The notes under the pieces: model-generated | Database searches by the model: none | Seen by the model: only the letters and a program-made list of their open reading frames with translations | What the model was told of the DNA's origin: nothing | Assembly: GCF_023913515.1 (NCBI RefSeq) | Contig: NZ_CP099392.1 | Coordinates: forward strand, 62,001-126,000 | Source: Natronococcus sp. CG52 | GTDB lineage: Archaea; Halobacteriota; Halobacteria; Halobacteriales; Natrialbaceae | Direction: 5' to 3' | DNA: 64,000 nt | Shown: one piece after another, positions 1-64,000 of the stretch | Position numbering within the stretch: position 1 is the first letter of the stretch | Layout: every line of letters begins with the position of its first letter | Program-made: the position numbers and the translations under genes

Positions 1-52
1 AACCCATCCGATCGTTCGGCCCCTCTCGCTAGCGGCTCGGAGAATCGAGAGT

Positions 53-313
53 TCAGTCCCGACGGAGTCGCTTTAGCAACAGGTAAAACGATCCCGCGGA
101 GACGATCGCCGAAATACCGAACACGCCGAGCATTCCGGCGATGACGCCGTCCTGACTGGTGATCTGGACGCCGCTCTCGAAGACGGCGGCGACGAGCAAC
201 AGGACGACGCCGATCGCGACGAACGACAACAGGAGCGATCCTCGAAGCGTCTTGAGAAGCCTGTACATCAGCTCTTCTTCCGGATCTGTGTCTTTCTCCG
301 TAGCAGTTTCCAT
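53..313 (-). CDS. Small two-helix membrane protein, unknown function
   Basis: Predicted 86 aa protein. A charged, acidic N-terminus (METATEKDTDPEEE) is followed by two hydrophobic stretches (about residues 20-45 and 52-75) and a basic end, KRLRRD, which suggests a small integral membrane protein. I chose the ATG at 313 over a longer upstream reading because the added residues would be arginine-rich and a TATA-like ATTTATATGG lies at about 341-350, right for a leaderless transcript. It is divergent from the ABC transporter genes. I do not recognise a family. Confidence 0.6.
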   Translation of the reverse strand: METATEKDTDPEEELMYRLLKTLRGSLLLSFVAIGVVLLLVAAVFESGVQITSQDGVIAGMLGVFGISAIVSAGSFYLLLKRLRRD

Positions 314-340
314 CGTGTCGGACCTATCTTCTATAAGATT

Positions 341-350
341 CCATATAAAT
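341..350 (-). promoter_or_regulatory. TATA-like box for the small membrane protein gene
   Basis: Read on the minus strand the bases are ATTTATATGG, about 30 nt upstream of the ATG at 313. This is the usual spacing for a haloarchaeal leaderless promoter. Confidence 0.45.
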
Positions 351-508
351 GTTGGCCCCGGTCGGCGGACGCGTTCGGACGCGGCGGAACGTCGCAAAGA
401 TTAATATGTGTGTTGTGCCAAACCACCACGTACAGAAAATCGACGGCTCGCTCCGCCGTCGAAGACCGATGCGAGACGCGGAGTGACTCAGGACCCATCA
501 TCTCAACT

Positions 509-2695
509 ATGACCCGGACCGAACTCGATATCGCACACAGAAGTGATAGCCCGCAAGACGTTATTCTCGAGGTACGCGACGTGGACGTGACGTTCGACAT
601 GGATCGAGGCACCTCCCGCGTCCTCGACGGCGTGAGTTTCGACGTGCATCGCGACGAGATGCTCGGGATCGTCGGGGAGAGCGGGAGCGGGAAGTCGATG
701 TTCGCGTCGGCCCTGCTCAACGCGGTCGTCGATCCCGGGCGGGTGTCCGGCGAGATTATCTATCACCCGCCCGATGGAAATCCCGTCGACGTCCTGTCCC
801 TGAGCGAGGATCAACTCGAGACGTTCCGCTGGGAAGAGATCTCGATGGTGTTCCAGGGGGCGATGAGTTCGTTCAACCCGACGATGAAAATCCGGGAGCA
901 CTTCGAGGAGACGATCAGAGCCCACGGAAAAGACCTCGCGGATCGGATGGAACACGGCCGCCAGCTGCTCGCGGAGCTGTACCTCGATCCGGACCGCGTC
1001 CTCGATTCGTACCCGCACGAACTCTCCGGCGGGATGAAACAGCGGACGCTCATCGCGCTGAGCCTGATCCTCGAGCCGAAGGTGCTCGTGATGGACGAAC
1101 CGACGGCGGCGCTCGATTTGCTCATGCAGCGGTCGATCATGAGCCTCCTGGGGAACCTGCAAGAGGAGTACGACCTGACGATCGTGTTCATTACGCACGA
1201 CCTCCCGCTCGTCGCCGGATTGGCCGATCGCCTCGCCGTCATGTACGCGTTCGAGTTCGTCGAATACGGACCCAGCGAGCAGATCATCCGGGATGCCGCA
1301 CACCCGTACACGCGGGCGTTGTTGAAGTCGGTGCCGAGCGTCGACGCGTCCCTGGAAGATATGAACCCGATCGAGGGTGAGAGCCCCGATCCGGTCGACG
1401 CACCGAGCGGCTGTTCGTACCACCCCCGCTGTCCGCTCGCGAGCGAGGAGTGCGTGCAGTCCGATCCGGACTATCACACCGTCAGCGACGAGCGCGGAGC
1501 GGCCTGCTTCCACTGGGAACGGTCGAGCGACGAAATCGAGTACGCGCTCGGCGTCGACTCGGCCGACGCGATGGTTCCGCCTTCGACCGTCGATTCAGAC
1601 GAGGAGACCGTGGTCTCCCTGGCGGACGTCGACGTTCACTTCGAACAGTCGGGGTTCATCGACGAACTGTTCGGCAAAGAGACCGTGGTTCGGGCGGTCA
1701 ACGACGTCTCGATCGACCTCCGCGAAAACGAGGTCGTCGCACTCGTCGGCGAGTCCGGGTGCGGAAAGACGACCCTCGGCAAAACCGCGATCGGTCTGCA
1801 GGAGCCGACGAGCGGATCCGTCACGTTCCGGGGACAAGACATCGAGGAGGCGAAAGCAGGAAACGGTGACATCGCGTTCGACGACATCCGGCGAGCCCTC
1901 CAGATCGTTCACCAGGATCCCGGCAGTTCGCTGAACTCCTCCCGAACGGTTCGCGCGAGTCTCTCGGCCCCGCTGAAGCGCTGGCGGCCGGATCTCAGTC
2001 CGAGTGATCGGGAAACGGTGATCTACAACCTGCTCGAGCGCGTCGGAATGAAGCCACCCGAGGACTACGCGGCACGGTTCCCGCACCAGCTCAGCGGCGG
2101 CGAACAACAGCGCGTCGTCCTCGTTCGAGCGCTGTTGATGAGCCCCGATCTCATCCTCGCGGACGAGGCGGTGAGCGCGCTCGACGTCTCGCTCCGAGTG
2201 GAGATGATGGATCTGATGCTCGACCTCCAGGAGATGTTCGACACGTCGTACCTGTTCATCTCGCACGACTTCTCGAACGCGCGCTATCTCACCGAGAAGT
2301 CCGGCGGGCGAATCGGCATCATGTATCTCGGCAACCTCGTCGAGATCGGCCCGGCACAGGAGATTATTCACGACCCGAAACATCCCTACACCAAGGTCCT
2401 TCGGTGGGCGACGCCGCCGCTCGACCCGGACGAGGCCGAGGAGGCGAACGCCACCGATCCGCCGATCCGAGAGATCGACATCCCCGATCCGACCGATCCG
2501 CCGAGCGGCTGTCCGTTCCAGACGCGATGCCCGGACGCTCGCGAGGTCTGCACGCGGGAGGCCCCCGAACTGAAAGACACCGAGGGCGCCTCTCGCGTCG
2601 CCTGCTTCCGCGAGGACGAAAACCACGAGTACTGGGAGAGCGAGCCGATCGAGGACGAGACGGTCTCGCTCGAGACGGGGACGGCGAACGACTGA
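509..2695 (+). CDS. Fused dipeptide/oligopeptide-type ABC transporter ATPase (DppD-DppF fusion)
   Basis: One 728 aa chain carries two complete ABC ATPase domains. The first has Walker A GESGSGKS at about residues 56-63, signature LSGGMKQR near 173 and Walker B LVMDEPTAALD near 190. The second has GESGCGKTT near 414, LSGGEQQR near 527 and LILADEAVSALD. Each domain ends in the oligopeptide/dipeptide transporter C-terminal region with its Cys cluster (CSYHPRCPLASEEC and CPFQTRCPDAREVC). It should power import through the two permeases downstream. The start at 509 (MTRTELD) is preferred to an upstream reading from 410, whose first residues are basic and unlike this protein. Family members import peptides or sugars; the neighbourhood suggests oligosaccharides here. 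Confidence 0.93.
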   Translation: MTRTELDIAHRSDSPQDVILEVRDVDVTFDMDRGTSRVLDGVSFDVHRDEMLGIVGESGSGKSMFASALLNAVVDPGRVSGEIIYHPPDGNPVDVLSLSEDQLETFRWEEISMVFQGAMSSFNPTMKIREHFEETIRAHGKDLADRMEHGRQLLAELYLDPDRVLDSYPHELSGGMKQRTLIALSLILEPKVLVMDEPTAALDLLMQRSIMSLLGNLQEEYDLTIVFITHDLPLVAGLADRLAVMYAFEFVEYGPSEQIIRDAAHPYTRALLKSVPSVDASLEDMNPIEGESPDPVDAPSGCSYHPRCPLASEECVQSDPDYHTVSDERGAACFHWERSSDEIEYALGVDSADAMVPPSTVDSDEETVVSLADVDVHFEQSGFIDELFGKETVVRAVNDVSIDLRENEVVALVGESGCGKTTLGKTAIGLQEPTSGSVTFRGQDIEEAKAGNGDIAFDDIRRALQIVHQDPGSSLNSSRTVRASLSAPLKRWRPDLSPSDRETVIYNLLERVGMKPPEDYAARFPHQLSGGEQQRVVLVRALLMSPDLILADEAVSALDVSLRVEMMDLMLDLQEMFDTSYLFISHDFSNARYLTEKSGGRIGIMYLGNLVEIGPAQEIIHDPKHPYTKVLRWATPPLDPDEAEEANATDPPIREIDIPDPTDPPSGCPFQTRCPDAREVCTREAPELKDTEGASRVACFREDENHEYWESEPIEDETVSLETGTAND

Positions 2696-2740
2696 GGCCG
2701 ACCGAAAGCTTTTGCTCTCACGCGGAAATCACGGAAACAG

Positions 2741-2965
2741 ATGAGCAGCAAATACGACAAAACGTTTCTCGACCACGTCTGCGATTACGAGAGCGCGTGG
2801 CGGATGTTGTTCACGTTCTCGGTCGGTTTCCTCGGGCTGATGATTATCTGGCTCGTCGCCGCCGAACCCGGCTCCGAGACGTATGTCATATCTCTTATGA
2901 ACGTCGCGGGGCTCTCCGGGCTCGCGCTGCTGAGCGGCGGGATACTCTGGCGATGTCTCTGGTGA
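2741..2965 (+). CDS. Small two-helix membrane protein inside the ABC transporter cluster
   Basis: A 74 aa protein with two hydrophobic segments (about residues 20-41 and 50-70). It sits 45 nt after the ATPase stop and 70 nt before the first permease, in the same direction. The hydrophilic start MSSKYDKTFLDHVCDYESAW is probably cytoplasmic. A TATA-like AAAGCTTTT at about 2704-2712 could start a short transcript. No family is recognised; the position suggests an accessory subunit of the transporter. Confidence 0.6.
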   Translation: MSSKYDKTFLDHVCDYESAWRMLFTFSVGFLGLMIIWLVAAEPGSETYVISLMNVAGLSGLALLSGGILWRCLW

Positions 2966-2997
2966 TTCCAGAACCCGGCGTCCGCTCGCGGGACAAG

Positions 2998-3005
2998 ATA
3001 TATTA
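2998..3005 (+). promoter_or_regulatory. TATA-like box upstream of the permease genes
   Basis: ATATATTA lies about 31-38 nt before the ATG at 3036. The permease pair may therefore have its own, nearly leaderless, promoter besides read-through from the ATPase gene. Confidence 0.4.
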
Positions 3006-3035
3006 CCTGTGCAATCAGATACCACACCATCGTAG

Positions 3036-4058
3036 ATGAGATACTTTGTCAAACGAACGCTTCACGCAGTCGTGACACTCATATCTGTAACGACGATCAC
3101 GTTCGCGCTATTTCGGCTTATGCCGGGGAACCCGGCCCAGGCGATGCGGGCGCAATTCGAGTCGCAAATGGAAGCAGGTGGGGGGACGGCCGATCCCGAG
3201 GTGCTCGATGCGATGGTCGAACAACACACCGGCTTCGATCCCGATCAGCCGGTGTACGTCCAGTACGTCGAGTACCTGCAGGACATCATCCTCTACCAGG
3301 ATTTCGGTCACTCGTACGTCTACAACGCCCCCGTGTTCGATATCCTGTTTGCGGCGATGCCCTGGTCCGTCTTCATCAGCGTCTACGGACTGGCGCTCGG
3401 ATACACGACGAACATCCTCCTCGGGGCGGCGATGGCCTACAAGGAGGGATCGCGGTTCGACACCTACACGACCGTGCTCGCGACGTTCCTGAACTCGGTT
3501 CCGTACTACGTGGGCGCGATCCTCTTTCTCGCGTTTTTCGGCTACGAGCTCGGACTCTTCCCGACCGGCGGACGGTACAACACGAGTCTGGAAACCGGTC
3601 TGAACGTCCGGTTCATGGCGAGCATCTCCTACCACGCCGTACTGCCGATCATGTCGAGTTTCATCGTCGGCTTCGGCGGAGGAGCTCTCTCGATGCGAGG
3701 AAACTCCATCCGGATCCTGGGCGAAGACTACCTCCGCGTCGCGCGGCTCCGCGGAATTAGTTCGACGCGTATCGCGACCCGCTACGTCGCGCGCAACGCG
3801 ATCCTGCCGCTGTACACCCAGATGATGATCGGCATCGCTGCGGTGTTCTCGAGCAGCGTCCTCCTCGAGTTCATCTTCACGTACCCGGGCGTCGGCTGGT
3901 ACACGTTCGACGCGGTCATGCGGCGGGATTACCCGCTGTTGATGGGATCGTTCCTCTTCTTCACGATCGTCACGCTCATCGGTATCCTCATCGCCGAGTT
4001 CACGTACGGCATCGTCGACCCGCGGATCGGATCGGGTGATCAAAGTGAGTCATACTAA
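3036..4058 (+). CDS. Dpp/Opp-type ABC transporter permease (DppB-like)
   Basis: A 340 aa inner-membrane permease. The N-terminal helix (MRYFVKRTLHAVVTLISVTTITFALFRLMPGNPA) and the RLMPGNP motif are typical of the DppB branch. There are several further hydrophobic segments, and an EAA-type cytoplasmic loop is visible as LGEDYLRVARLRGISSTRIATRYVARNAILP (about residues 226-256), the contact with the ATPase. It pairs with the DppC-like permease, whose start overlaps its 3' end. Confidence 0.92.
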   Translation: MRYFVKRTLHAVVTLISVTTITFALFRLMPGNPAQAMRAQFESQMEAGGGTADPEVLDAMVEQHTGFDPDQPVYVQYVEYLQDIILYQDFGHSYVYNAPVFDILFAAMPWSVFISVYGLALGYTTNILLGAAMAYKEGSRFDTYTTVLATFLNSVPYYVGAILFLAFFGYELGLFPTGGRYNTSLETGLNVRFMASISYHAVLPIMSSFIVGFGGGALSMRGNSIRILGEDYLRVARLRGISSTRIATRYVARNAILPLYTQMMIGIAAVFSSSVLLEFIFTYPGVGWYTFDAVMRRDYPLLMGSFLFFTIVTLIGILIAEFTYGIVDPRIGSGDQSESY

Positions 4059-5160
4059 CGAATCACGACTGGAAGCGGACGGACAGCTAACCGACGAACA
4101 ACTGTTCGGCCACCTATCCGAGGCCGAAACCGTCGACCTCTCGAGACGGGAGCGTCTCGAGCGGGTCGTCGACGCGTACGTCCTCGCTCCGGGACGAGTC
4201 GCCTGGAACGACTGGCGAACGCGGGTCGGGATGCTAGTCATCACCGCGTTCGTCTTCTTCGGAACGATCGGACCGCGCCTGGTGACGGCACCGGGGACGA
4301 ATCAGGCCCCGAACAACCTACAGCCGTTCCACGGCGGCATCGCCGCCCTCTGGGAGGAGGGGGGCTGGATCGACTTCGGCTTCTCTCACGAGCTTTCGCT
4401 CGGCGCGATCTCGATACCGGGGTTCGTCGTCCGGTACCCGCTCGGTGCCGACAACTACGGAACGCCCATCACCCGGAACCTCGTCCACGCGACGCCGGAC
4501 ATGCTCGAGATGGTGGTCGCCGGAGCGATCGTCTCCGTCGGTCTCGCCGCGATCTTCGGGATTACGGCCGGGTACAAGAGCGGCAAGACGGACGAGCTCC
4601 TCATGTACGTCACGGACGTCGTGATGACGATGCCCGGGCTGCCGCTGCTCATCGTGCTCGCGGCGATCTGGTCGCCCCGACGGGCGTGGCTCGTCGGCGT
4701 GATTCTCGCGATCGACGCCTGGCCGGGACTCGCGCGTGCGCTCCGGTCGCAGGTTCTGACACTCCGCCAGGAGTCGTACGTCGAGGCCTCCAGGACGATG
4801 GGGCTCCCCTCGCGAACGATTCTCTCGCGAGATATCGCGCCGCAGCTGATGCCGTACATCCTCATCAACTTCGCGAACGCGGGACGACAGGTTGTCTTCG
4901 GCTCCGTCGCGCTGTACTTCCTCGGCGTCCTTCCGTTTACGACCGCGAACTGGGGCATCATGATGCAGACCGCGTACTCGGAAGCGCACGCGCTGGTCAA
5001 CCTGAGTAACTTCTACCAGATCTTCTGGCCGATGGCCGCGGTCGTCGTCCTCTCGTTCGGGCTGATCCTGTTCGCCCAGGGAATGGATCGCGTGTTCAAC
5101 CCGCGGATCAGAGCGCGACACGCGAAGAAGGTCGGCAGCGACGAGGAGCAGCTCAACTAG
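4036..5160 (+). CDS. Dpp/Opp-type ABC transporter permease (DppC-like)
   Basis: A 374 aa permease with a long hydrophilic N-terminal extension (about 70 residues) before the first membrane helix, as in many haloarchaeal DppC homologues. The EAA loop is visible as RQESYVEASRTMGLPSRTILSRDIAPQLMP. The GTG start at 4036 overlaps the upstream permease by 23 nt, implying translational coupling; a second GTG at 4045 is also possible. No periplasmic-type binding protein follows, so it is probably encoded upstream of the window. Confidence 0.9.
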   Translation: MIKVSHTNESRLEADGQLTDEQLFGHLSEAETVDLSRRERLERVVDAYVLAPGRVAWNDWRTRVGMLVITAFVFFGTIGPRLVTAPGTNQAPNNLQPFHGGIAALWEEGGWIDFGFSHELSLGAISIPGFVVRYPLGADNYGTPITRNLVHATPDMLEMVVAGAIVSVGLAAIFGITAGYKSGKTDELLMYVTDVVMTMPGLPLLIVLAAIWSPRRAWLVGVILAIDAWPGLARALRSQVLTLRQESYVEASRTMGLPSRTILSRDIAPQLMPYILINFANAGRQVVFGSVALYFLGVLPFTTANWGIMMQTAYSEAHALVNLSNFYQIFWPMAAVVVLSFGLILFAQGMDRVFNPRIRARHAKKVGSDEEQLN

Positions 5161-5556
5161 TCCGTTCTCCTTTTCGTCGGCGTTACCGCGCGTTCGTCGT
5201 CAGGACGCTTTCCGGTCGTCCGGAGTCGTTCGCTCGTCGCGTTCGTCGAAGTACTCGAGCCGCGGAACGATGCTGTATAGTACCAACTGAAACGGTTCAC
5301 ACGCTGTTCGTGAATTCGCGAGCAGGTGTGCATTGACTTTCAGCGGCTACGACAGTTGTAGTGCGCGACCAGCGCTACCGCGGCGGCCGAGGCGACGATC
5401 GGCGCGCCGACGTCGCCCAGTTCGTCGACGCGGCGCTCGAGGTACATCCCGCCGAGGACCGCCCCCAGGGCGTACGCGAAGCGAGCGACGTTTTCGCGCG
5501 AGAACTACCTACCCAAACCGGGCCGTGCCGATCGTGCTACAGATTGTTCTCTCGTC
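5161..5556. other. Intergenic stretch between convergent genes, contains a transporter-like remnant
   Basis: No intact gene lies between the permease stop and the convergent PLP enzyme stop. The only coding-like signal is the remnant on the minus strand at 5340-5501, annotated separately. A T-rich run just after 5160 (CTCCTTTTC) may end the permease transcript. Confidence 0.5.
5340..5501 (-). pseudogene. C-terminal remnant of a membrane transporter (MFS-like)
   Basis: Reading the minus strand from 5501 to a TGA at 5340 gives 53 residues of protein-like sequence, including ARFAYALGAVLGGMYLER and GAPIVASAAAVALVA. That is two hydrophobic helices joined by a charged loop, like the end of a major-facilitator permease. 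There is no plausible start codon or upstream continuation, so it is read as the leftover of a deleted gene. The MFS assignment is by eye only. Confidence 0.35.
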
Positions 5557-6768
5557 CTACGAGAGCGTCGCCCGGATCCGGTCGACGACGTAGTCGGCCT
5601 CGTCGTCCGTGAGACACATCGGGTTGATCGTGAACTCGTCGTCGTCCAGCCGATCGGCGCCGACGAACACGCGCGGGGTCTCCCGCCTGAGCGATCCGAC
5701 GAGCGCCGTCGCGTCGGTCGCCGCGCGATCGGGATCGACGGTCGCGGCGACCTGGGTGACGGCGTCGGTCTTGTCGCCACCCTCGAGTCGCGTCTCGAGT
5801 CCGGGAACGTCGGCGAGCGCCGACCCGAGACGCTCCGCGCGTTCGTGCCACTCTCGGAGCCGGGCGTCGTGGTCCTCCTCGAGAAACAGCTCGAGCGCGC
5901 GGATCAGGCCGACGATCTCCTCCTTGCCGACCTTCATCGAGCGGCCGACTCCCTGGCGCGGAACGCCCGGCAACTCGTCGGCGGCGACGAGATCCGACGG
6001 CGGATCGTAGACCGCGTCGGCCGCGTGCATGTCCAGGTGCTGGCGGGCGACCGACCGGATCAGCTCCTCGTCGCCGGCGAGGATCCCGGTCGACTGCGGG
6101 CCGCGGATCGCCTTCCCGCCGCTGAACGCGACGAGATCGGCACCCTGCTCGATAAACCGCGAGAGATTTTCGACCGGCGGTAGCTCCGCCGCCGCGTCGA
6201 CGATGACGGGAACGCCGTTGTCGTGGGCGATTTCGCAGACCGTCTCGAGCGGCGGCTGCGTGTAGGGTTTTTCCATGTAGGCGACGGCGGCCGTCTCGTC
6301 GGTGATGGCCGTCTCGATCTCCCACGGCTCGACGTTCTCCGAGCCGGTGCCGAGGTGGTAGTCGTTCGTCCCGACGTCGACGATCGTCGCTCCGGAAAGG
6401 CGAAGGGCGTGATCGTAGCCGTTCCGGTGGGTCCGCGGCATGACGATTTCGTCCGGCACGCCCTCGGTGTCGGGAAGGCGCGCCATCGTCTCGAGGTCGT
6501 CGCCGGCGAGACACGCCGCGGCGGCCATCGATAACGCGGCGCTCGCGCCGCTCGTAACGTAGCCCGCGTCGGCGCCGGTCACGTCGGCGACGAGTTCCGA
6601 GGCGCGCTGTTGTAAGTCCGAGATGCGGACGAACGCCCGGGACGCCTCGCGCATCGCGTCCGCCGCCTCCTCGCGCATCAGCGACCCGCTGATCCGTGTT
6701 TTCGTCCCGGTCGCGTTGATCACGGTCGGCACGCCGAGTTCGTCGTAGATCGTGCGCTCGTCAGACAC
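5557..6768 (-). CDS. SelA-fold PLP-dependent enzyme (selenocysteine synthase / DgaE-like family)
   Basis: A 403 aa fold-type I PLP enzyme. The N-terminus YDELGVPTVINATGTKTRISGSLM and the lysine motif FSGGKAIRGPQSTGIL (PLP Lys near residue 220) are typical of the selenocysteine synthase-like family, which includes D-glucosaminate-6-phosphate ammonia-lyase. True selenocysteine synthase is not expected in Archaea. Together with GH20, PIG-L and RidA genes in the window, a role as an amino-sugar acid ammonia-lyase is attractive, but that is inference. Confidence 0.8.
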   Translation of the reverse strand: MSDERTIYDELGVPTVINATGTKTRISGSLMREEAADAMREASRAFVRISDLQQRASELVADVTGADAGYVTSGASAALSMAAAACLAGDDLETMARLPDTEGVPDEIVMPRTHRNGYDHALRLSGATIVDVGTNDYHLGTGSENVEPWEIETAITDETAAVAYMEKPYTQPPLETVCEIAHDNGVPVIVDAAAELPPVENLSRFIEQGADLVAFSGGKAIRGPQSTGILAGDEELIRSVARQHLDMHAADAVYDPPSDLVAADELPGVPRQGVGRSMKVGKEEIVGLIRALELFLEEDHDARLREWHERAERLGSALADVPGLETRLEGGDKTDAVTQVAATVDPDRAATDATALVGSLRRETPRVFVGADRLDDDEFTINPMCLTDDEADYVVDRIRATLS

Positions 6769-6961
6769 GTCGAATCACCGAAGGGGATCGAACTGTCATG
6801 AGTCGTCGTGTCGTTCGAAAACGGGCGGGAAAAAGCTTCCGTCGCCAAACCGCTCTCGATCCTTGGCGACGATCCTCGAGGCCGTCTCGAGCCGCGGCGC
6901 CTCTCGTAACGAAATCGATCGTTCGAGGCGCTATTTTATAGTGAAGACTGGTGTGGATAAA

Positions 6962-6969
6962 CTATATTA
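6962..6969 (+). promoter_or_regulatory. TATA-like box of the first heparinase gene
   Basis: CTATATTA is centred about 28 nt before the ATG at 6994. The corresponding CTATTAT in front of the second heparinase is 27 nt from its ATG at 10910. The shared spacing supports leaderless starts at these two codons. A second AT-rich site (TTTTATA, about 6933) is also present. Confidence 0.45.
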
Positions 6970-6993
6970 CCGCCGGCGCGAATGTGTGAATTG

Positions 6994-9900
6994 ATGACAG
7001 GCGACAAGAGAGGCACGACTAGCGGGAGCTGGTACGACGGAACCCTGTGTTCGGTAGCGGGGCGAGTCGTCGACGGCGACGTCTCGCGTCGGTCGGTACT
7101 CGCGACGACGGGCGCGGGGATCCTCGGGAGTCTCGTCACCGGAAGCGCCACCGCGGAGGACGACTCCGACGTCGTCAACGCGAAGATGCGGCCGACGATC
7201 TGGACCGAGGAGATGCGCGAGAACGCCCGTCGTAACGTCGAGCGCTACGACTGGGCGGCCGCCGAACGCGACGCAGCCGTCGCGAGCGCCGACGAGTACC
7301 TCGCGGAGTACACGCTGGACGACCTCTGGCGCACGGTCACGTCCCAGAAGATCCCGCGCGGAGGCGGCGTCGCCTCGTTCCGCGAGGACACGATGGGCGG
7401 CTACCACGATCCGGGAACGGATCGACCGTGGAAGATGCGGACGAACACGTTCGAGGAGTACGTCGTCCCGACGAACGACTTCGCCGCCTACCGCGAGAGC
7501 GGGCTCGACGACCGCGGGATGTTCGACCCGAACCTCGCGGACGACGACCTCCTGGTCAACGAAGAACACCCCGAGATGGGCGAGGACTGGGGCGTCGACG
7601 ACGGCACGGGGTGGATCGACGAGAACGGCGACGTCGGCTCGCCCGGCGAACGGATGAACTTCGTCGCCTTCTACAACCACTGGCACGTCTGGCGCCCCGG
7701 CGGGATTCTCCGGATCGTACGGGCACTCACCGACGCCTACCTGCTCACGGGCGACCGGACGTACTCTCGAGCGGGAACCGTCCTGCTGGATCGCATCGCC
7801 GACGTCTACCCGGGGATGGACGCCTCGGCGTACATGCAGCCCGACTACTGGAACAACCACGGCGGGCGACAGACGGGACGCGTGATCGGCGGCGGGTGGG
7901 AGCCGAACCTCGTCCGGGACCTCCTCCGGGCGTACGACGCGTTCTTCCCCGGCATGGACGGCGACGGCGAACTGGTCGCGTTCCTCGACGCGAAGACCGA
8001 GGAGTTCCCCGGCCTCGAGGCGAAAGATTCCGTCGGGAAGATCCGCGAGAACATCGAGGACAACTTCGTCCGCGAGATGCTGCCGGCGGCGAAGAGCTCC
8101 GACCTCGTTCCCGGTCGCGGACAGCTCTCCGCGGTGGCGATCTCGGCGCGCGTCCTGGACGAACCCGACGGCTACACCGAAGAGGCCATCGAGTTCGTCT
8201 TCCAGCCGGGCGGCGAGCGGTTCGTCGGCGACGTCTGGAACCGCGAGCCCGAGAACTGGATCACGACCGGAGGCGATCTCCTCGTGCCGATCGTCGACGT
8301 CTGGGACCGCGACGGCTACTCCAACCAGTCCGCACCGCTGTACAACCGCATCGAGATGTCGTCGATCCGCCAGGTGGCGGAGGCGCTGAAGGGCTACGAC
8401 GCCTTCGACGGCGCCGACCTCTACCAGCACCCGAAGTTCCGACACGCGCTCCGCCAGAACTCCCACCTGCTCCTGATCGACCGCCACACGCCCGAGATCG
8501 GCGACACCCATCCGAACCGTGACGGCAACTACCTCAGTCAGTCCGCGATCGAGGACGGCTACGAAGTCACGGGTGACGAGATCTTCGCCCAGCTGTGGCA
8601 CTTCGCGAACGGGTACTCGACGGCGGGGATCGACGGCGACGTCTTCGACGCCGATCCGGGAGGAATCAGCGACGAGATCGAAGCGATCGTCGACGCCGAG
8701 GGACCGCTCGATCTGCCGAGCCAGAACCTGGCCGGCTACGGCTTCGCCGCCCTGCGCGACGGCGAGAACTATCTGAACGAGTCGTTCGGGATCACCTCCG
8801 ACTTCTCGAACCTGTTCGCGGCGGCGTCGACGGAAGTCGACGATAGCTTCGACGAAGCTATCCAGCTCAACGCGGACAACCCCGGCGAGCGGTGGGAGTT
8901 CGAGTTCGACGTCGACGCGAGCGGCGAGTACGACCTCGAGATCGAGGCGCTGTTCGTTTCGACGTACGGGATCTACGACCTGTACGTCGACGACGAGAAG
9001 ATCGACACCGTCGATTTCTACAGTTCGTCGTTCGATCGCGAGACGATCACGTACAGGGTAGAGCTGACGGAAGGGACCACCACGATTCGCTTCGAAAACG
9101 TCGGGAAGAACGAGGAGTCGGGTGGCTATCGGATGGCCGTCTACTACCTCGAGGTCTTCGACGAGACGGACCGCGAGCGCAGGGCTCGAGCGGTCGAGTT
9201 CGGAAACGCGAAGCGCGCGTTTTGGCTCTACTACGGTCGTAACAGCATCAACGGCGGCGGAAGCGCTCACAGCCACGGCGATACGCTGAATCTAGGCGTC
9301 GCCGCTGACGGCCTTCAGCTCTCGCCCGACCTCGGCTATCCCGAAGAAACCGGTGACTGGCCCAAGCGACGACACTGGACGGCCAACACGATCAGCCACA
9401 ATACCGTGACGGTCGACGGACAGCGACAGGATCCCCAGTGGGTCGCCGATCCGCGTCACTTCGAGGGAAGCGACGACCGGGTGAACCTGATCGACGTCGA
9501 CGCGCGGCACGCGTACGAGCAGTGCGACGAGTACCGCCGCACGACGGCGATGATCGCGGTCGACGAGGAACACTCTTACGCGGTCGACTTCTTCCGCGTC
9601 GCCGGCGGCGACGACCACCACTTCAGCTTCCACGGCGCGAAGGGCGAGGCGAGCGCCGAGGGCGTCGACCTCGTGGCCCAGGACGGCGGCACCTACGCCG
9701 GAGTGGACGTTCCGAAGCCCGACTACGGCGAGGACACCGAGTACAATCGGGCGGTCGGCAGCGGCTTCAACTACCTCGACGACGTCGAACGCGACGCCGA
9801 TCCCGGCCGGAAAGTCGCCGTCGACTGGGACGTCGAGGATCACTGGAACAACCGCGACGACGGTGCGGACGGCGTCCACCTGCGACTGACCGCGTTCGGC

Positions 9901-10701
9901 GAGTTCGACGAAGTGGCGCTGGCCGACGGTCATCCACCCGCCCGCGGCGGCAACCCCGAATCGCTCCGATACGCGCTGATCCGCCGCAGCGGCTCCGACC
10001 TCGAGAGCACGTTCGTCTCGACGATCGAGCACTACGACGGCGACCGCGTCGTCGACTCGATCGAGGAGGTCGACGTGACCGGCGGCGATGGTCGCGCCGT
10101 CAAGGTCGAACTCGCCGGCGGCCGAACCGACTACGTCGTCTGCGCGTTCGACGAGCGAGGGACGGTCACCGTCGACGAGACGTTCGAGTTCCGGGGCTTC
10201 TTCGGCTGCTACTCGCTCGAGGACGGCGACCCCGAGTACGCGTACGTCCAGGACGGCACGCTGCTCGAGCCCGTCGACGGGCGACCGCTGATTCAGGAAT
10301 CGCAGGGGTTCGTCCGCGGGTTCGTCGAGGACTTCACGCGGGAGATGAGCCTCGAGAACGAACTCGAGCTCCGGATTCCGGACGATCAGCGGACGCTCGA
10401 GGAACGCATCTCGGATTTCGTCTACGTCGACAACGACGCGTCCGATAGCTGGCGGGGCAACCGCTACGAGGAGCACCAGCCGGTCGAGAAGCGAGGTCAG
10501 CGGGGGCAGGGCAACGGTGCGTACCCCGTCGAGGGCGTGACCGTCGGCAGCGGAAACGAAGTGACCGTCGACGTCGGCGAACGGACGTTCATCCAGCAGT
10601 TCGCCGATCCCGACCGGCTCGAGGACGGCGGCTACGAGTACATCGTCGGCGTCGGCGACGACGTCAGAATCCCGCTGACTGCGACCTGGACACGGGCGTA
10701 G
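6994..10701 (+). CDS. Tat-exported heparinase II/III-like polysaccharide lyase (copy 1)
   Basis: A 1,235 aa secreted enzyme. A Tat signal (SRRSVLATTGAGILGSLVTG, RR at about 32-33) leads to an alpha/alpha-toroid region (about 60-600) with lyase-like motifs such as YNHWHVWRPGGILR and NNHGGRQTGRVIGGGWEPN. A beta-sandwich, carbohydrate-binding-like insertion lies at about 615-720 (SGEYDLEIEALFVSTYGIYDL). The heparinase II/III C-terminal beta domain follows, with AHSHGDTLNLGVAADG and HNTVTVDG. Family members cleave uronate-containing polysaccharides by beta-elimination; the exact substrate cannot be read. I chose the ATG at 6994 from the promoter spacing; an ATG at 6982 is in frame. A close paralogue follows immediately. 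Confidence 0.88.
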   Translation: MTGDKRGTTSGSWYDGTLCSVAGRVVDGDVSRRSVLATTGAGILGSLVTGSATAEDDSDVVNAKMRPTIWTEEMRENARRNVERYDWAAAERDAAVASADEYLAEYTLDDLWRTVTSQKIPRGGGVASFREDTMGGYHDPGTDRPWKMRTNTFEEYVVPTNDFAAYRESGLDDRGMFDPNLADDDLLVNEEHPEMGEDWGVDDGTGWIDENGDVGSPGERMNFVAFYNHWHVWRPGGILRIVRALTDAYLLTGDRTYSRAGTVLLDRIADVYPGMDASAYMQPDYWNNHGGRQTGRVIGGGWEPNLVRDLLRAYDAFFPGMDGDGELVAFLDAKTEEFPGLEAKDSVGKIRENIEDNFVREMLPAAKSSDLVPGRGQLSAVAISARVLDEPDGYTEEAIEFVFQPGGERFVGDVWNREPENWITTGGDLLVPIVDVWDRDGYSNQSAPLYNRIEMSSIRQVAEALKGYDAFDGADLYQHPKFRHALRQNSHLLLIDRHTPEIGDTHPNRDGNYLSQSAIEDGYEVTGDEIFAQLWHFANGYSTAGIDGDVFDADPGGISDEIEAIVDAEGPLDLPSQNLAGYGFAALRDGENYLNESFGITSDFSNLFAAASTEVDDSFDEAIQLNADNPGERWEFEFDVDASGEYDLEIEALFVSTYGIYDLYVDDEKIDTVDFYSSSFDRETITYRVELTEGTTTIRFENVGKNEESGGYRMAVYYLEVFDETDRERRARAVEFGNAKRAFWLYYGRNSINGGGSAHSHGDTLNLGVAADGLQLSPDLGYPEETGDWPKRRHWTANTISHNTVTVDGQRQDPQWVADPRHFEGSDDRVNLIDVDARHAYEQCDEYRRTTAMIAVDEEHSYAVDFFRVAGGDDHHFSFHGAKGEASAEGVDLVAQDGGTYAGVDVPKPDYGEDTEYNRAVGSGFNYLDDVERDADPGRKVAVDWDVEDHWNNRDDGADGVHLRLTAFGEFDEVALADGHPPARGGNPESLRYALIRRSGSDLESTFVSTIEHYDGDRVVDSIEEVDVTGGDGRAVKVELAGGRTDYVVCAFDERGTVTVDETFEFRGFFGCYSLEDGDPEYAYVQDGTLLEPVDGRPLIQESQGFVRGFVEDFTREMSLENELELRIPDDQRTLEERISDFVYVDNDASDSWRGNRYEEHQPVEKRGQRGQGNGAYPVEGVTVGSGNEVTVDVGERTFIQQFADPDRLEDGGYEYIVGVGDDVRIPLTATWTRA

Positions 10702-10879
10702 GGGCGAGGTTCACACTCGTCGAACCGGTCGCAGCGTATCCAGTTCGGCGCACGCTCCGCCCGGATCGGCCAGCCGAGGAGGAAACGGTCGCGGACTCCG
10801 CGCATCTTCTTTCGCAGCGGTAGCAAAAACATCATATCGTCTACATAGTTTTCTGAAATAATGAACACAGGGAAAAGTT

Positions 10880-10886
10880 CTATTAT
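10880..10886 (+). promoter_or_regulatory. TATA-like box of the second heparinase gene
   Basis: CTATTAT lies 27-30 nt before the ATG at 10910, giving the second lyase its own promoter despite the short gap after copy 1. Confidence 0.4.
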
Positions 10887-10909
10887 CGGTGAATCTCATG
10901 TGTGTGGTG

Positions 10910-13900
10910 ATGTCTCGCAATGAACGGAGCGGGAAGCGCAGTGACTGGGACGACGAGCGTCGTGCGGTAACCGACCGAACGACCGGTTTCGAGGTCTCGA
11001 GACGATCCCTGCTGGCGACGACCGGTGGCGGGATTCTCGCGGGGCTCACCGCCGGAACGGGAGCAGTGTCCGCCGATTCGGACGCGGTCAACGCGAAGAC
11101 GCGAACGACGCTCTGGACCGAGGAGATGCGCGAGAACGCCCGCAACAACATCGAGCGCTACGACTGGGCAGCGACCGAGCGGGATAGCGCGGTCGAAAGC
11201 GCCGACGAGTACCTCGCGGAGTACACGCTGGACGATCTCTGGCACATGGTCACCTCTCAGGAGATTCCGCGCGGCGGCGGAACGACGCACGTCCGTGAAC
11301 TGATGGGGTGGAGCTGGACCGGCGTCGGGATCGACCGCGGTCTCGACCGGCCGTGGAAGATGACGACGGCGACGGGGGAGTACGTCGTCCCGACGAACGA
11401 CTTCGCCGCCTACCGCGAGAGCGGGCTCGACGACCGCGGGATGTTCGATCCGGATCTCGCGGACGACCAGTACCTCGTCAACGAGGAACACCCCGAGATG
11501 GGCGAGGACTGGGGCGTCGACGACGGCACGGGGTGGATCGACGAGGACGGCGACATCGGCGACGAAGGGCAGCGGCTGAACTTCGCCGCGTACTACAACC
11601 ACTGGTACGTGTGGCGGCCCGGCGGAATCCTCCGGATCGTCGAAGCGCTCGCCGACGCCTACCTGCTCACCGGCGATCGGAAGTACTCCCGGGCGGGAAC
11701 GGTACTCCTCGATCGGATCGCCGACGTCTACCCGGAGATGACCATCTACGACTATCCGTTCACGGAGTACTGGAACAGCACCGGCGGACGCGGAACTGGC
11801 AAGGTGATCGGCGCGACGTGGGAGTCGAACCTGATGCGTCCGATCATCCAGGCCTACGACGCGTTCTTCCCCGGGATGGAGGGCGACGACGAACTCGTCG
11901 CGTTCCTCGACGCGAAGACCGACGAGTATCCCGGTCTCGAGGCGAAGGATTCCCTCGAGAAGATCCGCAAGAACATCGAGGACGGGATCCACCGAGAGAT
12001 ACTCCCGGCGGCGGAAAACTCGGATATCGTCCTCGAGAGCGGCGGGTACAGTGCGCTCGCACAGTCCGCGCGCGTGCTGGACGAACCCGACGGCTACACG
12101 GCGGAGGCGATCGAGTGGATCTTCCAGCCCGGCGAGGAGCAGTTCGTCGGAGACGCGTGGGACGAAGAGCCCGAGAACTGGATCACCACCGGCGGAAACA
12201 TCCTCGCGCCGCTGGTCGACGTCGTCGATCGGGACGGCTACAACAACAGGGGCTCCCCGATGTACAACCAGATCCGGCAGACCTCGTTCCGAGAGGCCGC
12301 GGATCATCTCCAGGGGTACGACGGATTCGACGGTGCCGACCTCTATCAGCATCCGAAGTTTCGGCAAACGCTTCGACAGAACACGCACCTGCTGCTTCTC
12401 GACCAGTATCTCCCCGAGATCGGCAACGCCCATCCGAACCGGAACACGGACTACCTCTCCACGAACTCGATCGAATCGGGGTACCGGGCGACCGAGCGGG
12501 ACGTCTTCGCCCAGCTGTGGCACTTCGTAAACGGCTACACGACGACGGGTATCCGCGGTTCGATCTTCGACGCCGACCCCGAGGGAGTAGCCGACGATAT
12601 CCAGGCGGTGATCGACGCCGAGGGACCGCTCGACCTGTCGAGTCGAAACCTCGCCGGGTACGGGTTCGCGGCGCTTCGTGACGGCGAGAACTATCTCAAC
12701 GAGTCGTTCGGGACCACCTACGACACCTCCGAACTGTTCGCCGAGGCGTCCACCGACGTCAACGACAGCTTCGACGAGGCCATCCAGCTACAGGCCTACG
12801 AGGAGGGCGAGTGGTGGGAGTTCGAGTTCGAGGCCGACGAGGAAGGCGAGTACGACCTCGAGATCGAGGCGCTGTTCGTTTCGACGTACGGGATCTACGA
12901 CCTGTACGTCGACGACGAGAAGATCGACACCGTCGACTTCTACAGTCCGTCGTTCGATCGGAAGACGATCACGTACACCGTCGAACTGACCGACGGGACC
13001 ACCACGATGCGCTTCGAAAACGTCGGGAAGAACGAGGAGTCGGACAACCACCTGATGGCGCTGTACTACCTCACGCTGATCGACGAGAGCGAGCGTGAGA
13101 ACAGGGACGCCGCGTCCGAACTCGGCAACGCGAAGCGAGCCTTCTGGCTCTACTACGGCCGCAACGACATCGCGTATCACAACCACAGCGATACGTTGAA
13201 CGTCGGCGTCGCCGCCCACGAACTCGAGCTCTCGCCCGATCTGGGATACGTCGAGGCCACCAGCGACTGGCCGAAGGGGCACAACTGGACGATGAACACG
13301 GTGAGCCACAATACCGTCGTCGTCGACGAAGCGGAACAGGGCACTCAGTGGGTGGCACGCCCCCGTCACTTCGACGGCGATGACGATCGGGTCAACCTCG
13401 TCGACGTCGAAGCGCCGCACGTCTATCCGCAGACCGACGACTACCGACGGACGCTCGCGATGGTCGCTGTCGACGAGGAACACTCCTACGCAGTGGACTT
13501 CTTCCGCGTCGCCGGCGGCGACGATCACCACTTCAGCTTCCACGGCGCGAAGGGCGAGGCGAGCGCCGAGGGCGTCGACCTCGTGGCCCAGGACGGCGGC
13601 ACCTACGCCGGAACGGACGTGCCGAAGCCCGACTACGGCGAGGACACCGAGTACAACCGGGCGATCGGTAACGGGTTCAACTACCTCGACGACGTCGAGC
13701 GCGACGACGACCCCGACCGAAAGGTCGTCGTCGACTGGGACGTCGAGGATCACTGGGGCCACCGCGACGACGACGCGGACGGGGTCCACATGCGACTGAC
13801 CACGTTCGGCGAGTTCGACGAGGTCGCCCTCGCGGACGGACACCCGCCACAGCACAGCGGCAACCCGGAAACGTTGCGGTACGCGCTGGCCCACCGCAGC

Positions 13901-14602
13901 GGCTCCGACCTCGAGAGCACGTTCGTCTCGACGATCGAGCACTACGACGGCGACCGCGTCGTCGACTCGATCGAGGAGGTCGACGTGACCGGCGGCGACG
14001 GTCGCGCCGTCAAGATCGAACTCGCCTCCGGGCGGACCGACTACGCCGTCTGCACCTTCGGGGAGGTGAGTACGGTGACCGTCGACGAGACGTTCGTGTT
14101 CCGGGGCTTCTTCGGCTACTACTCGCTCGAGGACGGCGACCCCGAGTACGCGTACGTCCACGACGGAACGCTTCTCAGCCCCGTCGACGGCGAGCCGCTC
14201 GTCCGGGAATCGTCCGGTTACGTCCGGGGATTCGTCGAGGACTTCACGCGGGAGATGAGCCTCGAGAACGAACTCGAACTCCGAATTCCGGACGATTCAC
14301 GCCAGATCGACCGCAACACGGGGTTCGTCTACGTCGACAACGACGATACCAACCCCTGGCGCGGACGGCCCGAGCCCCAGATCCCGGCCATCTCGGGGCC
14401 CCGGGGTCGCGGTAACGGCGCGTACCCGATCGAGGACCTCGAGGTCGGCCGCGGGAATACGGTCACCGTCGACGTCGGCGAACGGACGTTCATCCGGGAG
14501 TTCAGCGACCCCGATCAGCTCGAAGACGGCGGCTACGAGTACATCGTCGGCGTCGGCGACGACGTCAGAATCCCGCTGACCGCGACCTGGTCGCGGGAGT
14601 AG
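10910..14602 (+). CDS. Tat-exported heparinase II/III-like polysaccharide lyase (copy 2)
   Basis: A 1,230 aa paralogue of the preceding gene, collinear along its whole length: Tat signal SRRSLLATTGGGILAGLTAG (RR at 31-32), alpha/alpha toroid, inserted beta-sandwich (EGEYDLEIEALFVSTYGIYDL) and heparinase II/III beta domain (YHNHSDTLNVGVAAHELELSP, HNTVVVDE). Differences cluster in the toroid (for example GWSWTGVGIDRG near residue 130) and in the catalytic neighbourhood (HNHSDT against HSHGDT), so the copies may differ in specificity. Longer in-frame readings from 10889 (GTG) or 10898 (ATG) exist; 10910 fits the TATA spacing. Confidence 0.87.
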   Translation: MSRNERSGKRSDWDDERRAVTDRTTGFEVSRRSLLATTGGGILAGLTAGTGAVSADSDAVNAKTRTTLWTEEMRENARNNIERYDWAATERDSAVESADEYLAEYTLDDLWHMVTSQEIPRGGGTTHVRELMGWSWTGVGIDRGLDRPWKMTTATGEYVVPTNDFAAYRESGLDDRGMFDPDLADDQYLVNEEHPEMGEDWGVDDGTGWIDEDGDIGDEGQRLNFAAYYNHWYVWRPGGILRIVEALADAYLLTGDRKYSRAGTVLLDRIADVYPEMTIYDYPFTEYWNSTGGRGTGKVIGATWESNLMRPIIQAYDAFFPGMEGDDELVAFLDAKTDEYPGLEAKDSLEKIRKNIEDGIHREILPAAENSDIVLESGGYSALAQSARVLDEPDGYTAEAIEWIFQPGEEQFVGDAWDEEPENWITTGGNILAPLVDVVDRDGYNNRGSPMYNQIRQTSFREAADHLQGYDGFDGADLYQHPKFRQTLRQNTHLLLLDQYLPEIGNAHPNRNTDYLSTNSIESGYRATERDVFAQLWHFVNGYTTTGIRGSIFDADPEGVADDIQAVIDAEGPLDLSSRNLAGYGFAALRDGENYLNESFGTTYDTSELFAEASTDVNDSFDEAIQLQAYEEGEWWEFEFEADEEGEYDLEIEALFVSTYGIYDLYVDDEKIDTVDFYSPSFDRKTITYTVELTDGTTTMRFENVGKNEESDNHLMALYYLTLIDESERENRDAASELGNAKRAFWLYYGRNDIAYHNHSDTLNVGVAAHELELSPDLGYVEATSDWPKGHNWTMNTVSHNTVVVDEAEQGTQWVARPRHFDGDDDRVNLVDVEAPHVYPQTDDYRRTLAMVAVDEEHSYAVDFFRVAGGDDHHFSFHGAKGEASAEGVDLVAQDGGTYAGTDVPKPDYGEDTEYNRAIGNGFNYLDDVERDDDPDRKVVVDWDVEDHWGHRDDDADGVHMRLTTFGEFDEVALADGHPPQHSGNPETLRYALAHRSGSDLESTFVSTIEHYDGDRVVDSIEEVDVTGGDGRAVKIELASGRTDYAVCTFGEVSTVTVDETFVFRGFFGYYSLEDGDPEYAYVHDGTLLSPVDGEPLVRESSGYVRGFVEDFTREMSLENELELRIPDDSRQIDRNTGFVYVDNDDTNPWRGRPEPQIPAISGPRGRGNGAYPIEDLEVGRGNTVTVDVGERTFIREFSDPDQLEDGGYEYIVGVGDDVRIPLTATWSRE

Positions 14603-14824
14603 CCGCGATCCGCGAGGAACTCGAGACGCGGTACGCTTTTCTGACACCGCGGCGAGCGGCGTCGCGTCCGATTCTCGAGCGTGACTCGCGACTATCGGTA
14701 GCCGAACGAAGTCGATTCGACCTCTACCGGTGGAGCCGGTCGAGCACCGTTATCCGTCGTTCGACCGCCGAGCCGCGTCGAGACGGCCGGTGTGCGGACT
14801 GTTTCGGAAGAACGAACGGCTCCA

Positions 14825-15589
14825 CTACGACGATGCTCGTCGGAGATACTCGAGATCCCCCTCGATCGCCGTCCGGTACGGACGGTCGTCGTCGACGAAC
14901 TCGACGTTCACGGAGCCGGAAAAGCCGACGTTCTCGAAGGTTTCGAGCAGTCGATCGATATCGAAGAACGCCTCCTCGAGCGGACAGCGGTCGCGGGAGC
15001 CGCGTTCCGGAACCGCCTGCACGTGGATATTGTTCGAGATCGGCGCGAGATCTCTCGCCTCCTCGACCAGCGCGTCCGGTGCCATCGAGAACGCGGGCTG
15101 CCAGTTGAGCTGACAGTTCTCCCGGTCGACCGACTCGACGAGCCGTCTCGCTCCTTCGCCGTCGTTCGTGAGCGTGTTCGCGTGCCTCTCGACGGTGACG
15201 CCGAGTCCTCGATCGGCCGCCAGCCGACTCGCCCTCGAGAGATCCTCGACCGCCTGTTCCCAGTGGCCCTCGTCGTGATCGCCGTACTCCTGGCTGCCGG
15301 CCCAGACGCGGATCAGGTCCGCCTCCAGCCGGCGGGCGATCTCGAGTTCGCGCTCGACGATCTCGTCGAACTCGGGCGCGCCGACGCGCAGGTACGAGCC
15401 GTAGACGGGGATCTCGACCGACGCCGCTCGAGCGGCGTCCCGGATCGACCGACACGTCTCCGGATCGCCGTCTCCGACGTGATCTTGCCCCCATACTTCG
15501 ACGCCGTCGTAGCCGGCGTCGCCGGCGTCGCGAATGACGGAGTCGACGCTCGCTGCCTGGTTCGAAATCGTACACAGTCCGATCTGCAT
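14825..15589 (-). CDS. Sugar phosphate isomerase/epimerase family TIM barrel (1)
   Basis: A 254 aa protein of the xylose isomerase-like (AP endonuclease 2) TIM-barrel family. It begins MQIGLCTISNQAASVDSVIRDAGDAGYDGVEVWG and shows the usual metal-ligand strands: DLIRVWAG, VTVERHAN (Glu near 158), NCQLNWQP, NIHVQAV and NVEFVDDD. Family members isomerise or epimerise sugars and some act on 3-keto sugars or glycosides. It is the last gene of a minus-strand run that starts at 22574, 54 nt after the esterase-like gene. Confidence 0.82.
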   Translation of the reverse strand: MQIGLCTISNQAASVDSVIRDAGDAGYDGVEVWGQDHVGDGDPETCRSIRDAARAASVEIPVYGSYLRVGAPEFDEIVERELEIARRLEADLIRVWAGSQEYGDHDEGHWEQAVEDLSRASRLAADRGLGVTVERHANTLTNDGEGARRLVESVDRENCQLNWQPAFSMAPDALVEEARDLAPISNNIHVQAVPERGSRDRCPLEEAFFDIDRLLETFENVGFSGSVNVEFVDDDRPYRTAIEGDLEYLRRASS

Positions 15590-15643
15590 GAACGAGGCGT
15601 GAGAGCGCGTCGGCTAAACTGTTTCGCCGTCCGAACGTACCGG

Positions 15644-17668
15644 TCACCGATACCGCGAGAGATCGGCGCCGTCCCAGTCGGTTTCCCGGTCGGCGAGCGC
15701 CGGCAGGAGCTGTGGAATATCGAACTCGCCGACGATCCCGTGGACGTTCAGCCGATGGTCGACCGGGATCTCCTCGGTCGTGGCCTGCTCGTAGAACGAC
15801 GGCAGCGGGTCGACGGCGGAGAGCGACCGAATCGACGGATCGACGACCGCAGCGAGTAGCGCGTGGATTCCCCAGAGTCCGTGACCTTCGACCGCGATCG
15901 TCGTCTCTCCGTCGAGTCGCGACTCGAGGTAGTCGGCCGCACGAAGAACGTCGAACGTCTGGAGCGCGAGCAGCGACGTGCCGAGCATCAGCGCGTCGGA
16001 CGCGAGCTTGTTGACCGTTCCGTGGTAGTCGTCGTACCCGCCGCCGTTTTGCTGTCGGGTATTCACGTTTCGGGAGCGAACCCCGCCGACCCCGCGGGGG
16101 TCGGCGACGACGACGGTCCCGTGGTCCCGCGCGAGCGATCCGATTTCGTCGCATCGCTCCTCGATCTCGTCGGTTCCCTCCTCGAGCAACAGGACGAGCG
16201 GCTCCTCGGACTTCGCCTCGTCCGCGGTCACGACGACGGCCGTGACGACGATATTGCGTTCGCTCAGGAAGAAGACCTTCTCCCAGGTCACGCCGTCGTC
16301 GGTCCCCGTCTCGATCGTTCGCGGGTGCAGTTCGGGCCGCTCGCGCTCGAGATCGAACCGATCGACGAGTCGCTCCCGGAGCTGACGGGCGTACGCTCCC
16401 TCGTCGTCGACGTTCGGAGCCGTCGCCGCCTCCGGCGCGGTCTCGCGGACGTACTCGCGGTTCAGGTCGACGACGGTTCTCCCGTCGGGGAAGGCGTCCC
16501 TGACCTCGCCGGCGGCGGTACACTCGAGCCGGTCCTGATCTTCGGTCGCTGGATCGCCCGTCTCGAACGTCGGCGGCTCGTCCGCCAGGTGGCGTCTGAA
16601 CCAGTTGACCGTCGCCTCGCGGAGCTCCGGGCCGAAGCCGTGAGTCGACTCGGCGACGGTCAACTCGAGCGCGTCGCCCTCGTCGTACAGGTCGTACACC
16701 CTCGAGGCGCGCTCGTACGACTGGTGCGTGCCCTCGATGCAGAGGAAGTCCGACTGCGCGGCCCCGATCAGCGCCGGTTTCGGCGCGAACGCCAGCAGGA
16801 AATCGTCGTACCGGGGGCCGCGGTCGATCGCGCGGTGGACGATCTGTTCTCCGTCCTGTCCCTGACCGGTCTTCATGTACGCCTCCTTCGACGTGATGAA
16901 ACAGCACGGGACGGCGGCGGCGATCCGGTCGTCGGCCAGCATGAGGTAGCTGGTCTGCATCCCGCCGCCGGAGTTGCCGGTGACGCCGAGGCGATCGGGG
17001 TCGACCTCCGGCCGCGACTCGAGGTAATCGAGCGCGCGGATCCCGTCCCAGACGAAGTACCGCGCGACGTTCGCCCCGGCGAACGTGCACTGGCGGGCGA
17101 GGTAGGTGTGCTCGAGCGTGTTCGTCCGCGGGTAGTCACGAGAATCGTCGGAGACGGGGATCGATCCCGTCTCGGGATCGTAAAACTGGTGGCGTTCGCC
17201 CTGGCCGATCGGATCCATCGCGAGGACGACGAAGCCGTTGCGAACGAGGTCGATACAGCCCTGCTGGTAGCCCTCGGCGGTCTTCGCGGTGGCGGCGTGA
17301 CCGCAGACGAACAGGACGGCGGGGCGCGGTTCGTCGGGCGATGCCCCGTCCGGGACGTAGACGTTCGTCGTCACGTGGAAGCCGGGCAGGCTCTCGAAAA
17401 TCACCTTTTCGACCGTGTAGCCGTCGTACTCGAGTCGCCCGGTGCACGTCGCGTTCAAGTCCGTTCGCTCCTCGGGCAGTCCGCCGATCGCCTCGAAGAA
17501 GTGCTCGCGAACGCGCTCGCGGTGCGCTTCGGCCGCCGATACCGAGTCGATCGCCGCTCGCCGTTCGTCCTCGCGTTCGAACTGCGGGTCGGCCAGCTCG
17601 CGGAGGTATCGCGGAAGCTGGTTCTCCACGTCGTAGTAGCCGTCGACGTTCTCGTTAAACTGGTGCAT
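15644..17668 (-). CDS. Double-domain alpha/beta hydrolase, acetyl-xylan-esterase/dienelactone-hydrolase-like
   Basis: A 674 aa protein with two alpha/beta-hydrolase-like halves. The first (about 70-370) has VLFVCGHAATAKTAEGYQQG, MDPIGQGER and the nucleophile elbow GVTGNSGGGMQTS (Ser near 228), resembling acetyl esterase/glucuronoyl esterase-type enzymes. The second half (about 430-674) keeps the fold (VVVADPRGVGG) but its elbow reads VEGHGLWGIHAL, with Gly where Ser is expected, so it is probably non-catalytic. No signal peptide is visible, so it acts inside the cell, most likely removing ester groups from imported oligosaccharides. Confidence 0.78.
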   Translation of the reverse strand: MHQFNENVDGYYDVENQLPRYLRELADPQFEREDERRAAIDSVSAAEAHRERVREHFFEAIGGLPEERTDLNATCTGRLEYDGYTVEKVIFESLPGFHVTTNVYVPDGASPDEPRPAVLFVCGHAATAKTAEGYQQGCIDLVRNGFVVLAMDPIGQGERHQFYDPETGSIPVSDDSRDYPRTNTLEHTYLARQCTFAGANVARYFVWDGIRALDYLESRPEVDPDRLGVTGNSGGGMQTSYLMLADDRIAAAVPCCFITSKEAYMKTGQGQDGEQIVHRAIDRGPRYDDFLLAFAPKPALIGAAQSDFLCIEGTHQSYERASRVYDLYDEGDALELTVAESTHGFGPELREATVNWFRRHLADEPPTFETGDPATEDQDRLECTAAGEVRDAFPDGRTVVDLNREYVRETAPEAATAPNVDDEGAYARQLRERLVDRFDLERERPELHPRTIETGTDDGVTWEKVFFLSERNIVVTAVVVTADEAKSEEPLVLLLEEGTDEIEERCDEIGSLARDHGTVVVADPRGVGGVRSRNVNTRQQNGGGYDDYHGTVNKLASDALMLGTSLLALQTFDVLRAADYLESRLDGETTIAVEGHGLWGIHALLAAVVDPSIRSLSAVDPLPSFYEQATTEEIPVDHRLNVHGIVGEFDIPQLLPALADRETDWDGADLSRYR

Positions 17669-17697
17669 CGAATAGTCCGATACTAGCAGTACGGCGG

Positions 17698-17705
17698 ATT
17701 ATAAG
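17698..17705 (-). promoter_or_regulatory. TATA-like box in front of the esterase-like gene
   Basis: On the minus strand CTTATAAT lies about 30-37 nt before the ATG at 17668, in the 46-nt gap behind the GH20 gene. An internal promoter for the last two genes of the run is possible. Confidence 0.4.
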
Positions 17706-17714
17706 TTCGGGTCC

Positions 17715-19427
17715 TCAGGGCCGGTCGATCACGCCGCGGCCCTCAAGGTTGGCGACGTCCGCGAGCCACTCGAGACACTCCTCGTACGCCGCTACCGTTT
17801 CGGGGTACACCGCCTCGTCCGCGTCGGACAGGGCTCGAAGCGTCTCGAGCGCGTCTTCGTAGTCGTCTCGAGCCTCGCGCGGCGTTCGGTCGCCGAGCGA
17901 TCGGTGCGCGCGGGCCGGCGGCGACGGGACGTTCTCCCCCTCCGTCGGGAGGATCGTGCCGCCGAGTTCGCGGTAGACGTCGAACCCGCCGGGAACGAAC
18001 GGGCCGAGCGCGTGTCGCGTCAGCGCCCTCGAGAACGACGACCGATCCGCGACGGGATCGGGGTTCCAGAGTCGATCCGCGAAGACCGGAATCGCCGACG
18101 GCAGCGCGCGCTCGAAGTAGTCGCGGGTCTCCTCGCTGGAGGGCTCCCACGCCAGGAGTTCGCCGCCGATCACCCGCTCGGCTCGCGCGTCCGGAACGGA
18201 CGGGCGACTGCGCGGCTCCCAGCCGAGCACGTACTCCTCCGAGATCCAGCCGTTGACGTAGGCCGCGTACACGTACGAGTTGACGACCTCGAACTCCTCC
18301 TCGAGAAAGCGTTCCAAGCTACACCCTTCGACCGGACCGCGCCCCTCGCCGGCGACGCGCCAGAACTGCACCAGCGCGTCCCGCGGAAGGGACGGCGAGT
18401 CGGCGATGTCGATCTGGTCGTTCCAGAGCATCATCCGGCGGTCGTGCGCCTCGAGCGTCTCGTCGACCCGGCGAACGAACCCGTAGAAGTGCTCGGCGAG
18501 CGTCTCAGACCCCTCCTCGGCCATCCGCTCGGCGCAGACCGAACACTCGTCCCACGAGTGGCCCATCGCCCACTCGTCGCCGCCGACGTGCACCGTCTCG
18601 AAGGGGAACAGGTCGATCACCTCCTCGAGCAGCGTCTCGACGAACTCGTCGGTCGCCGGCGTCCCGATACACAGCGTTCCGTCGCTCGGCTCTCCGTCCG
18701 CGACGGCACACTGGAGTTCCGGGTACGTCTCGAGGACGTGGCTCGCGTGACCCGGGACGTCGATCTCGGGGAGGATCTCGATGCCGCGGCGGGCGGCGTA
18801 CTCGAGGAGTTCCTCGATATCCGCGGGGGAGTACGCCGGCCGCTCCTCGCCGTCGGGACCGCGGTTCAGTTCGGGGAACGCCTCGGATTCGAGCGCGTAC
18901 GATTCGTGATCGAGCAGGTGCAAGTGGAGCCGGTTCAGCTTCGCCCGCGCGGCCTGGTCGATGCGCCGCTTGACGCGCTCGACCGAGAGGAAGCCGCGCG
19001 CCGGATCGAGCATGAACCCCCGCCACCGGGTCGCGGGCCAGTCGCGGATCTCGACGGCCGGGAACCGCCACGAGCCGTCGCGGCGCTCGAGGCCGCCGAG
19101 GACGGTCTGGCAGCCGTGACGCAACCCGTCGACCGTCGGCGATCGAACGACGATGCCGTCTCCGTCGGCCTCGAGGACGTACCCCTCCGGATCGTCGAAC
19201 GCGTCCGAGGGGGCGTCGTCGATCGTCAGGCGGAGGGCCGGATCCGCGTCCGACCGGACCGCCCGGGCGTTCGTCTCTCGCTCGAGGAGGTCCACCAGCA
19301 GCGTCCCGGCCGGCTCCGCGTTCTCGTCGGACGTCCCGACCGTAAACGGGGGCTCGAACCGAACCGTCTCGCCGGTCAGATCGACTCGACGCGGTCGGGG
19401 AACGATCCCGAGTTCACGTGCGCACAT
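17715..19427 (-). CDS. Beta-N-acetylhexosaminidase, glycoside hydrolase family 20
   Basis: A 570 aa protein. The N-terminal GH20b-like domain (about 1-130) is followed by the GH20 barrel: WPATRWRGFMLDPARGFLSV, KLNRLHLHLLDHESY, RGIEILPEIDVPGHASHVL and the catalytic Asp-Glu pair in HVGGDEWAMGH (Glu near 285). GH20 enzymes remove terminal GlcNAc or GalNAc by substrate-assisted catalysis. No signal peptide is seen, so the enzyme should act on imported oligosaccharides. I used the ATG at 19427; an ATG ten codons upstream (19457) is possible. Confidence 0.9.
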   Translation of the reverse strand: MCARELGIVPRPRRVDLTGETVRFEPPFTVGTSDENAEPAGTLLVDLLERETNARAVRSDADPALRLTIDDAPSDAFDDPEGYVLEADGDGIVVRSPTVDGLRHGCQTVLGGLERRDGSWRFPAVEIRDWPATRWRGFMLDPARGFLSVERVKRRIDQAARAKLNRLHLHLLDHESYALESEAFPELNRGPDGEERPAYSPADIEELLEYAARRGIEILPEIDVPGHASHVLETYPELQCAVADGEPSDGTLCIGTPATDEFVETLLEEVIDLFPFETVHVGGDEWAMGHSWDECSVCAERMAEEGSETLAEHFYGFVRRVDETLEAHDRRMMLWNDQIDIADSPSLPRDALVQFWRVAGEGRGPVEGCSLERFLEEEFEVVNSYVYAAYVNGWISEEYVLGWEPRSRPSVPDARAERVIGGELLAWEPSSEETRDYFERALPSAIPVFADRLWNPDPVADRSSFSRALTRHALGPFVPGGFDVYRELGGTILPTEGENVPSPPARAHRSLGDRTPREARDDYEDALETLRALSDADEAVYPETVAAYEECLEWLADVANLEGRGVIDRP

Positions 19428-19527
19428 GTGGTACGTGTTGGCAAGGAAGAGGGCCAACTTAACGATTTTCCATCGAACGAGAGAACGGTGCTTCCGCCTC
19501 CGGAGAAACTCGGATATCGAGGGGCGT

Positions 19528-21390
19528 TCAACGGTCGACGACGCTTTCCTTCGCGTACTCCCGGAGGTTCCGGTGGTCAGCCATCGTCGTCGACCGGCCG
19601 TAAAGCCGGACCTCCCGAAGGTCGCCGACGAGTCCGTTCCCCAGCAGGTAGGCGTCCTTCGCGAGCGTCCAGGAGGCGTTCGGATCGGCGAACGCGATCG
19701 GACCGCCGAACGACGCTTCGTCGACGGTGGTCCCGTCCACGCGTAACTGCATCGTCCCGGCGTCGGGGTCCCACGCGCCTTCGACGAACCGTTCTTCGCC
19801 TTCGACGAGACCGTTCCACGACGTCGAAACGGTCGACGTTTCGTCGGCCAGCGAGAACTCGAGCCCCCCGGTCGTCTCTCGTGCGACGTCGAGTCGAATC
19901 CCCCCGCCGAACTGCAGGATCGTCTGGTCTCGGTCGACGTCCCGCGTTCGGACGAGCGCCGACGCGGAGACGCCGGCGCGAACCGCCCGTTCGGCGAACA
20001 GGTCCAGGCCGAGCGTCACGCCGACCTCGCCGTCTCCGTCGATCCGTCCGTCGACCGCGTCGGTCGGCAACCCGCGCAGGACGGTCTGGGAGCCGTGCAT
20101 GCTCTCGTAGGAACCCTCGAGCCAGAGGACGGGACAGTCGTCGCCGGCGTTCGCGGGGACGACAGGCCGGATCGGCGTTCCGACGGGGTTCTCGCACACC
20201 GAGCGGACGGACCACGATCGCCCGCCGGTGTCGGTCTCGAGGCGTTCGACGGCGCGGTAGCCGTCCGCCGAGACGCAGGCGTAGGCGACGGTCGGATCGT
20301 CGGGGTCGAGCGCGACGCCCGCCGAGTAGTGCCCCTCGACGCCCGCAGCCTCGACGTATCGGCCGGCGTCTCGGAGGTGGTGATCGCGCCACTCGCCCTC
20401 GACGGCGTCCCACCGGGCGTACCGATACGCGTGGGCGAGCGTCGACGGAAACGTCGCGTAGACGACCGCCGGCTCCCCGCGCTCGCCGACGCTCGCGTCC
20501 CAGACCCAGGCGTCCTCGCCGCCGGGCGCCGCGGAGTCGTAGACGCGTTCGAGGTCGGAAACCGTCACAGGTAGTTCCGATTCGGTCGCGATCGGCTCCC
20601 CGTCGGCCGCGAAGAGCGTTCCGTCCTCGAACGCGGCGTACAGGACGTGGTGCTTCGGCGCGTCCCCGCCCCGCTCGGCGTCGGTGAAGAACAGGTGGAT
20701 CGTCTCCTCGGTCGCCGCGTGGACGAAGTACGTCCCGTAGTGTCCCTCCGGTGCGGTCACCAGCCTCGTCTGCTCGCTCCAGGAATCGCCTCCGTCGACG
20801 GAGCGACGGTAGTAGACGTGACCGTCACCCATGTACCCGTACGGATCGTCGGTGGCGTCGGTCGTGACCGTCCGGTCGCGGTAGAAGAGGTAGATCGGCG
20901 CGTTCAATTCCCCCTCGAGCTGAATCGGATTCGGATAGGTGACGCACTCCTGCTCGATCGTCCGGAGTGGTCCGAACTCGGAGGGGTCTTCGGGCGCCGT
21001 CGAGCGGCGATAGTGGATCGAGCCGCCGTTGTGCCCCGACCAGAAGACGAGTAGCCGGCCGTCCCGTCCGACGAGTACGGACGGACTCGTGTGATCGTCG
21101 GCCGAAAACGACGACTCGAGCGTCGCCCGTTCGAACTCGCCGGACTCGTGGTCGAAGCCCCCGATCACGATGTCTGTCCCCGTCGGGCCGCCGAGGTAGC
21201 CGACGTACGTCCGATCCCGTTCGTTCGCGTACCTGACGGCGCGCGGGTTCGTGAACCAGATCCATCGCGCATCGCGACCGTACCGACCGTGGTTCGCCAG
21301 CAGCGACTCGTCCCACACCGTTCCGCGGTGAGATCGGACGGCCGGCCAGTAGCCGAGCAGCCCGTCTCGAGGCGGCGAAAGCGGCGGCAT
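19528..21390 (-). CDS. BNR_4-type beta-propeller protein with LamG-like C-terminus
   Basis: About 620 aa. The N-terminal two thirds resemble the BNR_4 seven-bladed propeller family: DARWIWFTNPRAVRY, TYVGYLGG, ADDHTSPSVLVGRDGRLLVFWSGHNGGSIHYRRS and GDGHVYYRRSVDGGDSW. In that family are PL24/PL25 ulvan lyases and GH145-type rhamnosidases. The C-terminal 170 residues read as a concanavalin/LamG-like sandwich ending WTLAKDAYLLGNGLVGDLREVRLYGR. No signal peptide was found. The open frame extends upstream of 21390, but that part is the arginine-rich shadow of the HEAT gene. Lyase or glycosidase activity is plausible, not shown. Confidence 0.75.
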   Translation of the reverse strand: MPPLSPPRDGLLGYWPAVRSHRGTVWDESLLANHGRYGRDARWIWFTNPRAVRYANERDRTYVGYLGGPTGTDIVIGGFDHESGEFERATLESSFSADDHTSPSVLVGRDGRLLVFWSGHNGGSIHYRRSTAPEDPSEFGPLRTIEQECVTYPNPIQLEGELNAPIYLFYRDRTVTTDATDDPYGYMGDGHVYYRRSVDGGDSWSEQTRLVTAPEGHYGTYFVHAATEETIHLFFTDAERGGDAPKHHVLYAAFEDGTLFAADGEPIATESELPVTVSDLERVYDSAAPGGEDAWVWDASVGERGEPAVVYATFPSTLAHAYRYARWDAVEGEWRDHHLRDAGRYVEAAGVEGHYSAGVALDPDDPTVAYACVSADGYRAVERLETDTGGRSWSVRSVCENPVGTPIRPVVPANAGDDCPVLWLEGSYESMHGSQTVLRGLPTDAVDGRIDGDGEVGVTLGLDLFAERAVRAGVSASALVRTRDVDRDQTILQFGGGIRLDVARETTGGLEFSLADETSTVSTSWNGLVEGEERFVEGAWDPDAGTMQLRVDGTTVDEASFGGPIAFADPNASWTLAKDAYLLGNGLVGDLREVRLYGRSTTMADHRNLREYAKESVVDR

Positions 21391-21410
21391 ACAGGAAGAG
21401 GCCGGCGAAT

Positions 21411-22574
21411 CTACTTGGCCGTTTCCCCGGCCGTGGGACGGTCGAGCAGTTCGATCGCGCGCGTCGCGGCGTCGCGAACCGACGGCTCCGGATCGTCCGC
21501 CGCGAGCGACTCGAGATTGTCGACCGCTTCCTTGCGACCGGCCAGGCCGAGCGTCAGCGCCGCGTTCGCCCGGACCGGCGCGTGATCGTCCTCGAGAAGG
21601 GGCCGAACTCGCGGAATCAGTTCGTCGACCGCTTCGGCGTCCGCCTGCGCGGCGTACGCGAGGAGACCGACGCCGACGCCCCGGATTCCCGGATCGCGCC
21701 GCTCGAGGAACGTCTCGATCGTATCGAGGACGCCGCGGAGTTCCTCCCCGACGCGGATCGGGTACTCGTCGCCGACGGCGTTCAGCGCGTCCGCCGCGCG
21801 CCACGGAACGGGATGTTCGGTGTCCGACGCGAGACGGTCGACCAGTGCCGGAACGAACGGCTCCACGTCGTCCGGAGACGCCTCGGCCAGCGACTCGAGC
21901 ACTTCGCACGTCCCCGTCCGGACGAGGTGGTGATCGTCCTCGAGCAGTTCTGCGATCCGATCCGCGTAGTCGACGACCGTCTCGGGCCGTTCGGCCGCGA
22001 TCCGCGTGAGTCCGGCCGTCGCCTGGACGCGGGTGGACTCTCGTCGATCGCGTTCCGGGCCGACGGCCGCCCCGACGTCGTCGCCATCGGGGTAGCCGTC
22101 GTCTCGCGGTGGCCCCGTCGGGACGACGCGCGCGTGACAGACGTCGAGCAGCGGTTCGACCGCGTCCGGCGCCGAACCCGGACGCTCGAGAGCGAGCGCG
22201 GCCAGCGCCTGGATCGCGGCGTCGCGTCCCGGTTCCCCGGGATCGATCCCGATCGTCCGGAGCGCCGGCACGAGCGTCTCGAACGACTCGGCGTCCGTCC
22301 GAATCGCTGCCCCCGCCGAGAGCGCCGCTCTGCGACGAACGTACGGATCGTCGTCGTCCAGCAACCGCTCGAACGCGGCCGCAGCGGCCCCGGGTGTCTC
22401 CGAACGGGCGTCGATCGTCTCCTCGAGACACTCCATCGCGATTCGGCGCGTCTCCGGGTCGCCGAGTACGAGCAGTTCGACGACCTCCGCGATGGGAACC
22501 TGCGCGGGATCGGAAGCGGCTGCGTCGCGAAGAGTCCTCGCGCGGTCGGTCGCGTCTTCTCCGGTCGAGATCAT
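21411..22574 (-). CDS. HEAT-repeat (PBS-lyase-like) protein
   Basis: A 387 aa protein made almost entirely of HEAT-like helical repeats of about 35-45 residues, for example DPETRRIAMECLEET, DPYVRRRAALSAGAA, HHLVRTGTCEVLESLAE, DPGIRGVGVGLLAYAA, HAPVRANAALTLGLAG and EPSVRDAATRAIELL. Such solenoids are interaction scaffolds. It heads the minus-strand run HEAT - BNR_4 - GH20 - esterase - TIM barrel, 20 nt before the BNR_4 gene. Start MISTGEDATD at 22574 is preferred because a TATA-like ACTATAAGG lies about 30 nt upstream. Confidence 0.8.
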   Translation of the reverse strand: MISTGEDATDRARTLRDAAASDPAQVPIAEVVELLVLGDPETRRIAMECLEETIDARSETPGAAAAAFERLLDDDDPYVRRRAALSAGAAIRTDAESFETLVPALRTIGIDPGEPGRDAAIQALAALALERPGSAPDAVEPLLDVCHARVVPTGPPRDDGYPDGDDVGAAVGPERDRRESTRVQATAGLTRIAAERPETVVDYADRIAELLEDDHHLVRTGTCEVLESLAEASPDDVEPFVPALVDRLASDTEHPVPWRAADALNAVGDEYPIRVGEELRGVLDTIETFLERRDPGIRGVGVGLLAYAAQADAEAVDELIPRVRPLLEDDHAPVRANAALTLGLAGRKEAVDNLESLAADDPEPSVRDAATRAIELLDRPTAGETAK

Positions 22575-22597
22575 GATATGTCGTACCAAGTTTCGAT

Positions 22598-22670
22598 CGC
22601 CCCTTATAGTTGACGTCGCCGAGTGATCGACCGGCGGCCGATCGCCGTGTCCTCCGGTATTTATTTGTTG
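22598..22670. promoter_or_regulatory. Divergent promoter region, HEAT gene / Gfo-Idh gene
   Basis: Two TATA-like elements point outward: on the minus strand ACTATAAGG at about 22602-22610, about 30 nt from the HEAT gene ATG, and on the plus strand GGTATTTATTTG at about 22656-22667, about 30 nt from the GTG at 22696. The gap between the genes is only 121 nt. Confidence 0.4.
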
Positions 22671-22695
22671 ATACGTTCGTAACCACTCTGGCACC

Positions 22696-23787
22696 GTGTC
22701 AGACTACGACGTAGCATTCATTGGAACGGGGCCTGAGCCCGACAACCCGGTATGGGGAGAAAGTGCGGCGATGGCGTACCACCACGCGGCCGCGTACGAC
22801 GAGGACGATCGCTGCTCGCTCGTCGCCTGCGCCGACATCGTCGAGGAGAACGCGAGCGCGTTCGCCGATCGGAACGGCATCGACCCGTCGAACGTGTTCA
22901 CCGACTACGAGGAGATGCTCCAAGAGGTCGAACCCGACATCGTCAGCGTCTGTACGCCGGTTCCGACCCACGCCGACATCGTGATCGACTGTGCGAACGC
23001 GGACGGCCTGCGAGCGATCCACTGCGAGAAGCCGATGGCCGACACCATGGCCGCCAGCCGGCGGATGATCGACGTCTGCGACGAGCGGGGCGTCCAGCTG
23101 ACGTTCAACCACCAGCGGCGAGTCGCGACGCCGAGCCGGCGTGCAGCAGAGCTGGTCGAGGAGGGAGCGATCGGCGACGTCGCTCGAGTCGAACTCGCGA
23201 CGAAGAACCTCTTCGACGCCGGGACTCATCTCATCGATCTCTGCAACAGCATCCTCGGCGATCGTCCCGCAGCGTGGGTGATGGGACAGATCGATTACCG
23301 CGAAGAGAACGTCCGCTACGGCGTCCACAACGAGAACCAGGCGCTCGCACGCTGGCAGTACGAGGACGGGACGGACGCCATCATCGCGACCGGCGACGAG
23401 AACCCGTTCATCGCGTGTGACGTTCGCGTGACGGGCACCGAGGGAGAACTCGAGCTCAACCCCGACGGCGACGCCCAGCTTCGGGCGAAGACGGCCGACG
23501 CCGCGGCGTGGGACGAGATCGACACCGACGAGCCGCTGGCCGACATTCCGGCGGCGGTCGACGACATCGTTCGCGGGCTCGAGACCGGCGAGGAACCGCA
23601 ACTGAGCGGTCGGCGGGCGCTGGCGACGATGGAGATCATCCTCGGCTGCTACGAGTCGGTGCGCCGGCGCGAGCGCGTCGACTTTCCCCTCTCGATCGAC
23701 GATAATCCGCTCGTCTCGATGGTCGAATCGGGCGACGTATCACCCGAGCCGGCCCCCGACGAGGTGGCGCCGGACGCCGACTCCTGA
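22696..23787 (+). CDS. Gfo/Idh/MocA family NAD(P)-dependent oxidoreductase (1)
   Basis: A 363 aa protein, GTG start. The Rossmann N-terminus YDVAFIGTGPEPDNP, the EKPMADT motif (Lys near 113), in which the family's catalytic lysine lies, and the C-terminal GFO/IDH alpha/beta domain are present. The glycine motif is slightly unusual (GTGPEPDN, with an insert before the helix). Family members oxidise or reduce hydroxyls of sugars or cyclitols. It is divergent from the HEAT/GH20 run and convergent with the next Gfo/Idh gene. Confidence 0.85.
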   Translation: MSDYDVAFIGTGPEPDNPVWGESAAMAYHHAAAYDEDDRCSLVACADIVEENASAFADRNGIDPSNVFTDYEEMLQEVEPDIVSVCTPVPTHADIVIDCANADGLRAIHCEKPMADTMAASRRMIDVCDERGVQLTFNHQRRVATPSRRAAELVEEGAIGDVARVELATKNLFDAGTHLIDLCNSILGDRPAAWVMGQIDYREENVRYGVHNENQALARWQYEDGTDAIIATGDENPFIACDVRVTGTEGELELNPDGDAQLRAKTADAAAWDEIDTDEPLADIPAAVDDIVRGLETGEEPQLSGRRALATMEIILGCYESVRRRERVDFPLSIDDNPLVSMVESGDVSPEPAPDEVAPDADS

Positions 23788-23836
23788 TCGAGAGACGGCC
23801 AGCGATAAGCGAGCCGATCGCGTGTCCGCTCGCGAA

Positions 23837-24727
23837 CTAATAATACGGTTCGTAACCGGCGACGAACGAATCGCTGCTGATCTCGGTCGTCGTAAGCGCA
23901 CTGTCGTCGGGCGTAACTGATTCTCCGGTGTTGAAGGCGGTCTGAACGCCGATCAGGAGGATTCCCGAGTCGACGACCCGATTCCGGTCGTCGCGCTCGC
24001 CGCGGGCCGCCGCGAGGAATTCCTCCAGGAACGGTTCGTACATCCGGTCGAGTTCGTCGGTCGAGCTCCCGACCTGGACGGTTTGCGTGCGTTCGCCGAC
24101 CGTCAGGAACCCGAACGTGCCGTCGCTGTCCGGGCCGTCGAACCGCAGCGTCGCCGCGGAGCCGTCCGCAAAGTCGATCGTCGCAACTCGTCCCGGGCCG
24201 TCGTTCGGCGCGACTCGAGTCCAGTCGGCCCCCGCCAGCAGTCGAACGCTGTCCACGAGGTGAACGCCGTAGTAAAACGAATCGCCGTAGCCGACGGAGA
24301 ACGCGGTTTCCGTCGTCGTGTCGGCGAGCGACGAGACGGACGGATGAAACGGAAGTGACGAGCCGCCGAACAGCGGCGCGCCGCCTCGCATCGCCGCCCG
24401 CTCGATGGCGCGCACGTCGGCGACCGATCCCGCCAGCGGTTTGTCGATCATCGTCGGCACGCCCGCCTCGAGAAACGGCGTGGCGAGGCGACGGTGCGCG
24501 TTCCAGTCGACCGCGAGAACCATCGCCGCGTCGACGTCGTCGACCATCGCGTGCGGATCGTCGTACCGGCTCGCGTCGTAACGCTCGCAGAACTCGCGCG
24601 TGTACCCCCGCTCGCGTACGTCGCCGCCGTCCCAGACGGCTGCGATCGACACGTCCGCGCGGTCGAGAATACTCGCGAACGTTTCCGGGTGACTGGTGTC
24701 TAGCCCGAGTAAACCTAGCTCGATCAT
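23837..24727 (-). CDS. Gfo/Idh/MocA family oxidoreductase (2), short
   Basis: About 296 aa. MIELGLLGLDTSHPETFASILD replaces the usual GxGxxG loop with GLDTSH, a known variant. DKPLAGSVADVRAIERAA carries the family lysine, and a reduced C-terminal sheet domain follows (SVGYGDSFYYGVHLVDSVRLL). The start at 24727 fits a TATA-like AATTATATATC about 28 nt upstream on the minus strand; an ATG at 24736 is also in frame. The variant nucleotide loop suggests altered cofactor binding. Confidence 0.78.
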   Translation of the reverse strand: MIELGLLGLDTSHPETFASILDRADVSIAAVWDGGDVRERGYTREFCERYDASRYDDPHAMVDDVDAAMVLAVDWNAHRRLATPFLEAGVPTMIDKPLAGSVADVRAIERAAMRGGAPLFGGSSLPFHPSVSSLADTTTETAFSVGYGDSFYYGVHLVDSVRLLAGADWTRVAPNDGPGRVATIDFADGSAATLRFDGPDSDGTFGFLTVGERTQTVQVGSSTDELDRMYEPFLEEFLAAARGERDDRNRVVDSGILLIGVQTAFNTGESVTPDDSALTTTEISSDSFVAGYEPYY

Positions 24728-24829
24728 CGGGAACAACTCTCGTGGCTTGATATATAATTCTAATTACCGCCGTGATCCCCTACTTGCAACGACCTCGGAT
24801 GTGCGAGTCGCGTCGCGCTTCGCCGCGAA

Positions 24830-26713
24830 CTATCGCCGCGGCTTGCGCTCGATCGTGTCGTCGCCGGCGCCGACGACTGCACCGCCGCGCCGGGGATCGA
24901 CGACGCCGACGAGTTCGCCGCGCTCTCGGTCGACGGCGACCATCTGCGCGTCGCCGACGTCGGTGACGGGAGCGTCCGGCACGTCGTAGCCGAGGGCTTC
25001 CAGGCCGTCGATCGTTTCGTCCGGGACGCCCGACTCCCACTCCCCGGTGAAGACGTACATCCGCGGGTGCTCGACCGCTTCTTCCAGCGTCATGCCGTAC
25101 TCGAGGACGTTGAGGATCACGTCGGTCACCACCTGCGAGATGACGATCCCGCCGGGCGAACCGCAGGTGAACAGCGGTTTTCCGCCCCTGAGAACCATAC
25201 TCGGCGCTGCGGTCGTGTTGTATCGGCGCAGTGGCCCGATCGCATTCGGTCCGCTATCGCGGAGCTGGCTCACCGAGTTGTTGAGGAAGAACCCGTATCC
25301 CGGAACGACCGCTCCGGTACCGAAGGCGGACGAGAGCGTCCCGGTGAAGGAGACGACGTTTCCGGCACCGTCGGCGACGGTGAAGTGGGTCGTGTTCTCG
25401 CTCTCCGGCGGTTCGTGTCCGCCCGGGACGTCGCCCTCGTCGACGCCGACCGGCGGGTCCGTCGTCCACGGCTCGCCGGCCTGGTGAGCCCACGGATCGC
25501 TCGGTGCGCCGAGGAGATCCGGATTCCGCGCGCCCCGATCGATCAGCTCGCGCCGTTTCGCGAGGAATTCGTCGTCGAGCATCCCCTCTACCGGCGCGTC
25601 GACGAACTCGGCGTCCCCGATCGTCCGCGATTTGGGGTCCTCCATTGCGGCTCGAGCCTGCCACGTGAGGTGGAATCGCTCGGCCGATAGCGAGTCGACG
25701 TCCGACAGGTCCAGCCCGTCGGCGATCTTGATGGCGCCCGGAGCGATCACGCCCCCTTCGACCGGTGGCGGTGACGAAATCACGTCGATCGGGTCGCCGT
25801 TCGCGATCGTCGGGTGGGGGTTCTCGTACCGGATCTGCGTCGGTCGGTCGATCGTCGGCCGGTACGTCTTCAGATCCTCGACCCGCATCACGCCGCCCGC
25901 GTCCTGTACCGTCTCGGCGATCGCTTCGGCGATCTCGCCGCGATAGAACGGGCGAATACCGTCGGCCTCGATCAGGCGGAGCGTCTTCGCGAGGTCCTCC
26001 TGGACGACGAGATCGCCCGCCTCGACCGGATCGCCTCCAGGCGCCCACACCTCGCGGGCGGCGTCGTTCATCCGCCACGCGGCGGCGCCCGCGATCCTGG
26101 CTACTCGAGCGTCGACCTCGAACCCCGATTCGGCCAGTTCCGCGGGCCGATCGACGAGTTCGCTGATCGACCTCGTTCCCCAGTTTTTCACCATGACGTC
26201 GAGACCGCGAAGCACGCCGGGCGTCCCGACAGATATTCCGCCGTAGAACCGTTCGGCAGCCGGCTTGAGGGTCCCGCCCTCGTCGTATCGAACGTCGGGC
26301 GAAGCGTCGATCGGCGCGCGGACCTGACAGTTCAGCGTGTAGGCTCGCTCGTCGTCGTCGGAGTAGCCCACCATCATTCCGCTCCCGCCGAGCCCGGAGC
26401 CGTACGGATCGACCACGCCGAGCGCCAACTGAACCGCTGCTGCCGCGTCGAAGGCGTTTCCGCCCGTTTCGAGGACCTCCGCGCCGATCTCCGACGCGAT
26501 GGGGTGGGACGATGAGACGATACCATCTTGATCGCGAATCGCCGTGGTCTCCCAGCCGCCGTCGCCGTCTTCGGCGGCGCTCGCCGGACCCGTGGTCGCC
26601 CCCGAGAGCGCGACCGTAGCGGCCGCCCCCTTCATGAACTCCCGGCGCAGCGGTGCAACGGATTCGTCCGACGGCGTCTCTCCCTCTCGAGATTCTCTCT
26701 GATCGTCCTTCAT
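24830..26713 (-). CDS. Tat-exported gamma-glutamyltransferase family protein
   Basis: A 627 aa N-terminal-nucleophile hydrolase. The N-terminus contains a Tat-like signal, LRREFMKGAAATVALSGA, ending near ASA at about residue 47. The chain then follows the gamma-glutamyltransferase fold: NAFDAAAAVQLALGVVDPYGSGLGGSGMM, the autoprocessing nucleophile in ENTTHFTVADGAGNVVSFT (Thr near 440), and GSPGGIVISQVVTDVILNVLEYG near the end. Members cleave gamma-glutamyl amides. A cell-surface role in peptide or poly-gamma-glutamate use is possible; its link with the sugar genes is unclear. A TATA-like AAAATATATT lies about 22 nt upstream. Confidence 0.9.
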   Translation of the reverse strand: MKDDQRESREGETPSDESVAPLRREFMKGAAATVALSGATTGPASAAEDGDGGWETTAIRDQDGIVSSSHPIASEIGAEVLETGGNAFDAAAAVQLALGVVDPYGSGLGGSGMMVGYSDDDERAYTLNCQVRAPIDASPDVRYDEGGTLKPAAERFYGGISVGTPGVLRGLDVMVKNWGTRSISELVDRPAELAESGFEVDARVARIAGAAAWRMNDAAREVWAPGGDPVEAGDLVVQEDLAKTLRLIEADGIRPFYRGEIAEAIAETVQDAGGVMRVEDLKTYRPTIDRPTQIRYENPHPTIANGDPIDVISSPPPVEGGVIAPGAIKIADGLDLSDVDSLSAERFHLTWQARAAMEDPKSRTIGDAEFVDAPVEGMLDDEFLAKRRELIDRGARNPDLLGAPSDPWAHQAGEPWTTDPPVGVDEGDVPGGHEPPESENTTHFTVADGAGNVVSFTGTLSSAFGTGAVVPGYGFFLNNSVSQLRDSGPNAIGPLRRYNTTAAPSMVLRGGKPLFTCGSPGGIVISQVVTDVILNVLEYGMTLEEAVEHPRMYVFTGEWESGVPDETIDGLEALGYDVPDAPVTDVGDAQMVAVDRERGELVGVVDPRRGGAVVGAGDDTIERKPRR

Positions 26714-26862
26714 ACGATACTTTCAATATATTTTATTGTAATTAAGAGTGTCGGTGATTGATACTTTCTGTGGCGGACCGCGTCCGTTCGCGGCCGAACG
26801 CGGACCGCGGGACGACCGACGTCGCCCGGACCGAAGCCGAGCTACTGACGGTCCGATCCGGG

Positions 26863-28011
26863 CTAGACGTGTTCCGTCGGCCAGACGTAGAACTGGAGCG
26901 GGAGCGTCGCCGCGAGGAGCGGATCGCGGTGACGGACCTCGCGCAGCCGATCCTGAAAGCCGAACAGCAGGGTCGTCATCGAAAGGCGGTCGAGCGAGAG
27001 GTCCGGGTCGGCGGCGGAGCGCTCGACCGTGACGCCGTCCGGACCGTACGAGAGCCGAACGGACGCGTCGTCTCCCTCGAGACCCAGCGTGAGGTCGCCG
27101 CGCTCGGACCGGCCGCGTTCCAGCCAGCGCGTCTCGAGTTGGTCCTCGAACGCCTCGAGGAGGGCGGGGAGATCGCGGATATTGAGCTTTCGGTGAGGGC
27201 GCTGCGTCCAGAACCGGCTGTGGCGGTGGAACACGTCGTCGAGCGGGTGGCGCGGGTGGACACAGGCCGCGAGTTCGTTCAGGTCGTACATCGCGAGCAC
27301 GTGCTCGAGCAGCGTCTCGACGCCGCGTTCGGAGCCGCCGAACTCCTCGATCGTGCGGCTTCGACTCTCCCGCGTGAGGCTGAGGTACGCCGGGCCGTCG
27401 GCGCCCTCGTACAGGAGCGTCTCGAGCCCCCGCTGGCCGAACACGATCCGACTCCGTTCTCGGTCGCGGTGTACGCGGTACGGTTCGGCCCCGTGAATCT
27501 CCCGAAGCGCGTCGAGGTGCTCGTCCGCACCGTCGTAGCACGCGACGGACTCGGCCGACGGTTCGGGCGTTCTCGCGAACGATCGGTCGGTGATCGTATA
27601 CCGGAGTTCGGCGCCGGCGTTCTCGTACCCGAAGTGATTGTACCGCTGCCGATTGCCGCTGAGTTCCGACAGCGGGACGCCGGCGTCGTCCATCCGGTCG
27701 AACCAGAACTCGAGCAACTGGCTCATGTAGCCGTTTCCGCGGTACCGTCTGTCGGTCGCGACGCCCCCGATGCCCCAGCACTCGACGGTATCCTCGCCGA
27801 CGACGAGCGTCTGCGGAACGGCGGCGACGTGGCTGACGATCCGCCCGTCCCGCTCGATGATCGCGTGGCGGTCGCTGCGTTCCGGATCGTAGCAAAACGG
27901 GAGTCGGGCGGCCATCCCGCCGCGCTCGTAGGCGAAGTAACGATCGAGCAGTGCCATCATCCGGGGGAAGTCGTCCTCGGTTGCGAGCCGCGGACTGTCG
28001 GTGTCCGTCAT
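26863..28011 (-). CDS. GNAT-family acetyltransferase, Eis-like
   Basis: A 382 aa protein. The N-terminal GNAT domain contains the acetyl-CoA loop GIGGVATDRRYRGNGYMSQLLEF (about residues 77-99). A second GNAT-like part and a C-terminal sterol-carrier-like domain follow, the layout of the Eis family (about 400 aa). The substrate is unknown. Monocistronic between the gamma-glutamyltransferase and a divergent sulfatase. Confidence 0.8.
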   Translation of the reverse strand: MTDTDSPRLATEDDFPRMMALLDRYFAYERGGMAARLPFCYDPERSDRHAIIERDGRIVSHVAAVPQTLVVGEDTVECWGIGGVATDRRYRGNGYMSQLLEFWFDRMDDAGVPLSELSGNRQRYNHFGYENAGAELRYTITDRSFARTPEPSAESVACYDGADEHLDALREIHGAEPYRVHRDRERSRIVFGQRGLETLLYEGADGPAYLSLTRESRSRTIEEFGGSERGVETLLEHVLAMYDLNELAACVHPRHPLDDVFHRHSRFWTQRPHRKLNIRDLPALLEAFEDQLETRWLERGRSERGDLTLGLEGDDASVRLSYGPDGVTVERSAADPDLSLDRLSMTTLLFGFQDRLREVRHRDPLLAATLPLQFYVWPTEHV

Positions 28012-28133
28012 GCGATACCAAGCCAGAGGGGGTCATCTCACAAAAGCTTTGTCAGCCGCGTGATCGGCAGCGCGGGTAAACGCGGGACTCGGCCCCGCCG
28101 AGAAAAGAAGCGTTCCGGAACGTTCTCGGCGAA

Positions 28134-28141
28134 ACTTATTT
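28134..28141 (+). promoter_or_regulatory. TATA-like box of the sulfatase gene
   Basis: CTTATTTT lies 26-33 nt before the ATG at 28167, suggesting a leaderless transcript. Confidence 0.4.
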
Positions 28142-28166
28142 TGTCCGTACCGACAGCTAACGGTGC

Positions 28167-29645
28167 ATGCGGATACTGTACATCGACTGCGACTCGTTGC
28201 GGCCGGACCACCTCGGCTGTTACGGCTACCACCGCGAGACGTCACCGAACATCGACGAACTCGCGTCGGCCGGCCGAACGTTCACCAACGTGTACGCGTC
28301 AGACGCGCCCTGTCTACCCTCGCGAACGGCGTTCTACACGGGCCGGTTCGGGATCCACACCGGCGTGATCAACCACGGCGGCCGCAACGCGGACGTCCGC
28401 CGACACGGCTCGCGGCGACGCGCGAACTACCCGGACCGATTCAGGACGCTGGCGTCGGCCCTGGGAGACGAGGGGATCCACGCGGCGATGATCAGCCCGT
28501 TTCCGGCCCGTCACGACGGCTGGCAGGTCGTCGAGGGGTTCCGGGAGCTGTACGATACCGGCGGCAACGGGAGCGAGCGCGCCGACGAGGTGTATCCATA
28601 CGCCCGCGACTGGCTCGAGGAGCACGCGACGGAGGACGACTGGTACTGTCACGTCAACTTCTGGGATCCACACACGCCCTATCGCACGCCGGAGGGGTAC
28701 GGGAATCCGTTCGCCGACGAGCCCGCACCCGAGTGGTTGACCGAGGACCTGATCGAGCGACACTACCAGGAGTCGGGTCCGCACAGTGCGCAAGATCTCA
28801 AGGGGTGGGGCGGAACGTGGGACTCGCCGCGAATGCCGCCGGAGATTTCCTCGCGGGAGGAGTTCAGGGAGATGGTCGACGGCTACGACGTCGGCGTTCA
28901 CTACATGGACCGCTACATCGGCGAGCTGTTCGATCTCCTCCGCGGTGAGGGCGTCTTCGACGAGACGCTCGTCGTGATCAGCGGCGATCACGGCGAGAAC
29001 CTCGGAGAACTCAACGTCTACGGCGACCACCAGCTGGCCGACGACAAGACGTGTCGGGTCCCCCTCGTCGTTCGCGGACCCGACGTGCAGCCGGGAACCG
29101 ACGACGGACTCCGCTACCAGCTCGATCTCGCGCCGACGCTCGTCGACCTGATCGGCGGCGACGCGCCCGAGGGGTGGGACGGCCGGTCGTTCGCCGACGC
29201 GATCACCGACGGCGCCGACGGCGGACGCGACGAACTGGTCGTCAGCCAGGGCGCGTGGACGTGCCAGCGGGGCGTTCGCTGGGACGACTGGCTGTTGCTC
29301 CGGACCTACCACGACGCCTACCGGAGCGGCCTCGAGGACGTCATGCTGTTCGACCTCGCGAGCGATCCCCACGAGACGACCGATCTCTCGTCGGACAGAC
29401 CGAACGTCGTCGACGACGGGTTGGCCAGACTTCAGCGCTGGCACGACGACCGCCTGCTCGAGGCGGCCCGCGGCGAGCGCGGGGGCAACCCGGACGCCCC
29501 GAACGGCGTCGCCGACCCGATGTGGCAGGTGCTCAGCGAGAAGGGACCCTACTACACGTGGGACCGGCTAGACGGCTACGTCGACCATCTGAAAGAAACG
29601 GGTCGCGAGGAACGCGCGGCGGAACTCAGGGAGCAACTCGAGTAA
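28167..29645 (+). CDS. Type I (formylglycine) sulfatase
   Basis: A 492 aa alkaline-phosphatase superfamily sulfatase. Metal ligands are visible in DCDSLRPDHLGCYGY (residues 7-21) and VVISGDHGENLGE (about 270). The formylglycine motif C-x-P-x-R is present as CLPSR with Cys49. There is no signal peptide, so desulfation would be cytoplasmic, after import. Cys-type sulfatases need a formylglycine-generating or anaerobic maturase; neither is in this window. It supports a sulfated glycan as the substrate of the cluster. Confidence 0.93.
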   Translation: MRILYIDCDSLRPDHLGCYGYHRETSPNIDELASAGRTFTNVYASDAPCLPSRTAFYTGRFGIHTGVINHGGRNADVRRHGSRRRANYPDRFRTLASALGDEGIHAAMISPFPARHDGWQVVEGFRELYDTGGNGSERADEVYPYARDWLEEHATEDDWYCHVNFWDPHTPYRTPEGYGNPFADEPAPEWLTEDLIERHYQESGPHSAQDLKGWGGTWDSPRMPPEISSREEFREMVDGYDVGVHYMDRYIGELFDLLRGEGVFDETLVVISGDHGENLGELNVYGDHQLADDKTCRVPLVVRGPDVQPGTDDGLRYQLDLAPTLVDLIGGDAPEGWDGRSFADAITDGADGGRDELVVSQGAWTCQRGVRWDDWLLLRTYHDAYRSGLEDVMLFDLASDPHETTDLSSDRPNVVDDGLARLQRWHDDRLLEAARGERGGNPDAPNGVADPMWQVLSEKGPYYTWDRLDGYVDHLKETGREERAAELREQLE

Positions 29646-29663
29646 GTCGGACGGGAAGAGCGA

Positions 29664-30527
29664 TCAGCCGAGCAGGCGGTTCAGCTCCGCGAATTCGTGT
29701 TCGGCGACCTCGCGTTCGTCGTCGCGGTCGTCCCGCGGGACGTGACACTCGTCGGTGACGTAGCCGTCGTATCCCGCCTCGGCGAGCGCGTCGAACAGCG
29801 GCCCGTGATCGACTGCGCCCTCGCCGAGCAGCCGCGGCTGGAACGTCTCGAGCCCGTCGTCGGTCTCGAGTTCGAACGCGCCCGGCCGACCCGGATCGTC
29901 GATTCGCTGTTCGTCCTTGACGTGGACGTGCGCGAGGTCGTCACCCAGCTTCTGGATCGACTTCGGGCCGAAGTCGTCGAGCGTGATGTACATGTTTCCG
30001 GCGTCGTGGATGGCGCCGACGTTCTCGCGGTCGATCTCCTCGAGTAGTCGTTTCGTCGAATCCACGGTTTCGATGATCGTGTGGGCGTGAATTTCGATGC
30101 CGATCGTCACGTCGTACTCCGCGGCGCGATCGGCCGCGCGAGCGAGCCACGCCGCGGCGCGTTCGTAGTCGTCGTCGGTCGCCTCTCGAACCGGCGGGCC
30201 GCCGGGACCGTGCCGGACGAGGTCGCAGTCGAGCGCCTCGGCGAACTCGAGGAACGTTTCGAACTCCTCGAGTTCCGCCTCGCACTCCGGCTGGGACTTG
30301 CCGACGTAGTGACCGGTGTACGTCGCCAGACACGGCACTGCCAGGCCGAGGTCGTCGAGGCGGTCGCGAAACGCGGTTACCTCCTCGAGCGAGCGGTCCA
30401 CGTCGAGGTGGGGCTCCCGGCACATCGGCTCGAATCCGTCGTATCCGATCGACGCCGCGAGTTCGGCCGCCTCCTCGAGCGAGCGGTCGCGTAGCACTTT
30501 GCTAAACAGGGCTGTCCGTATCGCCAT
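29664..30527 (-). CDS. Sugar phosphate isomerase/epimerase family TIM barrel (2)
   Basis: A 287 aa xylose isomerase-like TIM barrel: MAIRTALFSKVLRDRSLEEAAELAASIGYDGFEPMCREPH, VTIGIEIHAHTIIETV (metal Glu), GAIHDAGNMY, HVHVKDEQ and DGYVTDECHVP. It is distinct from the homologue at 14825. Convergent with the sulfatase (18 nt gap) and 55 nt downstream on the same strand from the ceramidase-like gene, with a TATA-like TTTAAG about 28 nt upstream of its own start. Confidence 0.82.
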   Translation of the reverse strand: MAIRTALFSKVLRDRSLEEAAELAASIGYDGFEPMCREPHLDVDRSLEEVTAFRDRLDDLGLAVPCLATYTGHYVGKSQPECEAELEEFETFLEFAEALDCDLVRHGPGGPPVREATDDDYERAAAWLARAADRAAEYDVTIGIEIHAHTIIETVDSTKRLLEEIDRENVGAIHDAGNMYITLDDFGPKSIQKLGDDLAHVHVKDEQRIDDPGRPGAFELETDDGLETFQPRLLGEGAVDHGPLFDALAEAGYDGYVTDECHVPRDDRDDEREVAEHEFAELNRLLG

Positions 30528-30581
30528 TGCAACTACGGTGCCGCTACTGAACCTTAAACACTGGTGTCCATTCTCCCTCGC

Positions 30582-31889
30582 TTACTCGCCGGATCCGCGA
30601 ACGCGTTCGGCGAGCGCTCGAGCGGCGTCGAACACGCGGTCCTCGACCGACGATTCGAGCCGGCCGGGATACCGGCGAAACCGGGTGACGCCGCCGCCCT
30701 CGTACCCGCCCTCGGCGAGCATCCGTCTCGAGGGGACGTAGGTGAAACTGCCGCTCGTGTAGCCGGCGATCCAGACGGGACCCGACAGCTCCGCCTCGAG
30801 CCGAATTGCGTAGTCGACGACGACCTCTCCCGCGAGCGCGAGGAGCGTCAGGTCGTCGCCGAAGCCGACCGCTCGCAGCGGGTACGGGGACGTCGTCGGC
30901 AGTTCGCCCGCGGCGTCGAGACGCTCGAGCAGCAGCGTCGCGTGCCGACGCTCGTACGGATCGTCGGACCCCCGTAACGACTCGAGGTCGTCGCGGTCGT
31001 AGCCCTCGAAGGCGAGCGGAATCTCCTCGTGTGCGAGTCCCAGCGGGCCGCGAAGCTCTCGTCTGGGCGCCTCGAGTGCGGCCTCCACCGCGTTCGCCAG
31101 CGACTGCCCGTGCTGTTCCGGAAGCTCGGGTCTCCGACGCGGGTACGGGTTCTGGTCGCCGGCACAGCCGGTGAGAAACAGCGCGGTCGCGTCGGGGTAT
31201 CGGTCCTCGACGGCCGCCATGGCGTAGCCCGGCCAGTCGCCGCAGTAGCTGTCGACCTTCCTCGTGGTGGCGTGACAGGCGTAGCCGAAGACGATCGCTC
31301 GAAGGGTGCCCGCCGACTCGACCGCGAGCACCGGAACGTCGTGATCGACCGGCCCGTCCGGATTGGGGCCGTGGACGATCCCGTCGGGCGTCGGACGCCG
31401 CCGGTTCATCGCGAACCCGCACCGAGCACGGCAGTACGCGAGCGTCGCGGGCCGGCGGTCCGCGAGCGCGTCGCCGACGAGTTCGATCAGGTCGTCCTCG
31501 AGGCGGTCCCGGTACGCCAGCGAGCGCTCGATCAGGTCGTCGTCGACGTCGTAGATCCGCCCGCGAAACTCCTGCAGGAGCGGCCCGCAGTGGGTGTGCG
31601 TGGCGGTGAACGCCACCGACTCCGGGCCGAGACCGAATCGGTCCGCGCACCGCCGCTCAAGGTTCTCGCGAAGCGCCGGCGGGATCGAGATCACCTCGAC
31701 GCAGACGAGGACGAGCGTCTCGCCACTCGCGTCGCTCACCGCTAGCGCTTTCGCGTGGAGCTCCGTTTCGACGCCGTCGGCGGGCGCCTCCCGGGAGGCG
31801 AAGCCGGCGAGCCACAGCGATTCCTCGGGCGTGATGACGGTCGTCGCGGTTCCGGCGCGCCATCCGGGAGACGGAGCGTCCGTCGTCAT
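30582..31889 (-). CDS. Neutral/alkaline non-lysosomal ceramidase-like protein
   Basis: A 435 aa protein resembling the N-terminal domain of neutral ceramidases: GWRAGTATTVITPEESLWLAGFASREAPA, ATHTHCGPLL and ALFLTGCAGDQNPYPRR. No signal peptide or C-terminal Ig domain is present, so this is the short prokaryotic form often found in carbohydrate clusters; ceramide is an unlikely substrate in an archaeon. The ATG overlaps the stop of the upstream aminotransferase gene in an ATGA arrangement, which decides the start and implies co-translation. Confidence 0.78.
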   Translation of the reverse strand: MTTDAPSPGWRAGTATTVITPEESLWLAGFASREAPADGVETELHAKALAVSDASGETLVLVCVEVISIPPALRENLERRCADRFGLGPESVAFTATHTHCGPLLQEFRGRIYDVDDDLIERSLAYRDRLEDDLIELVGDALADRRPATLAYCRARCGFAMNRRRPTPDGIVHGPNPDGPVDHDVPVLAVESAGTLRAIVFGYACHATTRKVDSYCGDWPGYAMAAVEDRYPDATALFLTGCAGDQNPYPRRRPELPEQHGQSLANAVEAALEAPRRELRGPLGLAHEEIPLAFEGYDRDDLESLRGSDDPYERRHATLLLERLDAAGELPTTSPYPLRAVGFGDDLTLLALAGEVVVDYAIRLEAELSGPVWIAGYTSGSFTYVPSRRMLAEGGYEGGGVTRFRRYPGRLESSVEDRVFDAARALAERVRGSGE

Positions 31890-33115
31890 CTCAGGTCCCG
31901 CAGCTCGTCGGCGTGCGTTTTGATCTTCCGGATCGCCTCCGGGATCGTCGCGATACCCGCTTCGTCGGCCAGCAGTACCGGATGGGAGTAGGCGACGTTC
32001 TCCCGACAGAGCCGTTCCGCGCCGGAAAGGTGCAGATTCCGGTAGTCGGGGACGTCGGTTCCCGGCGGAACGAGCCGCCGGACCTGGTCCCGGAAAAACG
32101 CGGGCTGTTTGTAGATCGGGACCTCGTAGCCGTCGTAGACGGGGACGCCTTCCGCCCGCATCGCCTCGATGAACCGGTCCCTGCCGAGTCCATCGAACGC
32201 CGCCGGATCGTAGCGAACGTTCTCGAGGCAGTAGCCGCGGGCGGTGATGCGATCGTCCCGCGGCTTCGTGCGGATCCCGTCGATCGTCCCGAGTTCCTCG
32301 ATCAGTCGCGCCTCGTTTCGCTCGCGAACCTCGTTCTCCGCCGGCAGTTTCTCGAGTTGCGAGACCGCGAGGGCGGCCTGGAGGTCCGACAGTCGGGAAT
32401 TCGACGACAGCGTGTAGTGACGGTAGCCGGTTTCGCCGTGTGCGCGGCCGATGTTCTGCATGGTCCGGGCCCGCTCCGCCAGCACGTCGTCGTCCGTCAC
32501 GACGATGCCGCCCTCGCCCGCGGGCAGCGACTTCGACTCCTGGAACGAGAACGTCCCGAACTCGCCGAAGGTGCCGACCTTCTCGTCCCTCCACTCGCTG
32601 CCCTGCGCGTGGGCCGCGTCCTCGATCAGGAAGAGGTCGTGTTCCGCGCAGATCGGGAGCAGTTCGTCGAGGTCCATCGGGTAGCCGGCGAAGTGAACGC
32701 CGACGATCCCGACGGTGTCGTCCGTGGCCCGCTCGCGAACCGATTCGGGATCGATATTGAACGTCTCCGGGTCGGTATCGACGAACCGCGGCACTGCGCC
32801 GACGGTCGGGACGGCGCTCGCGCTGGCGATGAAGGAGTACGACGGAACGAGCACCTCGTCCCCGGGTTCGACGCCGACCGCCCGCAGAGCCAGTTCGATC
32901 GCGACCGTGCCGTTGCTCACGGCGATCGCGTGCTCGGCGTCGTGATACGCCGCAAACTCGTCCTCGAGGCGGTCGATCCACGATCCGCGACACCAGTTTC
33001 GACTCTCGAGGGCCTCGAGCACGTTCTCTCGGCACTCGTCCGTGACCCGCGGCCACTCGGGAACCGACAGCGCTTCGGCAGCCCTGGACCCGCCGTTAAT
33101 GGCAAGTTCACTCAT
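31886..33115 (-). CDS. DegT/DnrJ/EryC1/StrS-family sugar aminotransferase
   Basis: A 409 aa fold-type I aminotransferase. The PLP lysine lies in FGTFSFQESKSLPAGEGG (Lys near 194), and VSNGTVAIELALRAVGVEPGDEVLVPSYSFIASASA and EDAAHAQGSEW are typical of the keto-sugar aminotransferase family. Such enzymes interconvert keto- and amino-sugars with glutamate. Coupled by an ATGA overlap to the ceramidase-like gene. With Gfo/Idh enzymes nearby, transamination of a 3-keto sugar is a reasonable guess. Confidence 0.88.
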   Translation of the reverse strand: MSELAINGGSRAAEALSVPEWPRVTDECRENVLEALESRNWCRGSWIDRLEDEFAAYHDAEHAIAVSNGTVAIELALRAVGVEPGDEVLVPSYSFIASASAVPTVGAVPRFVDTDPETFNIDPESVRERATDDTVGIVGVHFAGYPMDLDELLPICAEHDLFLIEDAAHAQGSEWRDEKVGTFGEFGTFSFQESKSLPAGEGGIVVTDDDVLAERARTMQNIGRAHGETGYRHYTLSSNSRLSDLQAALAVSQLEKLPAENEVRERNEARLIEELGTIDGIRTKPRDDRITARGYCLENVRYDPAAFDGLGRDRFIEAMRAEGVPVYDGYEVPIYKQPAFFRDQVRRLVPPGTDVPDYRNLHLSGAERLCRENVAYSHPVLLADEAGIATIPEAIRKIKTHADELRDLR

Positions 33116-33130
33116 ACCAACGTCGTTGGT
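33116..33130. promoter_or_regulatory. Perfect palindrome abutting the aminotransferase start codon
   Basis: ACCAACGTCGTTGGT is a perfect 7-bp inverted repeat around one base, immediately upstream of the ATG at 33115. It has the size of a dimeric repressor operator. The regulator is unknown. Confidence 0.35.
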
Positions 33131-33205
33131 GTCGGATCGTGCATAAGTCTTCGTCCGAATAACCGGTCGACGAGCGGATCTCGGTTCCGACGCGTTCGCG
33201 CTCGA

Positions 33206-34225
33206 TTACGGGCGAAGAACGGCCTTGATAACACCGTCCCGCCGCTCGGTGACGGTCTCGATCGCCGTTTCGTACTCCTCGAGCGGGAACTCGTGGGTGA
33301 CGATCCCCTCGGTCGTGAGTTCGCCGCGGCGAAACAGCGAGACGACGTCTTCCGTCGCGTGCGAGGCCGTGACGCCGCCGACGACCTCGAGCTCCTTCGC
33401 GACGATCTGGTTCGGGTCGATCTCCTTGCGTTCCCCGAAGACGCCGGTGAGGACGATCGATCCGCGCTTCCGCGTCGCCTGCAGACAGGTCTCGACGACG
33501 TCGCCGGCGCCGGCGGTTTCGACGCAGAGATCGACGCCGTCGCCGTCGGTGTACGAGCGAAGCGCGTCGACGGGATCCTCCTCCCGCACGTTGACGGTCA
33601 GGTCCGCGCCCAGCGATTCGCCGACGGCGAGTCGTTCGTCTCTCGTCCCCGTCAGCACGACGTCGTCGACGCCCTGAGCCTCGAGCAGTTGCACGCCGAA
33701 CAACCCGAGCGAGCCGGGGCCGAGAACGGCCGCGGCGTCGGAGAACGACGTCTCGACGCGCTGGAGGCCGTGTAACGTACAGGCCGCCGAGTCGATCTGA
33801 CAGGCCTCGACGTCGGAGACGTCGTCCGGGATCGGCGTCAGGGTGTACGCCGGAAACGCGGCGTACTTCCGGTAGCCGCCGGCGACGGTGAAGCCGATCT
33901 CCTCGAGGTCGTCGCACTGGTAGTACCGACCCTCGCGACACGGGGTGCAGGTGCCGCAGTAGACGAATCCGTGGAGGGCCACTCGATCGCCGACCGAGAG
34001 CGACTCGACGTCGGATCCGAGTTCGACGACTTCGGCACACACCTCGTGGCCGGGAGTCAACGGATACCGCGTCCAGGGTGGCCCTTCGCCGTGAATCAAC
34101 CCGAGGTCGCTGCCGCAGATGCCGACGGTGCGAACGCGAACCAGCGCCTCGTCGGCGCTGGGTTCCGGCCGCGGCTGCTCTTCGTCCCATATCTCGCCGT
34201 CACCGTTCGTGACTAGTGCCTTCAT
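33206..34225 (-). CDS. Zinc-dependent medium-chain dehydrogenase (sorbitol/threonine dehydrogenase-like)
   Basis: A 339 aa medium-chain dehydrogenase. The catalytic zinc site is visible as GICGSDLGLIHG (Cys37) and LTPGHEVCAEV. The structural zinc lobe is YCGTCTPCREGRYYQC (about 93-108), and the nucleotide-binding region includes VLGPGSLGLFGVQLLEAQG. Likely oxidises a sugar alcohol or secondary hydroxyl. It stands alone upstream of the DegT/ceramidase pair on the same strand and divergent from ridA. Confidence 0.88.
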   Translation of the reverse strand: MKALVTNGDGEIWDEEQPRPEPSADEALVRVRTVGICGSDLGLIHGEGPPWTRYPLTPGHEVCAEVVELGSDVESLSVGDRVALHGFVYCGTCTPCREGRYYQCDDLEEIGFTVAGGYRKYAAFPAYTLTPIPDDVSDVEACQIDSAACTLHGLQRVETSFSDAAAVLGPGSLGLFGVQLLEAQGVDDVVLTGTRDERLAVGESLGADLTVNVREEDPVDALRSYTDGDGVDLCVETAGAGDVVETCLQATRKRGSIVLTGVFGERKEIDPNQIVAKELEVVGGVTASHATEDVVSLFRRGELTTEGIVTHEFPLEEYETAIETVTERRDGVIKAVLRP

Positions 34226-34361
34226 GCTATCTCGACCGGACTGTGATCGCCGCCAGTCCTCTGTAGAGGGTCCGGGATGCCGGTCACTTAAATCTAGCCT
34301 CGAGTGAACGATCCGCGTCGAGGGGAGCCTTTATCACCTCGTCGCGAAATCACCAGCGTGT

Positions 34362-34736
34362 ATGGACGCGATCAACTCGGCAGACGCACCCGATAGTATC
34401 GGACCGTTTTCGCAAGCGGTCGTTCACGACGACACCGTCTACGTCTCCGGACAGGGGCCGGTGAATCCCGACACGGGCGAGGTCGACGTCGAGAGCATCG
34501 AGGAGCAGACCGCACGGACGCTCGAGAACATCGGCGCGATCCTCGAGGAAGCAGGCACGTCGCTCGAGAACGTCGTCAAGGCGAACGTCTACGTCACCGA
34601 TATGGACGATTACGACGCCGTAAACGAGTCCTACGCCGAGTACGTGTCGGAGCCGTACCCGGCGCGCTGCGCCGTCGAGGTCTCCGACCTGCCGATCGAC
34701 ATCGGCGTCGAGATCGAGGTCGTCGCGGCGCTGTGA
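34362..34736 (+). CDS. ridA: RidA family reactive enamine/imine deaminase
   Basis: A 124 aa protein of full family length. MDAINSADAPDSIGPFSQAVVHDDTVYVSGQGPVNPDTG and YPARCAVEVSDLPIDIGVEIE match the family, including the conserved Arg in PARCAVEVSDLP. RidA hydrolyses 2-aminoacrylate-type enamines released by PLP dehydratases. A SelA-fold PLP enzyme and a decayed threonine dehydratase lie in the same cluster, so a clean-up role for sugar or amino acid deamination is plausible. Confidence 0.88.
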   Translation: MDAINSADAPDSIGPFSQAVVHDDTVYVSGQGPVNPDTGEVDVESIEEQTARTLENIGAILEEAGTSLENVVKANVYVTDMDDYDAVNESYAEYVSEPYPARCAVEVSDLPIDIGVEIEVVAAL

Positions 34737-34737
34737 G

Positions 34738-34772
34738 GAGACGGCGCGTCGTCTCGCGAGCGGTCGTTTTTT
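34738..34772 (+). terminator. Hairpin plus T-run after ridA
   Basis: GAGACG and CGTCTC form a perfect 6-bp stem with a 6-nt loop at 34738-34755, and a run of six T follows at 34767-34772. It lies between convergent genes. Confidence 0.45.
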
Positions 34773-34818
34773 CGACGAACGAAGTGTGAGATGGCGAACC
34801 GACGAGCCGCCGGCGGGA

Positions 34819-36069
34819 TCAGAGATACTGCACGAGTTCGGTGACGACCTCGTACAGGTAGTTGCCGACGATCCCGACGATCGCGAGGTAGCCGACCACG
34901 CCGAGGGCGGTGACGAGGCGACCGTTCGAGTGCGACCCCATGACGTCGTCGCTGCTGGCGAGCGCGAGGATGAGGAAGCCGAGGATCGGGAACGCGACGA
35001 CGGCGGCCGCCTGCGCGATGCGAAGCAGTTCGACCGGATCGCCCTCGAAGATCAGGACCACGACGAGTCCGAACAGCACGGCGACCGTCGACCATATTTT
35101 GACCGGGCGGCCGTCCATCGAGGGATCGCGGCCGAGGCCGTCGACCAGTAACGTCGCGCCGATGAGCGCGTTGACGACGAGCGAGGAGAGGCTCGCGAAG
35201 AAAAAGCCGAGCGTGAACAGGTAGAACGCGCCCGAGCCGGCGACGGGCTCGAGCTGTGCGGCCATCCCCGTCGCCGAGAAGACCGGCTCTCCCGCGCCGT
35301 AGATGACGCTCGCACTGGTCAGGAGGATGACCGTAACGATGAGCCCCAGCACGGCGATGCCGAGGATGCTGTCCATGCCTTTCTCCGACAGCTGGTCGAC
35401 GCCCCACTCCTTCTCGCGCACCAGGTAGCTCTGATACGTCGCCGCGGCGATCGAAAAGGTCGTCGCGGCCATCCCGAGCGCGAGGAGTGCGGCGTCGAGG
35501 TCCGGAACGCTGGGAACGATTCCGGTGGTACTCGCATGGACGTCGAAGCCGACGGTCGCGAGCGTCCCGACGAACGCGAGCAGCATCACGCCGACGACCG
35601 CTTTCACCAGCAGTTCGACCTTGTCGTACAGGTCGGGCAACCAGAGGAAGCCGATCGCCGCGAGCGAAAAGACGGCGGCCCACAGGCGAACGTCGTACCC
35701 GACGAGCGCGCTGGTAGCGAATCCGATTCCGGCGTTGTTTCCGGCCTGAAAGGCCAGAATCGCGAGGAACCCGAACGATCCGCCGGCGGTCGCGACCGTC
35801 GATCCGTATCGCTCCCGGGTAACCTGCAGGATCGTCTTGCCGGTGACCAGTCCGATTCGCGCGGCCATCCAGGTGTAGGCGATCATGAAGACCGTCGCGA
35901 CGATCGGGACCCAGAGCAACTGATAGCCGTACAGGCTGCCCGCGATCGTGCTGAGCGCGATGCTTCCCGGACCGACGACGACCGCCGCGAGAACGAGCGC
36001 CGGGCCGATCGTCCGAATTTGGTTCCACACCGCACCGCCCGACACGACCCCCGAAATTCGTCTGAACAT
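34819..36069 (-). CDS. Divergent NRAMP-like membrane transporter
   Basis: A 416 aa protein with about eleven hydrophobic segments and NRAMP-like order. The first helix reads VVVGPGSIALSTIAGSLYGYQLLW, aligning with the NRAMP DPGN motif but with Gly and Ser in place of the metal-binding Asp and Asn. The helix equivalent to the MPH motif reads MAATTFSIAAATYQSYLVREKEWG, also lacking the canonical ligands. It may therefore carry another substrate. Start at 36069 (MFRRISG) is preferred because a TATA-like TTATTTATGG lies about 28 nt upstream; a longer frame to 36162 is open. Confidence 0.8.
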   Translation of the reverse strand: MFRRISGVVSGGAVWNQIRTIGPALVLAAVVVGPGSIALSTIAGSLYGYQLLWVPIVATVFMIAYTWMAARIGLVTGKTILQVTRERYGSTVATAGGSFGFLAILAFQAGNNAGIGFATSALVGYDVRLWAAVFSLAAIGFLWLPDLYDKVELLVKAVVGVMLLAFVGTLATVGFDVHASTTGIVPSVPDLDAALLALGMAATTFSIAAATYQSYLVREKEWGVDQLSEKGMDSILGIAVLGLIVTVILLTSASVIYGAGEPVFSATGMAAQLEPVAGSGAFYLFTLGFFFASLSSLVVNALIGATLLVDGLGRDPSMDGRPVKIWSTVAVLFGLVVVLIFEGDPVELLRIAQAAAVVAFPILGFLILALASSDDVMGSHSNGRLVTALGVVGYLAIVGIVGNYLYEVVTELVQYL

Positions 36070-36392
36070 ATACGGTACTACGTTATCACACACCATAAAT
36101 AACCATCGGCGATACAGTCCGAATCCGGTACAGGATCCCTCGACGGCCGCCGCGACAGCCACTGCAAAGTATGACCGTAAATACGCGCGCAGAGCATGGA
36201 TCCGGTCGCTCTCGCCGCCGAGTGGGTGGTGGTCACACCCATCACAAGTTACATTAGGAACTAGTCCGTCAACGAAGACGAACGAATGCCTGCTAGCTTT
36301 GTACGCGTAGAGATGCCAATGTCTACCCCCAGTACCGACGAGAGGCGTCGTCTCACTGCGACCGACGTGACCGAAGACGGGGTGCGCCGAAC

Positions 36393-37373
36393 ATGAAGTT
36401 CGGCGTCTTTCTGAACCAGTACTACACGCCGGACGGGGACTTCGAGGTTACCGATCTGTACGAGCAAGCCGAACTGATCGAGGGCGTCGGCTTCGACGGC
36501 GTCTCGCTCGGGGAACGACACGTCCACGAGGAAGGCGTCGTCGAACCGATCGCGGGGCTCTCCGCGCTCGCCGCGCGAACCGAGACGCTCGACCTCTCGA
36601 CGATGGCGATGCTGCCGATGCTGTACAACCCGCTGCACCTCGCCGAGTACGTCGCGACGATCGACCGACTCTCGGGCGGCCGCATGCACTTCGGCGCAGC
36701 GGTCGGCTATCGCGAGCGCGAGATCGAGCCGTTCGGTATCGAGATGGAGGAGCGATCGAAGGCGATGATCGAATCGCTGCACGTGCTCAAGCGGCTGTGG
36801 ACCGAAGAGAGCGTCAGTCACGACGGAACGCAGTGGTCGTTCGACGACGTGTTCGTCAGTCCCCGTCCGAAAGAGTCGATGCCGGTCTGGATCGGCGGCC
36901 ACGCGGACATCGCGATCAAACGAGCGGCCTACCGCGGTGACGCCTGGATCGCGAGCGCGTCCTCGACGACGGCCGACCTCGAGGAGCAGATCGGTGTCTA
37001 CGAATCGTCACTCGAGGAGTTCGACATGGATCGCGACGACAACGAGGTCATCCTCATGCGGGATTGCTTCGTCGCCGATTCGGTCGAAGAGGCGCGAGAG
37101 ACCATCGAGCCCTACCTCCTGGAGCTCTACCGGATGTACGCCCGCTGGGGACAGACCTACATGGACGAACACGAAGTCGAGGTCGACTACGAGGAACTCG
37201 AGGAGAAGTTCGTCATCGGCTCCCCCGCCGACTGCGTCGAACAGCTTCGCGAGTACGAGGAACTCGGCGTCGATCAGGTGTACGTCCGCTGTCAGTTCCC
37301 CGGACAGCCCCAGGAAACGACGCTCGAGACGCTCGAGCGCTTCGGCGAGGAAGTCATCCCCGCGTTCGAGTGA
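36393..37373 (+). CDS. LLM-class flavin-dependent oxidoreductase (luciferase-like)
   Basis: A 326 aa bacterial luciferase-like barrel: MKFGVFLNQYYTPDGDFEVTDLYEQAELIEGVGFDGVSLGERH, LDLSTMAMLPMLYNPLHLAEYVATIDRLSGGRMHFGAAVGY and PVWIGGHADIAIKRAAYRGDAWI. Members use FMN or F420 to oxidise small molecules. Only 2 nt separate it from the Gfo/Idh gene downstream, so the two are co-transcribed and probably act in one pathway. Confidence 0.85.
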   Translation: MKFGVFLNQYYTPDGDFEVTDLYEQAELIEGVGFDGVSLGERHVHEEGVVEPIAGLSALAARTETLDLSTMAMLPMLYNPLHLAEYVATIDRLSGGRMHFGAAVGYREREIEPFGIEMEERSKAMIESLHVLKRLWTEESVSHDGTQWSFDDVFVSPRPKESMPVWIGGHADIAIKRAAYRGDAWIASASSTTADLEEQIGVYESSLEEFDMDRDDNEVILMRDCFVADSVEEARETIEPYLLELYRMYARWGQTYMDEHEVEVDYEELEEKFVIGSPADCVEQLREYEELGVDQVYVRCQFPGQPQETTLETLERFGEEVIPAFE

Positions 37374-37375
37374 CC

Positions 37376-38482
37376 ATGGCCAAATCCGATACCCCAACGA
37401 CGGACGTCAGTACCGGCGACGAAACGAACGCGCCGACCGTCGGCTACGTCGGCCTCGATCACCACCACGCCGAGCCGTACTTGCGGACGCTCGAGACGCT
37501 TCCGGCGACGGTGGCCTGCGCGTGCGAACCGAACGACGCGTTCGACGTCGAATCGGTCGCGAGCCTCGGAGACGTCCCGGTGTACGGCGATCTGGAGACG
37601 ATGCTCGCGGACGCCGCGCTCGACGCGGTGTTCGTGACGCTCTCGAACCGGGACACCCCGACGGCCATCGAACGGGCGCTCGAGCACGGCGTCGACGTCT
37701 ACACGGAGAAGCCGGCGGCCCGCACCGCCGCGGAGCTCGAGTCGCTGATCGACCTCGCGGCGCGCACCGACGCGACCGTCTGCGTCTCCTACCCGTGGCA
37801 GGGCCATCCGATCGCCGAACAGCTGAAGTCACATCTCGACCGCGGCTTCTTCGGCGACCTCCGCGGATTCGAGGCGCGGTTCGTCGCCTCGCAGCTCGAG
37901 CATCGCGACGCCGACCACTTCATCTTCGACGCGGACGCGAGCCGCGGCGGCATCCTCCAGTGGCTCGGCATCCACTGGATTCAGCTCCTCGCGTGGCTCG
38001 TCGACTCCCCGATCAGCCGGGTGAACGCCAGCACGGCCGCCGAGTTCGACGGCGTCGACGTCGAAGACGGGGCGACGCTCCAGCTGGAGACCGAAGCCGG
38101 CGCACTCGGGACGTTTCACTGCGGGTATTACCTGCGCGACGGCGTCTACGACACCCGGCTGAACCTCTACGGCAGCGGCGGCCGGAGCAGCTGGGATCCG
38201 ATGGGACGGACCTTCGGCTTCGAGGGGGAGACGTCGCTCGAACTGGAGTCGACGGACGACGACTGGGGCGCCACGCCCCACCGGACGATCACCCACGAGT
38301 ACGAGGAGGGGGCCGGCTACGGCGGCGCGTGGGGCCGGGAGTTCGTCGAGGGGTTCTTCGACGCCCGCGAGACGGGGACGGACCCGCCCGTCACGCTCGA
38401 GGACGCCCTGACCGTACTCCGGATCCTCGACGCCGCGTACGAGTCGGCCGAGACGGATCGGTGGGTTGCGGTCGAAACGTAA
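37376..38482 (+). CDS. Gfo/Idh/MocA family oxidoreductase (3)
   Basis: A 368 aa protein with a hydrophilic 20-residue start, then APTVGYVGLDHHHAEPYLRTLETL (variant glycine loop GLDHHH), YTEKPAARTAAELE (family Lys near 105) and the GFO/IDH C-domain (GGILQWLGIHWIQLLAWLVD). The open frame extends upstream of 37376, but that part is the shadow of the luciferase-like gene. The variant loop resembles that of the short homologue at 23837. Confidence 0.85.
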   Translation: MAKSDTPTTDVSTGDETNAPTVGYVGLDHHHAEPYLRTLETLPATVACACEPNDAFDVESVASLGDVPVYGDLETMLADAALDAVFVTLSNRDTPTAIERALEHGVDVYTEKPAARTAAELESLIDLAARTDATVCVSYPWQGHPIAEQLKSHLDRGFFGDLRGFEARFVASQLEHRDADHFIFDADASRGGILQWLGIHWIQLLAWLVDSPISRVNASTAAEFDGVDVEDGATLQLETEAGALGTFHCGYYLRDGVYDTRLNLYGSGGRSSWDPMGRTFGFEGETSLELESTDDDWGATPHRTITHEYEEGAGYGGAWGREFVEGFFDARETGTDPPVTLEDALTVLRILDAAYESAETDRWVAVET

Positions 38483-38888
38483 CAGTAGATAGCACGGTTT
38501 CGCTATTCAGAATTCCGTGTGAAACTCGCGTTACGTGCAGGCGAACTGCGTCTCACTTCGGACCAACCCATTTTCTTGCGGTGGCGCGCGCTGTCGACTG
38601 CCCGAGCGCGAGCGAGGGCGGTCGACGACGCTGTGTGAGGGGCGAACGAGCGCAGCGAGTGAGTCGGCTGGGGAGGGCGTGGTGATCCTGTGTTCGTGCG
38701 AGGAGGACCTGATCCTGGAGAATTACCGCGAAATCCCTGGCCTCTTTCAGTCCCACCCGACGGCGGTTGGCCGGAACTGCAGATTCGACGCCGGACGTTC
38801 CATCCGCTTCTCTACGTAACGATTCGACCGACTCAGATTCAGAACCAGACTAAAGAAATCGATTACCAACTATTGGTGAGATTCGTTC
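38483..38888. other. Intergenic stretch with a palindromic, GC-skewed element
   Basis: No gene was supported between the convergent Gfo/Idh and FAH genes. The segment from about 38560 to 38780 is unusual: GCG/GAG-rich with the inverted repeat at 38593-38626, followed by a non-coding stretch containing CTTTCAGTCCCACCCG (38752 onward). It has the look of a dispersed haloarchaeal extragenic repeat. No transposase or terminal repeats were seen. Confidence 0.4.
38593..38626. repeat. Imperfect inverted repeat (11-bp arms)
   Basis: GTCGACTGCCC (38593-38603) and GGGCGGTCGAC (38616-38626) pair with one mismatch around a 12-nt loop rich in GAGCGA units. Confidence 0.5.
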
Positions 38889-39623
38889 TCAGCGTTCGAC
38901 GACGTGGTTCTCGAGCGTTCCGACGCCCTCGAACTCGACCTCGACGACGTCGCCGGGCTCGAGCGGGCCGGGTCCGAACGGGGTGCCGCTCGCGATGACG
39001 TCGCCCGGCTCGAGCGTGATGAGTTCCGTCACTTCGGCGACGAGTTCCGAGACGGAGAAGATCATCATGTCGCGCGTCGTCTCCTGTTTCGTCTCGCCGT
39101 TGAGCCGGAGCTCGAGGCGCGCGTCGTCGGGAACCTCGTCGGGCGTCGCGAGCACCGGTCCCATCGGGAGCGAGGCGTCGAACGCCTTCCCGCGGACCCA
39201 GTTGCGCTCCTCGGCCTGGTCGTCGCGATTCGAGACGTCGTTGACGCAGGTGAACCCGCGAACGACGTCCATCGCCTCGTCCTCGCTGACCTCGCGGCAC
39301 TGCTCGTCGATGACGATGCCGAACTCCGCCTCGAACTCGACTTCGTCTCGTCCGGGCGGCAGTTCGATCGCGTCGCCGTGGCCGGCGACGCAGTTCGGGG
39401 TCTTCAGAAACAGTTCGGGTCGGTCCGGCAGGTCGTCGAAGCCGGACTCCTCGCGGTGATCCACGTACCCGCCGGCCTGGCAGACGATCTTCGTCGGATC
39501 GCTGGGCGGCAGGAGGGTAACCTCGTCAGGGTCGTAGCTTCGGTTGCCGGTTTCGATACCGCTGTGGGTCCACGTCCCGGTCCGGGCGAGGCCGGACGGA
39601 TCGCTAAATCGGACGGTGCGCAT
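38889..39623 (-). CDS. Fumarylacetoacetate hydrolase (FAH) family protein
   Basis: A 244 aa protein with the FAH barrel motifs: EFEAEFGIVIDEQCREVSEDEAMDVVRGFTCVNDVSNRD (metal-binding Glu residues) and GDVIASGTPFGPGPLEPGDVVEVEFEGVG at the end. Members hydrolyse or decarboxylate 2-keto acids; in sugar-acid pathways they act on 2,4-diketo-3-deoxy acids. It fits after the enolase-superfamily dehydratase and a dehydrogenase, both in the window. Confidence 0.88.
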   Translation of the reverse strand: MRTVRFSDPSGLARTGTWTHSGIETGNRSYDPDEVTLLPPSDPTKIVCQAGGYVDHREESGFDDLPDRPELFLKTPNCVAGHGDAIELPPGRDEVEFEAEFGIVIDEQCREVSEDEAMDVVRGFTCVNDVSNRDDQAEERNWVRGKAFDASLPMGPVLATPDEVPDDARLELRLNGETKQETTRDMMIFSVSELVAEVTELITLEPGDVIASGTPFGPGPLEPGDVVEVEFEGVGTLENHVVER

Positions 39624-39716
39624 CTGTGTGCGATCATGGACCTACCGGATTAACGTTCTTTCGGTCGTCGTAACGGGTCGGCGGAGTCGGTTGAACCGGG
39701 CACGTCCCGGTCAGAG

Positions 39717-40196
39717 CTACTCGCCGTTCTCGCCGTCGTCCTCGTCGCCGTCGTCCGTCGCGCCCTCGAGGGTCAGCGTGATTTCCTCGTCGTCGTCTCC
39801 GACGGAGACCTCCTCTTCGACGGGTTCGAACTCGTCGTCCGTGCTCTCGGCGACCACCGTGTAGTCGCCTTCGTCCTCGAGGGAGACGGTCACTTCGCCG
39901 CCCTCGATCTCCTGGCTGTACGTGTACGAGAGGGGATCGTCCTCGAGGTCGACGGTGACCTCGACGCCCTCCGAGATCGGCTCTCCGTCTTCGTTTTCCA
40001 GGCGGATCGTCAGCGATCCGGGACCCTCGTCTTCGCCCTCCAGTTCCTGGTCGTTCAGTTCTTTCTCCTCGTCGTCATCGTCGCCGTTCTCGTCCGCGTC
40101 GTCGCCGTCGTCCCCCGCACAGCCCGCGAGCGCGATTCCTAGGCCGGTTGCAATCGTTACACTAACCTGTCTTCGGGTGAGACGATTCGTTCTCAC
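39717..40196 (-). CDS. Small acidic lipoprotein with a Tat/lipobox signal
   Basis: A 159 aa protein. TRRQVSVTIATGLGIALAGC gives a twin-Arg and a lipobox LAGC (Cys near 26), followed by a strongly acidic low-complexity linker (GDDGDDADENGDDDDEEKE). Residues 55-140 resemble two short beta-sandwich repeats (GSLTIRLENEDGEPISEGVEVTV and GDYTVVAEST). A surface-anchored protein of unknown role. A TATA-like TTATATAATATA is about 24 nt upstream. Confidence 0.8.
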   Translation of the reverse strand: MRTNRLTRRQVSVTIATGLGIALAGCAGDDGDDADENGDDDDEEKELNDQELEGEDEGPGSLTIRLENEDGEPISEGVEVTVDLEDDPLSYTYSQEIEGGEVTVSLEDEGDYTVVAESTDDEFEPVEEEVSVGDDDEEITLTLEGATDDGDEDDGENGE

Positions 40197-40214
40197 ACCG
40201 GATACGTACTCGGT

Positions 40215-40227
40215 ATATTATATAACG
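40215..40227 (-). promoter_or_regulatory. TATA-like box of the lipoprotein gene
   Basis: On the minus strand TTATATAATATAC lies about 20-30 nt before the ATG at 40196, in the 49-nt gap behind the Gfo/Idh run. Confidence 0.45.
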
Positions 40228-40245
40228 TTTACCCGGACCGTTCGG

Positions 40246-41259
40246 TCAGCGGTACTCGTCTAGCCGAACGGCCTCGTCGCGATTGCTCGAGTCGTAAATC
40301 GCGCGGAGTACCCGCTGGACGGTCAACGCGTCCTCGACCGTCCTCGAGAAGCCCTTTCGCTCTCCGTCCAGGGCCTCGAGGAACGCGCGATCCTCCGCCA
40401 GGTGCATGTCAGCGACGTCGACGGCCAGCGTCTCGTCGGCGCCGTCCGTCCGGGCGTCGAAGAGGTCGACGTCCGGTTCCGTGACGTCGAACTCGACGCC
40501 CGCGTCGGTCCCCCGAACGACGCACTGCTGCGACGGCGGCCGCGTCGCTCGCCAGGACGTTTGAACGGAAATCGACCGGTCGTCGGCACACCGCAACAGC
40601 GCGAGGGCCGAATCCTCCACGTCGTACTTCCCGAACTCGCTTCGGGTGACGCCGGTCACCTCGAGGACGGTCGGGTACTCGAGCAGGTACAGCGCCAGAT
40701 CGACGACGTGGACGCCGAGATCCATCGCGACGCCGCCGCCGGCCAGGTCCGGATCCGTGAACCAGCTTCGCCCCTCGCCGGGCAGCGCGTCCCGTCGAAG
40801 GTAGTTCACGTCGACGTGGCTGATCGAGCCGAGTCGGCCCTCCTCCCGCAGCGTCACGACCCGCCGCGTGAGGTTCGAGAATCGCATCGTGAACCCCACC
40901 GCGCAGAACGCGTCGGCGTCGTCGGCCGCGGCTGCGATCCGCTCGGCGCTCTCGAGGGAGTGGGCCAGCGGCTTTTCGAGGAGGACCGCGCGTCCGCTGT
41001 CGAGGGCGTCGGTCGCGACCCGTTCGTGAACGCGGTTCGGAACGCAGACGAACACCGCGTCAGTGTCGGTACTCTCGAGCATCGTCTCGTGGTCCGCGTA
41101 CGTCGAAACGCCGTACTCCGCCGCGAACGACTCGCGCGCGTCCGCGCTCACGTCCGTGCCGGCGACGAGCGTCGCGTCCAGTCGATGAATCCGGTTCGCG
41201 TGAATGCGGCCGATCGTTCCGAGTCCGACGATCGCGACGCGGGGGGCCGTCCCGCTCAT
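40246..41259 (-). CDS. Gfo/Idh/MocA family oxidoreductase (4), last of a coupled trio
   Basis: A 337 aa protein: APRVAIVGLGTIGRIHANRIHRLDATLVAGTDVS (GLGTIG loop), LLEKPLAHSLESAERIAAAA (Lys near 94) and GGVAMDLGVHVVDLALYLL. The ATG at 41259 overlaps the stop of the preceding gene (ATGA), which fixes the start. Reading frame upstream of that is an arginine-rich shadow. Third and last gene of a three-gene run of paralogues. Confidence 0.87.
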   Translation of the reverse strand: MSGTAPRVAIVGLGTIGRIHANRIHRLDATLVAGTDVSADARESFAAEYGVSTYADHETMLESTDTDAVFVCVPNRVHERVATDALDSGRAVLLEKPLAHSLESAERIAAAADDADAFCAVGFTMRFSNLTRRVVTLREEGRLGSISHVDVNYLRRDALPGEGRSWFTDPDLAGGGVAMDLGVHVVDLALYLLEYPTVLEVTGVTRSEFGKYDVEDSALALLRCADDRSISVQTSWRATRPPSQQCVVRGTDAGVEFDVTEPDVDLFDARTDGADETLAVDVADMHLAEDRAFLEALDGERKGFSRTVEDALTVQRVLRAIYDSSNRDEAVRLDEYR

Positions 41260-42269
41260 GACGAACGGCTCACCTCGACCGGCCGGTCGGTCGTCGCGGA
41301 TTCGTACGCCGCTTCGACGACGGCGACCGCCTCGAGCGCATCCACCGGCGTGACGGCGGGGTCGTATCCGTCGGCGACGCTGGTAACGAAGTCCCGGAGC
41401 AGCCCCGCGTTCGGGTCGGTTCCGCAGAAGACCGAGCGGACCCCCTCGTCCTCGCCCGAGGCCTTCGTGTGGACGAGCGACTGGTCGAAGCAGTCGACGG
41501 CGATCGTTCCCTCGCGCCCGACGAACTCGAGCGTTGCGTCTCCCCACGTGTGCCACGCGTCCGGCTTGCTCCAGGAACCGTCGAGCAGGAACGTCGTTCC
41601 GTCCGTCAGCCGCATCGAGAGTACGTTGACGTCTTCGACGTCGATATCGTGAAACCGGGTTCCGGTCTCCGCGTACACCTCGTCGACCCGCTCGCCGGTG
41701 AGGTGTGACACCAGATCGACGATGTGGACGGTGTGATCCATCACCGCGCCGCCGCCGGATTCGTCGGGATCGACGAACCAGCCGCCGGGCATCCGTCCAC
41801 GGTTCGTGCCGGAGATCGATCGGAGCTCCCCGATTTCGTCCGACTCGAGAGCCTCCTTCGCTCGCCGTGCGGGTTCGCTGAATCGGAGCGGCATCGCCAC
41901 GCCGAGTCCGATATCGGAACCCTCCCAGCGGTCGACGATCTCCCGAGCCGTCTCCGCGGACGGCGCGAGCGGTTTCTCGCACAGGACGTCGACGCCCACG
42001 TCGGCCGCCCGGTCGATCCACTCGGCGTGGCGAGCGTTCGTCGAGCAGACCAGCGCGCCGTCGATCCGCTCGAGTAGCGCGTCGGCGTCGCCCTCGGGAA
42101 CGTACTCGACACCGTGGCGATCGGCGGTTTCGCGACCCCGATTCGGATCTTCGTCCGCGATGCCGACGAGTTCGGCGCCCTCGCGATCGCAGAGCAATCG
42201 CGCGTACTCGTCCGCGTGAACGTGTGCCGCCGACAGGATTCCGACGGAGACGGTTCCAAGGGTAGTCAT
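41256..42269 (-). CDS. Gfo/Idh/MocA family oxidoreductase (5), middle of a coupled trio
   Basis: A 337 aa protein: LGTVSVGILSAAHVHADEYARLL (variant loop GILSAAHVHA), LCEKPLAPSAETAREIVDRW (Lys near 96) and GGAVMDHTVHIVDLVSHLTG. Both ends overlap neighbours by 4 nt (ATGA), so the three oxidoreductases are translated together. The variant N-terminal loop, unlike that of the flanking two, suggests a different role within the set. Confidence 0.87.
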   Translation of the reverse strand: MTTLGTVSVGILSAAHVHADEYARLLCDREGAELVGIADEDPNRGRETADRHGVEYVPEGDADALLERIDGALVCSTNARHAEWIDRAADVGVDVLCEKPLAPSAETAREIVDRWEGSDIGLGVAMPLRFSEPARRAKEALESDEIGELRSISGTNRGRMPGGWFVDPDESGGGAVMDHTVHIVDLVSHLTGERVDEVYAETGTRFHDIDVEDVNVLSMRLTDGTTFLLDGSWSKPDAWHTWGDATLEFVGREGTIAVDCFDQSLVHTKASGEDEGVRSVFCGTDPNAGLLRDFVTSVADGYDPAVTPVDALEAVAVVEAAYESATTDRPVEVSRSS

Positions 42270-43228
42270 CGACCCACCTCCGCCGGCGAGACCGGTTCCC
42301 CACGTTCGGCCGAGCGCCGCGCGGCGAGCGCGAGGCGCAGCGATTCGACCGCGTCCTCGGGACCGACCGCCGGCTTCGAATCGGACTCGAGAGACGAGAC
42401 GAAGTGCTCGAGTTCGCGGCGGTATCCGTCCTCCGAGAGCGGCCGTTCGACCGTCGATCCCTCCTCGTTCCAGCGAACGTACGGCTCGTCGGTTGCGCTC
42501 GAGAACTCGACGAGTCCGTCGTCACCCGCGAGTTCGAGTTCGTACGTCAGCGGTCTTTCCGAGGGTTGTGCCCACGAGGCTTCCACGTATCCCACCGCCC
42601 CGTTCTCGAAGCGGAGCGTGGCGAAGCCGTGTGCGGAAGTCGACTTACCGCTGGTTCTGGCGAAGACGCGGTCGACCGGTCCCCAGCACCAGCGGAGGTA
42701 ATCGAGATCGTGAATCGCCAGGTCGACGAAGATGCCGCCGCTCTTCTCCGGATCGGCGAACCACTCGTTCGAACCCCAGTCCGGGAACGGGGAGAGCCGA
42801 CGCGCTCGCGCAACGCCGGGCGAACCGATATCCAGTTCGCTCGCCCGTCGGTACGCCGGCACGAATCGAACGACGTGGCCGACCATGCAGGTTACGTCAG
42901 CGTCGTCGACGACCGCGGCCAGTTCGCGAGCGCTGTCGAGCGATTCCGCGATCGGTTTCTCGAGAAAGACGTCGAGTCCCGAGTCGACTGCGGTTCGGAC
43001 GATCGGAAGGTGCGTGTGCGTCGGCGTGCAGACGTCGACGAAGTCGAGGTCCGCGCGGTCACACATCGCGTCGACGTCGGTGTACGCCTCGGCGTCGAGA
43101 TCGAACTCCGCGATCGTCTCGTCGGGACCGCTCGGAGACGAGAGTGCCGCGATCTCGACGTCCGTCTCTCTGTACGCCTCGATGTGCGTCCGCGCCGTGA
43201 AGCCCGCGCCCGCGATTCCGACACGCAT
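42266..43228 (-). CDS. Gfo/Idh/MocA family oxidoreductase (6), first of a coupled trio
   Basis: A 320 aa protein: MRVGIAGAGFTARTHIEAYRETDVEIAALS (GAGFTA loop), FLEKPIAESLDSARELAAV (Lys near 92) and GGIFVDLAIHDLDYLRWCWGPVDRVFARTSG. Start ATG at 43228 is chosen because the chain begins directly with the Rossmann strand; the frame remains open upstream without family-like sequence. Its stop overlaps the next ATG (ATGA). Confidence 0.87.
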   Translation of the reverse strand: MRVGIAGAGFTARTHIEAYRETDVEIAALSSPSGPDETIAEFDLDAEAYTDVDAMCDRADLDFVDVCTPTHTHLPIVRTAVDSGLDVFLEKPIAESLDSARELAAVVDDADVTCMVGHVVRFVPAYRRASELDIGSPGVARARRLSPFPDWGSNEWFADPEKSGGIFVDLAIHDLDYLRWCWGPVDRVFARTSGKSTSAHGFATLRFENGAVGYVEASWAQPSERPLTYELELAGDDGLVEFSSATDEPYVRWNEEGSTVERPLSEDGYRRELEHFVSSLESDSKPAVGPEDAVESLRLALAARRSAERGEPVSPAEVGR

Positions 43229-43358
43229 GTTGCTGTAAATGACTACCACGGGACGGATAATCGTTTGGTCCACGGTGGCTCTCGAGCGAACCGTACAGCT
43301 TCGGTCCGCGATCGACGAGGGGAACACGGAGCGCGCTTACGGAGCGGACGAGTTCCGC

Positions 43359-44577
43359 TCAGTTCACGCGTTCGACCTCGTATCCCTCGTCTTCGATCGT
43401 CTCGATGATACCGCTCGCGTGACTGGCGCCGCTCGTCTCGACGAGAAAGACGAGATCGGCTTCGCCGACGGACAACGAATCGTCCGCTCGGTAGTGGTGG
43501 ACGGTCCTGATGTTCGCTCCGCGCTCGCCGATACAGGTCGAGAGGTGGGCCATCTTCCGGGTTCGTCGTCGATGCGAACGCGTAGACGAATGAGCTGGCT
43601 TCGTGAGGTGAGCTCGTGGGTCAACAGCGTCTGTAACATCGACATATCCAGGTTTCCACCCGACAGGACCGGAACTACGGTTTCGCCCGTCACGTCGAGA
43701 CGATCGCTCAGTAGCCCGGCGACCGGCGCCGCGCCGGCACCCTCGACGAGCTGCTTCGCGCGCTCGAGAAGGATCACGACGCCGCTGGCGATTTCCGCGT
43801 CCGAAACGGTGACGACCTCGTCGACGTGCGCTTCGATGAGCTCGAGCGTGAGCGACGACGTTGCCCCGGTCGCGATCCCGTCGGCGATCGTGTTCGGTTC
43901 GTCGAGGACGAGCGGTTCGCCCTTGTCCAGACTCTCCGGAACCGTTGCGGCGGATTCCGCCTGTACGCCGACGATTCGGATCCCCGGCGCGTGCTCCGCG
44001 AGGGCGGCACCGATGCCGCCGACGAGTCCACCGCCGCCGATCGGGACGACGATCGTATCGACGTCGGAAACGTCTTCGACGATCTCGAGCGCGACGGTCC
44101 CCTGCCCGGCGATAATATCGGGATCGTCGAACGCGTGGATGAACGCAGTTCCATCGCGATCCGCGAGCGTTCGCGCGTGGTCGACCGCCGCACCGAAGTC
44201 TAATCCCTCGAGCACGACGTTCGCGCCGAATCCATCGGTCGCCTCGATCTTCGACTGCGGCGCGGTCGTCGGCATGACGATCGTCGCCGGAATTCCCGTT
44301 TTCATCGCGGCCAGAGCAACCCCTTGCGCGTGATTCCCCGCACTCGCGGCGACGAACTCGTTGATGTCGTCGCGTTCGGAGAGTGCGAGCAGTTTTCGAT
44401 ACGCACCCCGCGTTTTGAACGAACCGGTGCGTTGCAGGTGTTCCATCTTGAGATGAATCTGTCCGCCGGTCATCTCGCTGAGCGTCCGGCTGTACTCGAC
44501 CGGGTTTGCTGCACGATATCCGGATCGTCGAACTGGCGGGCGGCTTCGTCGATATCGCTCCCTGTGATCCGCGGCAT
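43359..44577 (-). pseudogene. Threonine ammonia-lyase (IlvA/TdcB-like) with ACT domain, two frameshifts
   Basis: The minus strand encodes a full threonine dehydratase in three pieces. MPRITGSDIDEAARQFDD (from ATG 44577) ends after VQQT near 44503, where one base appears missing in a C run. The next frame continues VEYSRTLSEMTGG, with the PLP Lys in GSFKTRGAYRKL and a Gly loop VPIGGGGLVGGIG. It breaks again near 43554 after RIDDEPGR, and the third frame gives the ACT regulatory domain, MAHLSTCIGERGANIRTVHHYRADD to EVERVN at 43359. Each break is a single missing base, so recent inactivation or a sequencing error are both possible. Confidence 0.82.
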
Positions 44578-44702
44578 CCGTTCGCAGTACACGTCCGCCA
44601 GAGAGTATTAATGTATGGTGTGTCGCTCGGACTCTCATCGTTCCAATCAAGGTTATTACAATTTCCGCAGAAATTAAGAGCGGTCGAAGAGTGTGCGCGT
44701 GT

Positions 44703-46148
44703 ATGACAATCAGCGTCCGATCCGTCGATCAGTACGTCCTAGACATGGAGTTGCGAATGCCGTTTCACTTCGGGAATACGACCCTCACCGAGCTCCCACA
44801 CCTGTTCATCCGTGTCGAGTGTGGCGGGGAGCTGGCGGGACAGGAGGGTGTCGCGGCCGAAGGGCTCTCGCCGCTGTGGTTCCTCAAGGAGCCGGGCGTC
44901 ACGTTCGCGGACGGTCTCGACCGGATGCTCGAGGTCATCGACGAGGCGACCGCGCGCGCCGAGGAGATCGACGCCGACACGGTGTTCGACTTCTGGCAGA
45001 CGCTCTACGAACGACAGCGCGAGTGGGCCGCCGGGACGGAACATCCGCCGCTGCTCTGGTCGTTCGGCGTGAGCCTCGTCGAGCGCGCGGTGATCGACGC
45101 GTTCTGTCGAGCCAGAGGGACGACGTTCGATCGGGCGGTCCGCCGGAACGCCTTCGGAATCGATCTCGGCGAGATCTATCCGGAGTTATCGGGTACCGAA
45201 CCCGCGGACTACCTGCCGGCCGAACCCCGGCGCACGACGGCGATTCGGCATACCGTCGGCTTCACCGATCCCGTGACCGAGGCCGACCTCGACGCCGAGA
45301 GCCGGCTCGACGACGGACTGCCCCAGACGCTCGACGAGTACGTCGCGGAGCAGGGCGTCTCCTTCCTCAAGATCAAACTCAGCGGCGACGTCGAGCGCGA
45401 CGCGAACCGGTTGGCGCGACTGGCCGACGAACTCGAGGAGATAACGGACGAGTACGCCGTGACGCTCGACGCGAACGAACAGTACGGTGACGCCGAATCG
45501 TTCAGAGCGGACTGGAATCGGTTGACGGACTCGTCGGCGACCGATGCGCTGCTCGATCGGTTACGCTACGTCGAACAGCCGCTCGCCCGCGGCGACGCCC
45601 TCACCGACGCCACTCGGGAGACGTTTACAGAGTGGGACGCTCGCCCGCCGATGATCATCGACGAGTCGGACGGCGAACTCCGGAGTCTCGCGCGGGCGCT
45701 CGAGTGTGGTTACGTCGGAACGAGCCACAAGAACTGCAAGGGCGCGTTCAAGGGCATCGCGAACGCGTGTCTGATCGAACACCGCCGGCGCGAGGATCCG
45801 GGCGGCGAGTACGTCATTAGCGGCGAGGATCTCTCGACCGTCGGTCCGGTTTCGCTGTTGCAGGACCTCGCCGTGATGGCGACGATGGGGAACCGACACG
45901 TCGAACGGAACGGCCACCACTACTTCCGTGGCGTGGCGATGCTCCCCGACGAGCTCCAGGACGAACTCCTCGCGACTCACGGCGACCTGTACCGCCAGCA
46001 CCAGCGGGGATTCCCCACGCTCGACGTCGACGACGGCTGGATTTCGCTCGAGACGGTCGTCGACGCACCGTTCGGCTACGCCGTCGATCTCGACCTCGAG
46101 CAGTTCGCGCCGCGATCCGAGTGGGAATTCACGCCGTCGGACCCCTGA
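44703..46148 (+). CDS. Enolase-superfamily (mandelate racemase/muconate lactonising-like) sugar-acid dehydratase
   Basis: A 481 aa protein. An N-terminal capping domain (to about 130) is followed by the barrel with the acid-base set of the superfamily: KIKLSGD (Lys near 223), TLDANEQ (Asp near 255), VEQP (Glu near 290), IDESDG (Asp near 320) and GTSHKNCKGAFKG (Lys near 344). It is longer than the usual 370-430 aa, mainly in the cap and C-terminus. The Asp/Glu/Asp ligand pattern supports Mg-dependent abstraction of the proton next to a carboxylate, as in sugar-acid dehydratases. A GTG at 44691 is an alternative start. Confidence 0.85.
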   Translation: MTISVRSVDQYVLDMELRMPFHFGNTTLTELPHLFIRVECGGELAGQEGVAAEGLSPLWFLKEPGVTFADGLDRMLEVIDEATARAEEIDADTVFDFWQTLYERQREWAAGTEHPPLLWSFGVSLVERAVIDAFCRARGTTFDRAVRRNAFGIDLGEIYPELSGTEPADYLPAEPRRTTAIRHTVGFTDPVTEADLDAESRLDDGLPQTLDEYVAEQGVSFLKIKLSGDVERDANRLARLADELEEITDEYAVTLDANEQYGDAESFRADWNRLTDSSATDALLDRLRYVEQPLARGDALTDATRETFTEWDARPPMIIDESDGELRSLARALECGYVGTSHKNCKGAFKGIANACLIEHRRREDPGGEYVISGEDLSTVGPVSLLQDLAVMATMGNRHVERNGHHYFRGVAMLPDELQDELLATHGDLYRQHQRGFPTLDVDDGWISLETVVDAPFGYAVDLDLEQFAPRSEWEFTPSDP

Positions 46149-46351
46149 CTCGCGAGACGGTACTGTTTTAGAGGAGAAAACAGCGCCTTCGTTGCGAGCG
46201 CTCGCGTGGATGACCGCCTTTCTGACCAGAGACAGAGATTAAATTACAGGAAGAGGCGGAGACGAGGTTCCGACGAGCGACAGATACCGAACTTCGTTTG
46301 TCCGAGCGAGACGGATCGCTATCGAGGTGACGAGATGCTGACTGGTTGGCT

Positions 46352-46368
46352 GTTTGGTATACCCAAAC
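46352..46368. promoter_or_regulatory. Inverted repeat upstream of the IclR gene, candidate operator
   Basis: GTTTGG-TATAC-CCAAAC, a near-perfect 6-bp inverted repeat 38-54 nt before the ATG at 46406, next to a possible TATA element (CTTAATC, CTTATC). IclR-type regulators often bind such sites to control themselves and adjacent catabolic genes. Confidence 0.45.
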
Positions 46369-46405
46369 GCTTAATCTGGTGTGTCTTATCATACCTGGAT
46401 AACGA

Positions 46406-47167
46406 ATGAACGCAGCAAAAAATCCCATACAAGCGGTCCAACGGACGCTCGAGATCGTCGGCGTGCTCAGAGACCAGCGGGAGGCTCGAGTGACCGATAT
46501 CGCCGACGAACTGGGCCTCTCGAAGGGAACGATTCACTGCCACCTGGCGACGCTCGAACAGAACGGGTACGTCGTCAAAAACGGGCAGCGATACGCGCTC
46601 GGACTCCGATTTATCGATCTCGCCCACCACGCGAAAAACCGCGTCGACATCTACGATATTACGCGAGCGGAGGTCGATACCCTCGCAGCCGAATCGGGCG
46701 AGATGTCGCTGTTCACCGTCGAAGAACACGGAGAAGGTGTCTGTCTCTACAAGGCCGAAGGCGAAGACGCCGTCCAGACGGAGCTGTACGTGGGCTACCG
46801 AAACGGACTGTATCACACCGCCGTCGGGAAAGCGCTCCTCGCGTTTATGCCCGAGGAGCGTCGGGAAGAGATCATTCAACAAACCGACCTCGAGCAGATC
46901 ACGCCGAACACGATCACGGATCCGGACGAACTCCGGGAGGAACTGGCCGAAATTCGCGAGCGCGGTATCGCGTACAACCACGAGGAGACGATTCAGGGAC
47001 TCGTCGGCATCGGCGCGCCGATTCGAGATCAGGACGGGACGCTCTACGGAGCCGTTTCGCTCATCGGTCCGGTGAGTCGGATGGAGGACGAACGACTCAC
47101 GGAAGAGTTACCGGAACTGATCCGCCGAGCGGTCAATATCATCGAGGTGAACATCACCTCGCTGTAG
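46406..47167 (+). CDS. IclR family transcriptional regulator
   Basis: A 253 aa regulator. The N-terminal winged helix-turn-helix (PIQAVQRTLEIVGVLRDQREARVTDIADELGLSKGTIHCHLATLEQNGYVVK, residues 7-58) is followed by an IclR effector domain (YRNGLYHTAVGKALLAFMPEE, GIAYNHEETIQGLVGIGAPIRDQDG). In haloarchaea such proteins control sugar and sugar-acid catabolism. It lies downstream of the enolase-family gene in the same direction and is the only clear regulator in the catabolic cluster, so it is a candidate for its local control. Confidence 0.92.
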   Translation: MNAAKNPIQAVQRTLEIVGVLRDQREARVTDIADELGLSKGTIHCHLATLEQNGYVVKNGQRYALGLRFIDLAHHAKNRVDIYDITRAEVDTLAAESGEMSLFTVEEHGEGVCLYKAEGEDAVQTELYVGYRNGLYHTAVGKALLAFMPEERREEIIQQTDLEQITPNTITDPDELREELAEIRERGIAYNHEETIQGLVGIGAPIRDQDGTLYGAVSLIGPVSRMEDERLTEELPELIRRAVNIIEVNITSL

Positions 47168-47195
47168 TCGATTCATCGGAGCTCTCTGTAGTCTA

Positions 47196-47226
47196 TTTTG
47201 CCACGGCTCGTCTCGCCGTGGCTCGA
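47196..47226. terminator. Bidirectional hairpin between IclR and PIG-L genes
   Basis: GCCACGG (47200-47206) and CCGTGGC (47216-47222) form a perfect 7-bp stem with a 9-nt loop. It lies between convergent genes; TATTTT precedes the stem on the plus strand and becomes an A run on the minus strand. Confidence 0.45.
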
Positions 47227-47230
47227 TCGC

Positions 47231-47929
47231 TCACTCGAGATACGCCACCGACGTCGTATGGAGCGGCGTAAATCCTTCCGCGAACGGGGTTCCGGATCGT
47301 TGGCCGAGTGATCGTGCCCTGGCGCGCACGTTCTCGAGAAGGTCGTCGAATTCGCCGTCGATTCCGCCGTGGTTGTCCAGCCACGCTACCTGCGACTCGT
47401 GTTTCGCGACAGCCCGCAGTTTCCGTTTGATCTGCTCGGACACGTCCACGAACGTCTCCGGTTCGAACGACGATGTCGGCTTGCCGAAGTAGTAGACGTT
47501 CGACGGATCACACGGCGACGAGGACGTTTCGACGAGCGGCAACGACGTCATGTAGTACGCGTCCGTCACCAACCTCGACGTAGCGCGGTGGTCCGGGTGC
47601 ATGTCATCCCGATAGTGAGTTAGAATCAGTTCGGGAGCGTGTCTGCGAATCGTCTCGACCAGTTCCAGCCGATTCTCCATCGAGTACGCGACTCGCCCGT
47701 CGCGAAAGTCGAGGAACTCGACTGCGGCGCCGAGCTCTTCGGCCGATCGGCGTGCTTCCTCCTCTCGGACAGCAGCGATTTCCGCTTCGGCACCGTTCGC
47801 CGTCCCGAGTTCGCCACGAGTCATGTGAACGATCGTGACGTCGTCACCACGATCGGCGTGCTTGGCGAGCGTTCCACCACAAAAGATGTCGGCGTCGTCC
47901 GGATGTGCAACTATCGCTACGATGGACAT
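47231..47929 (-). CDS. PIG-L/LmbE family deacetylase
   Basis: A 232 aa zinc deacetylase-like protein. The metal motif AHPDDADIFCGGTLAKHADRGDDVTIVHMTRGELGT lies at residues 8-44 and the second metal His in HYRDDMHPDHRATSRL near 105. Family members remove N-acetyl from GlcNAc-containing compounds. It fits a GH20-containing amino-sugar pathway. It is the last gene before the replication module. Confidence 0.88.
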   Translation of the reverse strand: MSIVAIVAHPDDADIFCGGTLAKHADRGDDVTIVHMTRGELGTANGAEAEIAAVREEEARRSAEELGAAVEFLDFRDGRVAYSMENRLELVETIRRHAPELILTHYRDDMHPDHRATSRLVTDAYYMTSLPLVETSSSPCDPSNVYYFGKPTSSFEPETFVDVSEQIKRKLRAVAKHESQVAWLDNHGGIDGEFDDLLENVRARARSLGQRSGTPFAEGFTPLHTTSVAYLE

Positions 47930-48362
47930 GAGGAAGGCGAATCACTACGTTAATAAAATACTTTCGGCGACCGTAGTGCCTGAGAGAAGGATTTAATAAT
48001 ATAAAACGAGAACGGGTAACGAATACCACAGTGTAACAGTCGAAAGATCGATTGTGGGAAGAATTACGGTAGTACGTTCGTAATTTTATCAGTGACACGA
48101 ACGTTATCCCGTCTACTATCCTTGAATATCGACTAAAGTGTCATTACACCATATGTGATGAGGAATGATCTCCGATCCGTGTTACACACCCGATCGGTAA
48201 CCACCACAATCAATGGTCAGATATTGGTCAATACGAAGACCTCTCGACTCGAGAAGCGTTCAAGGCGTGAGAAATCGATGTTTTCAGAGTTACTGTGAGC
48301 TCGCCCGGAGAGACTCGATTTCAAATTGATTTCGAGGGGAAGGAATTTTGAGATGAGACACA

Positions 48363-48383
48363 CACACCGGGTTTCCGGTGAAA
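48363..48383 (-). repeat. ORB-like repeat copy 1
   Basis: Reads CACACCGGGTTTCCGGTG on the plus strand, the reverse of the consensus; part of a CACACACA run. Confidence 0.7.
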
Positions 48384-48516
48384 CGGAACGAGTAGAGGGC
48401 GGACGAGGGGTTCGTCGATGTTCATCTGGTGTTCTCGATCGATCTCGAGACGACCGACCGCCGGGAGAACAAGTCACCATCTCACGAGCCCCGTAGGAAA
48501 CGAACACTATCAAACT

Positions 48517-48537
48517 CACACCGGATTTCCGGTGAAA
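48517..48537 (-). repeat. ORB-like repeat copy 2
   Basis: Reads CACACCGGATTTCCGGTG on the plus strand; reverse orientation, one base different from copy 1. Confidence 0.7.
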
Positions 48538-48539
48538 GA

Positions 48540-48926
48540 TCGTTCTTTCTATCCGCTTCCTACCCATACCCATAGAAAGAATCACAGTAAGAATCCAGAA
48601 GCAGACATCACTACAGATAGGGGCCGAGTCCATAGAGCTCCAAGATCTATAGGTAGTAGCTCCATAGACGGTTCCCATAAATATATAGGTAGTTTTATTA
48701 CCCTCCAGAGAGTAAAGTCCATTGAGTTAATCACATATATTAGAGAGTGACGAAATGTCACGTTAGTACTTTCGTGTTTCCAGGTGATTCGCACCCGAGA
48801 TCTCTCGTCTCTCTATTTTAGAACTCGTTTGTGTCGGGCGCGCACTGCACTAACACGATCATTGACAGGCACCTCCCCGCTTTCGAACCCCCGTTTCTCC
48901 TGCAGCACAATCGCCCTCACATCCTA
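48540..48926. other. AT-rich segment between inward-facing ORB-like repeats, candidate unwinding element
   Basis: Contains AT-rich tracts (ATAAATATATAGG near 48678, CACATATATTAG near 48731) and repeated CTCCA/CTATAGG words. It is bounded by minus-strand copy 2 and plus-strand copy 3. No gene is supported here. Confidence 0.45.
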
Positions 48927-48947
48927 TTTCACCGGAAATCCGGTGTG
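48927..48947 (+). repeat. ORB-like repeat copy 3
   Basis: TTTCACCGGAAATCCGGTG followed by a long TG run; forward orientation. Confidence 0.7.
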
Positions 48948-48975
48948 TGTGTGTGTGCCGCCGAAACTCTCAAGT

Positions 48976-48996
48976 CAATTCACCGGAAACACGGTG
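48976..48996 (+). repeat. ORB-like repeat copy 4, next to the orc start
   Basis: TTCACCGGAAACACGGTG, forward, ending 9 nt before the orc ATG, where initiator binding would also repress its own gene. Confidence 0.65.
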
Positions 48997-49005
48997 CCTG
49001 AGTAA

Positions 49006-50220
49006 ATGCCCACATCCGACGATCTCTTTATTCGAGAGGATCCGATTTTCATCAACAAGGAGCTTCTCGAGATCAGCCATCTCCCGGACGAGGGGCGGAT
49101 TGTTGGTCGAGACGAAGAGATTAGCCAACTTGCTAACGCAGTCAATCCCGCAATCTTCGGACAGAGTCCGAGCAACGTGCTCATTTACGGAAAAACCGGG
49201 ACTGGAAAATCTCTCTGCGCGAAGTACGTTTCCAGACGACTCGTCGAGACTGCCGAAGAAGAAGGGATCACAGCCGTCTTCGCCTACGTCGACTGCGCTC
49301 AGGATACCACCGAAACGCAGGCCGTCCAGACGATCGCGAGCTCCGTCAATATCGATTCGACGGATATCTACATTCCCGACAAGGGTATTAGTACGGCGAC
49401 CTACTACAAACGACTCTGGCGGCTGCTCAACCAGGAGTATGATGTTGCACTGATCATCCTCGACGAGATCGACAAACTCGAGGACGACGCGATCCTGATG
49501 CAACTCTCTCGTGCTGGCGAGGCGGGGAAAGTAACGGATTGCAAGATCGGGGTTATGGGGATCAGTAACAAGATCAAGTACAAAGACCGGATGGACGAAC
49601 GGGTCAAGTCCAGTCTGTGCGAACGGGAGTTCGTCTTTCCGCCGTACAATGCGAGCCAACTCAACGAAATTATGGTCGCACGGAGTGACGCGTTTCGGGA
49701 CGGCGTTCTCGAGGACGCAGTCATTCCGCGGGCGGCAGCGCTTGCCGCTCGCGAGCACGGTGATGCCCGTAAAGCGATCGATATTCTCCGGTATGCCGGC
49801 GAGATCGCGCAAGCGAAGGACGTTGACATCGTCCGGGAGAAGTTTGTCGTCCAGGCCCGCGAACGTGCGGAGGTCGACCGATTCCGTGAACTTATCCGCG
49901 GTTCGACGCCCCACTCCCGGTACGTCCTGCAGGCGTTGACCGTGCTCTCTCTCGATCACCAGCGCGACGGTGGTTCCGTAGAGCACCACGGGTTCCGAAC
50001 GACCCGAATCTACGACGTCTACGAACAGATCTGTCGGCAGGAAGGAACCGATGCACTCTCACTCCGCCGCGTTCGGGATCTGCTAAAGGAACACGCCTTT
50101 CTCGACATTCTCGAACAGACACGCCACAGTGGCGGGAGTGCCGAAGGGAGCTATACCGAACACACGCTCCTCGAGAACCCTGAAGTTGTCAAAGACGTGC
50201 TCGAAGATACGGTCGAGTAA
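49006..50220 (+). CDS. Orc1/Cdc6 family replication initiator
   Basis: A 404 aa AAA+ ATPase with C-terminal winged helix. Walker A GKTGTGKSLCAKYV lies at about 62-75, Walker B LIILDEIDKLEDD at about 153-165, sensor 1 in IGVMGISNKIKYKDRM, and sensor 2 region AREHGDARKAIDILRYAGEIA. The last 120 residues (SRYVLQALTVLSLDHQRDG, IYDVYEQICRQEG, LRRVRDLLKEHAFLDIL) form the origin-binding winged helix. It binds ORB elements and loads MCM. Flanked by ORB-like repeats on both sides, so it probably drives the adjacent origin. Confidence 0.93.
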   Translation: MPTSDDLFIREDPIFINKELLEISHLPDEGRIVGRDEEISQLANAVNPAIFGQSPSNVLIYGKTGTGKSLCAKYVSRRLVETAEEEGITAVFAYVDCAQDTTETQAVQTIASSVNIDSTDIYIPDKGISTATYYKRLWRLLNQEYDVALIILDEIDKLEDDAILMQLSRAGEAGKVTDCKIGVMGISNKIKYKDRMDERVKSSLCEREFVFPPYNASQLNEIMVARSDAFRDGVLEDAVIPRAAALAAREHGDARKAIDILRYAGEIAQAKDVDIVREKFVVQARERAEVDRFRELIRGSTPHSRYVLQALTVLSLDHQRDGGSVEHHGFRTTRIYDVYEQICRQEGTDALSLRRVRDLLKEHAFLDILEQTRHSGGSAEGSYTEHTLLENPEVVKDVLEDTVE

Positions 50221-50243
50221 TTTCTATCCCTGCGGCGTCTCGA

Positions 50244-50264
50244 ATTCACCGGAAACGTAGTGTG
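50244..50264 (+). repeat. ORB-like repeat copy 5
   Basis: ATTCACCGGAAACGTAGTGTG; the left half is intact, the right arm is degenerate. Confidence 0.6.
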
Positions 50265-50284
50265 TTTTGTAATACCGCTTTCCC

Positions 50285-50305
50285 TTTCACCGGAAACCCA
50301 GTGTG
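50285..50305 (+). repeat. ORB-like repeat copy 6
   Basis: TTTCACCGGAAACCCAGTGTG with one change in the right arm. Confidence 0.7.
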
Positions 50306-50322
50306 CTCGCAACAGACTCTTA

Positions 50323-50343
50323 TTTCACCGGAAACCCGGTGTG
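50323..50343 (+). repeat. ORB-like repeat copy 7
   Basis: Exact consensus, core CACCGGAAACCCGGTGTG; 38 nt from copy 6. Confidence 0.75.
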
Positions 50344-50505
50344 TTCGCTATCGGGGAAGGGCAGCCATGACGACGGGAACTGTTAGTCGGAAATTTTCAT
50401 TCTCGCTCTCCGATCGTCTCTCCATCCGTTTGTCCCTGGTTTGATCCGGTTCGGAAAGCTTGTCGGCCTATTGTGCCGGCTTCAGACGGCGGTTGCAATC
50501 CTGCT

Positions 50506-50526
50506 GTTCACCGGAAACCCGGTGTG
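50506..50526 (+). repeat. ORB-like repeat copy 8
   Basis: Consensus core CACCGGAAACCCGGTGTG, forward orientation. Confidence 0.75.
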
Positions 50527-50551
50527 GATGACAGTAATCAGAAGAACTGGA

Positions 50552-50572
50552 GACACCGGGTTTCCGGTGAAA
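50552..50572 (-). repeat. ORB-like repeat copy 9
   Basis: ACACCGGGTTTCCGGTGAAA on the plus strand; the only reverse copy downstream of orc, 25 nt after copy 8. Confidence 0.75.
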
Positions 50573-50626
50573 CGGGATCTCTGAATCTTGTTATCCATTA
50601 ACAATAAACGTTGGCATGAGACTCAT

Positions 50627-50647
50627 ATTCACCGGAAACTCGGTGTG
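50627..50647 (+). repeat. ORB-like repeat copy 10
   Basis: ATTCACCGGAAACTCGGTG, forward, one change in the centre. Confidence 0.7.
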
Positions 50648-50821
50648 TGAACAGGCGATCGTACTTCTTCACGTAACCGCCAGACGAGCGACAATACTCG
50701 CGGAATTGGGGTCGGGGAAATGAGCGCTCGGATTCGTGAGCAGTGATTACGTGGCAATCGTAAATAGTAGCCACTGACAGTCAGTGCACACCCGATCGCA
50801 CTGTCCGCGGTTCTCGCTTGC

Positions 50822-51958
50822 TTGGCTCGCTCCGAACCGCGCTCCTGTCGTGCGGTCGGTGTGGAAACCGTTAGTTGGTATTATAGCGACGGACAGACAC
50901 ACTATATCGCAGAAACGGACGGAGGCGCGAGCAGCGAGATCGAATCAGCCGGATTCGAGATCCTCTCACCGGTCGTCGATGGTACTGTCGTTCTCGTGAA
51001 GGGACCCGAGGGTGCGGCCGACGAACTCAGCAACGTGCGCGGCGTATCTACGGTAGTTTCCGACTTTGTGGTCGAACTCGAGGGCCCGAACGTCTCCTCG
51101 AAAGCTGTCGACACCGAAATCGACGATGTCGTCGATGACGGGGTATACGACGGGTATCTCCGGAACGAACAGGTCCAGCAGGGCCGTGAGGCCCACGAGT
51201 ACGCGACCGGTGCGGGACAGACGGTCGCCGTTATCGACACCGGTGTCGACGACACGCACCCCGATATCGATGTCGATATCGAACGCAGCACGACGATCAT
51301 CGACGGTCAACCGGACGAGCACATCGGCGATTCCGGATATCACGGGACGCACGTACATGCAATTGCCACGGGATGCCGACGTTGGGGCGTACCGCCGACT
51401 GTTCGAACCAGTTGCTAACAGCGTAGCGCGCGACGGAACGGTACTGGTTGGATCGGGTGGCAACGACGAAACCGATCTCAATGGCGGCTGGCTGCGTCTC
51501 TGGAACGGTCTCGACGGCGTAATGGGCGTAAGTGCTCTGACGCACGGGGCGAACTGTCCTACTACTCCAACTACGGTACCAGCGACATCGATGTTGGTGC
51601 GCCTGGCGGCGACTACGAAACACAGGAGAAGACGTTCACCGAGGACTTCGACGAAGTCGCACGTCCCTGGCCGCTCAACGCGATTTTCTCGACCGTTCCC
51701 GGGGAAGATTCTCTCTCCGACCCCTACGTGAATACGACGATCGATGGGGACGCGTACGGGTGGCTGATGGGTACCTCGATGGCGGCCCCGCAGGTAGCGG
51801 GTCTCGCTGCACTCGTCCGGGAACTCGAGCCGGATTTCAGCGCCCGGTACGTTGAGAACGCGATTAAACGGGGGGCGGAGGGGGGAGATGGACAGAGCGA
51901 CGACGAACTCGGCGCGGGGCGCACGAACGCGCTGGATGTTGTCGAATCCCTCGATTAG
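50822..51958 (+). pseudogene. Decayed subtilisin-like (S8) serine protease
   Basis: Three pieces of a halolysin-like subtilase lie in two frames. Piece 1 (50822 to about 51370) has an inhibitor-like propeptide, the catalytic Asp in VAVIDTGVDDTHPDI and His in GYHGTHVHAIA. Piece 2 (about 51371-51550, shifted frame) reads DADVGAYRRLFEPVANSVARDGTVLVGSGGNDET. Piece 3 (51551-51958, first frame) reads ELSYYSNYGTSDIDVGAPGG and the catalytic Ser in GTSMAAPQVAGLAALV. About 50-70 residues that should follow the His motif are missing and no signal peptide remains, so it is a true pseudogene, not one sequencing slip. Confidence 0.85.
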
Positions 51959-52203
51959 CTCCTTCTCGAGGAACCTACTAATTGCTCGCCGCCGCTGCCG
52001 GTCGTCGTTTCGTCACCGACGTCGCGACTTCGAGCGTCGACACGAACCGGCTTCTCACTCGGTACTTGTAACCCCAGTAAGTTCGCTTTGATTTCTCCCT
52101 GCCTCGAGTGACTGCGCTACGCGCCGAAGCTACCTATCGGACAGTTCGTCTACTATCTGGGTTACTCAGAGTGGAACGTCTCGGTGAGGTGTGTTCGTAA
52201 CCT

Positions 52204-52293
52204 ACAATAGGTGCAATAGTTACCTCGCCTAATCCGTCTACCCTATCTATCCAATATATTATCCCTATTGCACCTATTATCCCTATTGCACCT
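52204..52293. repeat. Iterated CTATTGCACCTATT motif upstream of parA
   Basis: ATTATCCCTATTGCACCT occurs twice in perfect tandem (52258-52275 and 52276-52293). The core recurs inverted as AATAGGTGCAATAG at 52206-52219. Such iterons in front of parA genes often act as the centromere or as ParA/partner operator. Confidence 0.6.
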
Positions 52294-52390
52294 TTCGGAG
52301 CTATACCAGCTACTGTAGCTGCCTGCGGTAGAATTATATGCCTCTCGTTGGATGTGTGTACTGTCCGCTGAAACAGACGTTCGTGGTACA

Positions 52391-52402
52391 ATAGGTACCT
52401 AT
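52391..52402. promoter_or_regulatory. 12-bp palindrome in front of parA
   Basis: ATAGGTACCTAT is a perfect palindrome 31-42 nt before the parA ATG and shares the AATAGGT word with the upstream iterons. Position suggests an operator overlapping the promoter. Confidence 0.4.
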
Positions 52403-52432
52403 CGAAATTTGAAGCGGGTGGAGTCACACAAC

Positions 52433-53320
52433 ATGACAACAACAGACGAGCCCCGCGCCGTGAGCGTGGTCATCCTGAAAGGTGGTGTCGGCAAGTCAAC
52501 GACCTCGATGAATCTCGCGCGCCAGCTCGCCGAGCGTGGTCCGACGCTGTTCGCGGACCTGGATCCGAACGGTCACGCGACGAACGGCCTCGGATTCACG
52601 GACGCATACCGGAGTGAGACGAATCTCGGTGACGTCATCCTCGACGGAAACGCGACACCGAAGGACATCATTCGGCAGACCGAGTACGGCTTCGATCTGC
52701 TGCCGTCGTCGAACACGCTCGAGGACGTCGAAAAGGACCTCGCCGGCGCGATGCAGGGATCGGCCCGCGTCAAGTCCAACATCGTCGACCCGCTGCTCGG
52801 CTCCGCGTACGAGTACATGGTCTTCGACTGCCCGGCCTATCCAGGGATGCTCAACAACAACGCCCTGGTCGCGACGGGCAACGTGATGATCCCGATCGAA
52901 CCCGGGTCGAGCGCGATCGGTGGGTACAAGCGAACGATGGAGCGGTTGATCGAACCGGCCCGTGAGTACATCGACGTCGACGTCCTCGCCATCGTACCCA
53001 ACAAACTCGAGGATCGAATCGATCAACGGACCGAAGATCGGGAACTGCTCGAGAACCTGAACACGGCGAGTTACGAGGTGAACCCCGGCCAACCGCTTCC
53101 CGAGGTCGTACCGGCGTTCGCTCGCATTACGGCCGAGGAGTTCGAGCAGATCGACGAGGGTGAAATCAGACCGCCGAAGCCCGGCATTCGGCACCGTGCA
53201 GCGCTCTCTCGGTCGCTCAGCGCAGAACAGCCACTCCAGGACTACGATCCGGAGTGCGATCAGATCGAGTACTACGAGGAACTCGCGGCGATCGTCGCGA
53301 ACGGAGGAGTCGAACGATGA
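52433..53320 (+). CDS. parA: ParA family plasmid partition ATPase
   Basis: A 295 aa ParA/MinD-type ATPase. The deviant Walker A KGGVGKST is at residues 16-23, switch I DLDPNGHATNGLGF near 42-55, and Walker B YMVFDCPAYPGMLNNNAL near 125-142. It would move plasmid DNA bound by a partner. The stop overlaps the next start (ATGA). ATG 52433 is chosen because the ATPase strand begins 10 residues later; a longer reading from 52352 has no family-like sequence. Confidence 0.92.
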   Translation: MTTTDEPRAVSVVILKGGVGKSTTSMNLARQLAERGPTLFADLDPNGHATNGLGFTDAYRSETNLGDVILDGNATPKDIIRQTEYGFDLLPSSNTLEDVEKDLAGAMQGSARVKSNIVDPLLGSAYEYMVFDCPAYPGMLNNNALVATGNVMIPIEPGSSAIGGYKRTMERLIEPAREYIDVDVLAIVPNKLEDRIDQRTEDRELLENLNTASYEVNPGQPLPEVVPAFARITAEEFEQIDEGEIRPPKPGIRHRAALSRSLSAEQPLQDYDPECDQIEYYEELAAIVANGGVER

Positions 53321-53790
53321 GCAATCCGTTCGACGACCTGAAAGCCGAGAGCGGCGAGGACGGAGAGGGTGAGGTAGACGGAGAGGATAGAACGGTCGGG
53401 GTCGAGGCCGAGACCGACGAAGCGGAGCCCAGTTCCAGTTCGGATGCGCTCGAACCCGACGTAACGCAGGAAGCGCCGACCTCGAGCCCGGATTCGAAGT
53501 CGAAATCGGGGGCCGCTGTCGAACAGGAGTCGCGCGAGTCGACGCCGCCGGCGGATTCTGGTCCGGCCTTCGAGTACTCGACGGTGCGTCAGCGCCCGCT
53601 GTACGCCCGTTCCGAAACGTGGGACGATTTCGAAAAAACGCTTCGAACGTCGATCACTCCGACGCTGGCCGAAGAGGATGTCGTCGACGAGGAAACCCGC
53701 GAGATACACGACGCAGTGCTTCGACTCGCAGCCTCCGAACCGGAACGAGTTGCGGAACTGGTGCTCGAGGCTCGCCGTCAGCCGGAGTGA
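53317..53790 (+). CDS. Small acidic ParA partner protein, unknown family
   Basis: A 157 aa protein whose first half is acidic and low-complexity (DDLKAESGEDGEGEVDGEDR, SSSSDALEPD). The last 65 residues look folded and helical: RPLYARSETWDDFEKTLRTSITPTLAEEDVVDEETREIHDAVLRLAASEPERVAELVLEAR. The ATG overlaps the parA stop, so the two are co-translated. By position it should be the DNA-binding or adaptor partner of ParA, although no ParB or ribbon-helix-helix domain is evident. Confidence 0.75.
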   Translation: MSNPFDDLKAESGEDGEGEVDGEDRTVGVEAETDEAEPSSSSDALEPDVTQEAPTSSPDSKSKSGAAVEQESRESTPPADSGPAFEYSTVRQRPLYARSETWDDFEKTLRTSITPTLAEEDVVDEETREIHDAVLRLAASEPERVAELVLEARRQPE

Positions 53791-53880
53791 TTCGACGGGG
53801 CTGCGATAACTCTCGTTACGGCACGCGACTCTTTGTCGTAACCCGAAGGAAATTCGATCGAGCGAACAGTTGGGCAAACT

Positions 53881-53903
53881 GTGCGGTTCGCAGACCGCAC
53901 TTT
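53881..53903 (+). terminator. Hairpin after the parA operon
   Basis: GTGCGGT (53881-53887) and ACCGCAC (53894-53900) form a perfect 7-bp stem with a 6-nt loop, followed by TTT. It lies 91 nt after the partner gene stop. Confidence 0.4.
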
Positions 53904-54089
53904 CACGGACGTTCTCGCTCGCGAACAGCACGACAGAGCCGTACGAAGGAGCCGAGACAGCTATCCGGCTTTTGTGAGAGGGGTGACCGGATCGTTTACG
54001 GAGGAAAGCTCCTGTAAACCGGTATCATATGCCGATTACCATATGCAACAGGGGTGGCCACGTTAGACGTGACTGGGAAACGGGAGCGT

Positions 54090-54828
54090 ATGCACAATCA
54101 ACGCGTCCTCGTGATAGGCGGTGCTGGATTCATCGGTTCAAATCTTCCAAACGAACTGGTAAACGGCAATCAGGTTTACGGTCGACAACTGCTATCTAGG
54201 TACCCCAGAGCGCCTCTCGTCGGCCGGCGAATTCGTCGAATCCAGCGTGCTCGATTCGGATTTTCCATCGGACGTTGACGTTGTCTTCCACATTGCCGCG
54301 CTTTCGTTGTACGCTACGCACGAAGCGAATGTACGGCGGGGCGTGCGGGTCAACGTCGAGGGATTGGCTAACGTCGTCGAGACGGTCCGAAACAGCGACT
54401 GCGATACAGTCGTGTGGGCCATCGACCTCCTCGACTTCCGGGGGTGAGACCGAACCGCCGTCGGAAGAGATGCCCGTGGAGGTGAAGACGGGGACGAAGC
54501 GTCGGAACTCGCACGTGAACGCTACGGTGAGTACGCGAACATCGTTTCACAGTTCGTCGAGGGATCGTGATCGATCTCCGGAACTGTCTGGCGACGGCAC
54601 ACAGACGCGCGACTTCACCCGCGTCACGGATATCGTTCGCGGCTTCGAGATGACCGCGGACTACGGTTTCGGCGGCATCTACAACCTGCCGCGAATTCGA
54701 TTTCGGAAGACGTCTGCGTCGAGGACGCCTGTGCGGACACCTCGAGGATTCGAGAGGCGACGGACTGGGAACCCGAAATCGAGATCCGCGACGGGATACG
54801 ACGGGTTTGTGCGCCGTACATCGACTGA
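54090..54828 (+). pseudogene. Decayed NAD-dependent NDP-sugar epimerase/dehydratase
   Basis: Family motifs appear in order but across changing frames. MHNQRVLVIGGAGFIGSNL (NAD-binding GGAGFIGS) shifts near 54180 to VDNCYLGTPERLSSAGEF and VFHIAALSLYATHEANVRRGVRVNVEG, which runs to VVWA near 54421. A third frame gives STSSTSGGETEPPSEEMPVEV, then ELARERYGEYANIVSQF with a large internal deletion. GDGTQTRDFTRVTDIVRGF and, in a last frame, EATDWEPEIEIRDGIRR follow, ending at TGA 54826-54828. The catalytic YxxxK region is lost. Original role: sugar nucleotide synthesis for surface glycans. Confidence 0.82.
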
Positions 54829-54829
54829 C

Positions 54830-55144
54830 GTTTCCGTTTAACGCCTGGTTTGATTGTTAACCGGTGCAGGAAAATTGGTCGTCGATACGGGTTCTCCACG
54901 AGGAACGATTCGGTATACACACACTAATTGAAATGTTGTAGTATAGGGTATAACGTATTTTACCTGATATAACGGTCGCGTAGGCGATTGGAACGATATT
55001 ATCTCTTTTAGGGGCTACCGTCGTCTGGGTCGGTGTTAGGCCTAAATATGCTGACTCCCACTCAGACTGGGCGCGGACGTTCACGGTAACAGAGCAGCGG
55101 AACTCGGCAGTCGAACCGACAACGGGCGATCTCGGGGAAATACC
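54830..55144. other. Intergenic stretch with a possible membrane-protein remnant
   Basis: Mostly AT-rich non-coding sequence. From 54984 to the TGA at 55146-55148 the plus strand is open and reads as one hydrophobic helix (TILSLLGATVVWVGV) with a hydrophilic tail (YADSHSDWARTFTVTEQ). There is no start codon. Its stop overlaps the glycosyltransferase ATG as ATGA, as for a real upstream operon gene. Confidence 0.35.
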
Positions 55145-56470
55145 ATGAGTGACCAACGCCGGAACGCGTGGAAAACGGAACGCCGACATGAACGCCACGG
55201 CGAGACGGTAGCTGGTGTCGTCATGACGGCAACGGACGAGTCGCTCGAAGAGATCAATCGTATACACCGCGCGAAAGGGCAGGGATACGACGTTCTCGTC
55301 GCGCTCTCGATCGATCGATCTCCAGAACTGGCGAGAGTCGCTCGAACTATCGGTGCACAGGTGGTCGACCTGGATTGCGATATTCGACTCGCCGATGACG
55401 CGCTCCGGGAGTTGCTCGCGTTCGTTGCCGGACAGAAAGGATACTCACAAATCGTATTTCCCGATTACGATGGCACGCTCAGCGAGTCGATCGATTGTAC
55501 CGACGCGATTACCTTGCCGAACGCCACGACGATCGAACAAAACCGATCGGTTGAGGAGTCGTCGGAAGAAATCATCGCCATCCCTGCTTACAACGAAGCA
55601 GGAGAGATCGCAACAGTCGTCGAAGAGGCAAGCGCCTACGCCGACCGTGTACTCGTGATCGACGACGGAAGCGACGACGAAACGGCGTCTCGAGCACGCG
55701 AGGTCGGCGCAACGGTCATCGAACACGATTACAACCAGGGATACGGGGCAGCGATCAAGACGGCATTCGGCGAGGCGGCTCGTCGCGGAGCGACCTCTCT
55801 CGTTACGATCGACGGCGACGGACAGCACGATCCGTCGGATATTCCGGCGTTGCGGGAGGTACTTGAAACCCGTAACGTAGACGTCGTAATCGGTAGTCGG
55901 TTTGTCTATGGAGCGAACACGGACATCTCACTGGTTCGTCGGTTCGGTGTCTGGGCGGTTAACCTCTTGACGAACGTGAGTCTCGGCTACGTTCGACCGC
56001 GCGATCGCATCACGGACACACAGAGCGGATTTCGAGCTTACAGCGGCCGAGCGATCCGTTCGCTCAGTGAGGATCATAACCTCGAGACCCAGATGGGCGC
56101 GAGTACCGATATTCTTTATCACGCACGGAAGTTCGGCTACGATATCGAAGAGGTCGCCACCACTATCTCCTACAATGTGGAGAACCCGAGCAGCCAGAAC
56201 GCGTTTACCCACGGCACGACACTCGTCGCGAACATTGCGAAAACGGCGATGTACCAGCACCCACTTCTTAGCCTCGGTGCACCGGGGTTCGTGAGTGTGC
56301 TGGTCGGACTCTGGTTCGGGATCTTGCTCGTATCGAATTATCTCGAGATGGAGACGACGTGGACGACGGTGCTGCTTTTCGCGGCGGTCTGTAGTTGGTT
56401 CGGTCTTGTTGCCGCTCTCACGGCCGCGCTCATCGTCGTGCTCAAGATACACGGTGATCCGGTAGAATGA
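55145..56470 (+). CDS. Family-2 glycosyltransferase with N-terminal extension and C-terminal membrane helices
   Basis: A 441 aa protein. Residues 1-135 are an extra alpha/beta domain (GETVAGVVMTATDESLEEINRIHRAKGQGYDVLVAL) that looks like a degenerate nucleotide-sugar fold. Residues 138-345 are a GT2 dolichol-phosphate-mannose-synthase-like domain: IAIPAYNEAGEIATVVEEA, VLVIDDGSDDET, NQGYGAAIKTAFGEA, TIDGDGQHDPSDIP (metal-binding DGD) and DTQSGFRAYSG. Two hydrophobic helices end the chain (about 370-435). It should transfer a sugar from a nucleotide donor to a lipid carrier or growing surface glycan. Confidence 0.88.
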   Translation: MSDQRRNAWKTERRHERHGETVAGVVMTATDESLEEINRIHRAKGQGYDVLVALSIDRSPELARVARTIGAQVVDLDCDIRLADDALRELLAFVAGQKGYSQIVFPDYDGTLSESIDCTDAITLPNATTIEQNRSVEESSEEIIAIPAYNEAGEIATVVEEASAYADRVLVIDDGSDDETASRAREVGATVIEHDYNQGYGAAIKTAFGEAARRGATSLVTIDGDGQHDPSDIPALREVLETRNVDVVIGSRFVYGANTDISLVRRFGVWAVNLLTNVSLGYVRPRDRITDTQSGFRAYSGRAIRSLSEDHNLETQMGASTDILYHARKFGYDIEEVATTISYNVENPSSQNAFTHGTTLVANIAKTAMYQHPLLSLGAPGFVSVLVGLWFGILLVSNYLEMETTWTTVLLFAAVCSWFGLVAALTAALIVVLKIHGDPVE

Positions 56471-56612
56471 ATCTCGAGAGACCGCATATCTGGTGCGATC
56501 CGTCCATCGAGTGAATGAACTAACGAAACGACTTCGATAATATCCCTCGGGTAGTGACTACTCGGTAACTCATTCAGTACCGACCATCCCCCGATATTAT
56601 CCCCCGAATTGA

Positions 56613-56640
56613 AAAGGCCCGCTAACAGAGTGGGGCCTTT
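56613..56640. terminator. Bidirectional terminator-like hairpin
   Basis: AAAGGCCC (56613-56620) and GGGCCTTT (56633-56640) form a perfect 8-bp stem with a 12-nt loop, ending in T on both strands, between two convergent glycosyltransferase genes. Confidence 0.6.
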
Positions 56641-56722
56641 ACTTCCCGACGACGGATTCGCCGTGCGCTACACACCTACGCTTCACGTTTCAAATAAGGA
56701 AATTAAATCTGCATAATACGTG

Positions 56723-57628
56723 CTACCGTTGACACTCTTCTATCGTCCAAATTTCTTTCCATCGATCGGGATACTGCTCTTGGAGTCGATAAATATCCTT
56801 CATTTTCACATACGCTACTATCAATTGGTAAAACTCTAAAAATGCAATGAAGAACCCCCGATATCCGTCGAGAGCGGCCTTACTGAGAACAAGCCGGTCC
56901 ATGGCGACTGCGATCCCTCGCACGAAGAACCAACCGAACCCGTTACGCGTTCCGTTTTCTACGGTCTGAAGCGCCTCGAGAGCGCTGTACTGTTGAATTT
57001 TCTCTTCCATCTCGGACGCCCGCTCAAACCGGTAGTGATCGATACGATTTCGAAGCACTCTCGTTTGATCCGCGTAGTCGTTTTTAACCGATAGCCGTTC
57101 CCAAATATATTCCTGTTTGTAATACAACACGCCTTTCCTCGCGAGATACGGTCGCTTGACGTGATACTGATGAGTTCGAGCACCCAGCATGTACTCCTGT
57201 TTTTCCATATAAAATGCGACTACGCCCGGCGTTCCGAACGAATCGATGATCTCGTCTCTGAGCTCGGGAGGAACTTCCTCATCAGCGTCGAGAATGAACA
57301 CCCAGTCGTTCGTGGCACTGGACACTGCCTCCATCTTGATCTGCGCAAAGCTCTGAAACTCCCGTTGATAGACGGTTGCTCCGTACTCTTCGCAGATGTC
57401 TCTTGTCCCATCCTGGCTGTTGCTATCGATGACAATAATCTCGTCTGTCCACTCGTGAACACTTTCTACACATCGCCGAATCGTTTCTGCGTTGTTTTTT
57501 GTCGTAATACAGACGGAGATCGGCAACGGTTCTATATTCTGGAGGGTTGTGAACGACGGAGCCGGTCTCGCTTTCTTTGAGAGTTCATCTGAGAGGTAGT
57601 CTAATACGTATTTATGAGCGTCTTTCAT
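56723..57628 (-). CDS. Family-2 glycosyltransferase, WaaE/KdtX-like
   Basis: A 301 aa protein: PISVCITTKNNAETIRRCVESVHEWTDEIIVIDSNSQDGTRDICEEYGATVYQREFQSFAQIKMEA and DWVFILDADEEVPPELRDEI (metal-binding DAD). The pattern matches glycosyltransferases of the lipopolysaccharide core WaaE/KdtX type, common in Bacteria. The gene is visibly AT-richer than the catabolic cluster and uses more A/T-ending codons, suggesting transfer. The C-terminal 80 residues are hydrophobic and aromatic-rich, probably membrane-associated. Confidence 0.88.
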   Translation of the reverse strand: MKDAHKYVLDYLSDELSKKARPAPSFTTLQNIEPLPISVCITTKNNAETIRRCVESVHEWTDEIIVIDSNSQDGTRDICEEYGATVYQREFQSFAQIKMEAVSSATNDWVFILDADEEVPPELRDEIIDSFGTPGVVAFYMEKQEYMLGARTHQYHVKRPYLARKGVLYYKQEYIWERLSVKNDYADQTRVLRNRIDHYRFERASEMEEKIQQYSALEALQTVENGTRNGFGWFFVRGIAVAMDRLVLSKAALDGYRGFFIAFLEFYQLIVAYVKMKDIYRLQEQYPDRWKEIWTIEECQR

Positions 57629-57967
57629 GGCTCGATTATCTTCAGTGTGGTACTATCTTCCCGAACGGAATTCAGCGGAATGCTCCGGTCGGTACTTTGA
57701 CCGAACAGTTCGATTTTGGATTCTTCGACAAGCCATAGGACCACCTCTCAACTGGAAGGCTAATGAAAGGAGTTTATCATCACATGACCAGTACGAATTA
57801 GAGAAATACGATAGATCGTAGTAAAACGACTTCAGGGCTCCCCGTCGGCTACTGACTGTATAGTAGACGACTGGTGAGTCGTTCGATCGTAGTACCAGAT
57901 AGATTTGTACAATTTTCTGGGTCGCTTATCAACGGTCACGTATCCAGATAACGATCCGAGAAGTGAA
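57629..57967. other. Intergenic, nothing recognisable
   Basis: AT-rich sequence between two minus-strand genes. No repeat, RNA gene or supported reading frame was found; it presumably holds the promoter of the glycosyltransferase at 57628. Confidence 0.4.
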
Positions 57968-58759
57968 CTACGTCAATACTTTTTGCCATCGTCTGTCCCC
58001 GTCAACTAACGATTTGAGCGCCTTGAGATCGTGTGTGCGCATGATCGATATCCGCGGTATCGAAAATGGTTGTCTGAAATTAACAATATCTGAGGCGACG
58101 ACTGTAGTCGCCGTCTCGAATCCCGCTCTAGCCGCAACGGTTGTGAGATTACGGTCGAAGGCGCCAGAAGGGTACGCAAAACTGTGTGGTGGGTCACCGG
58201 TGATCTCTGCGAGGATTCTACGTGACTCGTCGAGTTCTGTCCGGGCCCGCGAATGTGAGACGGTCGTCAAATCGGGGTGAGTCATCGAGTGGGCGCCGAT
58301 TTCCTGGTCTCGCCTCTGAAGGTCGACGACATCATCTCTTGTCATAACGTGCTCACCCTCGAAGTGCTCACCGAGTAATCCCGGTATGATATAATGGGTT
58401 GCGGTCACTTCGTAATCCTCTAGCACCGGAAGCGCGTATTCGACCGTCGACAAGAGCCCATCATCAAAGGTGATAACGGCGGGCCGTGGTGGAAGGGTAC
58501 CGTTTCTCCAGCGCTCTATTGCCTGCGAAACCGAGAGTAAATCGAACGTTTGGGACAGCCATTCGACGTGACGACGAAACTGAGTCGGAGTGACGTCCCA
58601 CGGTCTGGGATCTTCACTGACGCCGTGATACAGTACGATCGGACAGCGTACCCCCGCTGGACGGTACTGGCGTTTCAGACCCGTCCAGCGAAATATACGG
58701 TCGAGTACCCTGCGACCCCCCTCTCGAATAGCGATACGGTGCTCCTCGACTCGTTTCAT
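57968..58759 (-). CDS. Polysaccharide deacetylase (NodB/CE4) family protein
   Basis: A 263 aa CE4-type protein: PIVLYHGVSEDPRPWDVTPTQFRRHVEWL, the catalytic motif VITFDDGLLSTVEYALPVLEDYEV (residues near 95) and the metal-binding GAHSMTHPDLTTVSH (His pair near 155). The SFAYPSGAFD motif is also present. It has no evident signal peptide. It would remove N-acetyl or O-acetyl groups from surface polysaccharide or its precursor. Confidence 0.9.
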   Translation of the reverse strand: MKRVEEHRIAIREGGRRVLDRIFRWTGLKRQYRPAGVRCPIVLYHGVSEDPRPWDVTPTQFRRHVEWLSQTFDLLSVSQAIERWRNGTLPPRPAVITFDDGLLSTVEYALPVLEDYEVTATHYIIPGLLGEHFEGEHVMTRDDVVDLQRRDQEIGAHSMTHPDLTTVSHSRARTELDESRRILAEITGDPPHSFAYPSGAFDRNLTTVAARAGFETATTVVASDIVNFRQPFSIPRISIMRTHDLKALKSLVDGDRRWQKVLT

Positions 58760-59118
58760 CCATCTAGGGTTCTGTCCTACGTCTCTTAGTTAATCGACTC
58801 CATTTGGCACCTCCGGTCGACCGCAATCACTATATAAATTAACAAATATTAACGGCGACCGACGAACGAGGGCCGGAGAGTACGTCGTGACGATACTCAA
58901 CGACTACGTGAAGCCGTAGATTCGAGTGCGCCATCTGATAGCAGTACTCAGTACTGAATTTCGATACTCGACCGAGATCAGCGAGAAGAGCACGAGGAAG
59001 AAGAATTTGGGAATGGAGTGTTGATTTACCTGCTGTATCATATATGTCCGGTTATGAACGGATATCAAGCAGATTAACGAAATAGTGGCAACAGTATCTA
59101 GGGAGCAGTTTCATATCA
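58760..59118. other. Divergent intergenic region, nothing coding
   Basis: AT-rich gap between the minus-strand deacetylase and the plus-strand glycosyltransferase. It includes TATATAAATTAAC near 58830 and ATATATG near 59040 that could serve promoters. No repeat or gene was recognised. Confidence 0.4.
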
Positions 59119-59943
59119 ATGAGTTACTCGGAACCAGCGGTCTCCGTCGTTATCCCGTTCAGTCCAGAATATACGCCGACCGAGATGTTAGCAGACGCAA
59201 AACGATCCGCATCCAATCAGTCAGTTTCGACAGAGATTATCGTGGTGAACGATCGAGAACAGCAGGGTCCCGGAGCAGCCCGAAACATCGGACTCGAGCG
59301 AACGAAAAACCGGTACGTTGCGTTTCTCGACGCGGACGATCTCTGGGCCGAAGACAAGTTGTCGCGCCAGTTAACCCGGATGCAAGCAACCGGCGCAGGA
59401 CTCTGTCTCGACGCCCCCCAGATGACGCGGGACGATTTCGTCTACGAACTCTTCGTCGGCGGACTCAACGAGATTATGTCCTCCGTTGTTATCGACACCG
59501 AACAAGTCGATACGAGGTTCGAAGAACGACTCGATCGGTGGGAAGATCACCTCTTCGCGCTTGAGGCGTCGTCTGCCGGAGTCTGTTTCACGCAGGATAC
59601 GTTTAGAGTGAGATACCACGATACTAGTCTGTCCACGAGAAATAACGATCCGTCTGCTTATCTTCGAAACGGAAAGCTCTATGTTTCTTTCGTCTTCGAG
59701 CGTATCCCTGAAGCGAAACCGTTTCTGTACATATTTTATAAACACATGTACTTTCTTACAGGGTTTTATCATCACCAGCGTGGTGATTACCGCAGGGCGA
59801 TCACGTACTTTTGGCGATCGCTCCAGATCGGGATCTCTCCGTATCCAATAGTCGGGTTGGTCGGAAGTACGATGTTTCTACTGGGGTCAGTCGTATCTAA
59901 CGTACTCAGGGAGCCCATTACGCAGATTCGACACCGTAGGTGA
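59119..59943 (+). CDS. Family-2 glycosyltransferase with hydrophobic C-terminus
   Basis: A 274 aa protein. A short GT2 domain (VSVVIPFSPEYTPTEMLADAKRS, EIIVVNDREQQGPGAARNIGLERTKNRYVAFLDADDLWAEDKL; metal-binding DADD near 74) is followed by helices and a C-terminal hydrophobic region (YPIVGLVGSTMFLLGSVVSNVL). It is shorter than typical GT2 enzymes (300-350 aa), with an abbreviated acceptor domain. Confidence 0.85.
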   Translation: MSYSEPAVSVVIPFSPEYTPTEMLADAKRSASNQSVSTEIIVVNDREQQGPGAARNIGLERTKNRYVAFLDADDLWAEDKLSRQLTRMQATGAGLCLDAPQMTRDDFVYELFVGGLNEIMSSVVIDTEQVDTRFEERLDRWEDHLFALEASSAGVCFTQDTFRVRYHDTSLSTRNNDPSAYLRNGKLYVSFVFERIPEAKPFLYIFYKHMYFLTGFYHHQRGDYRRAITYFWRSLQIGISPYPIVGLVGSTMFLLGSVVSNVLREPITQIRHRR

Positions 59944-60254
59944 TTCAATCCAAGTGAGTTATATGTTCCTTGATTATCTTAGTTCCCTACTATTTGATTG
60001 GCGACTTCGCTTGTTCACTCTTCTCACTTCGTTGATGGAAGGTCCGCTGGCGATCTCGTGGTTACGCTGAGGTGACTAACGGAGAACGACGAGACTGGTG
60101 TCCTCAGTTGAGACCGGTGTTTGATTGATCCAGGAGGGACTGTACTCTTGTTACCAACAATCTTCTACGGAAGAAGTGGGATAGTTATCGAGACCGCGAA
60201 CAGTACGTTTCCGGAGGGCCGGCTGGTCGTATACGAGCGAGTCCCAAGAGACGC
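59944..60254. other. Intergenic region between convergent genes, nothing recognisable
   Basis: No open frame with family-like sequence and no clear hairpin. T-rich stretch just after the glycosyltransferase stop (TTCCTTGATTATCTTAGTTCC) may end its transcript. Confidence 0.4.
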
Positions 60255-61295
60255 CTAGAGACTAATATTCTTCCGAATTGACGGACCAACCCATTTCGTT
60301 GCTCGTTTTGGCAGTCTCTGCCACGCGTTCGAGAGATAATCGTACTTCTCGTCGTCTGGATTCGGCAGAGTAACCGTACCGTTTGGGAAGTAGTGGTAAT
60401 CGTCAAACCAGACCTTCTCACCCCCCCAACTTTTCTTGAAAGAATAAACCCCGGTCCCCTCTCGTGTTCGACCGAGTGAATAGCTCGAGTATCCCTCAAG
60501 AGTGGCCTGCTCGATCGAATTCCACAGGAGTAGGCTCCCTCCCTGGAGATCACGGAACTCGTGATCGGAAACAGAACTCCAGTGGAAACAGGTATCTTCG
60601 GAAAAGAGCACGATCTGCCCGTTGATGAGCGACCCGTTGTATTCGACGAGATCAACGTCGATAGTGTCTCCCAAATCCTCCCACAGCCGCTCAAAAAAGC
60701 CGAACGAGTGCGGCGGCGTTCCGAACTGCTGCATATTGTCCAGATAGAGGTCGTAGTACCGACGTAGATCGTCGACCGACGTCGCTGTACGTACGGTAAG
60801 GTCGTTCTCCCTTGCGGTCCGGATATGTCCTCGACGAGAACTGTCCAGTGCACTCCAAGCACTGTCGGGATCATCGTCTTCGAGCGGGATTTCAAACGTG
60901 ACGAACCGGTGCTTTCGTGTGAATTCGGGCGTAGTAGCAGTATCTAGATCTCGGCCACGGAGACTGACGAACTCCACGCTCAATTCATCCGACATCTCCC
61001 GCACACTTTCGAGCAAGTGGGTCGTCGTCTCCGCTGGCGCCTCAGCGGCCAGTACAATTGATCCGTACTCGCTGTACGGCATCGAGACGAGTTTATCTCC
61101 AAATATTTGACTTTTCATGTAGACGAGTGGAATTACACCGAAGAGTTCGCTACTCTCAGTCGCACCGAGATACGCGGTTTCGTGACCGTAGTGCTCACAT
61201 AACTGGCCCCACTCCCACAGATCGAATACCGGGCCCGAGTGACGGGTAACAAATTGGTTCCACCGATCCGGCTGTTCGATGTGTTCGACCTTCAT
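60255..61295 (-). CDS. FemAB/GNAT-like acyltransferase
   Basis: A 346 aa protein with two GNAT-like halves: FDLWEWGQLCEHYGHETAYLGATESSELFGVIPLVYMKSQIFGDKLVSMPYSEYGSI and, in the second half, GSLINGQIVLFSEDTCFHWSSVSDHEFRDLQGGSLLLWNSIEQA with GVYSFKKSWGG at the end. These match FemAB-related acetyltransferase-like proteins that sit in exopolysaccharide clusters. Start MKVEHIEQPDRW at 61295 is preferred; the frame stays open to 61382 without family-like sequence. Confidence 0.82.
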   Translation of the reverse strand: MKVEHIEQPDRWNQFVTRHSGPVFDLWEWGQLCEHYGHETAYLGATESSELFGVIPLVYMKSQIFGDKLVSMPYSEYGSIVLAAEAPAETTTHLLESVREMSDELSVEFVSLRGRDLDTATTPEFTRKHRFVTFEIPLEDDDPDSAWSALDSSRRGHIRTARENDLTVRTATSVDDLRRYYDLYLDNMQQFGTPPHSFGFFERLWEDLGDTIDVDLVEYNGSLINGQIVLFSEDTCFHWSSVSDHEFRDLQGGSLLLWNSIEQATLEGYSSYSLGRTREGTGVYSFKKSWGGEKVWFDDYHYFPNGTVTLPNPDDEKYDYLSNAWQRLPKRATKWVGPSIRKNISL

Positions 61296-61544
61296 GGCGA
61301 TGGTTTCCGACAGTACCGGTGATATAGACGGCAGGTAGTTTATCGAGTAAACGCGGCCAATTCGACGCCAGTCAGATTGCACGATTTGACGGTATCTAGT
61401 AAATCGTTAGTTGGTACGGTATTCGGGAGAGCGGATCGTTCACGGTAAGCTGTAGTACCGTTCTCGGTGAAATCAGATTCATCACGGGGGCAATCGATAG
61501 GACGTAGAAATGAGAGAGCGAGCGTTCTGGAGTCCGATTCACCC

Positions 61545-63749
61545 ATGACGGACGGTACCGAAACTGACGACTCGAGAGCGTTTGCGTCACGAGCGATCCG
61601 TGTCGTCGACGACATCGGGTCCGATGAAGCGACCGTACTCACGCGGCAAACCGTCACAACCGCGGTTTTCGCCCTGTTGATCGTTTACTGGGCGAGCGTT
61701 CTAGGAACGGCCTTCGACGTACACATCCCCGTCGTACAGGAGATCACTGGTGGAATACTTCTGACAGTCGTACCCGGCACATTGCTCTACGGACTGTTCA
61801 ACCGGACTGATAGATTCGGCGAGTTCGTTCTGTATTCGATCGGGCTCGGTCTCGTGTTCGTCTCCGTCCTGATCGTGATTCTCCAGTGGACGGTTGGTCA
61901 GTTCGTTCGACCACTGTCTGCGCCCGTCTTACCGGTCGCAGTGACCGTATCGGTGATCGTACTGACCGTCTTGTCGACTCGCGGTCGTCGATCGGTTCGT
62001 CTCCCGCGTATACCCGTTACCCGTGGGGCTATCTCGACCGCCGTTTTGCTCGGCACACTCCCGACACTTGCCGTCGTCGCCGCTCACGTGTGGACCGTCT
62101 ATCAGCGGAACGTGCTCATGTACGTGCTCGTGATCGCGATCGGGATTACCGTCGTTTCTTACCGGTTCCTTCCGCGTCGCCGCTATCCTCTCGTAATCGG
62201 ATCGATCGCCCTCTCGACGTTTCTTCACCGAAATCTGGCCTCCTCGTCGCTGGTCGGGGCCGACGTCCAGTTACACTATTATCTCGCAGCGAATTATCAT
62301 GAGACGGGCTACTGGAACATCGAACTGGCGAGAGAGAACGCGTCGGTCCCGCTCGTCACCGTGGCGCCGGCTGTCTTTTCGACCGTCATGGGGGTCGACC
62401 TCACGTTTGCGTTCACGGTCGTCTATTCGTTCTTCGTCGCGTTGCTACCCGTGGCGATCTACTATCTCGTCCGCGACCCCCTCGGAGCGGCCCCGGCGTA
62501 CTTCGGCAGTCTCTTCTTTCTGTTTTATCACGGTACGTTTTATTTCACTCCCGGCAAGGAGCACGTCTCCGAACTGTTCGTCGTTCTCATGCTACTCGCG
62601 CTACTGAGCGATCGTTCGGGGCCTCGAGCGACGCTTTTCGCGCTCCTGTTCGGCCTCGGGATGGTCATGTCACACTATGCGACGTCATTTATTTTCATCG
62701 TCGCATTGGCCAGCTGTGCGGTACTGATTCGACTGGCACCGGGCATCGATCATCGTGCGGTCGGCAGGACGATCACCCTCCCGTTCGTGGGGACGCTGTT
62801 CGCGATCACGATCGGGTGGTACTGGGTTATCTCCCCTGCACTGATAGATACGCTGGCAATGCTACCGGGATCGATGGCTGAACAACTCTCGCATCTCATC
62901 GCGCTCGAGTTCGAATATCTCTCCGGGGGCACCGGCGCTGGCATGGTTCAACAGCAACAGACCACCCTCCAGCGACTGATGACGTACCTCTATGCCAGCA
63001 TAGTCGCTCTTGCCGGAGTCGGACTGGCGACTCGAGCCTATGCGGAGTTGTGGGCCGAATCGTCCTCGGTTGCGGCCAGTTCGCTCGTCGGTCTTGCAAT
63101 CCCCCTGTACGGTATCCTCGGAATCTCGGCCGTCGCAATCCACGATCTGGACGCCGATCGGGTGCTCCAGATCACGATGCTCGCTTTGGCTCCTTTCGCC
63201 GTCATCGGATACAGGGATCTCTACTCGAGGACCAGTGGAATCCAACAAACCGTCGAATGGTTGCCGCTCGTGGCACTGCTGCTAACCGTATTCGTCATTA
63301 ACGTCGGAGCCGCTCCACAACTCGTCGGAGAACCCACCGATTTCACGTTCGACGACGAGGTTTCCGACTTCGCGTACACGGACGACGAGATTGAAGGAAT
63401 CGAGTGGCTCGAACAGCGAGAATCGATCGATCGGACCGATGGAGCGGGAGACGACTCAATCGACGTCTACACCGACACACGCACAAATCAGCTGTTCAGG
63501 GCGGTCGTTCCGCCTGATTATTACGAGATAGAGATACACCCGCTCCCGACCTCGACTAACTCCGACCACTCGCTCGACGACGGATACATCGTCATCAGAG
63601 AACGCGCGGTCAACGACGACGGCACTATCGGAGAACTCACTGAGCGAGAGCGGGAACGGATTGCAGAGGACGAGTCGACGGAGAAGGTCTTCGACAACGG
63701 AGAGATGCAGATCTACGAGTATCGGTCCGACCCGCCACCAGATAGGTGA
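61545..63749 (+). CDS. Large multi-spanning membrane protein (DUF2206/glycosyltransferase-C-like)
   Basis: A 734 aa protein with at least a dozen hydrophobic helices between residues 35 and 590, then a soluble C-terminal domain of about 140 residues (FTFDDEVSDFAYTDDEIEGIEWLEQRESIDRTDG to the end). The layout resembles archaeal DUF2206 or GT-C-type proteins linked to surface glycan assembly. Conserved-looking loops include ADVQLHYYLAANYHETGYWNIELARENASVPLV and the HYATSF motif. Start ATG 61545 (MTDGTETDDSRAF) is preferred to an upstream in-frame codon at 61467. Divergent from the FemAB-like gene. Confidence 0.72.
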   Translation: MTDGTETDDSRAFASRAIRVVDDIGSDEATVLTRQTVTTAVFALLIVYWASVLGTAFDVHIPVVQEITGGILLTVVPGTLLYGLFNRTDRFGEFVLYSIGLGLVFVSVLIVILQWTVGQFVRPLSAPVLPVAVTVSVIVLTVLSTRGRRSVRLPRIPVTRGAISTAVLLGTLPTLAVVAAHVWTVYQRNVLMYVLVIAIGITVVSYRFLPRRRYPLVIGSIALSTFLHRNLASSSLVGADVQLHYYLAANYHETGYWNIELARENASVPLVTVAPAVFSTVMGVDLTFAFTVVYSFFVALLPVAIYYLVRDPLGAAPAYFGSLFFLFYHGTFYFTPGKEHVSELFVVLMLLALLSDRSGPRATLFALLFGLGMVMSHYATSFIFIVALASCAVLIRLAPGIDHRAVGRTITLPFVGTLFAITIGWYWVISPALIDTLAMLPGSMAEQLSHLIALEFEYLSGGTGAGMVQQQQTTLQRLMTYLYASIVALAGVGLATRAYAELWAESSSVAASSLVGLAIPLYGILGISAVAIHDLDADRVLQITMLALAPFAVIGYRDLYSRTSGIQQTVEWLPLVALLLTVFVINVGAAPQLVGEPTDFTFDDEVSDFAYTDDEIEGIEWLEQRESIDRTDGAGDDSIDVYTDTRTNQLFRAVVPPDYYEIEIHPLPTSTNSDHSLDDGYIVIRERAVNDDGTIGELTERERERIAEDESTEKVFDNGEMQIYEYRSDPPPDR

Positions 63750-63856
63750 TCCTGATGGCAAATTTCGGTGTTCTTCGGGTGAAAACGGTGGCGACGACGA
63801 CCGAAGCGGCGCCACACCACCCAAAGCGGCAAGCCACTGGTCGGCGTGACTCGGGT

Positions 63857-64000
63857 ATGTTCGATCGAGAGTCGAACGAAGACTGCCCTTCGTCAGAGAC
63901 GGTTTCTCGCAGATCGGTTCTGCGTGGCGGTGCATCGCTTACGATCCTGATCGGTGCTGGCGACCTGACCGCTTTGAAACGCCACGAACTGATTCGGTTC
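63857..64000 (+). CDS. Partial Tat-exported protein, cut by the window end
   Basis: Forty-eight codons from ATG 63857 to the window edge. The chain contains SRRSVLRGGASLTILIGAGDL, a Tat-type signal (RR at 18-19), so the product is exported. The mature part is not in the window and no family can be named. Confidence 0.65.
   Translation, partial: MFDRESNEDCPSSETVSRRSVLRGGASLTILIGAGDLTALKRHELIRF

Follow-up and report, generated by a model that had tools for sequence, protein, structure and literature searches.

The initiator gene and its replicon

The analyzed stretch of DNA (64,000 nucleotides of Natronococcus sp. CG52, G000:C2:62001-126000; here, the window) carries an orc1/cdc6 initiator gene, P0001, at 49006 to 50220 on the forward strand. 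The predicted 404-aa protein combines an AAA+ domain with a Walker A motif, a Cdc6 lid, and a C-terminal winged helix. It scores above the cutoffs of PF22703, PF09079, PF13401, and TIGR02928 and aligns with 2qby and 2v1u. The reading frame is unbroken and its 404 residues are conserved; the best paralog in the same genome is 55% identical.

Contig C2 is 392,952 bp long, and its last 35.7 kb repeat the first 35.7 kb with 99.9% identity; the replicon is thus circular, with a size of about 357 kb. P0001 is its only orc gene. These data uphold the proposal of an earlier, sequence-only reading of this DNA that an orc-adjacent candidate origin lies on a megaplasmid. Contig C1 also looks like an untrimmed circle, as duplicated orc matches are found 3,936,292 bp apart; gene counts near the ends of both C1 and C2 are doubled. 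A chromosomal Orc1/Cdc6 of 618 aa, probably of the oriC1 type, is encoded at C1:16466-17995 (L029) and has an acidic, probably disordered insertion of ∼125 residues in its AAA+ domain. In another part of the window (12904 to 12996), ARAGORN calls a tRNA-Lys(ctt). An 89% copy of it lies on C2 at a distance of 3.9 kb, and the chromosome offers no full match; the call is probably not a real tRNA.

Ten ORBs surround the initiator gene

The ten copies of an origin recognition box (ORB)-like element that had been reported on both sides of orc1/cdc6 were all located, between 48363 and 50647. Upstream of the gene, two boxes on the minus strand (ORB 1, 48363 to 48383, and ORB 2, 48517 to 48537) face two on the plus strand (ORB 3, 48927 to 48947, and ORB 4, 48978 to 48998) across a gap of 389 bp. 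ORB 1, TTTCACCGGAAACCCGGTGTG, has the top family score at the locus (43.4), and ORB 3 has a (GT)n tail. The downstream cluster packs six boxes into 404 bp: ORB 5 (50244 to 50264), ORB 6 (50285 to 50305), ORB 7 (50323 to 50343), ORB 8 (50506 to 50526), and ORB 10 (50627 to 50647) lie on the plus strand, and ORB 9 (50552 to 50572) is inverted.

When up to 3 mismatches are allowed, the window contains 13 matches to the 16-nt core (two are opposite-strand readings of sites already counted, and one, at 33848, is a 3-mismatch stray), compared to 0.72 ± 0.85 matches (largest, 3) in dinucleotide shuffles. The cores of the ten boxes range from exact to 3 mismatches; TTCACCGGAAA and the GTG at core positions 14 to 16 are invariant in all ten. 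Across the 4.74-Mb genome, TTCACCGGAAACNCGGTGT with 0 to 1 mismatches is found only in the orc-locus cluster and at one exact site, C2:325844, and the reversed motif has no match genome-wide. Thus, the genome-wide search that had been suggested as a check revealed no scatter: the element is clustered at the orc locus, with a lone exact copy on the same replicon. The next best cluster in the genome, C1:2892470-2892759, matches with 2 to 3 mismatches and is located at another orc gene. Of the other orc genes of this genome that were examined, most are accompanied by different repeats or by none that could be detected, in line with the published specificity of initiators for their ORBs.

The segment between the facing boxes (48538 to 48926) is the presumed DNA unwinding segment. 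As the sequence-only reading had stated, it is AT-rich and ∼390 bp long: ORBs 2 and 3 are 389 bp apart, and the AT content is 54%, versus 39% for the replicon. Its heart, at about 48677 to 48777, reaches 67% AT, the 99.7th percentile of the replicon. A GC-skew profile, also suggested as a check for an origin, has no inflection at the site on C2; on this contig, the GC, AT, purine, and keto skews, whether cumulative or circular, gave no signal there.

A parA-type partition ATPase gene (P0002, 52433 to 53320, plus strand), a replicon-maintenance gene outside the origin itself, starts 2.2 kb after the orc stop codon, with 1.8 kb between it and the last box. It is followed on the same strand by a small ParA partner gene (53317 to 53790; 157 aa, no Pfam family), and in most annotated relatives the gene after parA encodes a hypothetical protein. 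CCTATTG/CAATAGG repeats upstream of parA (52203 to 52412) differ in sequence from the ORBs and are also found upstream of parA homologs at L239, L241, L244, L245, and L230; they are candidates for a parS site or a parA operator unrelated to the ORBs. Immediately after the ORB cluster, at 50822 to 51957, the window carries what is left of a frameshifted S8 (subtilisin-type) protease; on pHALXA01 (L156), an S8 peptidase likewise lies downstream of orc.

The locus is a member of the oriCb family

P0001 is 78 to 98% identical to the Orc proteins of 80 loci (L060 to L139) from Natrialbaceae, Haloarculaceae, Haloferacaceae, and others, and 90% and 84% identical to those of the orc genes found on pNMAG01 and pHALXA01. 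All 81 loci, this one included, share a layout in which facing ORBs surround an AT-rich segment next to orc, and the top-scoring boxes are usually the pair nearest to this segment. With a motif that was trained on the window and then refined on the homologous loci, 551 boxes were found across the 81 loci; shuffled versions of the loci gave none.

Many Haloferacaceae loci, from Haloferax, Halorubrum, Halobellus, Halogeometricum, Haloprofundus, and Halohasta, run on into a 16S rRNA gene if the contig extends far enough; 22 such loci were detected. Wu et al. (2012) defined oriCb by an Orc identity of at least 80% and described an rRNA-linked type (Hvo_orc5, Hla_1524, and Hbo_14700) and a second, unlinked type that includes Natrialba magadii and Halopiger members; Htu_5222, Nma_3611, and Hxa_0635 are also named as members (PMC3528665). 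The rRNA synteny of the Haloferax and Halorubrum homologs matches this oriCb/orc5 description (PMC3528665). Judged by Orc identity and synteny, the locus is therefore a member of the oriCb (orc5/cdc6G) family, an identity that the sequence-only reading had missed, and belongs to the second, unlinked, mostly extrachromosomal type.

The family resemblance, an Orc 78 to 98% identical and facing upstream ORBs around an AT-rich segment, comes with differences: ten boxes flank the gene here, and they end in a GT-rich tail instead of a G run. The "G-string" described for other haloarchaeal ORBs is absent from these boxes, and in the family the tail reads GGTGT and then a weak (GT)n; G runs do occur at the repeats of other orc genes of the same genome. 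On pNMAG01 (NC_013923.1; L155 and L158), the record places the start of orc at base 566, and the three inverted ORBs upstream of it lie beyond the zero point, at −749, −1018, and −1291. Nmag_3611 was listed with ORBs downstream of the gene (Wu et al., PMC3528665); if this is the pNMAG01 orc, the exception may be explained by the point at which the circle was cut.

The box is polar, with a partial dyad

The element had been described as almost fully palindromic and thus possibly read by the initiator in either direction. The first half of this description holds for the outer arms only: CACC...GGTG is 93 to 99% symmetric in the 551 sites. Toward the center, the pairs are symmetric in 60, 34, 13, and, at the dyad axis, 0% of the sites, and the first two flanking pairs (TT/TG) are symmetric in 1%. 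The orientation is also patterned, with most left boxes on the minus strand and the start-proximal box on the plus strand in 81 of 81 loci. Reading in either direction is not supported: the GGAAA core and the flanks are polar, and the orientation is nonrandom. With only the arms symmetric, we view the box as a polar ORB with a partial dyad rather than as a two-way palindrome. The box has a presumed half-site resemblance (TTC-spacer-GGAAAC) to the ORB of Sulfolobus and Aeropyrum.

In published DNA structures, Orc1/Cdc6 monomers bind inverted-repeat ORBs asymmetrically (PMC6742236). The oriC1 ORBs and mini-ORBs of Sulfolobus and Aeropyrum share with our locus opposed boxes that flank an unwinding element and polar binding within an inverted repeat, with both unwinding and binding putative here (PMC6742236); they differ in having a G-rich tail, whereas the right half of the box here is YNYGGTGTGTG.

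This analysis provides the oriCb family with a precise polar ORB definition, TTCACCGGAAAYNYGGTGT, which predicts the presence of the initiator with few exceptions. Among 71 Natrialbaceae genomes, the exact motif is present in all 44 that have this orc and in 2 of the 27 that lack it. Among 194 genomes of the order, the counts are 77/86 with the initiator versus 3/108 without it (Fisher test, 1e-39, phylogeny ignored), an association inflated by shared ancestry. Eight of the nine initiator-bearing genomes without the exact motif come from family f11, in which Orc is 72 to 76% identical and 0 to 2 exact motifs are found per genome; the ninth has a truncated match. Conversely, three genomes have boxes but no such orc. 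One of them, G025, has five origin-like boxes at 3120 to 3548 of L230 (G025:C6:56000-62500), next to a parA homolog; in G248, the boxes are near contig ends, possibly because of an assembly gap; and G188 has one site. A second cluster of seven ORBs was also found in G039, in the last 4 kb of C5 (L229), on a replicon other than that of orc.

Start-proximal and downstream boxes

As noted before, 9 nt separate the core of ORB 4 from the orc ATG at 49006; the core begins 25 nt before this ATG, making the box a candidate autoregulatory site. This spacing is conserved: a plus-strand box whose core begins 23 to 26 nt before the start codon is present in 75 of 80 loci, rendering the suggested autoregulation plausible. 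Haloarchaeal mRNAs are often leaderless, and a box at this distance would then overlap the core promoter. Autorepression of orc through this box would be the simplest reading of the arrangement.

Downstream boxes are less common, found in 25 of 81 loci. None of the 22 rRNA-linked loci has them, versus 25 of the 59 that are not rRNA linked, an association that is partly phylogenetic because the cluster changes only five times on the Orc tree. Nor does a contrast of plasmid versus chromosome hold cleanly, since in G003 the ORB cluster and downstream boxes lie on a 4.0-Mb contig. The split between rRNA-linked chromosomal and unlinked loci suggests a hypothesis in which a plasmid origin became chromosomal, or the reverse.

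The sequence-only reading missed that the six downstream boxes correspond to a known type of titration module. In Haloarcula hispanica, oriC2-cdc6E likewise has an upstream origin and an ORB-rich region, oriC2D, downstream of the initiator gene (PMC3936714). Titration by the downstream ORBs has genetic support there: oriC2D reduces origin activity and can be deleted only together with oriC2 (PMC3936714). The two modules differ in that oriC2D is chromosomal, with 11 downstream boxes in 722 bp, whereas the 404-bp cluster here is on a plasmid; by likeness to oriC2D, its six boxes probably titrate Orc.

A very probable megaplasmid origin and its alternatives

Taken together, the ten clustered boxes, the sole orc gene on a circular replicon, the conserved box layout, and the co-occurrence of motif and initiator make it very probable that this region is the orc1/cdc6-linked replication origin of the ∼357-kb circular megaplasmid and a member of oriCb. 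Counting against it are the missing skew inflection, the (GT)n ends in place of a G-string, and the 0 to 2 exact motifs in f11 genomes. As such, the locus is an ordinary, well-supported origin of a known family. The analysis pins down the likely origin of this haloarchaeal megaplasmid, together with its likely initiator and copy-control layout; the main interest lies in the clean family definition and in orphan boxes found elsewhere, both computational.

In the mechanism that we propose, oriented monomers of the Orc encoded at 49006 to 50220 would bind to the ten polar ORBs. Boxes 1-2 and 3-4, which face each other, would flank the AT-rich segment, which would melt and be loaded with the MCM helicase. 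Orc bound to box 4, just before the start codon, would probably repress orc, and the six downstream boxes would probably soak up Orc and damp reinitiation, as oriC2D does in H. hispanica. The closest experimental counterparts are oriC2-orc5 of Haloferax volcanii and oriC3-cdc6G of Haloferax mediterranei, which belong to the same Orc family by rRNA linkage and by the Orc tree (PMC6063281, PMC4595724). Both are active in vivo and need the adjacent orc (PMC6063281, PMC4595724); deletion of orc5 in H. volcanii abolishes initiation at oriC2 (PMC6063281). The Haloferax origins are chromosomal and next to rRNA genes, whereas the present locus is on a plasmid; in the Haloferax relatives, most boxes are upstream, with none within 900 bp downstream, where six are found here.

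Some predicted haloarchaeal origins are dormant, for example, in H. mediterranei (PMC4595724). By analogy, the cassette could be intact while the megaplasmid is replicated from another site, leaving the cluster with a regulatory role only. Such relics would fit the ORB clusters that lack this orc in G025 and on the second replicon of G039. We nevertheless consider a dormant origin unlikely: P0001 is the sole orc gene on the circular contig, its frame is intact, and the layout is kept in 80 other loci.

It is less probable still that the array is mainly transcriptional, with Orc or another regulator binding CACCGG-N4-CCGGTG as a dimer. The near-complete symmetry of the outer arms and the box abutting the orc start codon are what such an operator would look like, but nearly every site has a polar GGAAA core and polar TT/TG flanks, the orientation is patterned, and a paralogous ORB, TTCATCTGAAAYNCGGTGT, breaks the dyad while keeping the polar parts; asymmetric binding of inverted repeats by Orc1 monomers (PMC6742236) also argues against a dimer. 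The least credible idea is that the boxes form a centromere-like (parS) array for the neighboring ParA and not an origin, a role to which the proximity of parA and the location of the G025 boxes, next to a parA homolog and without this orc, could point. We rejected it, since eleven plasmid loci with ParA 83 to 87% identical have no ORB in their 6- to 8-kb flanks (one of these records starts 0.7 kb before parA) and the parA genes examined have their own upstream CCTATTG/CAATAGG repeats.

Single boxes away from the origin

Single ORBs far from the cluster recur among the genomes; the exact pattern is expected ∼0.0006 times per genome. The orphan of the Natronococcus genome itself is L169:3842 (C2:325837-325864). 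In a set of 20 orphans from Haloferacales and related genomes, nearly all lie outside genes called by heuristic ORF calling.

Orphan boxes are found at orthologous gaps in different species and genera and are essentially missing from genomes without this Orc. Among neighbors that we named by eye from sequence, and which we therefore take to be gyrA, speB, cdc48, bcp, aspC, HflX, and PH-domain genes, boxes recur in the bcp/cdc48 gap (L252, L253, L254, L267, and L275), in the gyrA/speB gap (L266, L268, and L269), in the gap between aspC and a PH-domain gene (L272 to L274, possibly L264), at HflX (L256, L259, and L262), and between convergent membrane and PH-domain genes (L159, L162, and L166). 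Others are found at genes for a radical-SAM protein (L163, L167, and the Natronococcus L169), an MFS protein (L164 and L168), a TPP enzyme (L218 and L220), and an M24 peptidase (L217 and L219).

The gaps are convergent, divergent, and tandem alike, indicating that promoter control is not the common factor; dispersed titration or chromosome organization would fit better than promoter control alone. We tentatively suggest, as a possibility that we currently rate below even, that the oriCb initiator acts not only at its origin but also at single orphan ORBs dispersed over the genome, one to a few in each. In the limited open-access literature, we found no description of orphan ORBs. DnaA works away from origins, at datA, and the conserved orphan boxes make comparable off-origin work of an archaeal initiator testable.

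The evidence for orphan boxes is their shared gene neighborhood. Boxes are also more identical than their flanks, but because both members of each pair were found by the pattern, this identity was not used as proof. Orphan boxes inside genes, those for an aromatic amino-acid lyase and an amidohydrolase, were left out of account, being probably coincidental matches in protein-coding sequence.

Follow-up and report, generated by a model that had tools for sequence, protein, structure and literature searches.

Our analysis suggests with good confidence that the stretch in front of parA is the cis site at which a ParA-type system partitions a haloarchaeal plasmid, namely a replicon-specific array of 9-bp units that would be bound by the partner protein of ParA, would repress the operon and would be supplemented by dispersed loading sites on the same plasmid. 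The window, i.e., the whole stretch of 64,000 nucleotides that was analysed, corresponds to C2:62001-126000, where C2 is a 393-kb plasmid contig in a genome of 4.74 Mb with three contigs. The elements concerned are as follows (window coordinates).

About 52186..52334 (C2:114186-114334), no strand: array of 9-bp units TA[C/G]CTAnnn with a quasi-palindromic core in two convergent arms, the main candidate centromere/operator (PWM matches >14; 9-bp period in orthologues)
52206..52219, minus strand: inverted copy AATAGGTGCAATAG, the left arm of the array, 100% complementary to 52265-52278 (pair I4)
52257..52292, plus strand: perfect 18-bp tandem TATTATCCCTATTGCACC x2, equal to four 9-bp units (repeat search, family D1)
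52328..52338, plus strand: TATA-like box GTAGAATTATA closing the array on its parA side, 105 nt upstream of the parA ATG (locus L001), called promoter by eye
52390..52403, no strand: promoter-proximal palindrome AATAGGTACCTATC with the 12-bp core ATAGGTACCTAT at 52391-52402, a candidate autoregulatory operator (clade-1 conservation)
52433..53320, plus strand: parA, 295 aa, Walker-type ATPase with KGGVGKST near the N-terminus (Pfam AAA_31 1.2e-27, CbiA 4.5e-11; PHROG ParA-like 5.8e-39)
53317..53790, plus strand: partner gene, 157 aa, proposed array-binding protein (array type follows the partner, not ParA)

The preliminary description of this DNA had reported a perfect 18-bp tandem, an inverted copy and a 12-bp palindrome directly before parA and its partner. 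All of them were found where it had placed them, with both genes downstream, and the tandem is indeed perfect, but its 18 bp are two 9-bp units and not the true unit length: about a dozen copies of TA[C/G]CTAnnn lie 5' of parA, all in one 9-bp phase (52186-52334). The sequence TACAATAGGT occurs twice, at 52203 and 52387. With a matrix built from the loci of other species, the window excluded, the stretch reached a four-unit PWM score of 29, while ten Markov-simulated versions of the two plasmid-sized contigs gave best scores of <=15.5; the array is beyond chance expectation.

The ParA in the window is a ParA-family ATPase with a deviant Walker A motif, and its relatives include solved Soj/ParA structures. 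It starts at its Walker A motif, and the N-terminal DNA-binding domain is absent. The partner, an acidic protein, consists of a conserved N-terminal NPFDDL, a variable acidic linker and a conserved C-terminal domain of ~75 aa, and the two genes overlap by 4 nt in the window and in most clade-1 loci and by 1-11 nt in clades 2-5. A profile of the C-terminal domain matched 201/391 haloarchaeal genomes belonging to 57/86 genera; partner sequences from L010, L014, L015, L018, L019, L025, L027, L045 and L049 (among others) were left out because wrong frames had been picked automatically. The earlier remark that the partner shows no ParB domain held: neither ParB nor any other confident family was found in Pfam, NCBIfam and PHROGs, and Pfam searches with 14 C-terminal domains likewise gave no ParB. 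A sequence search of solved structures returned nothing convincing (best E 0.056, no SegB chain among the matches), and no sequence match to a ribbon-helix-helix was found in Pfam or the solved-structure chains. AlphaFold2 models were of low confidence both for the full-length partner (pLDDT 61, pTM 0.21) and for its C-terminal domain, predicted as an unstructured stretch followed by three helices (pLDDT 67, pTM 0.36), and Foldseek with the latter model gave no usable match (E >=2). Since predictions and Foldseek gave nothing usable, a ribbon-helix-helix fold is not claimed for the partner. Scans for viral homologues revealed no viral relatives of ParA or the partner. Having a partner without a ParB domain, the system is, on its sequence, not a canonical ParABS with a ParB CTPase. 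With a ParA-family ATPase, a partner gene directly downstream and a repeated cis site, it has the composition of a ParA-type (Walker) partition system; the arrays are a repeated cis site adjoining the parA operon, as such systems have.

The preliminary description had also proposed to look for the motif beside other haloarchaeal parA genes, and a lack of conservation would have spoken against it. Instead, conservation of the array extended over the clade and that of its 9-bp design over the class. Among 57 clade-1 orthologous upstream regions (L061, with a truncated ParA, excluded), identity at lags of 9, 18 and 27 was 0.36, 0.36 and 0.33 vs ~0.25 at other lags, and when the units were aligned on ACCTATT, the core A[C/G]CTA recurred at 9-bp steps in both directions. 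A z>3 for the 9-bp period was obtained in 102/114 upstream regions of partner-linked ParA genes, which are related loci and thus not independent trials. By clade, the regions above this value were 50/56 in clade 1 (the remaining 6/56 stay at z <=3; L056 was dropped for its short upstream region), 6/6 in clade 2a including pNRC200, 5/9 in clade 2b, whose arrays are weak, 4/4 in clade 3, 2/2 in clade 4, 17/17 in clade 5 and 18/20 among partner-linked loci of other families. The controls showed z>3 in 2/26 ParA genes without the partner, in 0/74 regions inside parA and in 1/36 regions 1.1-1.5 kb upstream, indicating that the array is linked to the partner family and not to ParA in general. The statistic takes the other multiples of 3 as its baseline and so corrects for the codon period; without this correction, 8/26 controls reached z>3 (7 of them z>4) instead of 2/26. 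One of these two controls, L198, is a ParA without the partner family; its start is preceded by a different repeated block, GTTTGGAACGACA... (z 5.9), which may represent another array type with no relation to this one.

The period is constant at 9 bp, and the spelling of the unit varies by clade. The units are roughly TAGCTAnnn in clade 1, CTATTnnnn in 2a, ATGTannnA (weak) in 2b, ATGTACATn-like in 3, AGnTAnCTn in 4 and GTSTASACn in 5. Fitted blocks scored 89-211 per sequence vs 3-22 in shuffles, the clade-1 fit being made on 19 regions only (every third); for three ParA loci without the partner the block score was 13 vs 14 in shuffles. In cross-scoring, the own-clade matrix was the best in 94/94 regions, a result with some circularity, since most of the small-clade loci had also served to train the matrices. 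The 20 partner-linked loci of other families were not part of the training; among them, four ParA loci that are 2a-like, three of clade 1 and one of clade 3 scored best with the matrix of that clade.

The position of the array relative to the promoter was also conserved. In clade-1 upstream regions, copies of TAGGT peak at -210 to -150 and copies of ACCTA at -180 to -120, and from this offset it follows that the arms of the array converge; the TAGCTA core itself is palindromic. The interval from -90 to -60 is nearly without units (core-promoter gap) and is followed by the palindrome AATAGGnnCCTATT, which occurs with >=10/12 matches 28-65 nt 5' of parA in 53/57 clade-1 loci. With the array ending at the promoter of parA and a conserved palindrome lying just 5' of the parA start, the operon is very likely repressed by the proposed binding of the partner, i.e., autoregulated through array and palindrome.

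Further arrays were found on the same plasmid. The window-free matrix detected five array clusters on C2, at 11.6, 37.2, 114.3 (that of the window), 302.1 and 368.8 kb. Their best scores were 29-36, whereas the ten Markov simulations stayed at <=15.5; C3, the other small contig, reached 18.2 at best. Two of the five are copies within an exact 3,479-bp duplication (G000:C2 9199-12677 and 366459-369937), each copy of which contains one dispersed array besides an aldehyde-dehydrogenase-like gene. Thus, the candidate centromere that the preliminary description had placed next to parA and a non-ParB partner was favoured by the comparative evidence, but not as a single site. The exact 3-unit pattern was scanned in 40 genomes: 19 of the 30 with parA had a match, and all matches in them (39/39) fell on the parA contig, while the 10 genomes without parA gave 1 match. 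The 4-unit pattern (<=2 mismatches, 39 genomes) had 130/132 matches on the parA contig in 29 parA genomes, all of them (29/29) with a match, and 2 matches in 10 control genomes. As the parA contig is chromosome-sized in 8/29 genomes, lying on the same contig is little informative there, and without these genomes 94/96 of the 4-unit matches were on the parA contig. The two matches off it were on G073:C1 and G102:C2; the former (G073:C1:495088-495119) is a clade-1-like 4-unit array, which may be an integrated-plasmid trace or an off-replicon site.

The clade-5 pattern behaved in the same way: all 27/27 places were on the clade-5 parA contig, in 11/13 clade-5 genomes, with none in the clade-5 genomes G028 and G016 and 0 in 7 control genomes. 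Six genomes (G023, G025, G101, G104, G107 and G109) contain both array types, each confined to its own contig. Twenty sites >6 kb from parA were re-scored, and all had best 4-unit scores of 24.7-40.3 and were AT-richer than the surrounding 3 kb. When the reversed pattern served as a control for the 3- and 4-unit scans, its matches outnumbered those of the true pattern in many genomes, probably since its core occurs frequently in the GC-rich DNA of haloarchaea; specificity was judged by the genomes without parA and by the location of the matches, not by the reversed pattern. In Halobacterium sp. NRC-1, pNRC200 carries a clade-2a parA and partner, both also present in pNRC100. A CTATTnnnn array precedes the parA of pNRC200; when this plasmid was scanned with the pattern, the array at parA was detected but no convincing dispersed one.

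These locations bear on the possibility that the arrays are operators only, through which the partner would autoregulate the parA operon and, by the dispersed sites, other plasmid genes, partition being carried out elsewhere. The end of the array at a TATA-like box and the palindrome just 5' of parA would suit such a role, and two of the C2 sites precede what by eye are catabolic genes (SMP-30-like at 37.2 kb and aldehyde-dehydrogenase-like at 11.6 kb). However, a soluble repressor could also reach chromosomal genes whereas the matches are confined to the parA replicon; furthermore, the long convergent arrays exceed the need of one promoter and the link to ParA is strict. We consider a purely regulatory role unlikely.

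The preliminary description had called the repeats iterons, and the repeated, AT-richer DNA of the array would suit replication iterons bound by an initiator at an origin. An initiator gene lies ~2 kb away, surrounded by sequences that we take to be origin-recognition boxes.

48369..50641, no strand: seven origin-recognition-box-like sequences TTCACCGGAAACNC flanking orc1 (7 matches vs 0.01 expected)
49006..50220, plus strand: orc1/cdc6 replication initiator gene (TIGR02928 1.2e-124)

However, these origin-like boxes at 48.4-50.6 kb are outside the array, and the boxes near orc1 are probably the origin of the plasmid, apart from the 9-bp array. In addition, the array type tracks the partner of ParA, and several arrays are scattered on one plasmid, so that an origin function of the array is very improbable.

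Which of the two proteins reads the array was indicated by cassettes of mixed descent. In 12/20 loci of other families, ParA and the partner were nearest to different clades, and 11/12 of these discordant cassettes had an array of the partner's type. In the 11, ParA was nearest to 2b (55-65% identity) and the partner to clade 1 (50-56%), with clade 4 a close second and a tie in L228; matrices 1 or 4 scored best on their arrays (16.8-30.7) while 2b gave <=10.8, and L218 has a palindrome of the clade-1 type as well. These 11 cassettes represent about three lineages and are therefore not independent events. The twelfth, L233, has a ParA nearest to clade 5, a partner nearest to clade 1 and a 2a-like array that matches neither, in which AATAG units form two long blocks. 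Because the array type follows the partner in 11/12 cassettes and the window ParA is without an N-terminal DNA-binding domain, the evidence suggests that the array is read by the partner. A precedent for reading by ParA itself would be the type Ia ParAs, which bind to operators of their own, but a ParA that begins at Walker A, together with an array that goes with the partner in the 11 discordant cassettes, makes this extremely improbable. It is scarcely credible that the repeats are a short collagen-like Gly-X-Y coding stretch or chance low-complexity DNA, although a 9-bp repeat, translated in one frame of either strand, would yield a repeat of three residues: the orientation of the units flips within the array, control regions have no such period, and any open frame over 220 nt of array exists in only 16/56 loci, while 17% of shuffles have one; the array is non-coding.

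For the partition site that we favour, we infer the following mechanism. The partner would bind the row of 9-bp units cooperatively, probably with one dimer per quasi-palindromic unit by analogy with omega/parS, and so form the partition complex. Its N-terminal motif, carried on the acidic linker, would reach nucleoid-bound ParA and trigger ATP hydrolysis, by which ParA may pull or space the plasmid copies. Binding of the array at the parA promoter would repress the operon, and the short extra arrays on the replicon would serve as further loading sites. Since each clade of the partner goes with a unit sequence of its own, co-resident plasmids could keep separate identities. A broader proposal, which we put forward tentatively and regard as possible rather than probable, is a class-wide haloarchaeal centromere code, in which an undescribed DNA-binding domain (not ParB, perhaps not ribbon-helix-helix) would read a fixed 9-bp register and coat DNA as a regular filament, with co-divergence of unit and partner creating replicon addresses and incompatibility groups, multiple centromeres per megaplasmid and ParA motors swapped between codes.

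Several known systems resemble this arrangement, here compared in the respects covered by the available portions of the sources. In pSM19035, parS consists of 7-10 contiguous 7-bp heptads, direct and inverted, with several parS per plasmid that overlap promoters; one omega dimer binds each 7-bp repeat, and activation of ParA requires at least 4 contiguous repeats (PMC9499535). The haloarchaeal locus is similar to delta/omega/parS in its small ParA and small partner and in its contiguous short repeats, direct and inverted, at promoters and at several sites per plasmid. However, its units are 9 bp instead of 7, their sequence is diversified by clade, the sites are tens to hundreds of kb apart, and the partner has no detectable homology to omega. 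In Sulfolobales, SegAB has sites in front of segA and others scattered over the replicon (46 motif sites), and SegB is a ribbon-helix-helix protein that recognises the 13-bp palindrome TCTAGASTCTAGA on chromosomes (PMC12284271, PMC5120986). An archaeal ParA orthologue, an archaea-specific partner encoded just downstream and sites both upstream and scattered are common to the two systems, whereas the haloarchaeal arrays are in-phase, made of 9-bp units, mostly plasmid-borne and clade-specific, and the partner is not SegB by sequence search. The best reading, by analogy, is that the haloarchaeal array system would work like omega/parS and SegAB, with adaptor proteins that have no detectable similarity.

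Two other systems share fewer features, again within the available portions of the sources. The AspA-ParB-ParA system of pNOB8, with three genes, a 23-bp palindrome and a ParB homologue (PMC5120986), likewise serves an archaeal plasmid from a site upstream of the operon, whereas the haloarchaeal locus has two genes and no ParB. In Deinococcus radiodurans, cisII/cisMP are direct-repeat arrays upstream of parAB on secondary replicons and aid their maintenance; they resemble the haloarchaeal array in being repeats upstream of par genes but differ in being bacterial, in having ParB homologues and in binding DnaA (PMC7671480). According to the available portion of a 2025 ParB-fold survey, chromosomal ParABS is generally absent in archaea (PMC12704722), and a 2016 review listed, among the outstanding questions in its available part, the appearance of archaeal centromeres and their clustered or dispersed arrangement (PMC5120986). 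In the open-access literature searched, we found no description of haloarchaeal plasmid centromeres or of the 9-bp array.

Haloarchaea have several large plasmids per cell, for which the locus offers a concrete site, a candidate adaptor and a code that differs between co-resident plasmids. As pNRC200 of Halobacterium sp. NRC-1 carries a homologous locus, the proposal is testable, and orthogonal arrays with their partners could potentially become a tool for stable, compatible haloarchaeal vectors.

Two further regions of the window were named by eye. At 50822-51958, a subtilisin-like protease is split over several frames, with the catalytic-motif-like DTG, HGTH and GTSMA in different ORFs, and is probably a pseudogene. 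At 54054-54447, the fragmented NAD-dependent epimerase-like ORFs with a GGAGFIG motif are probably degraded as well.
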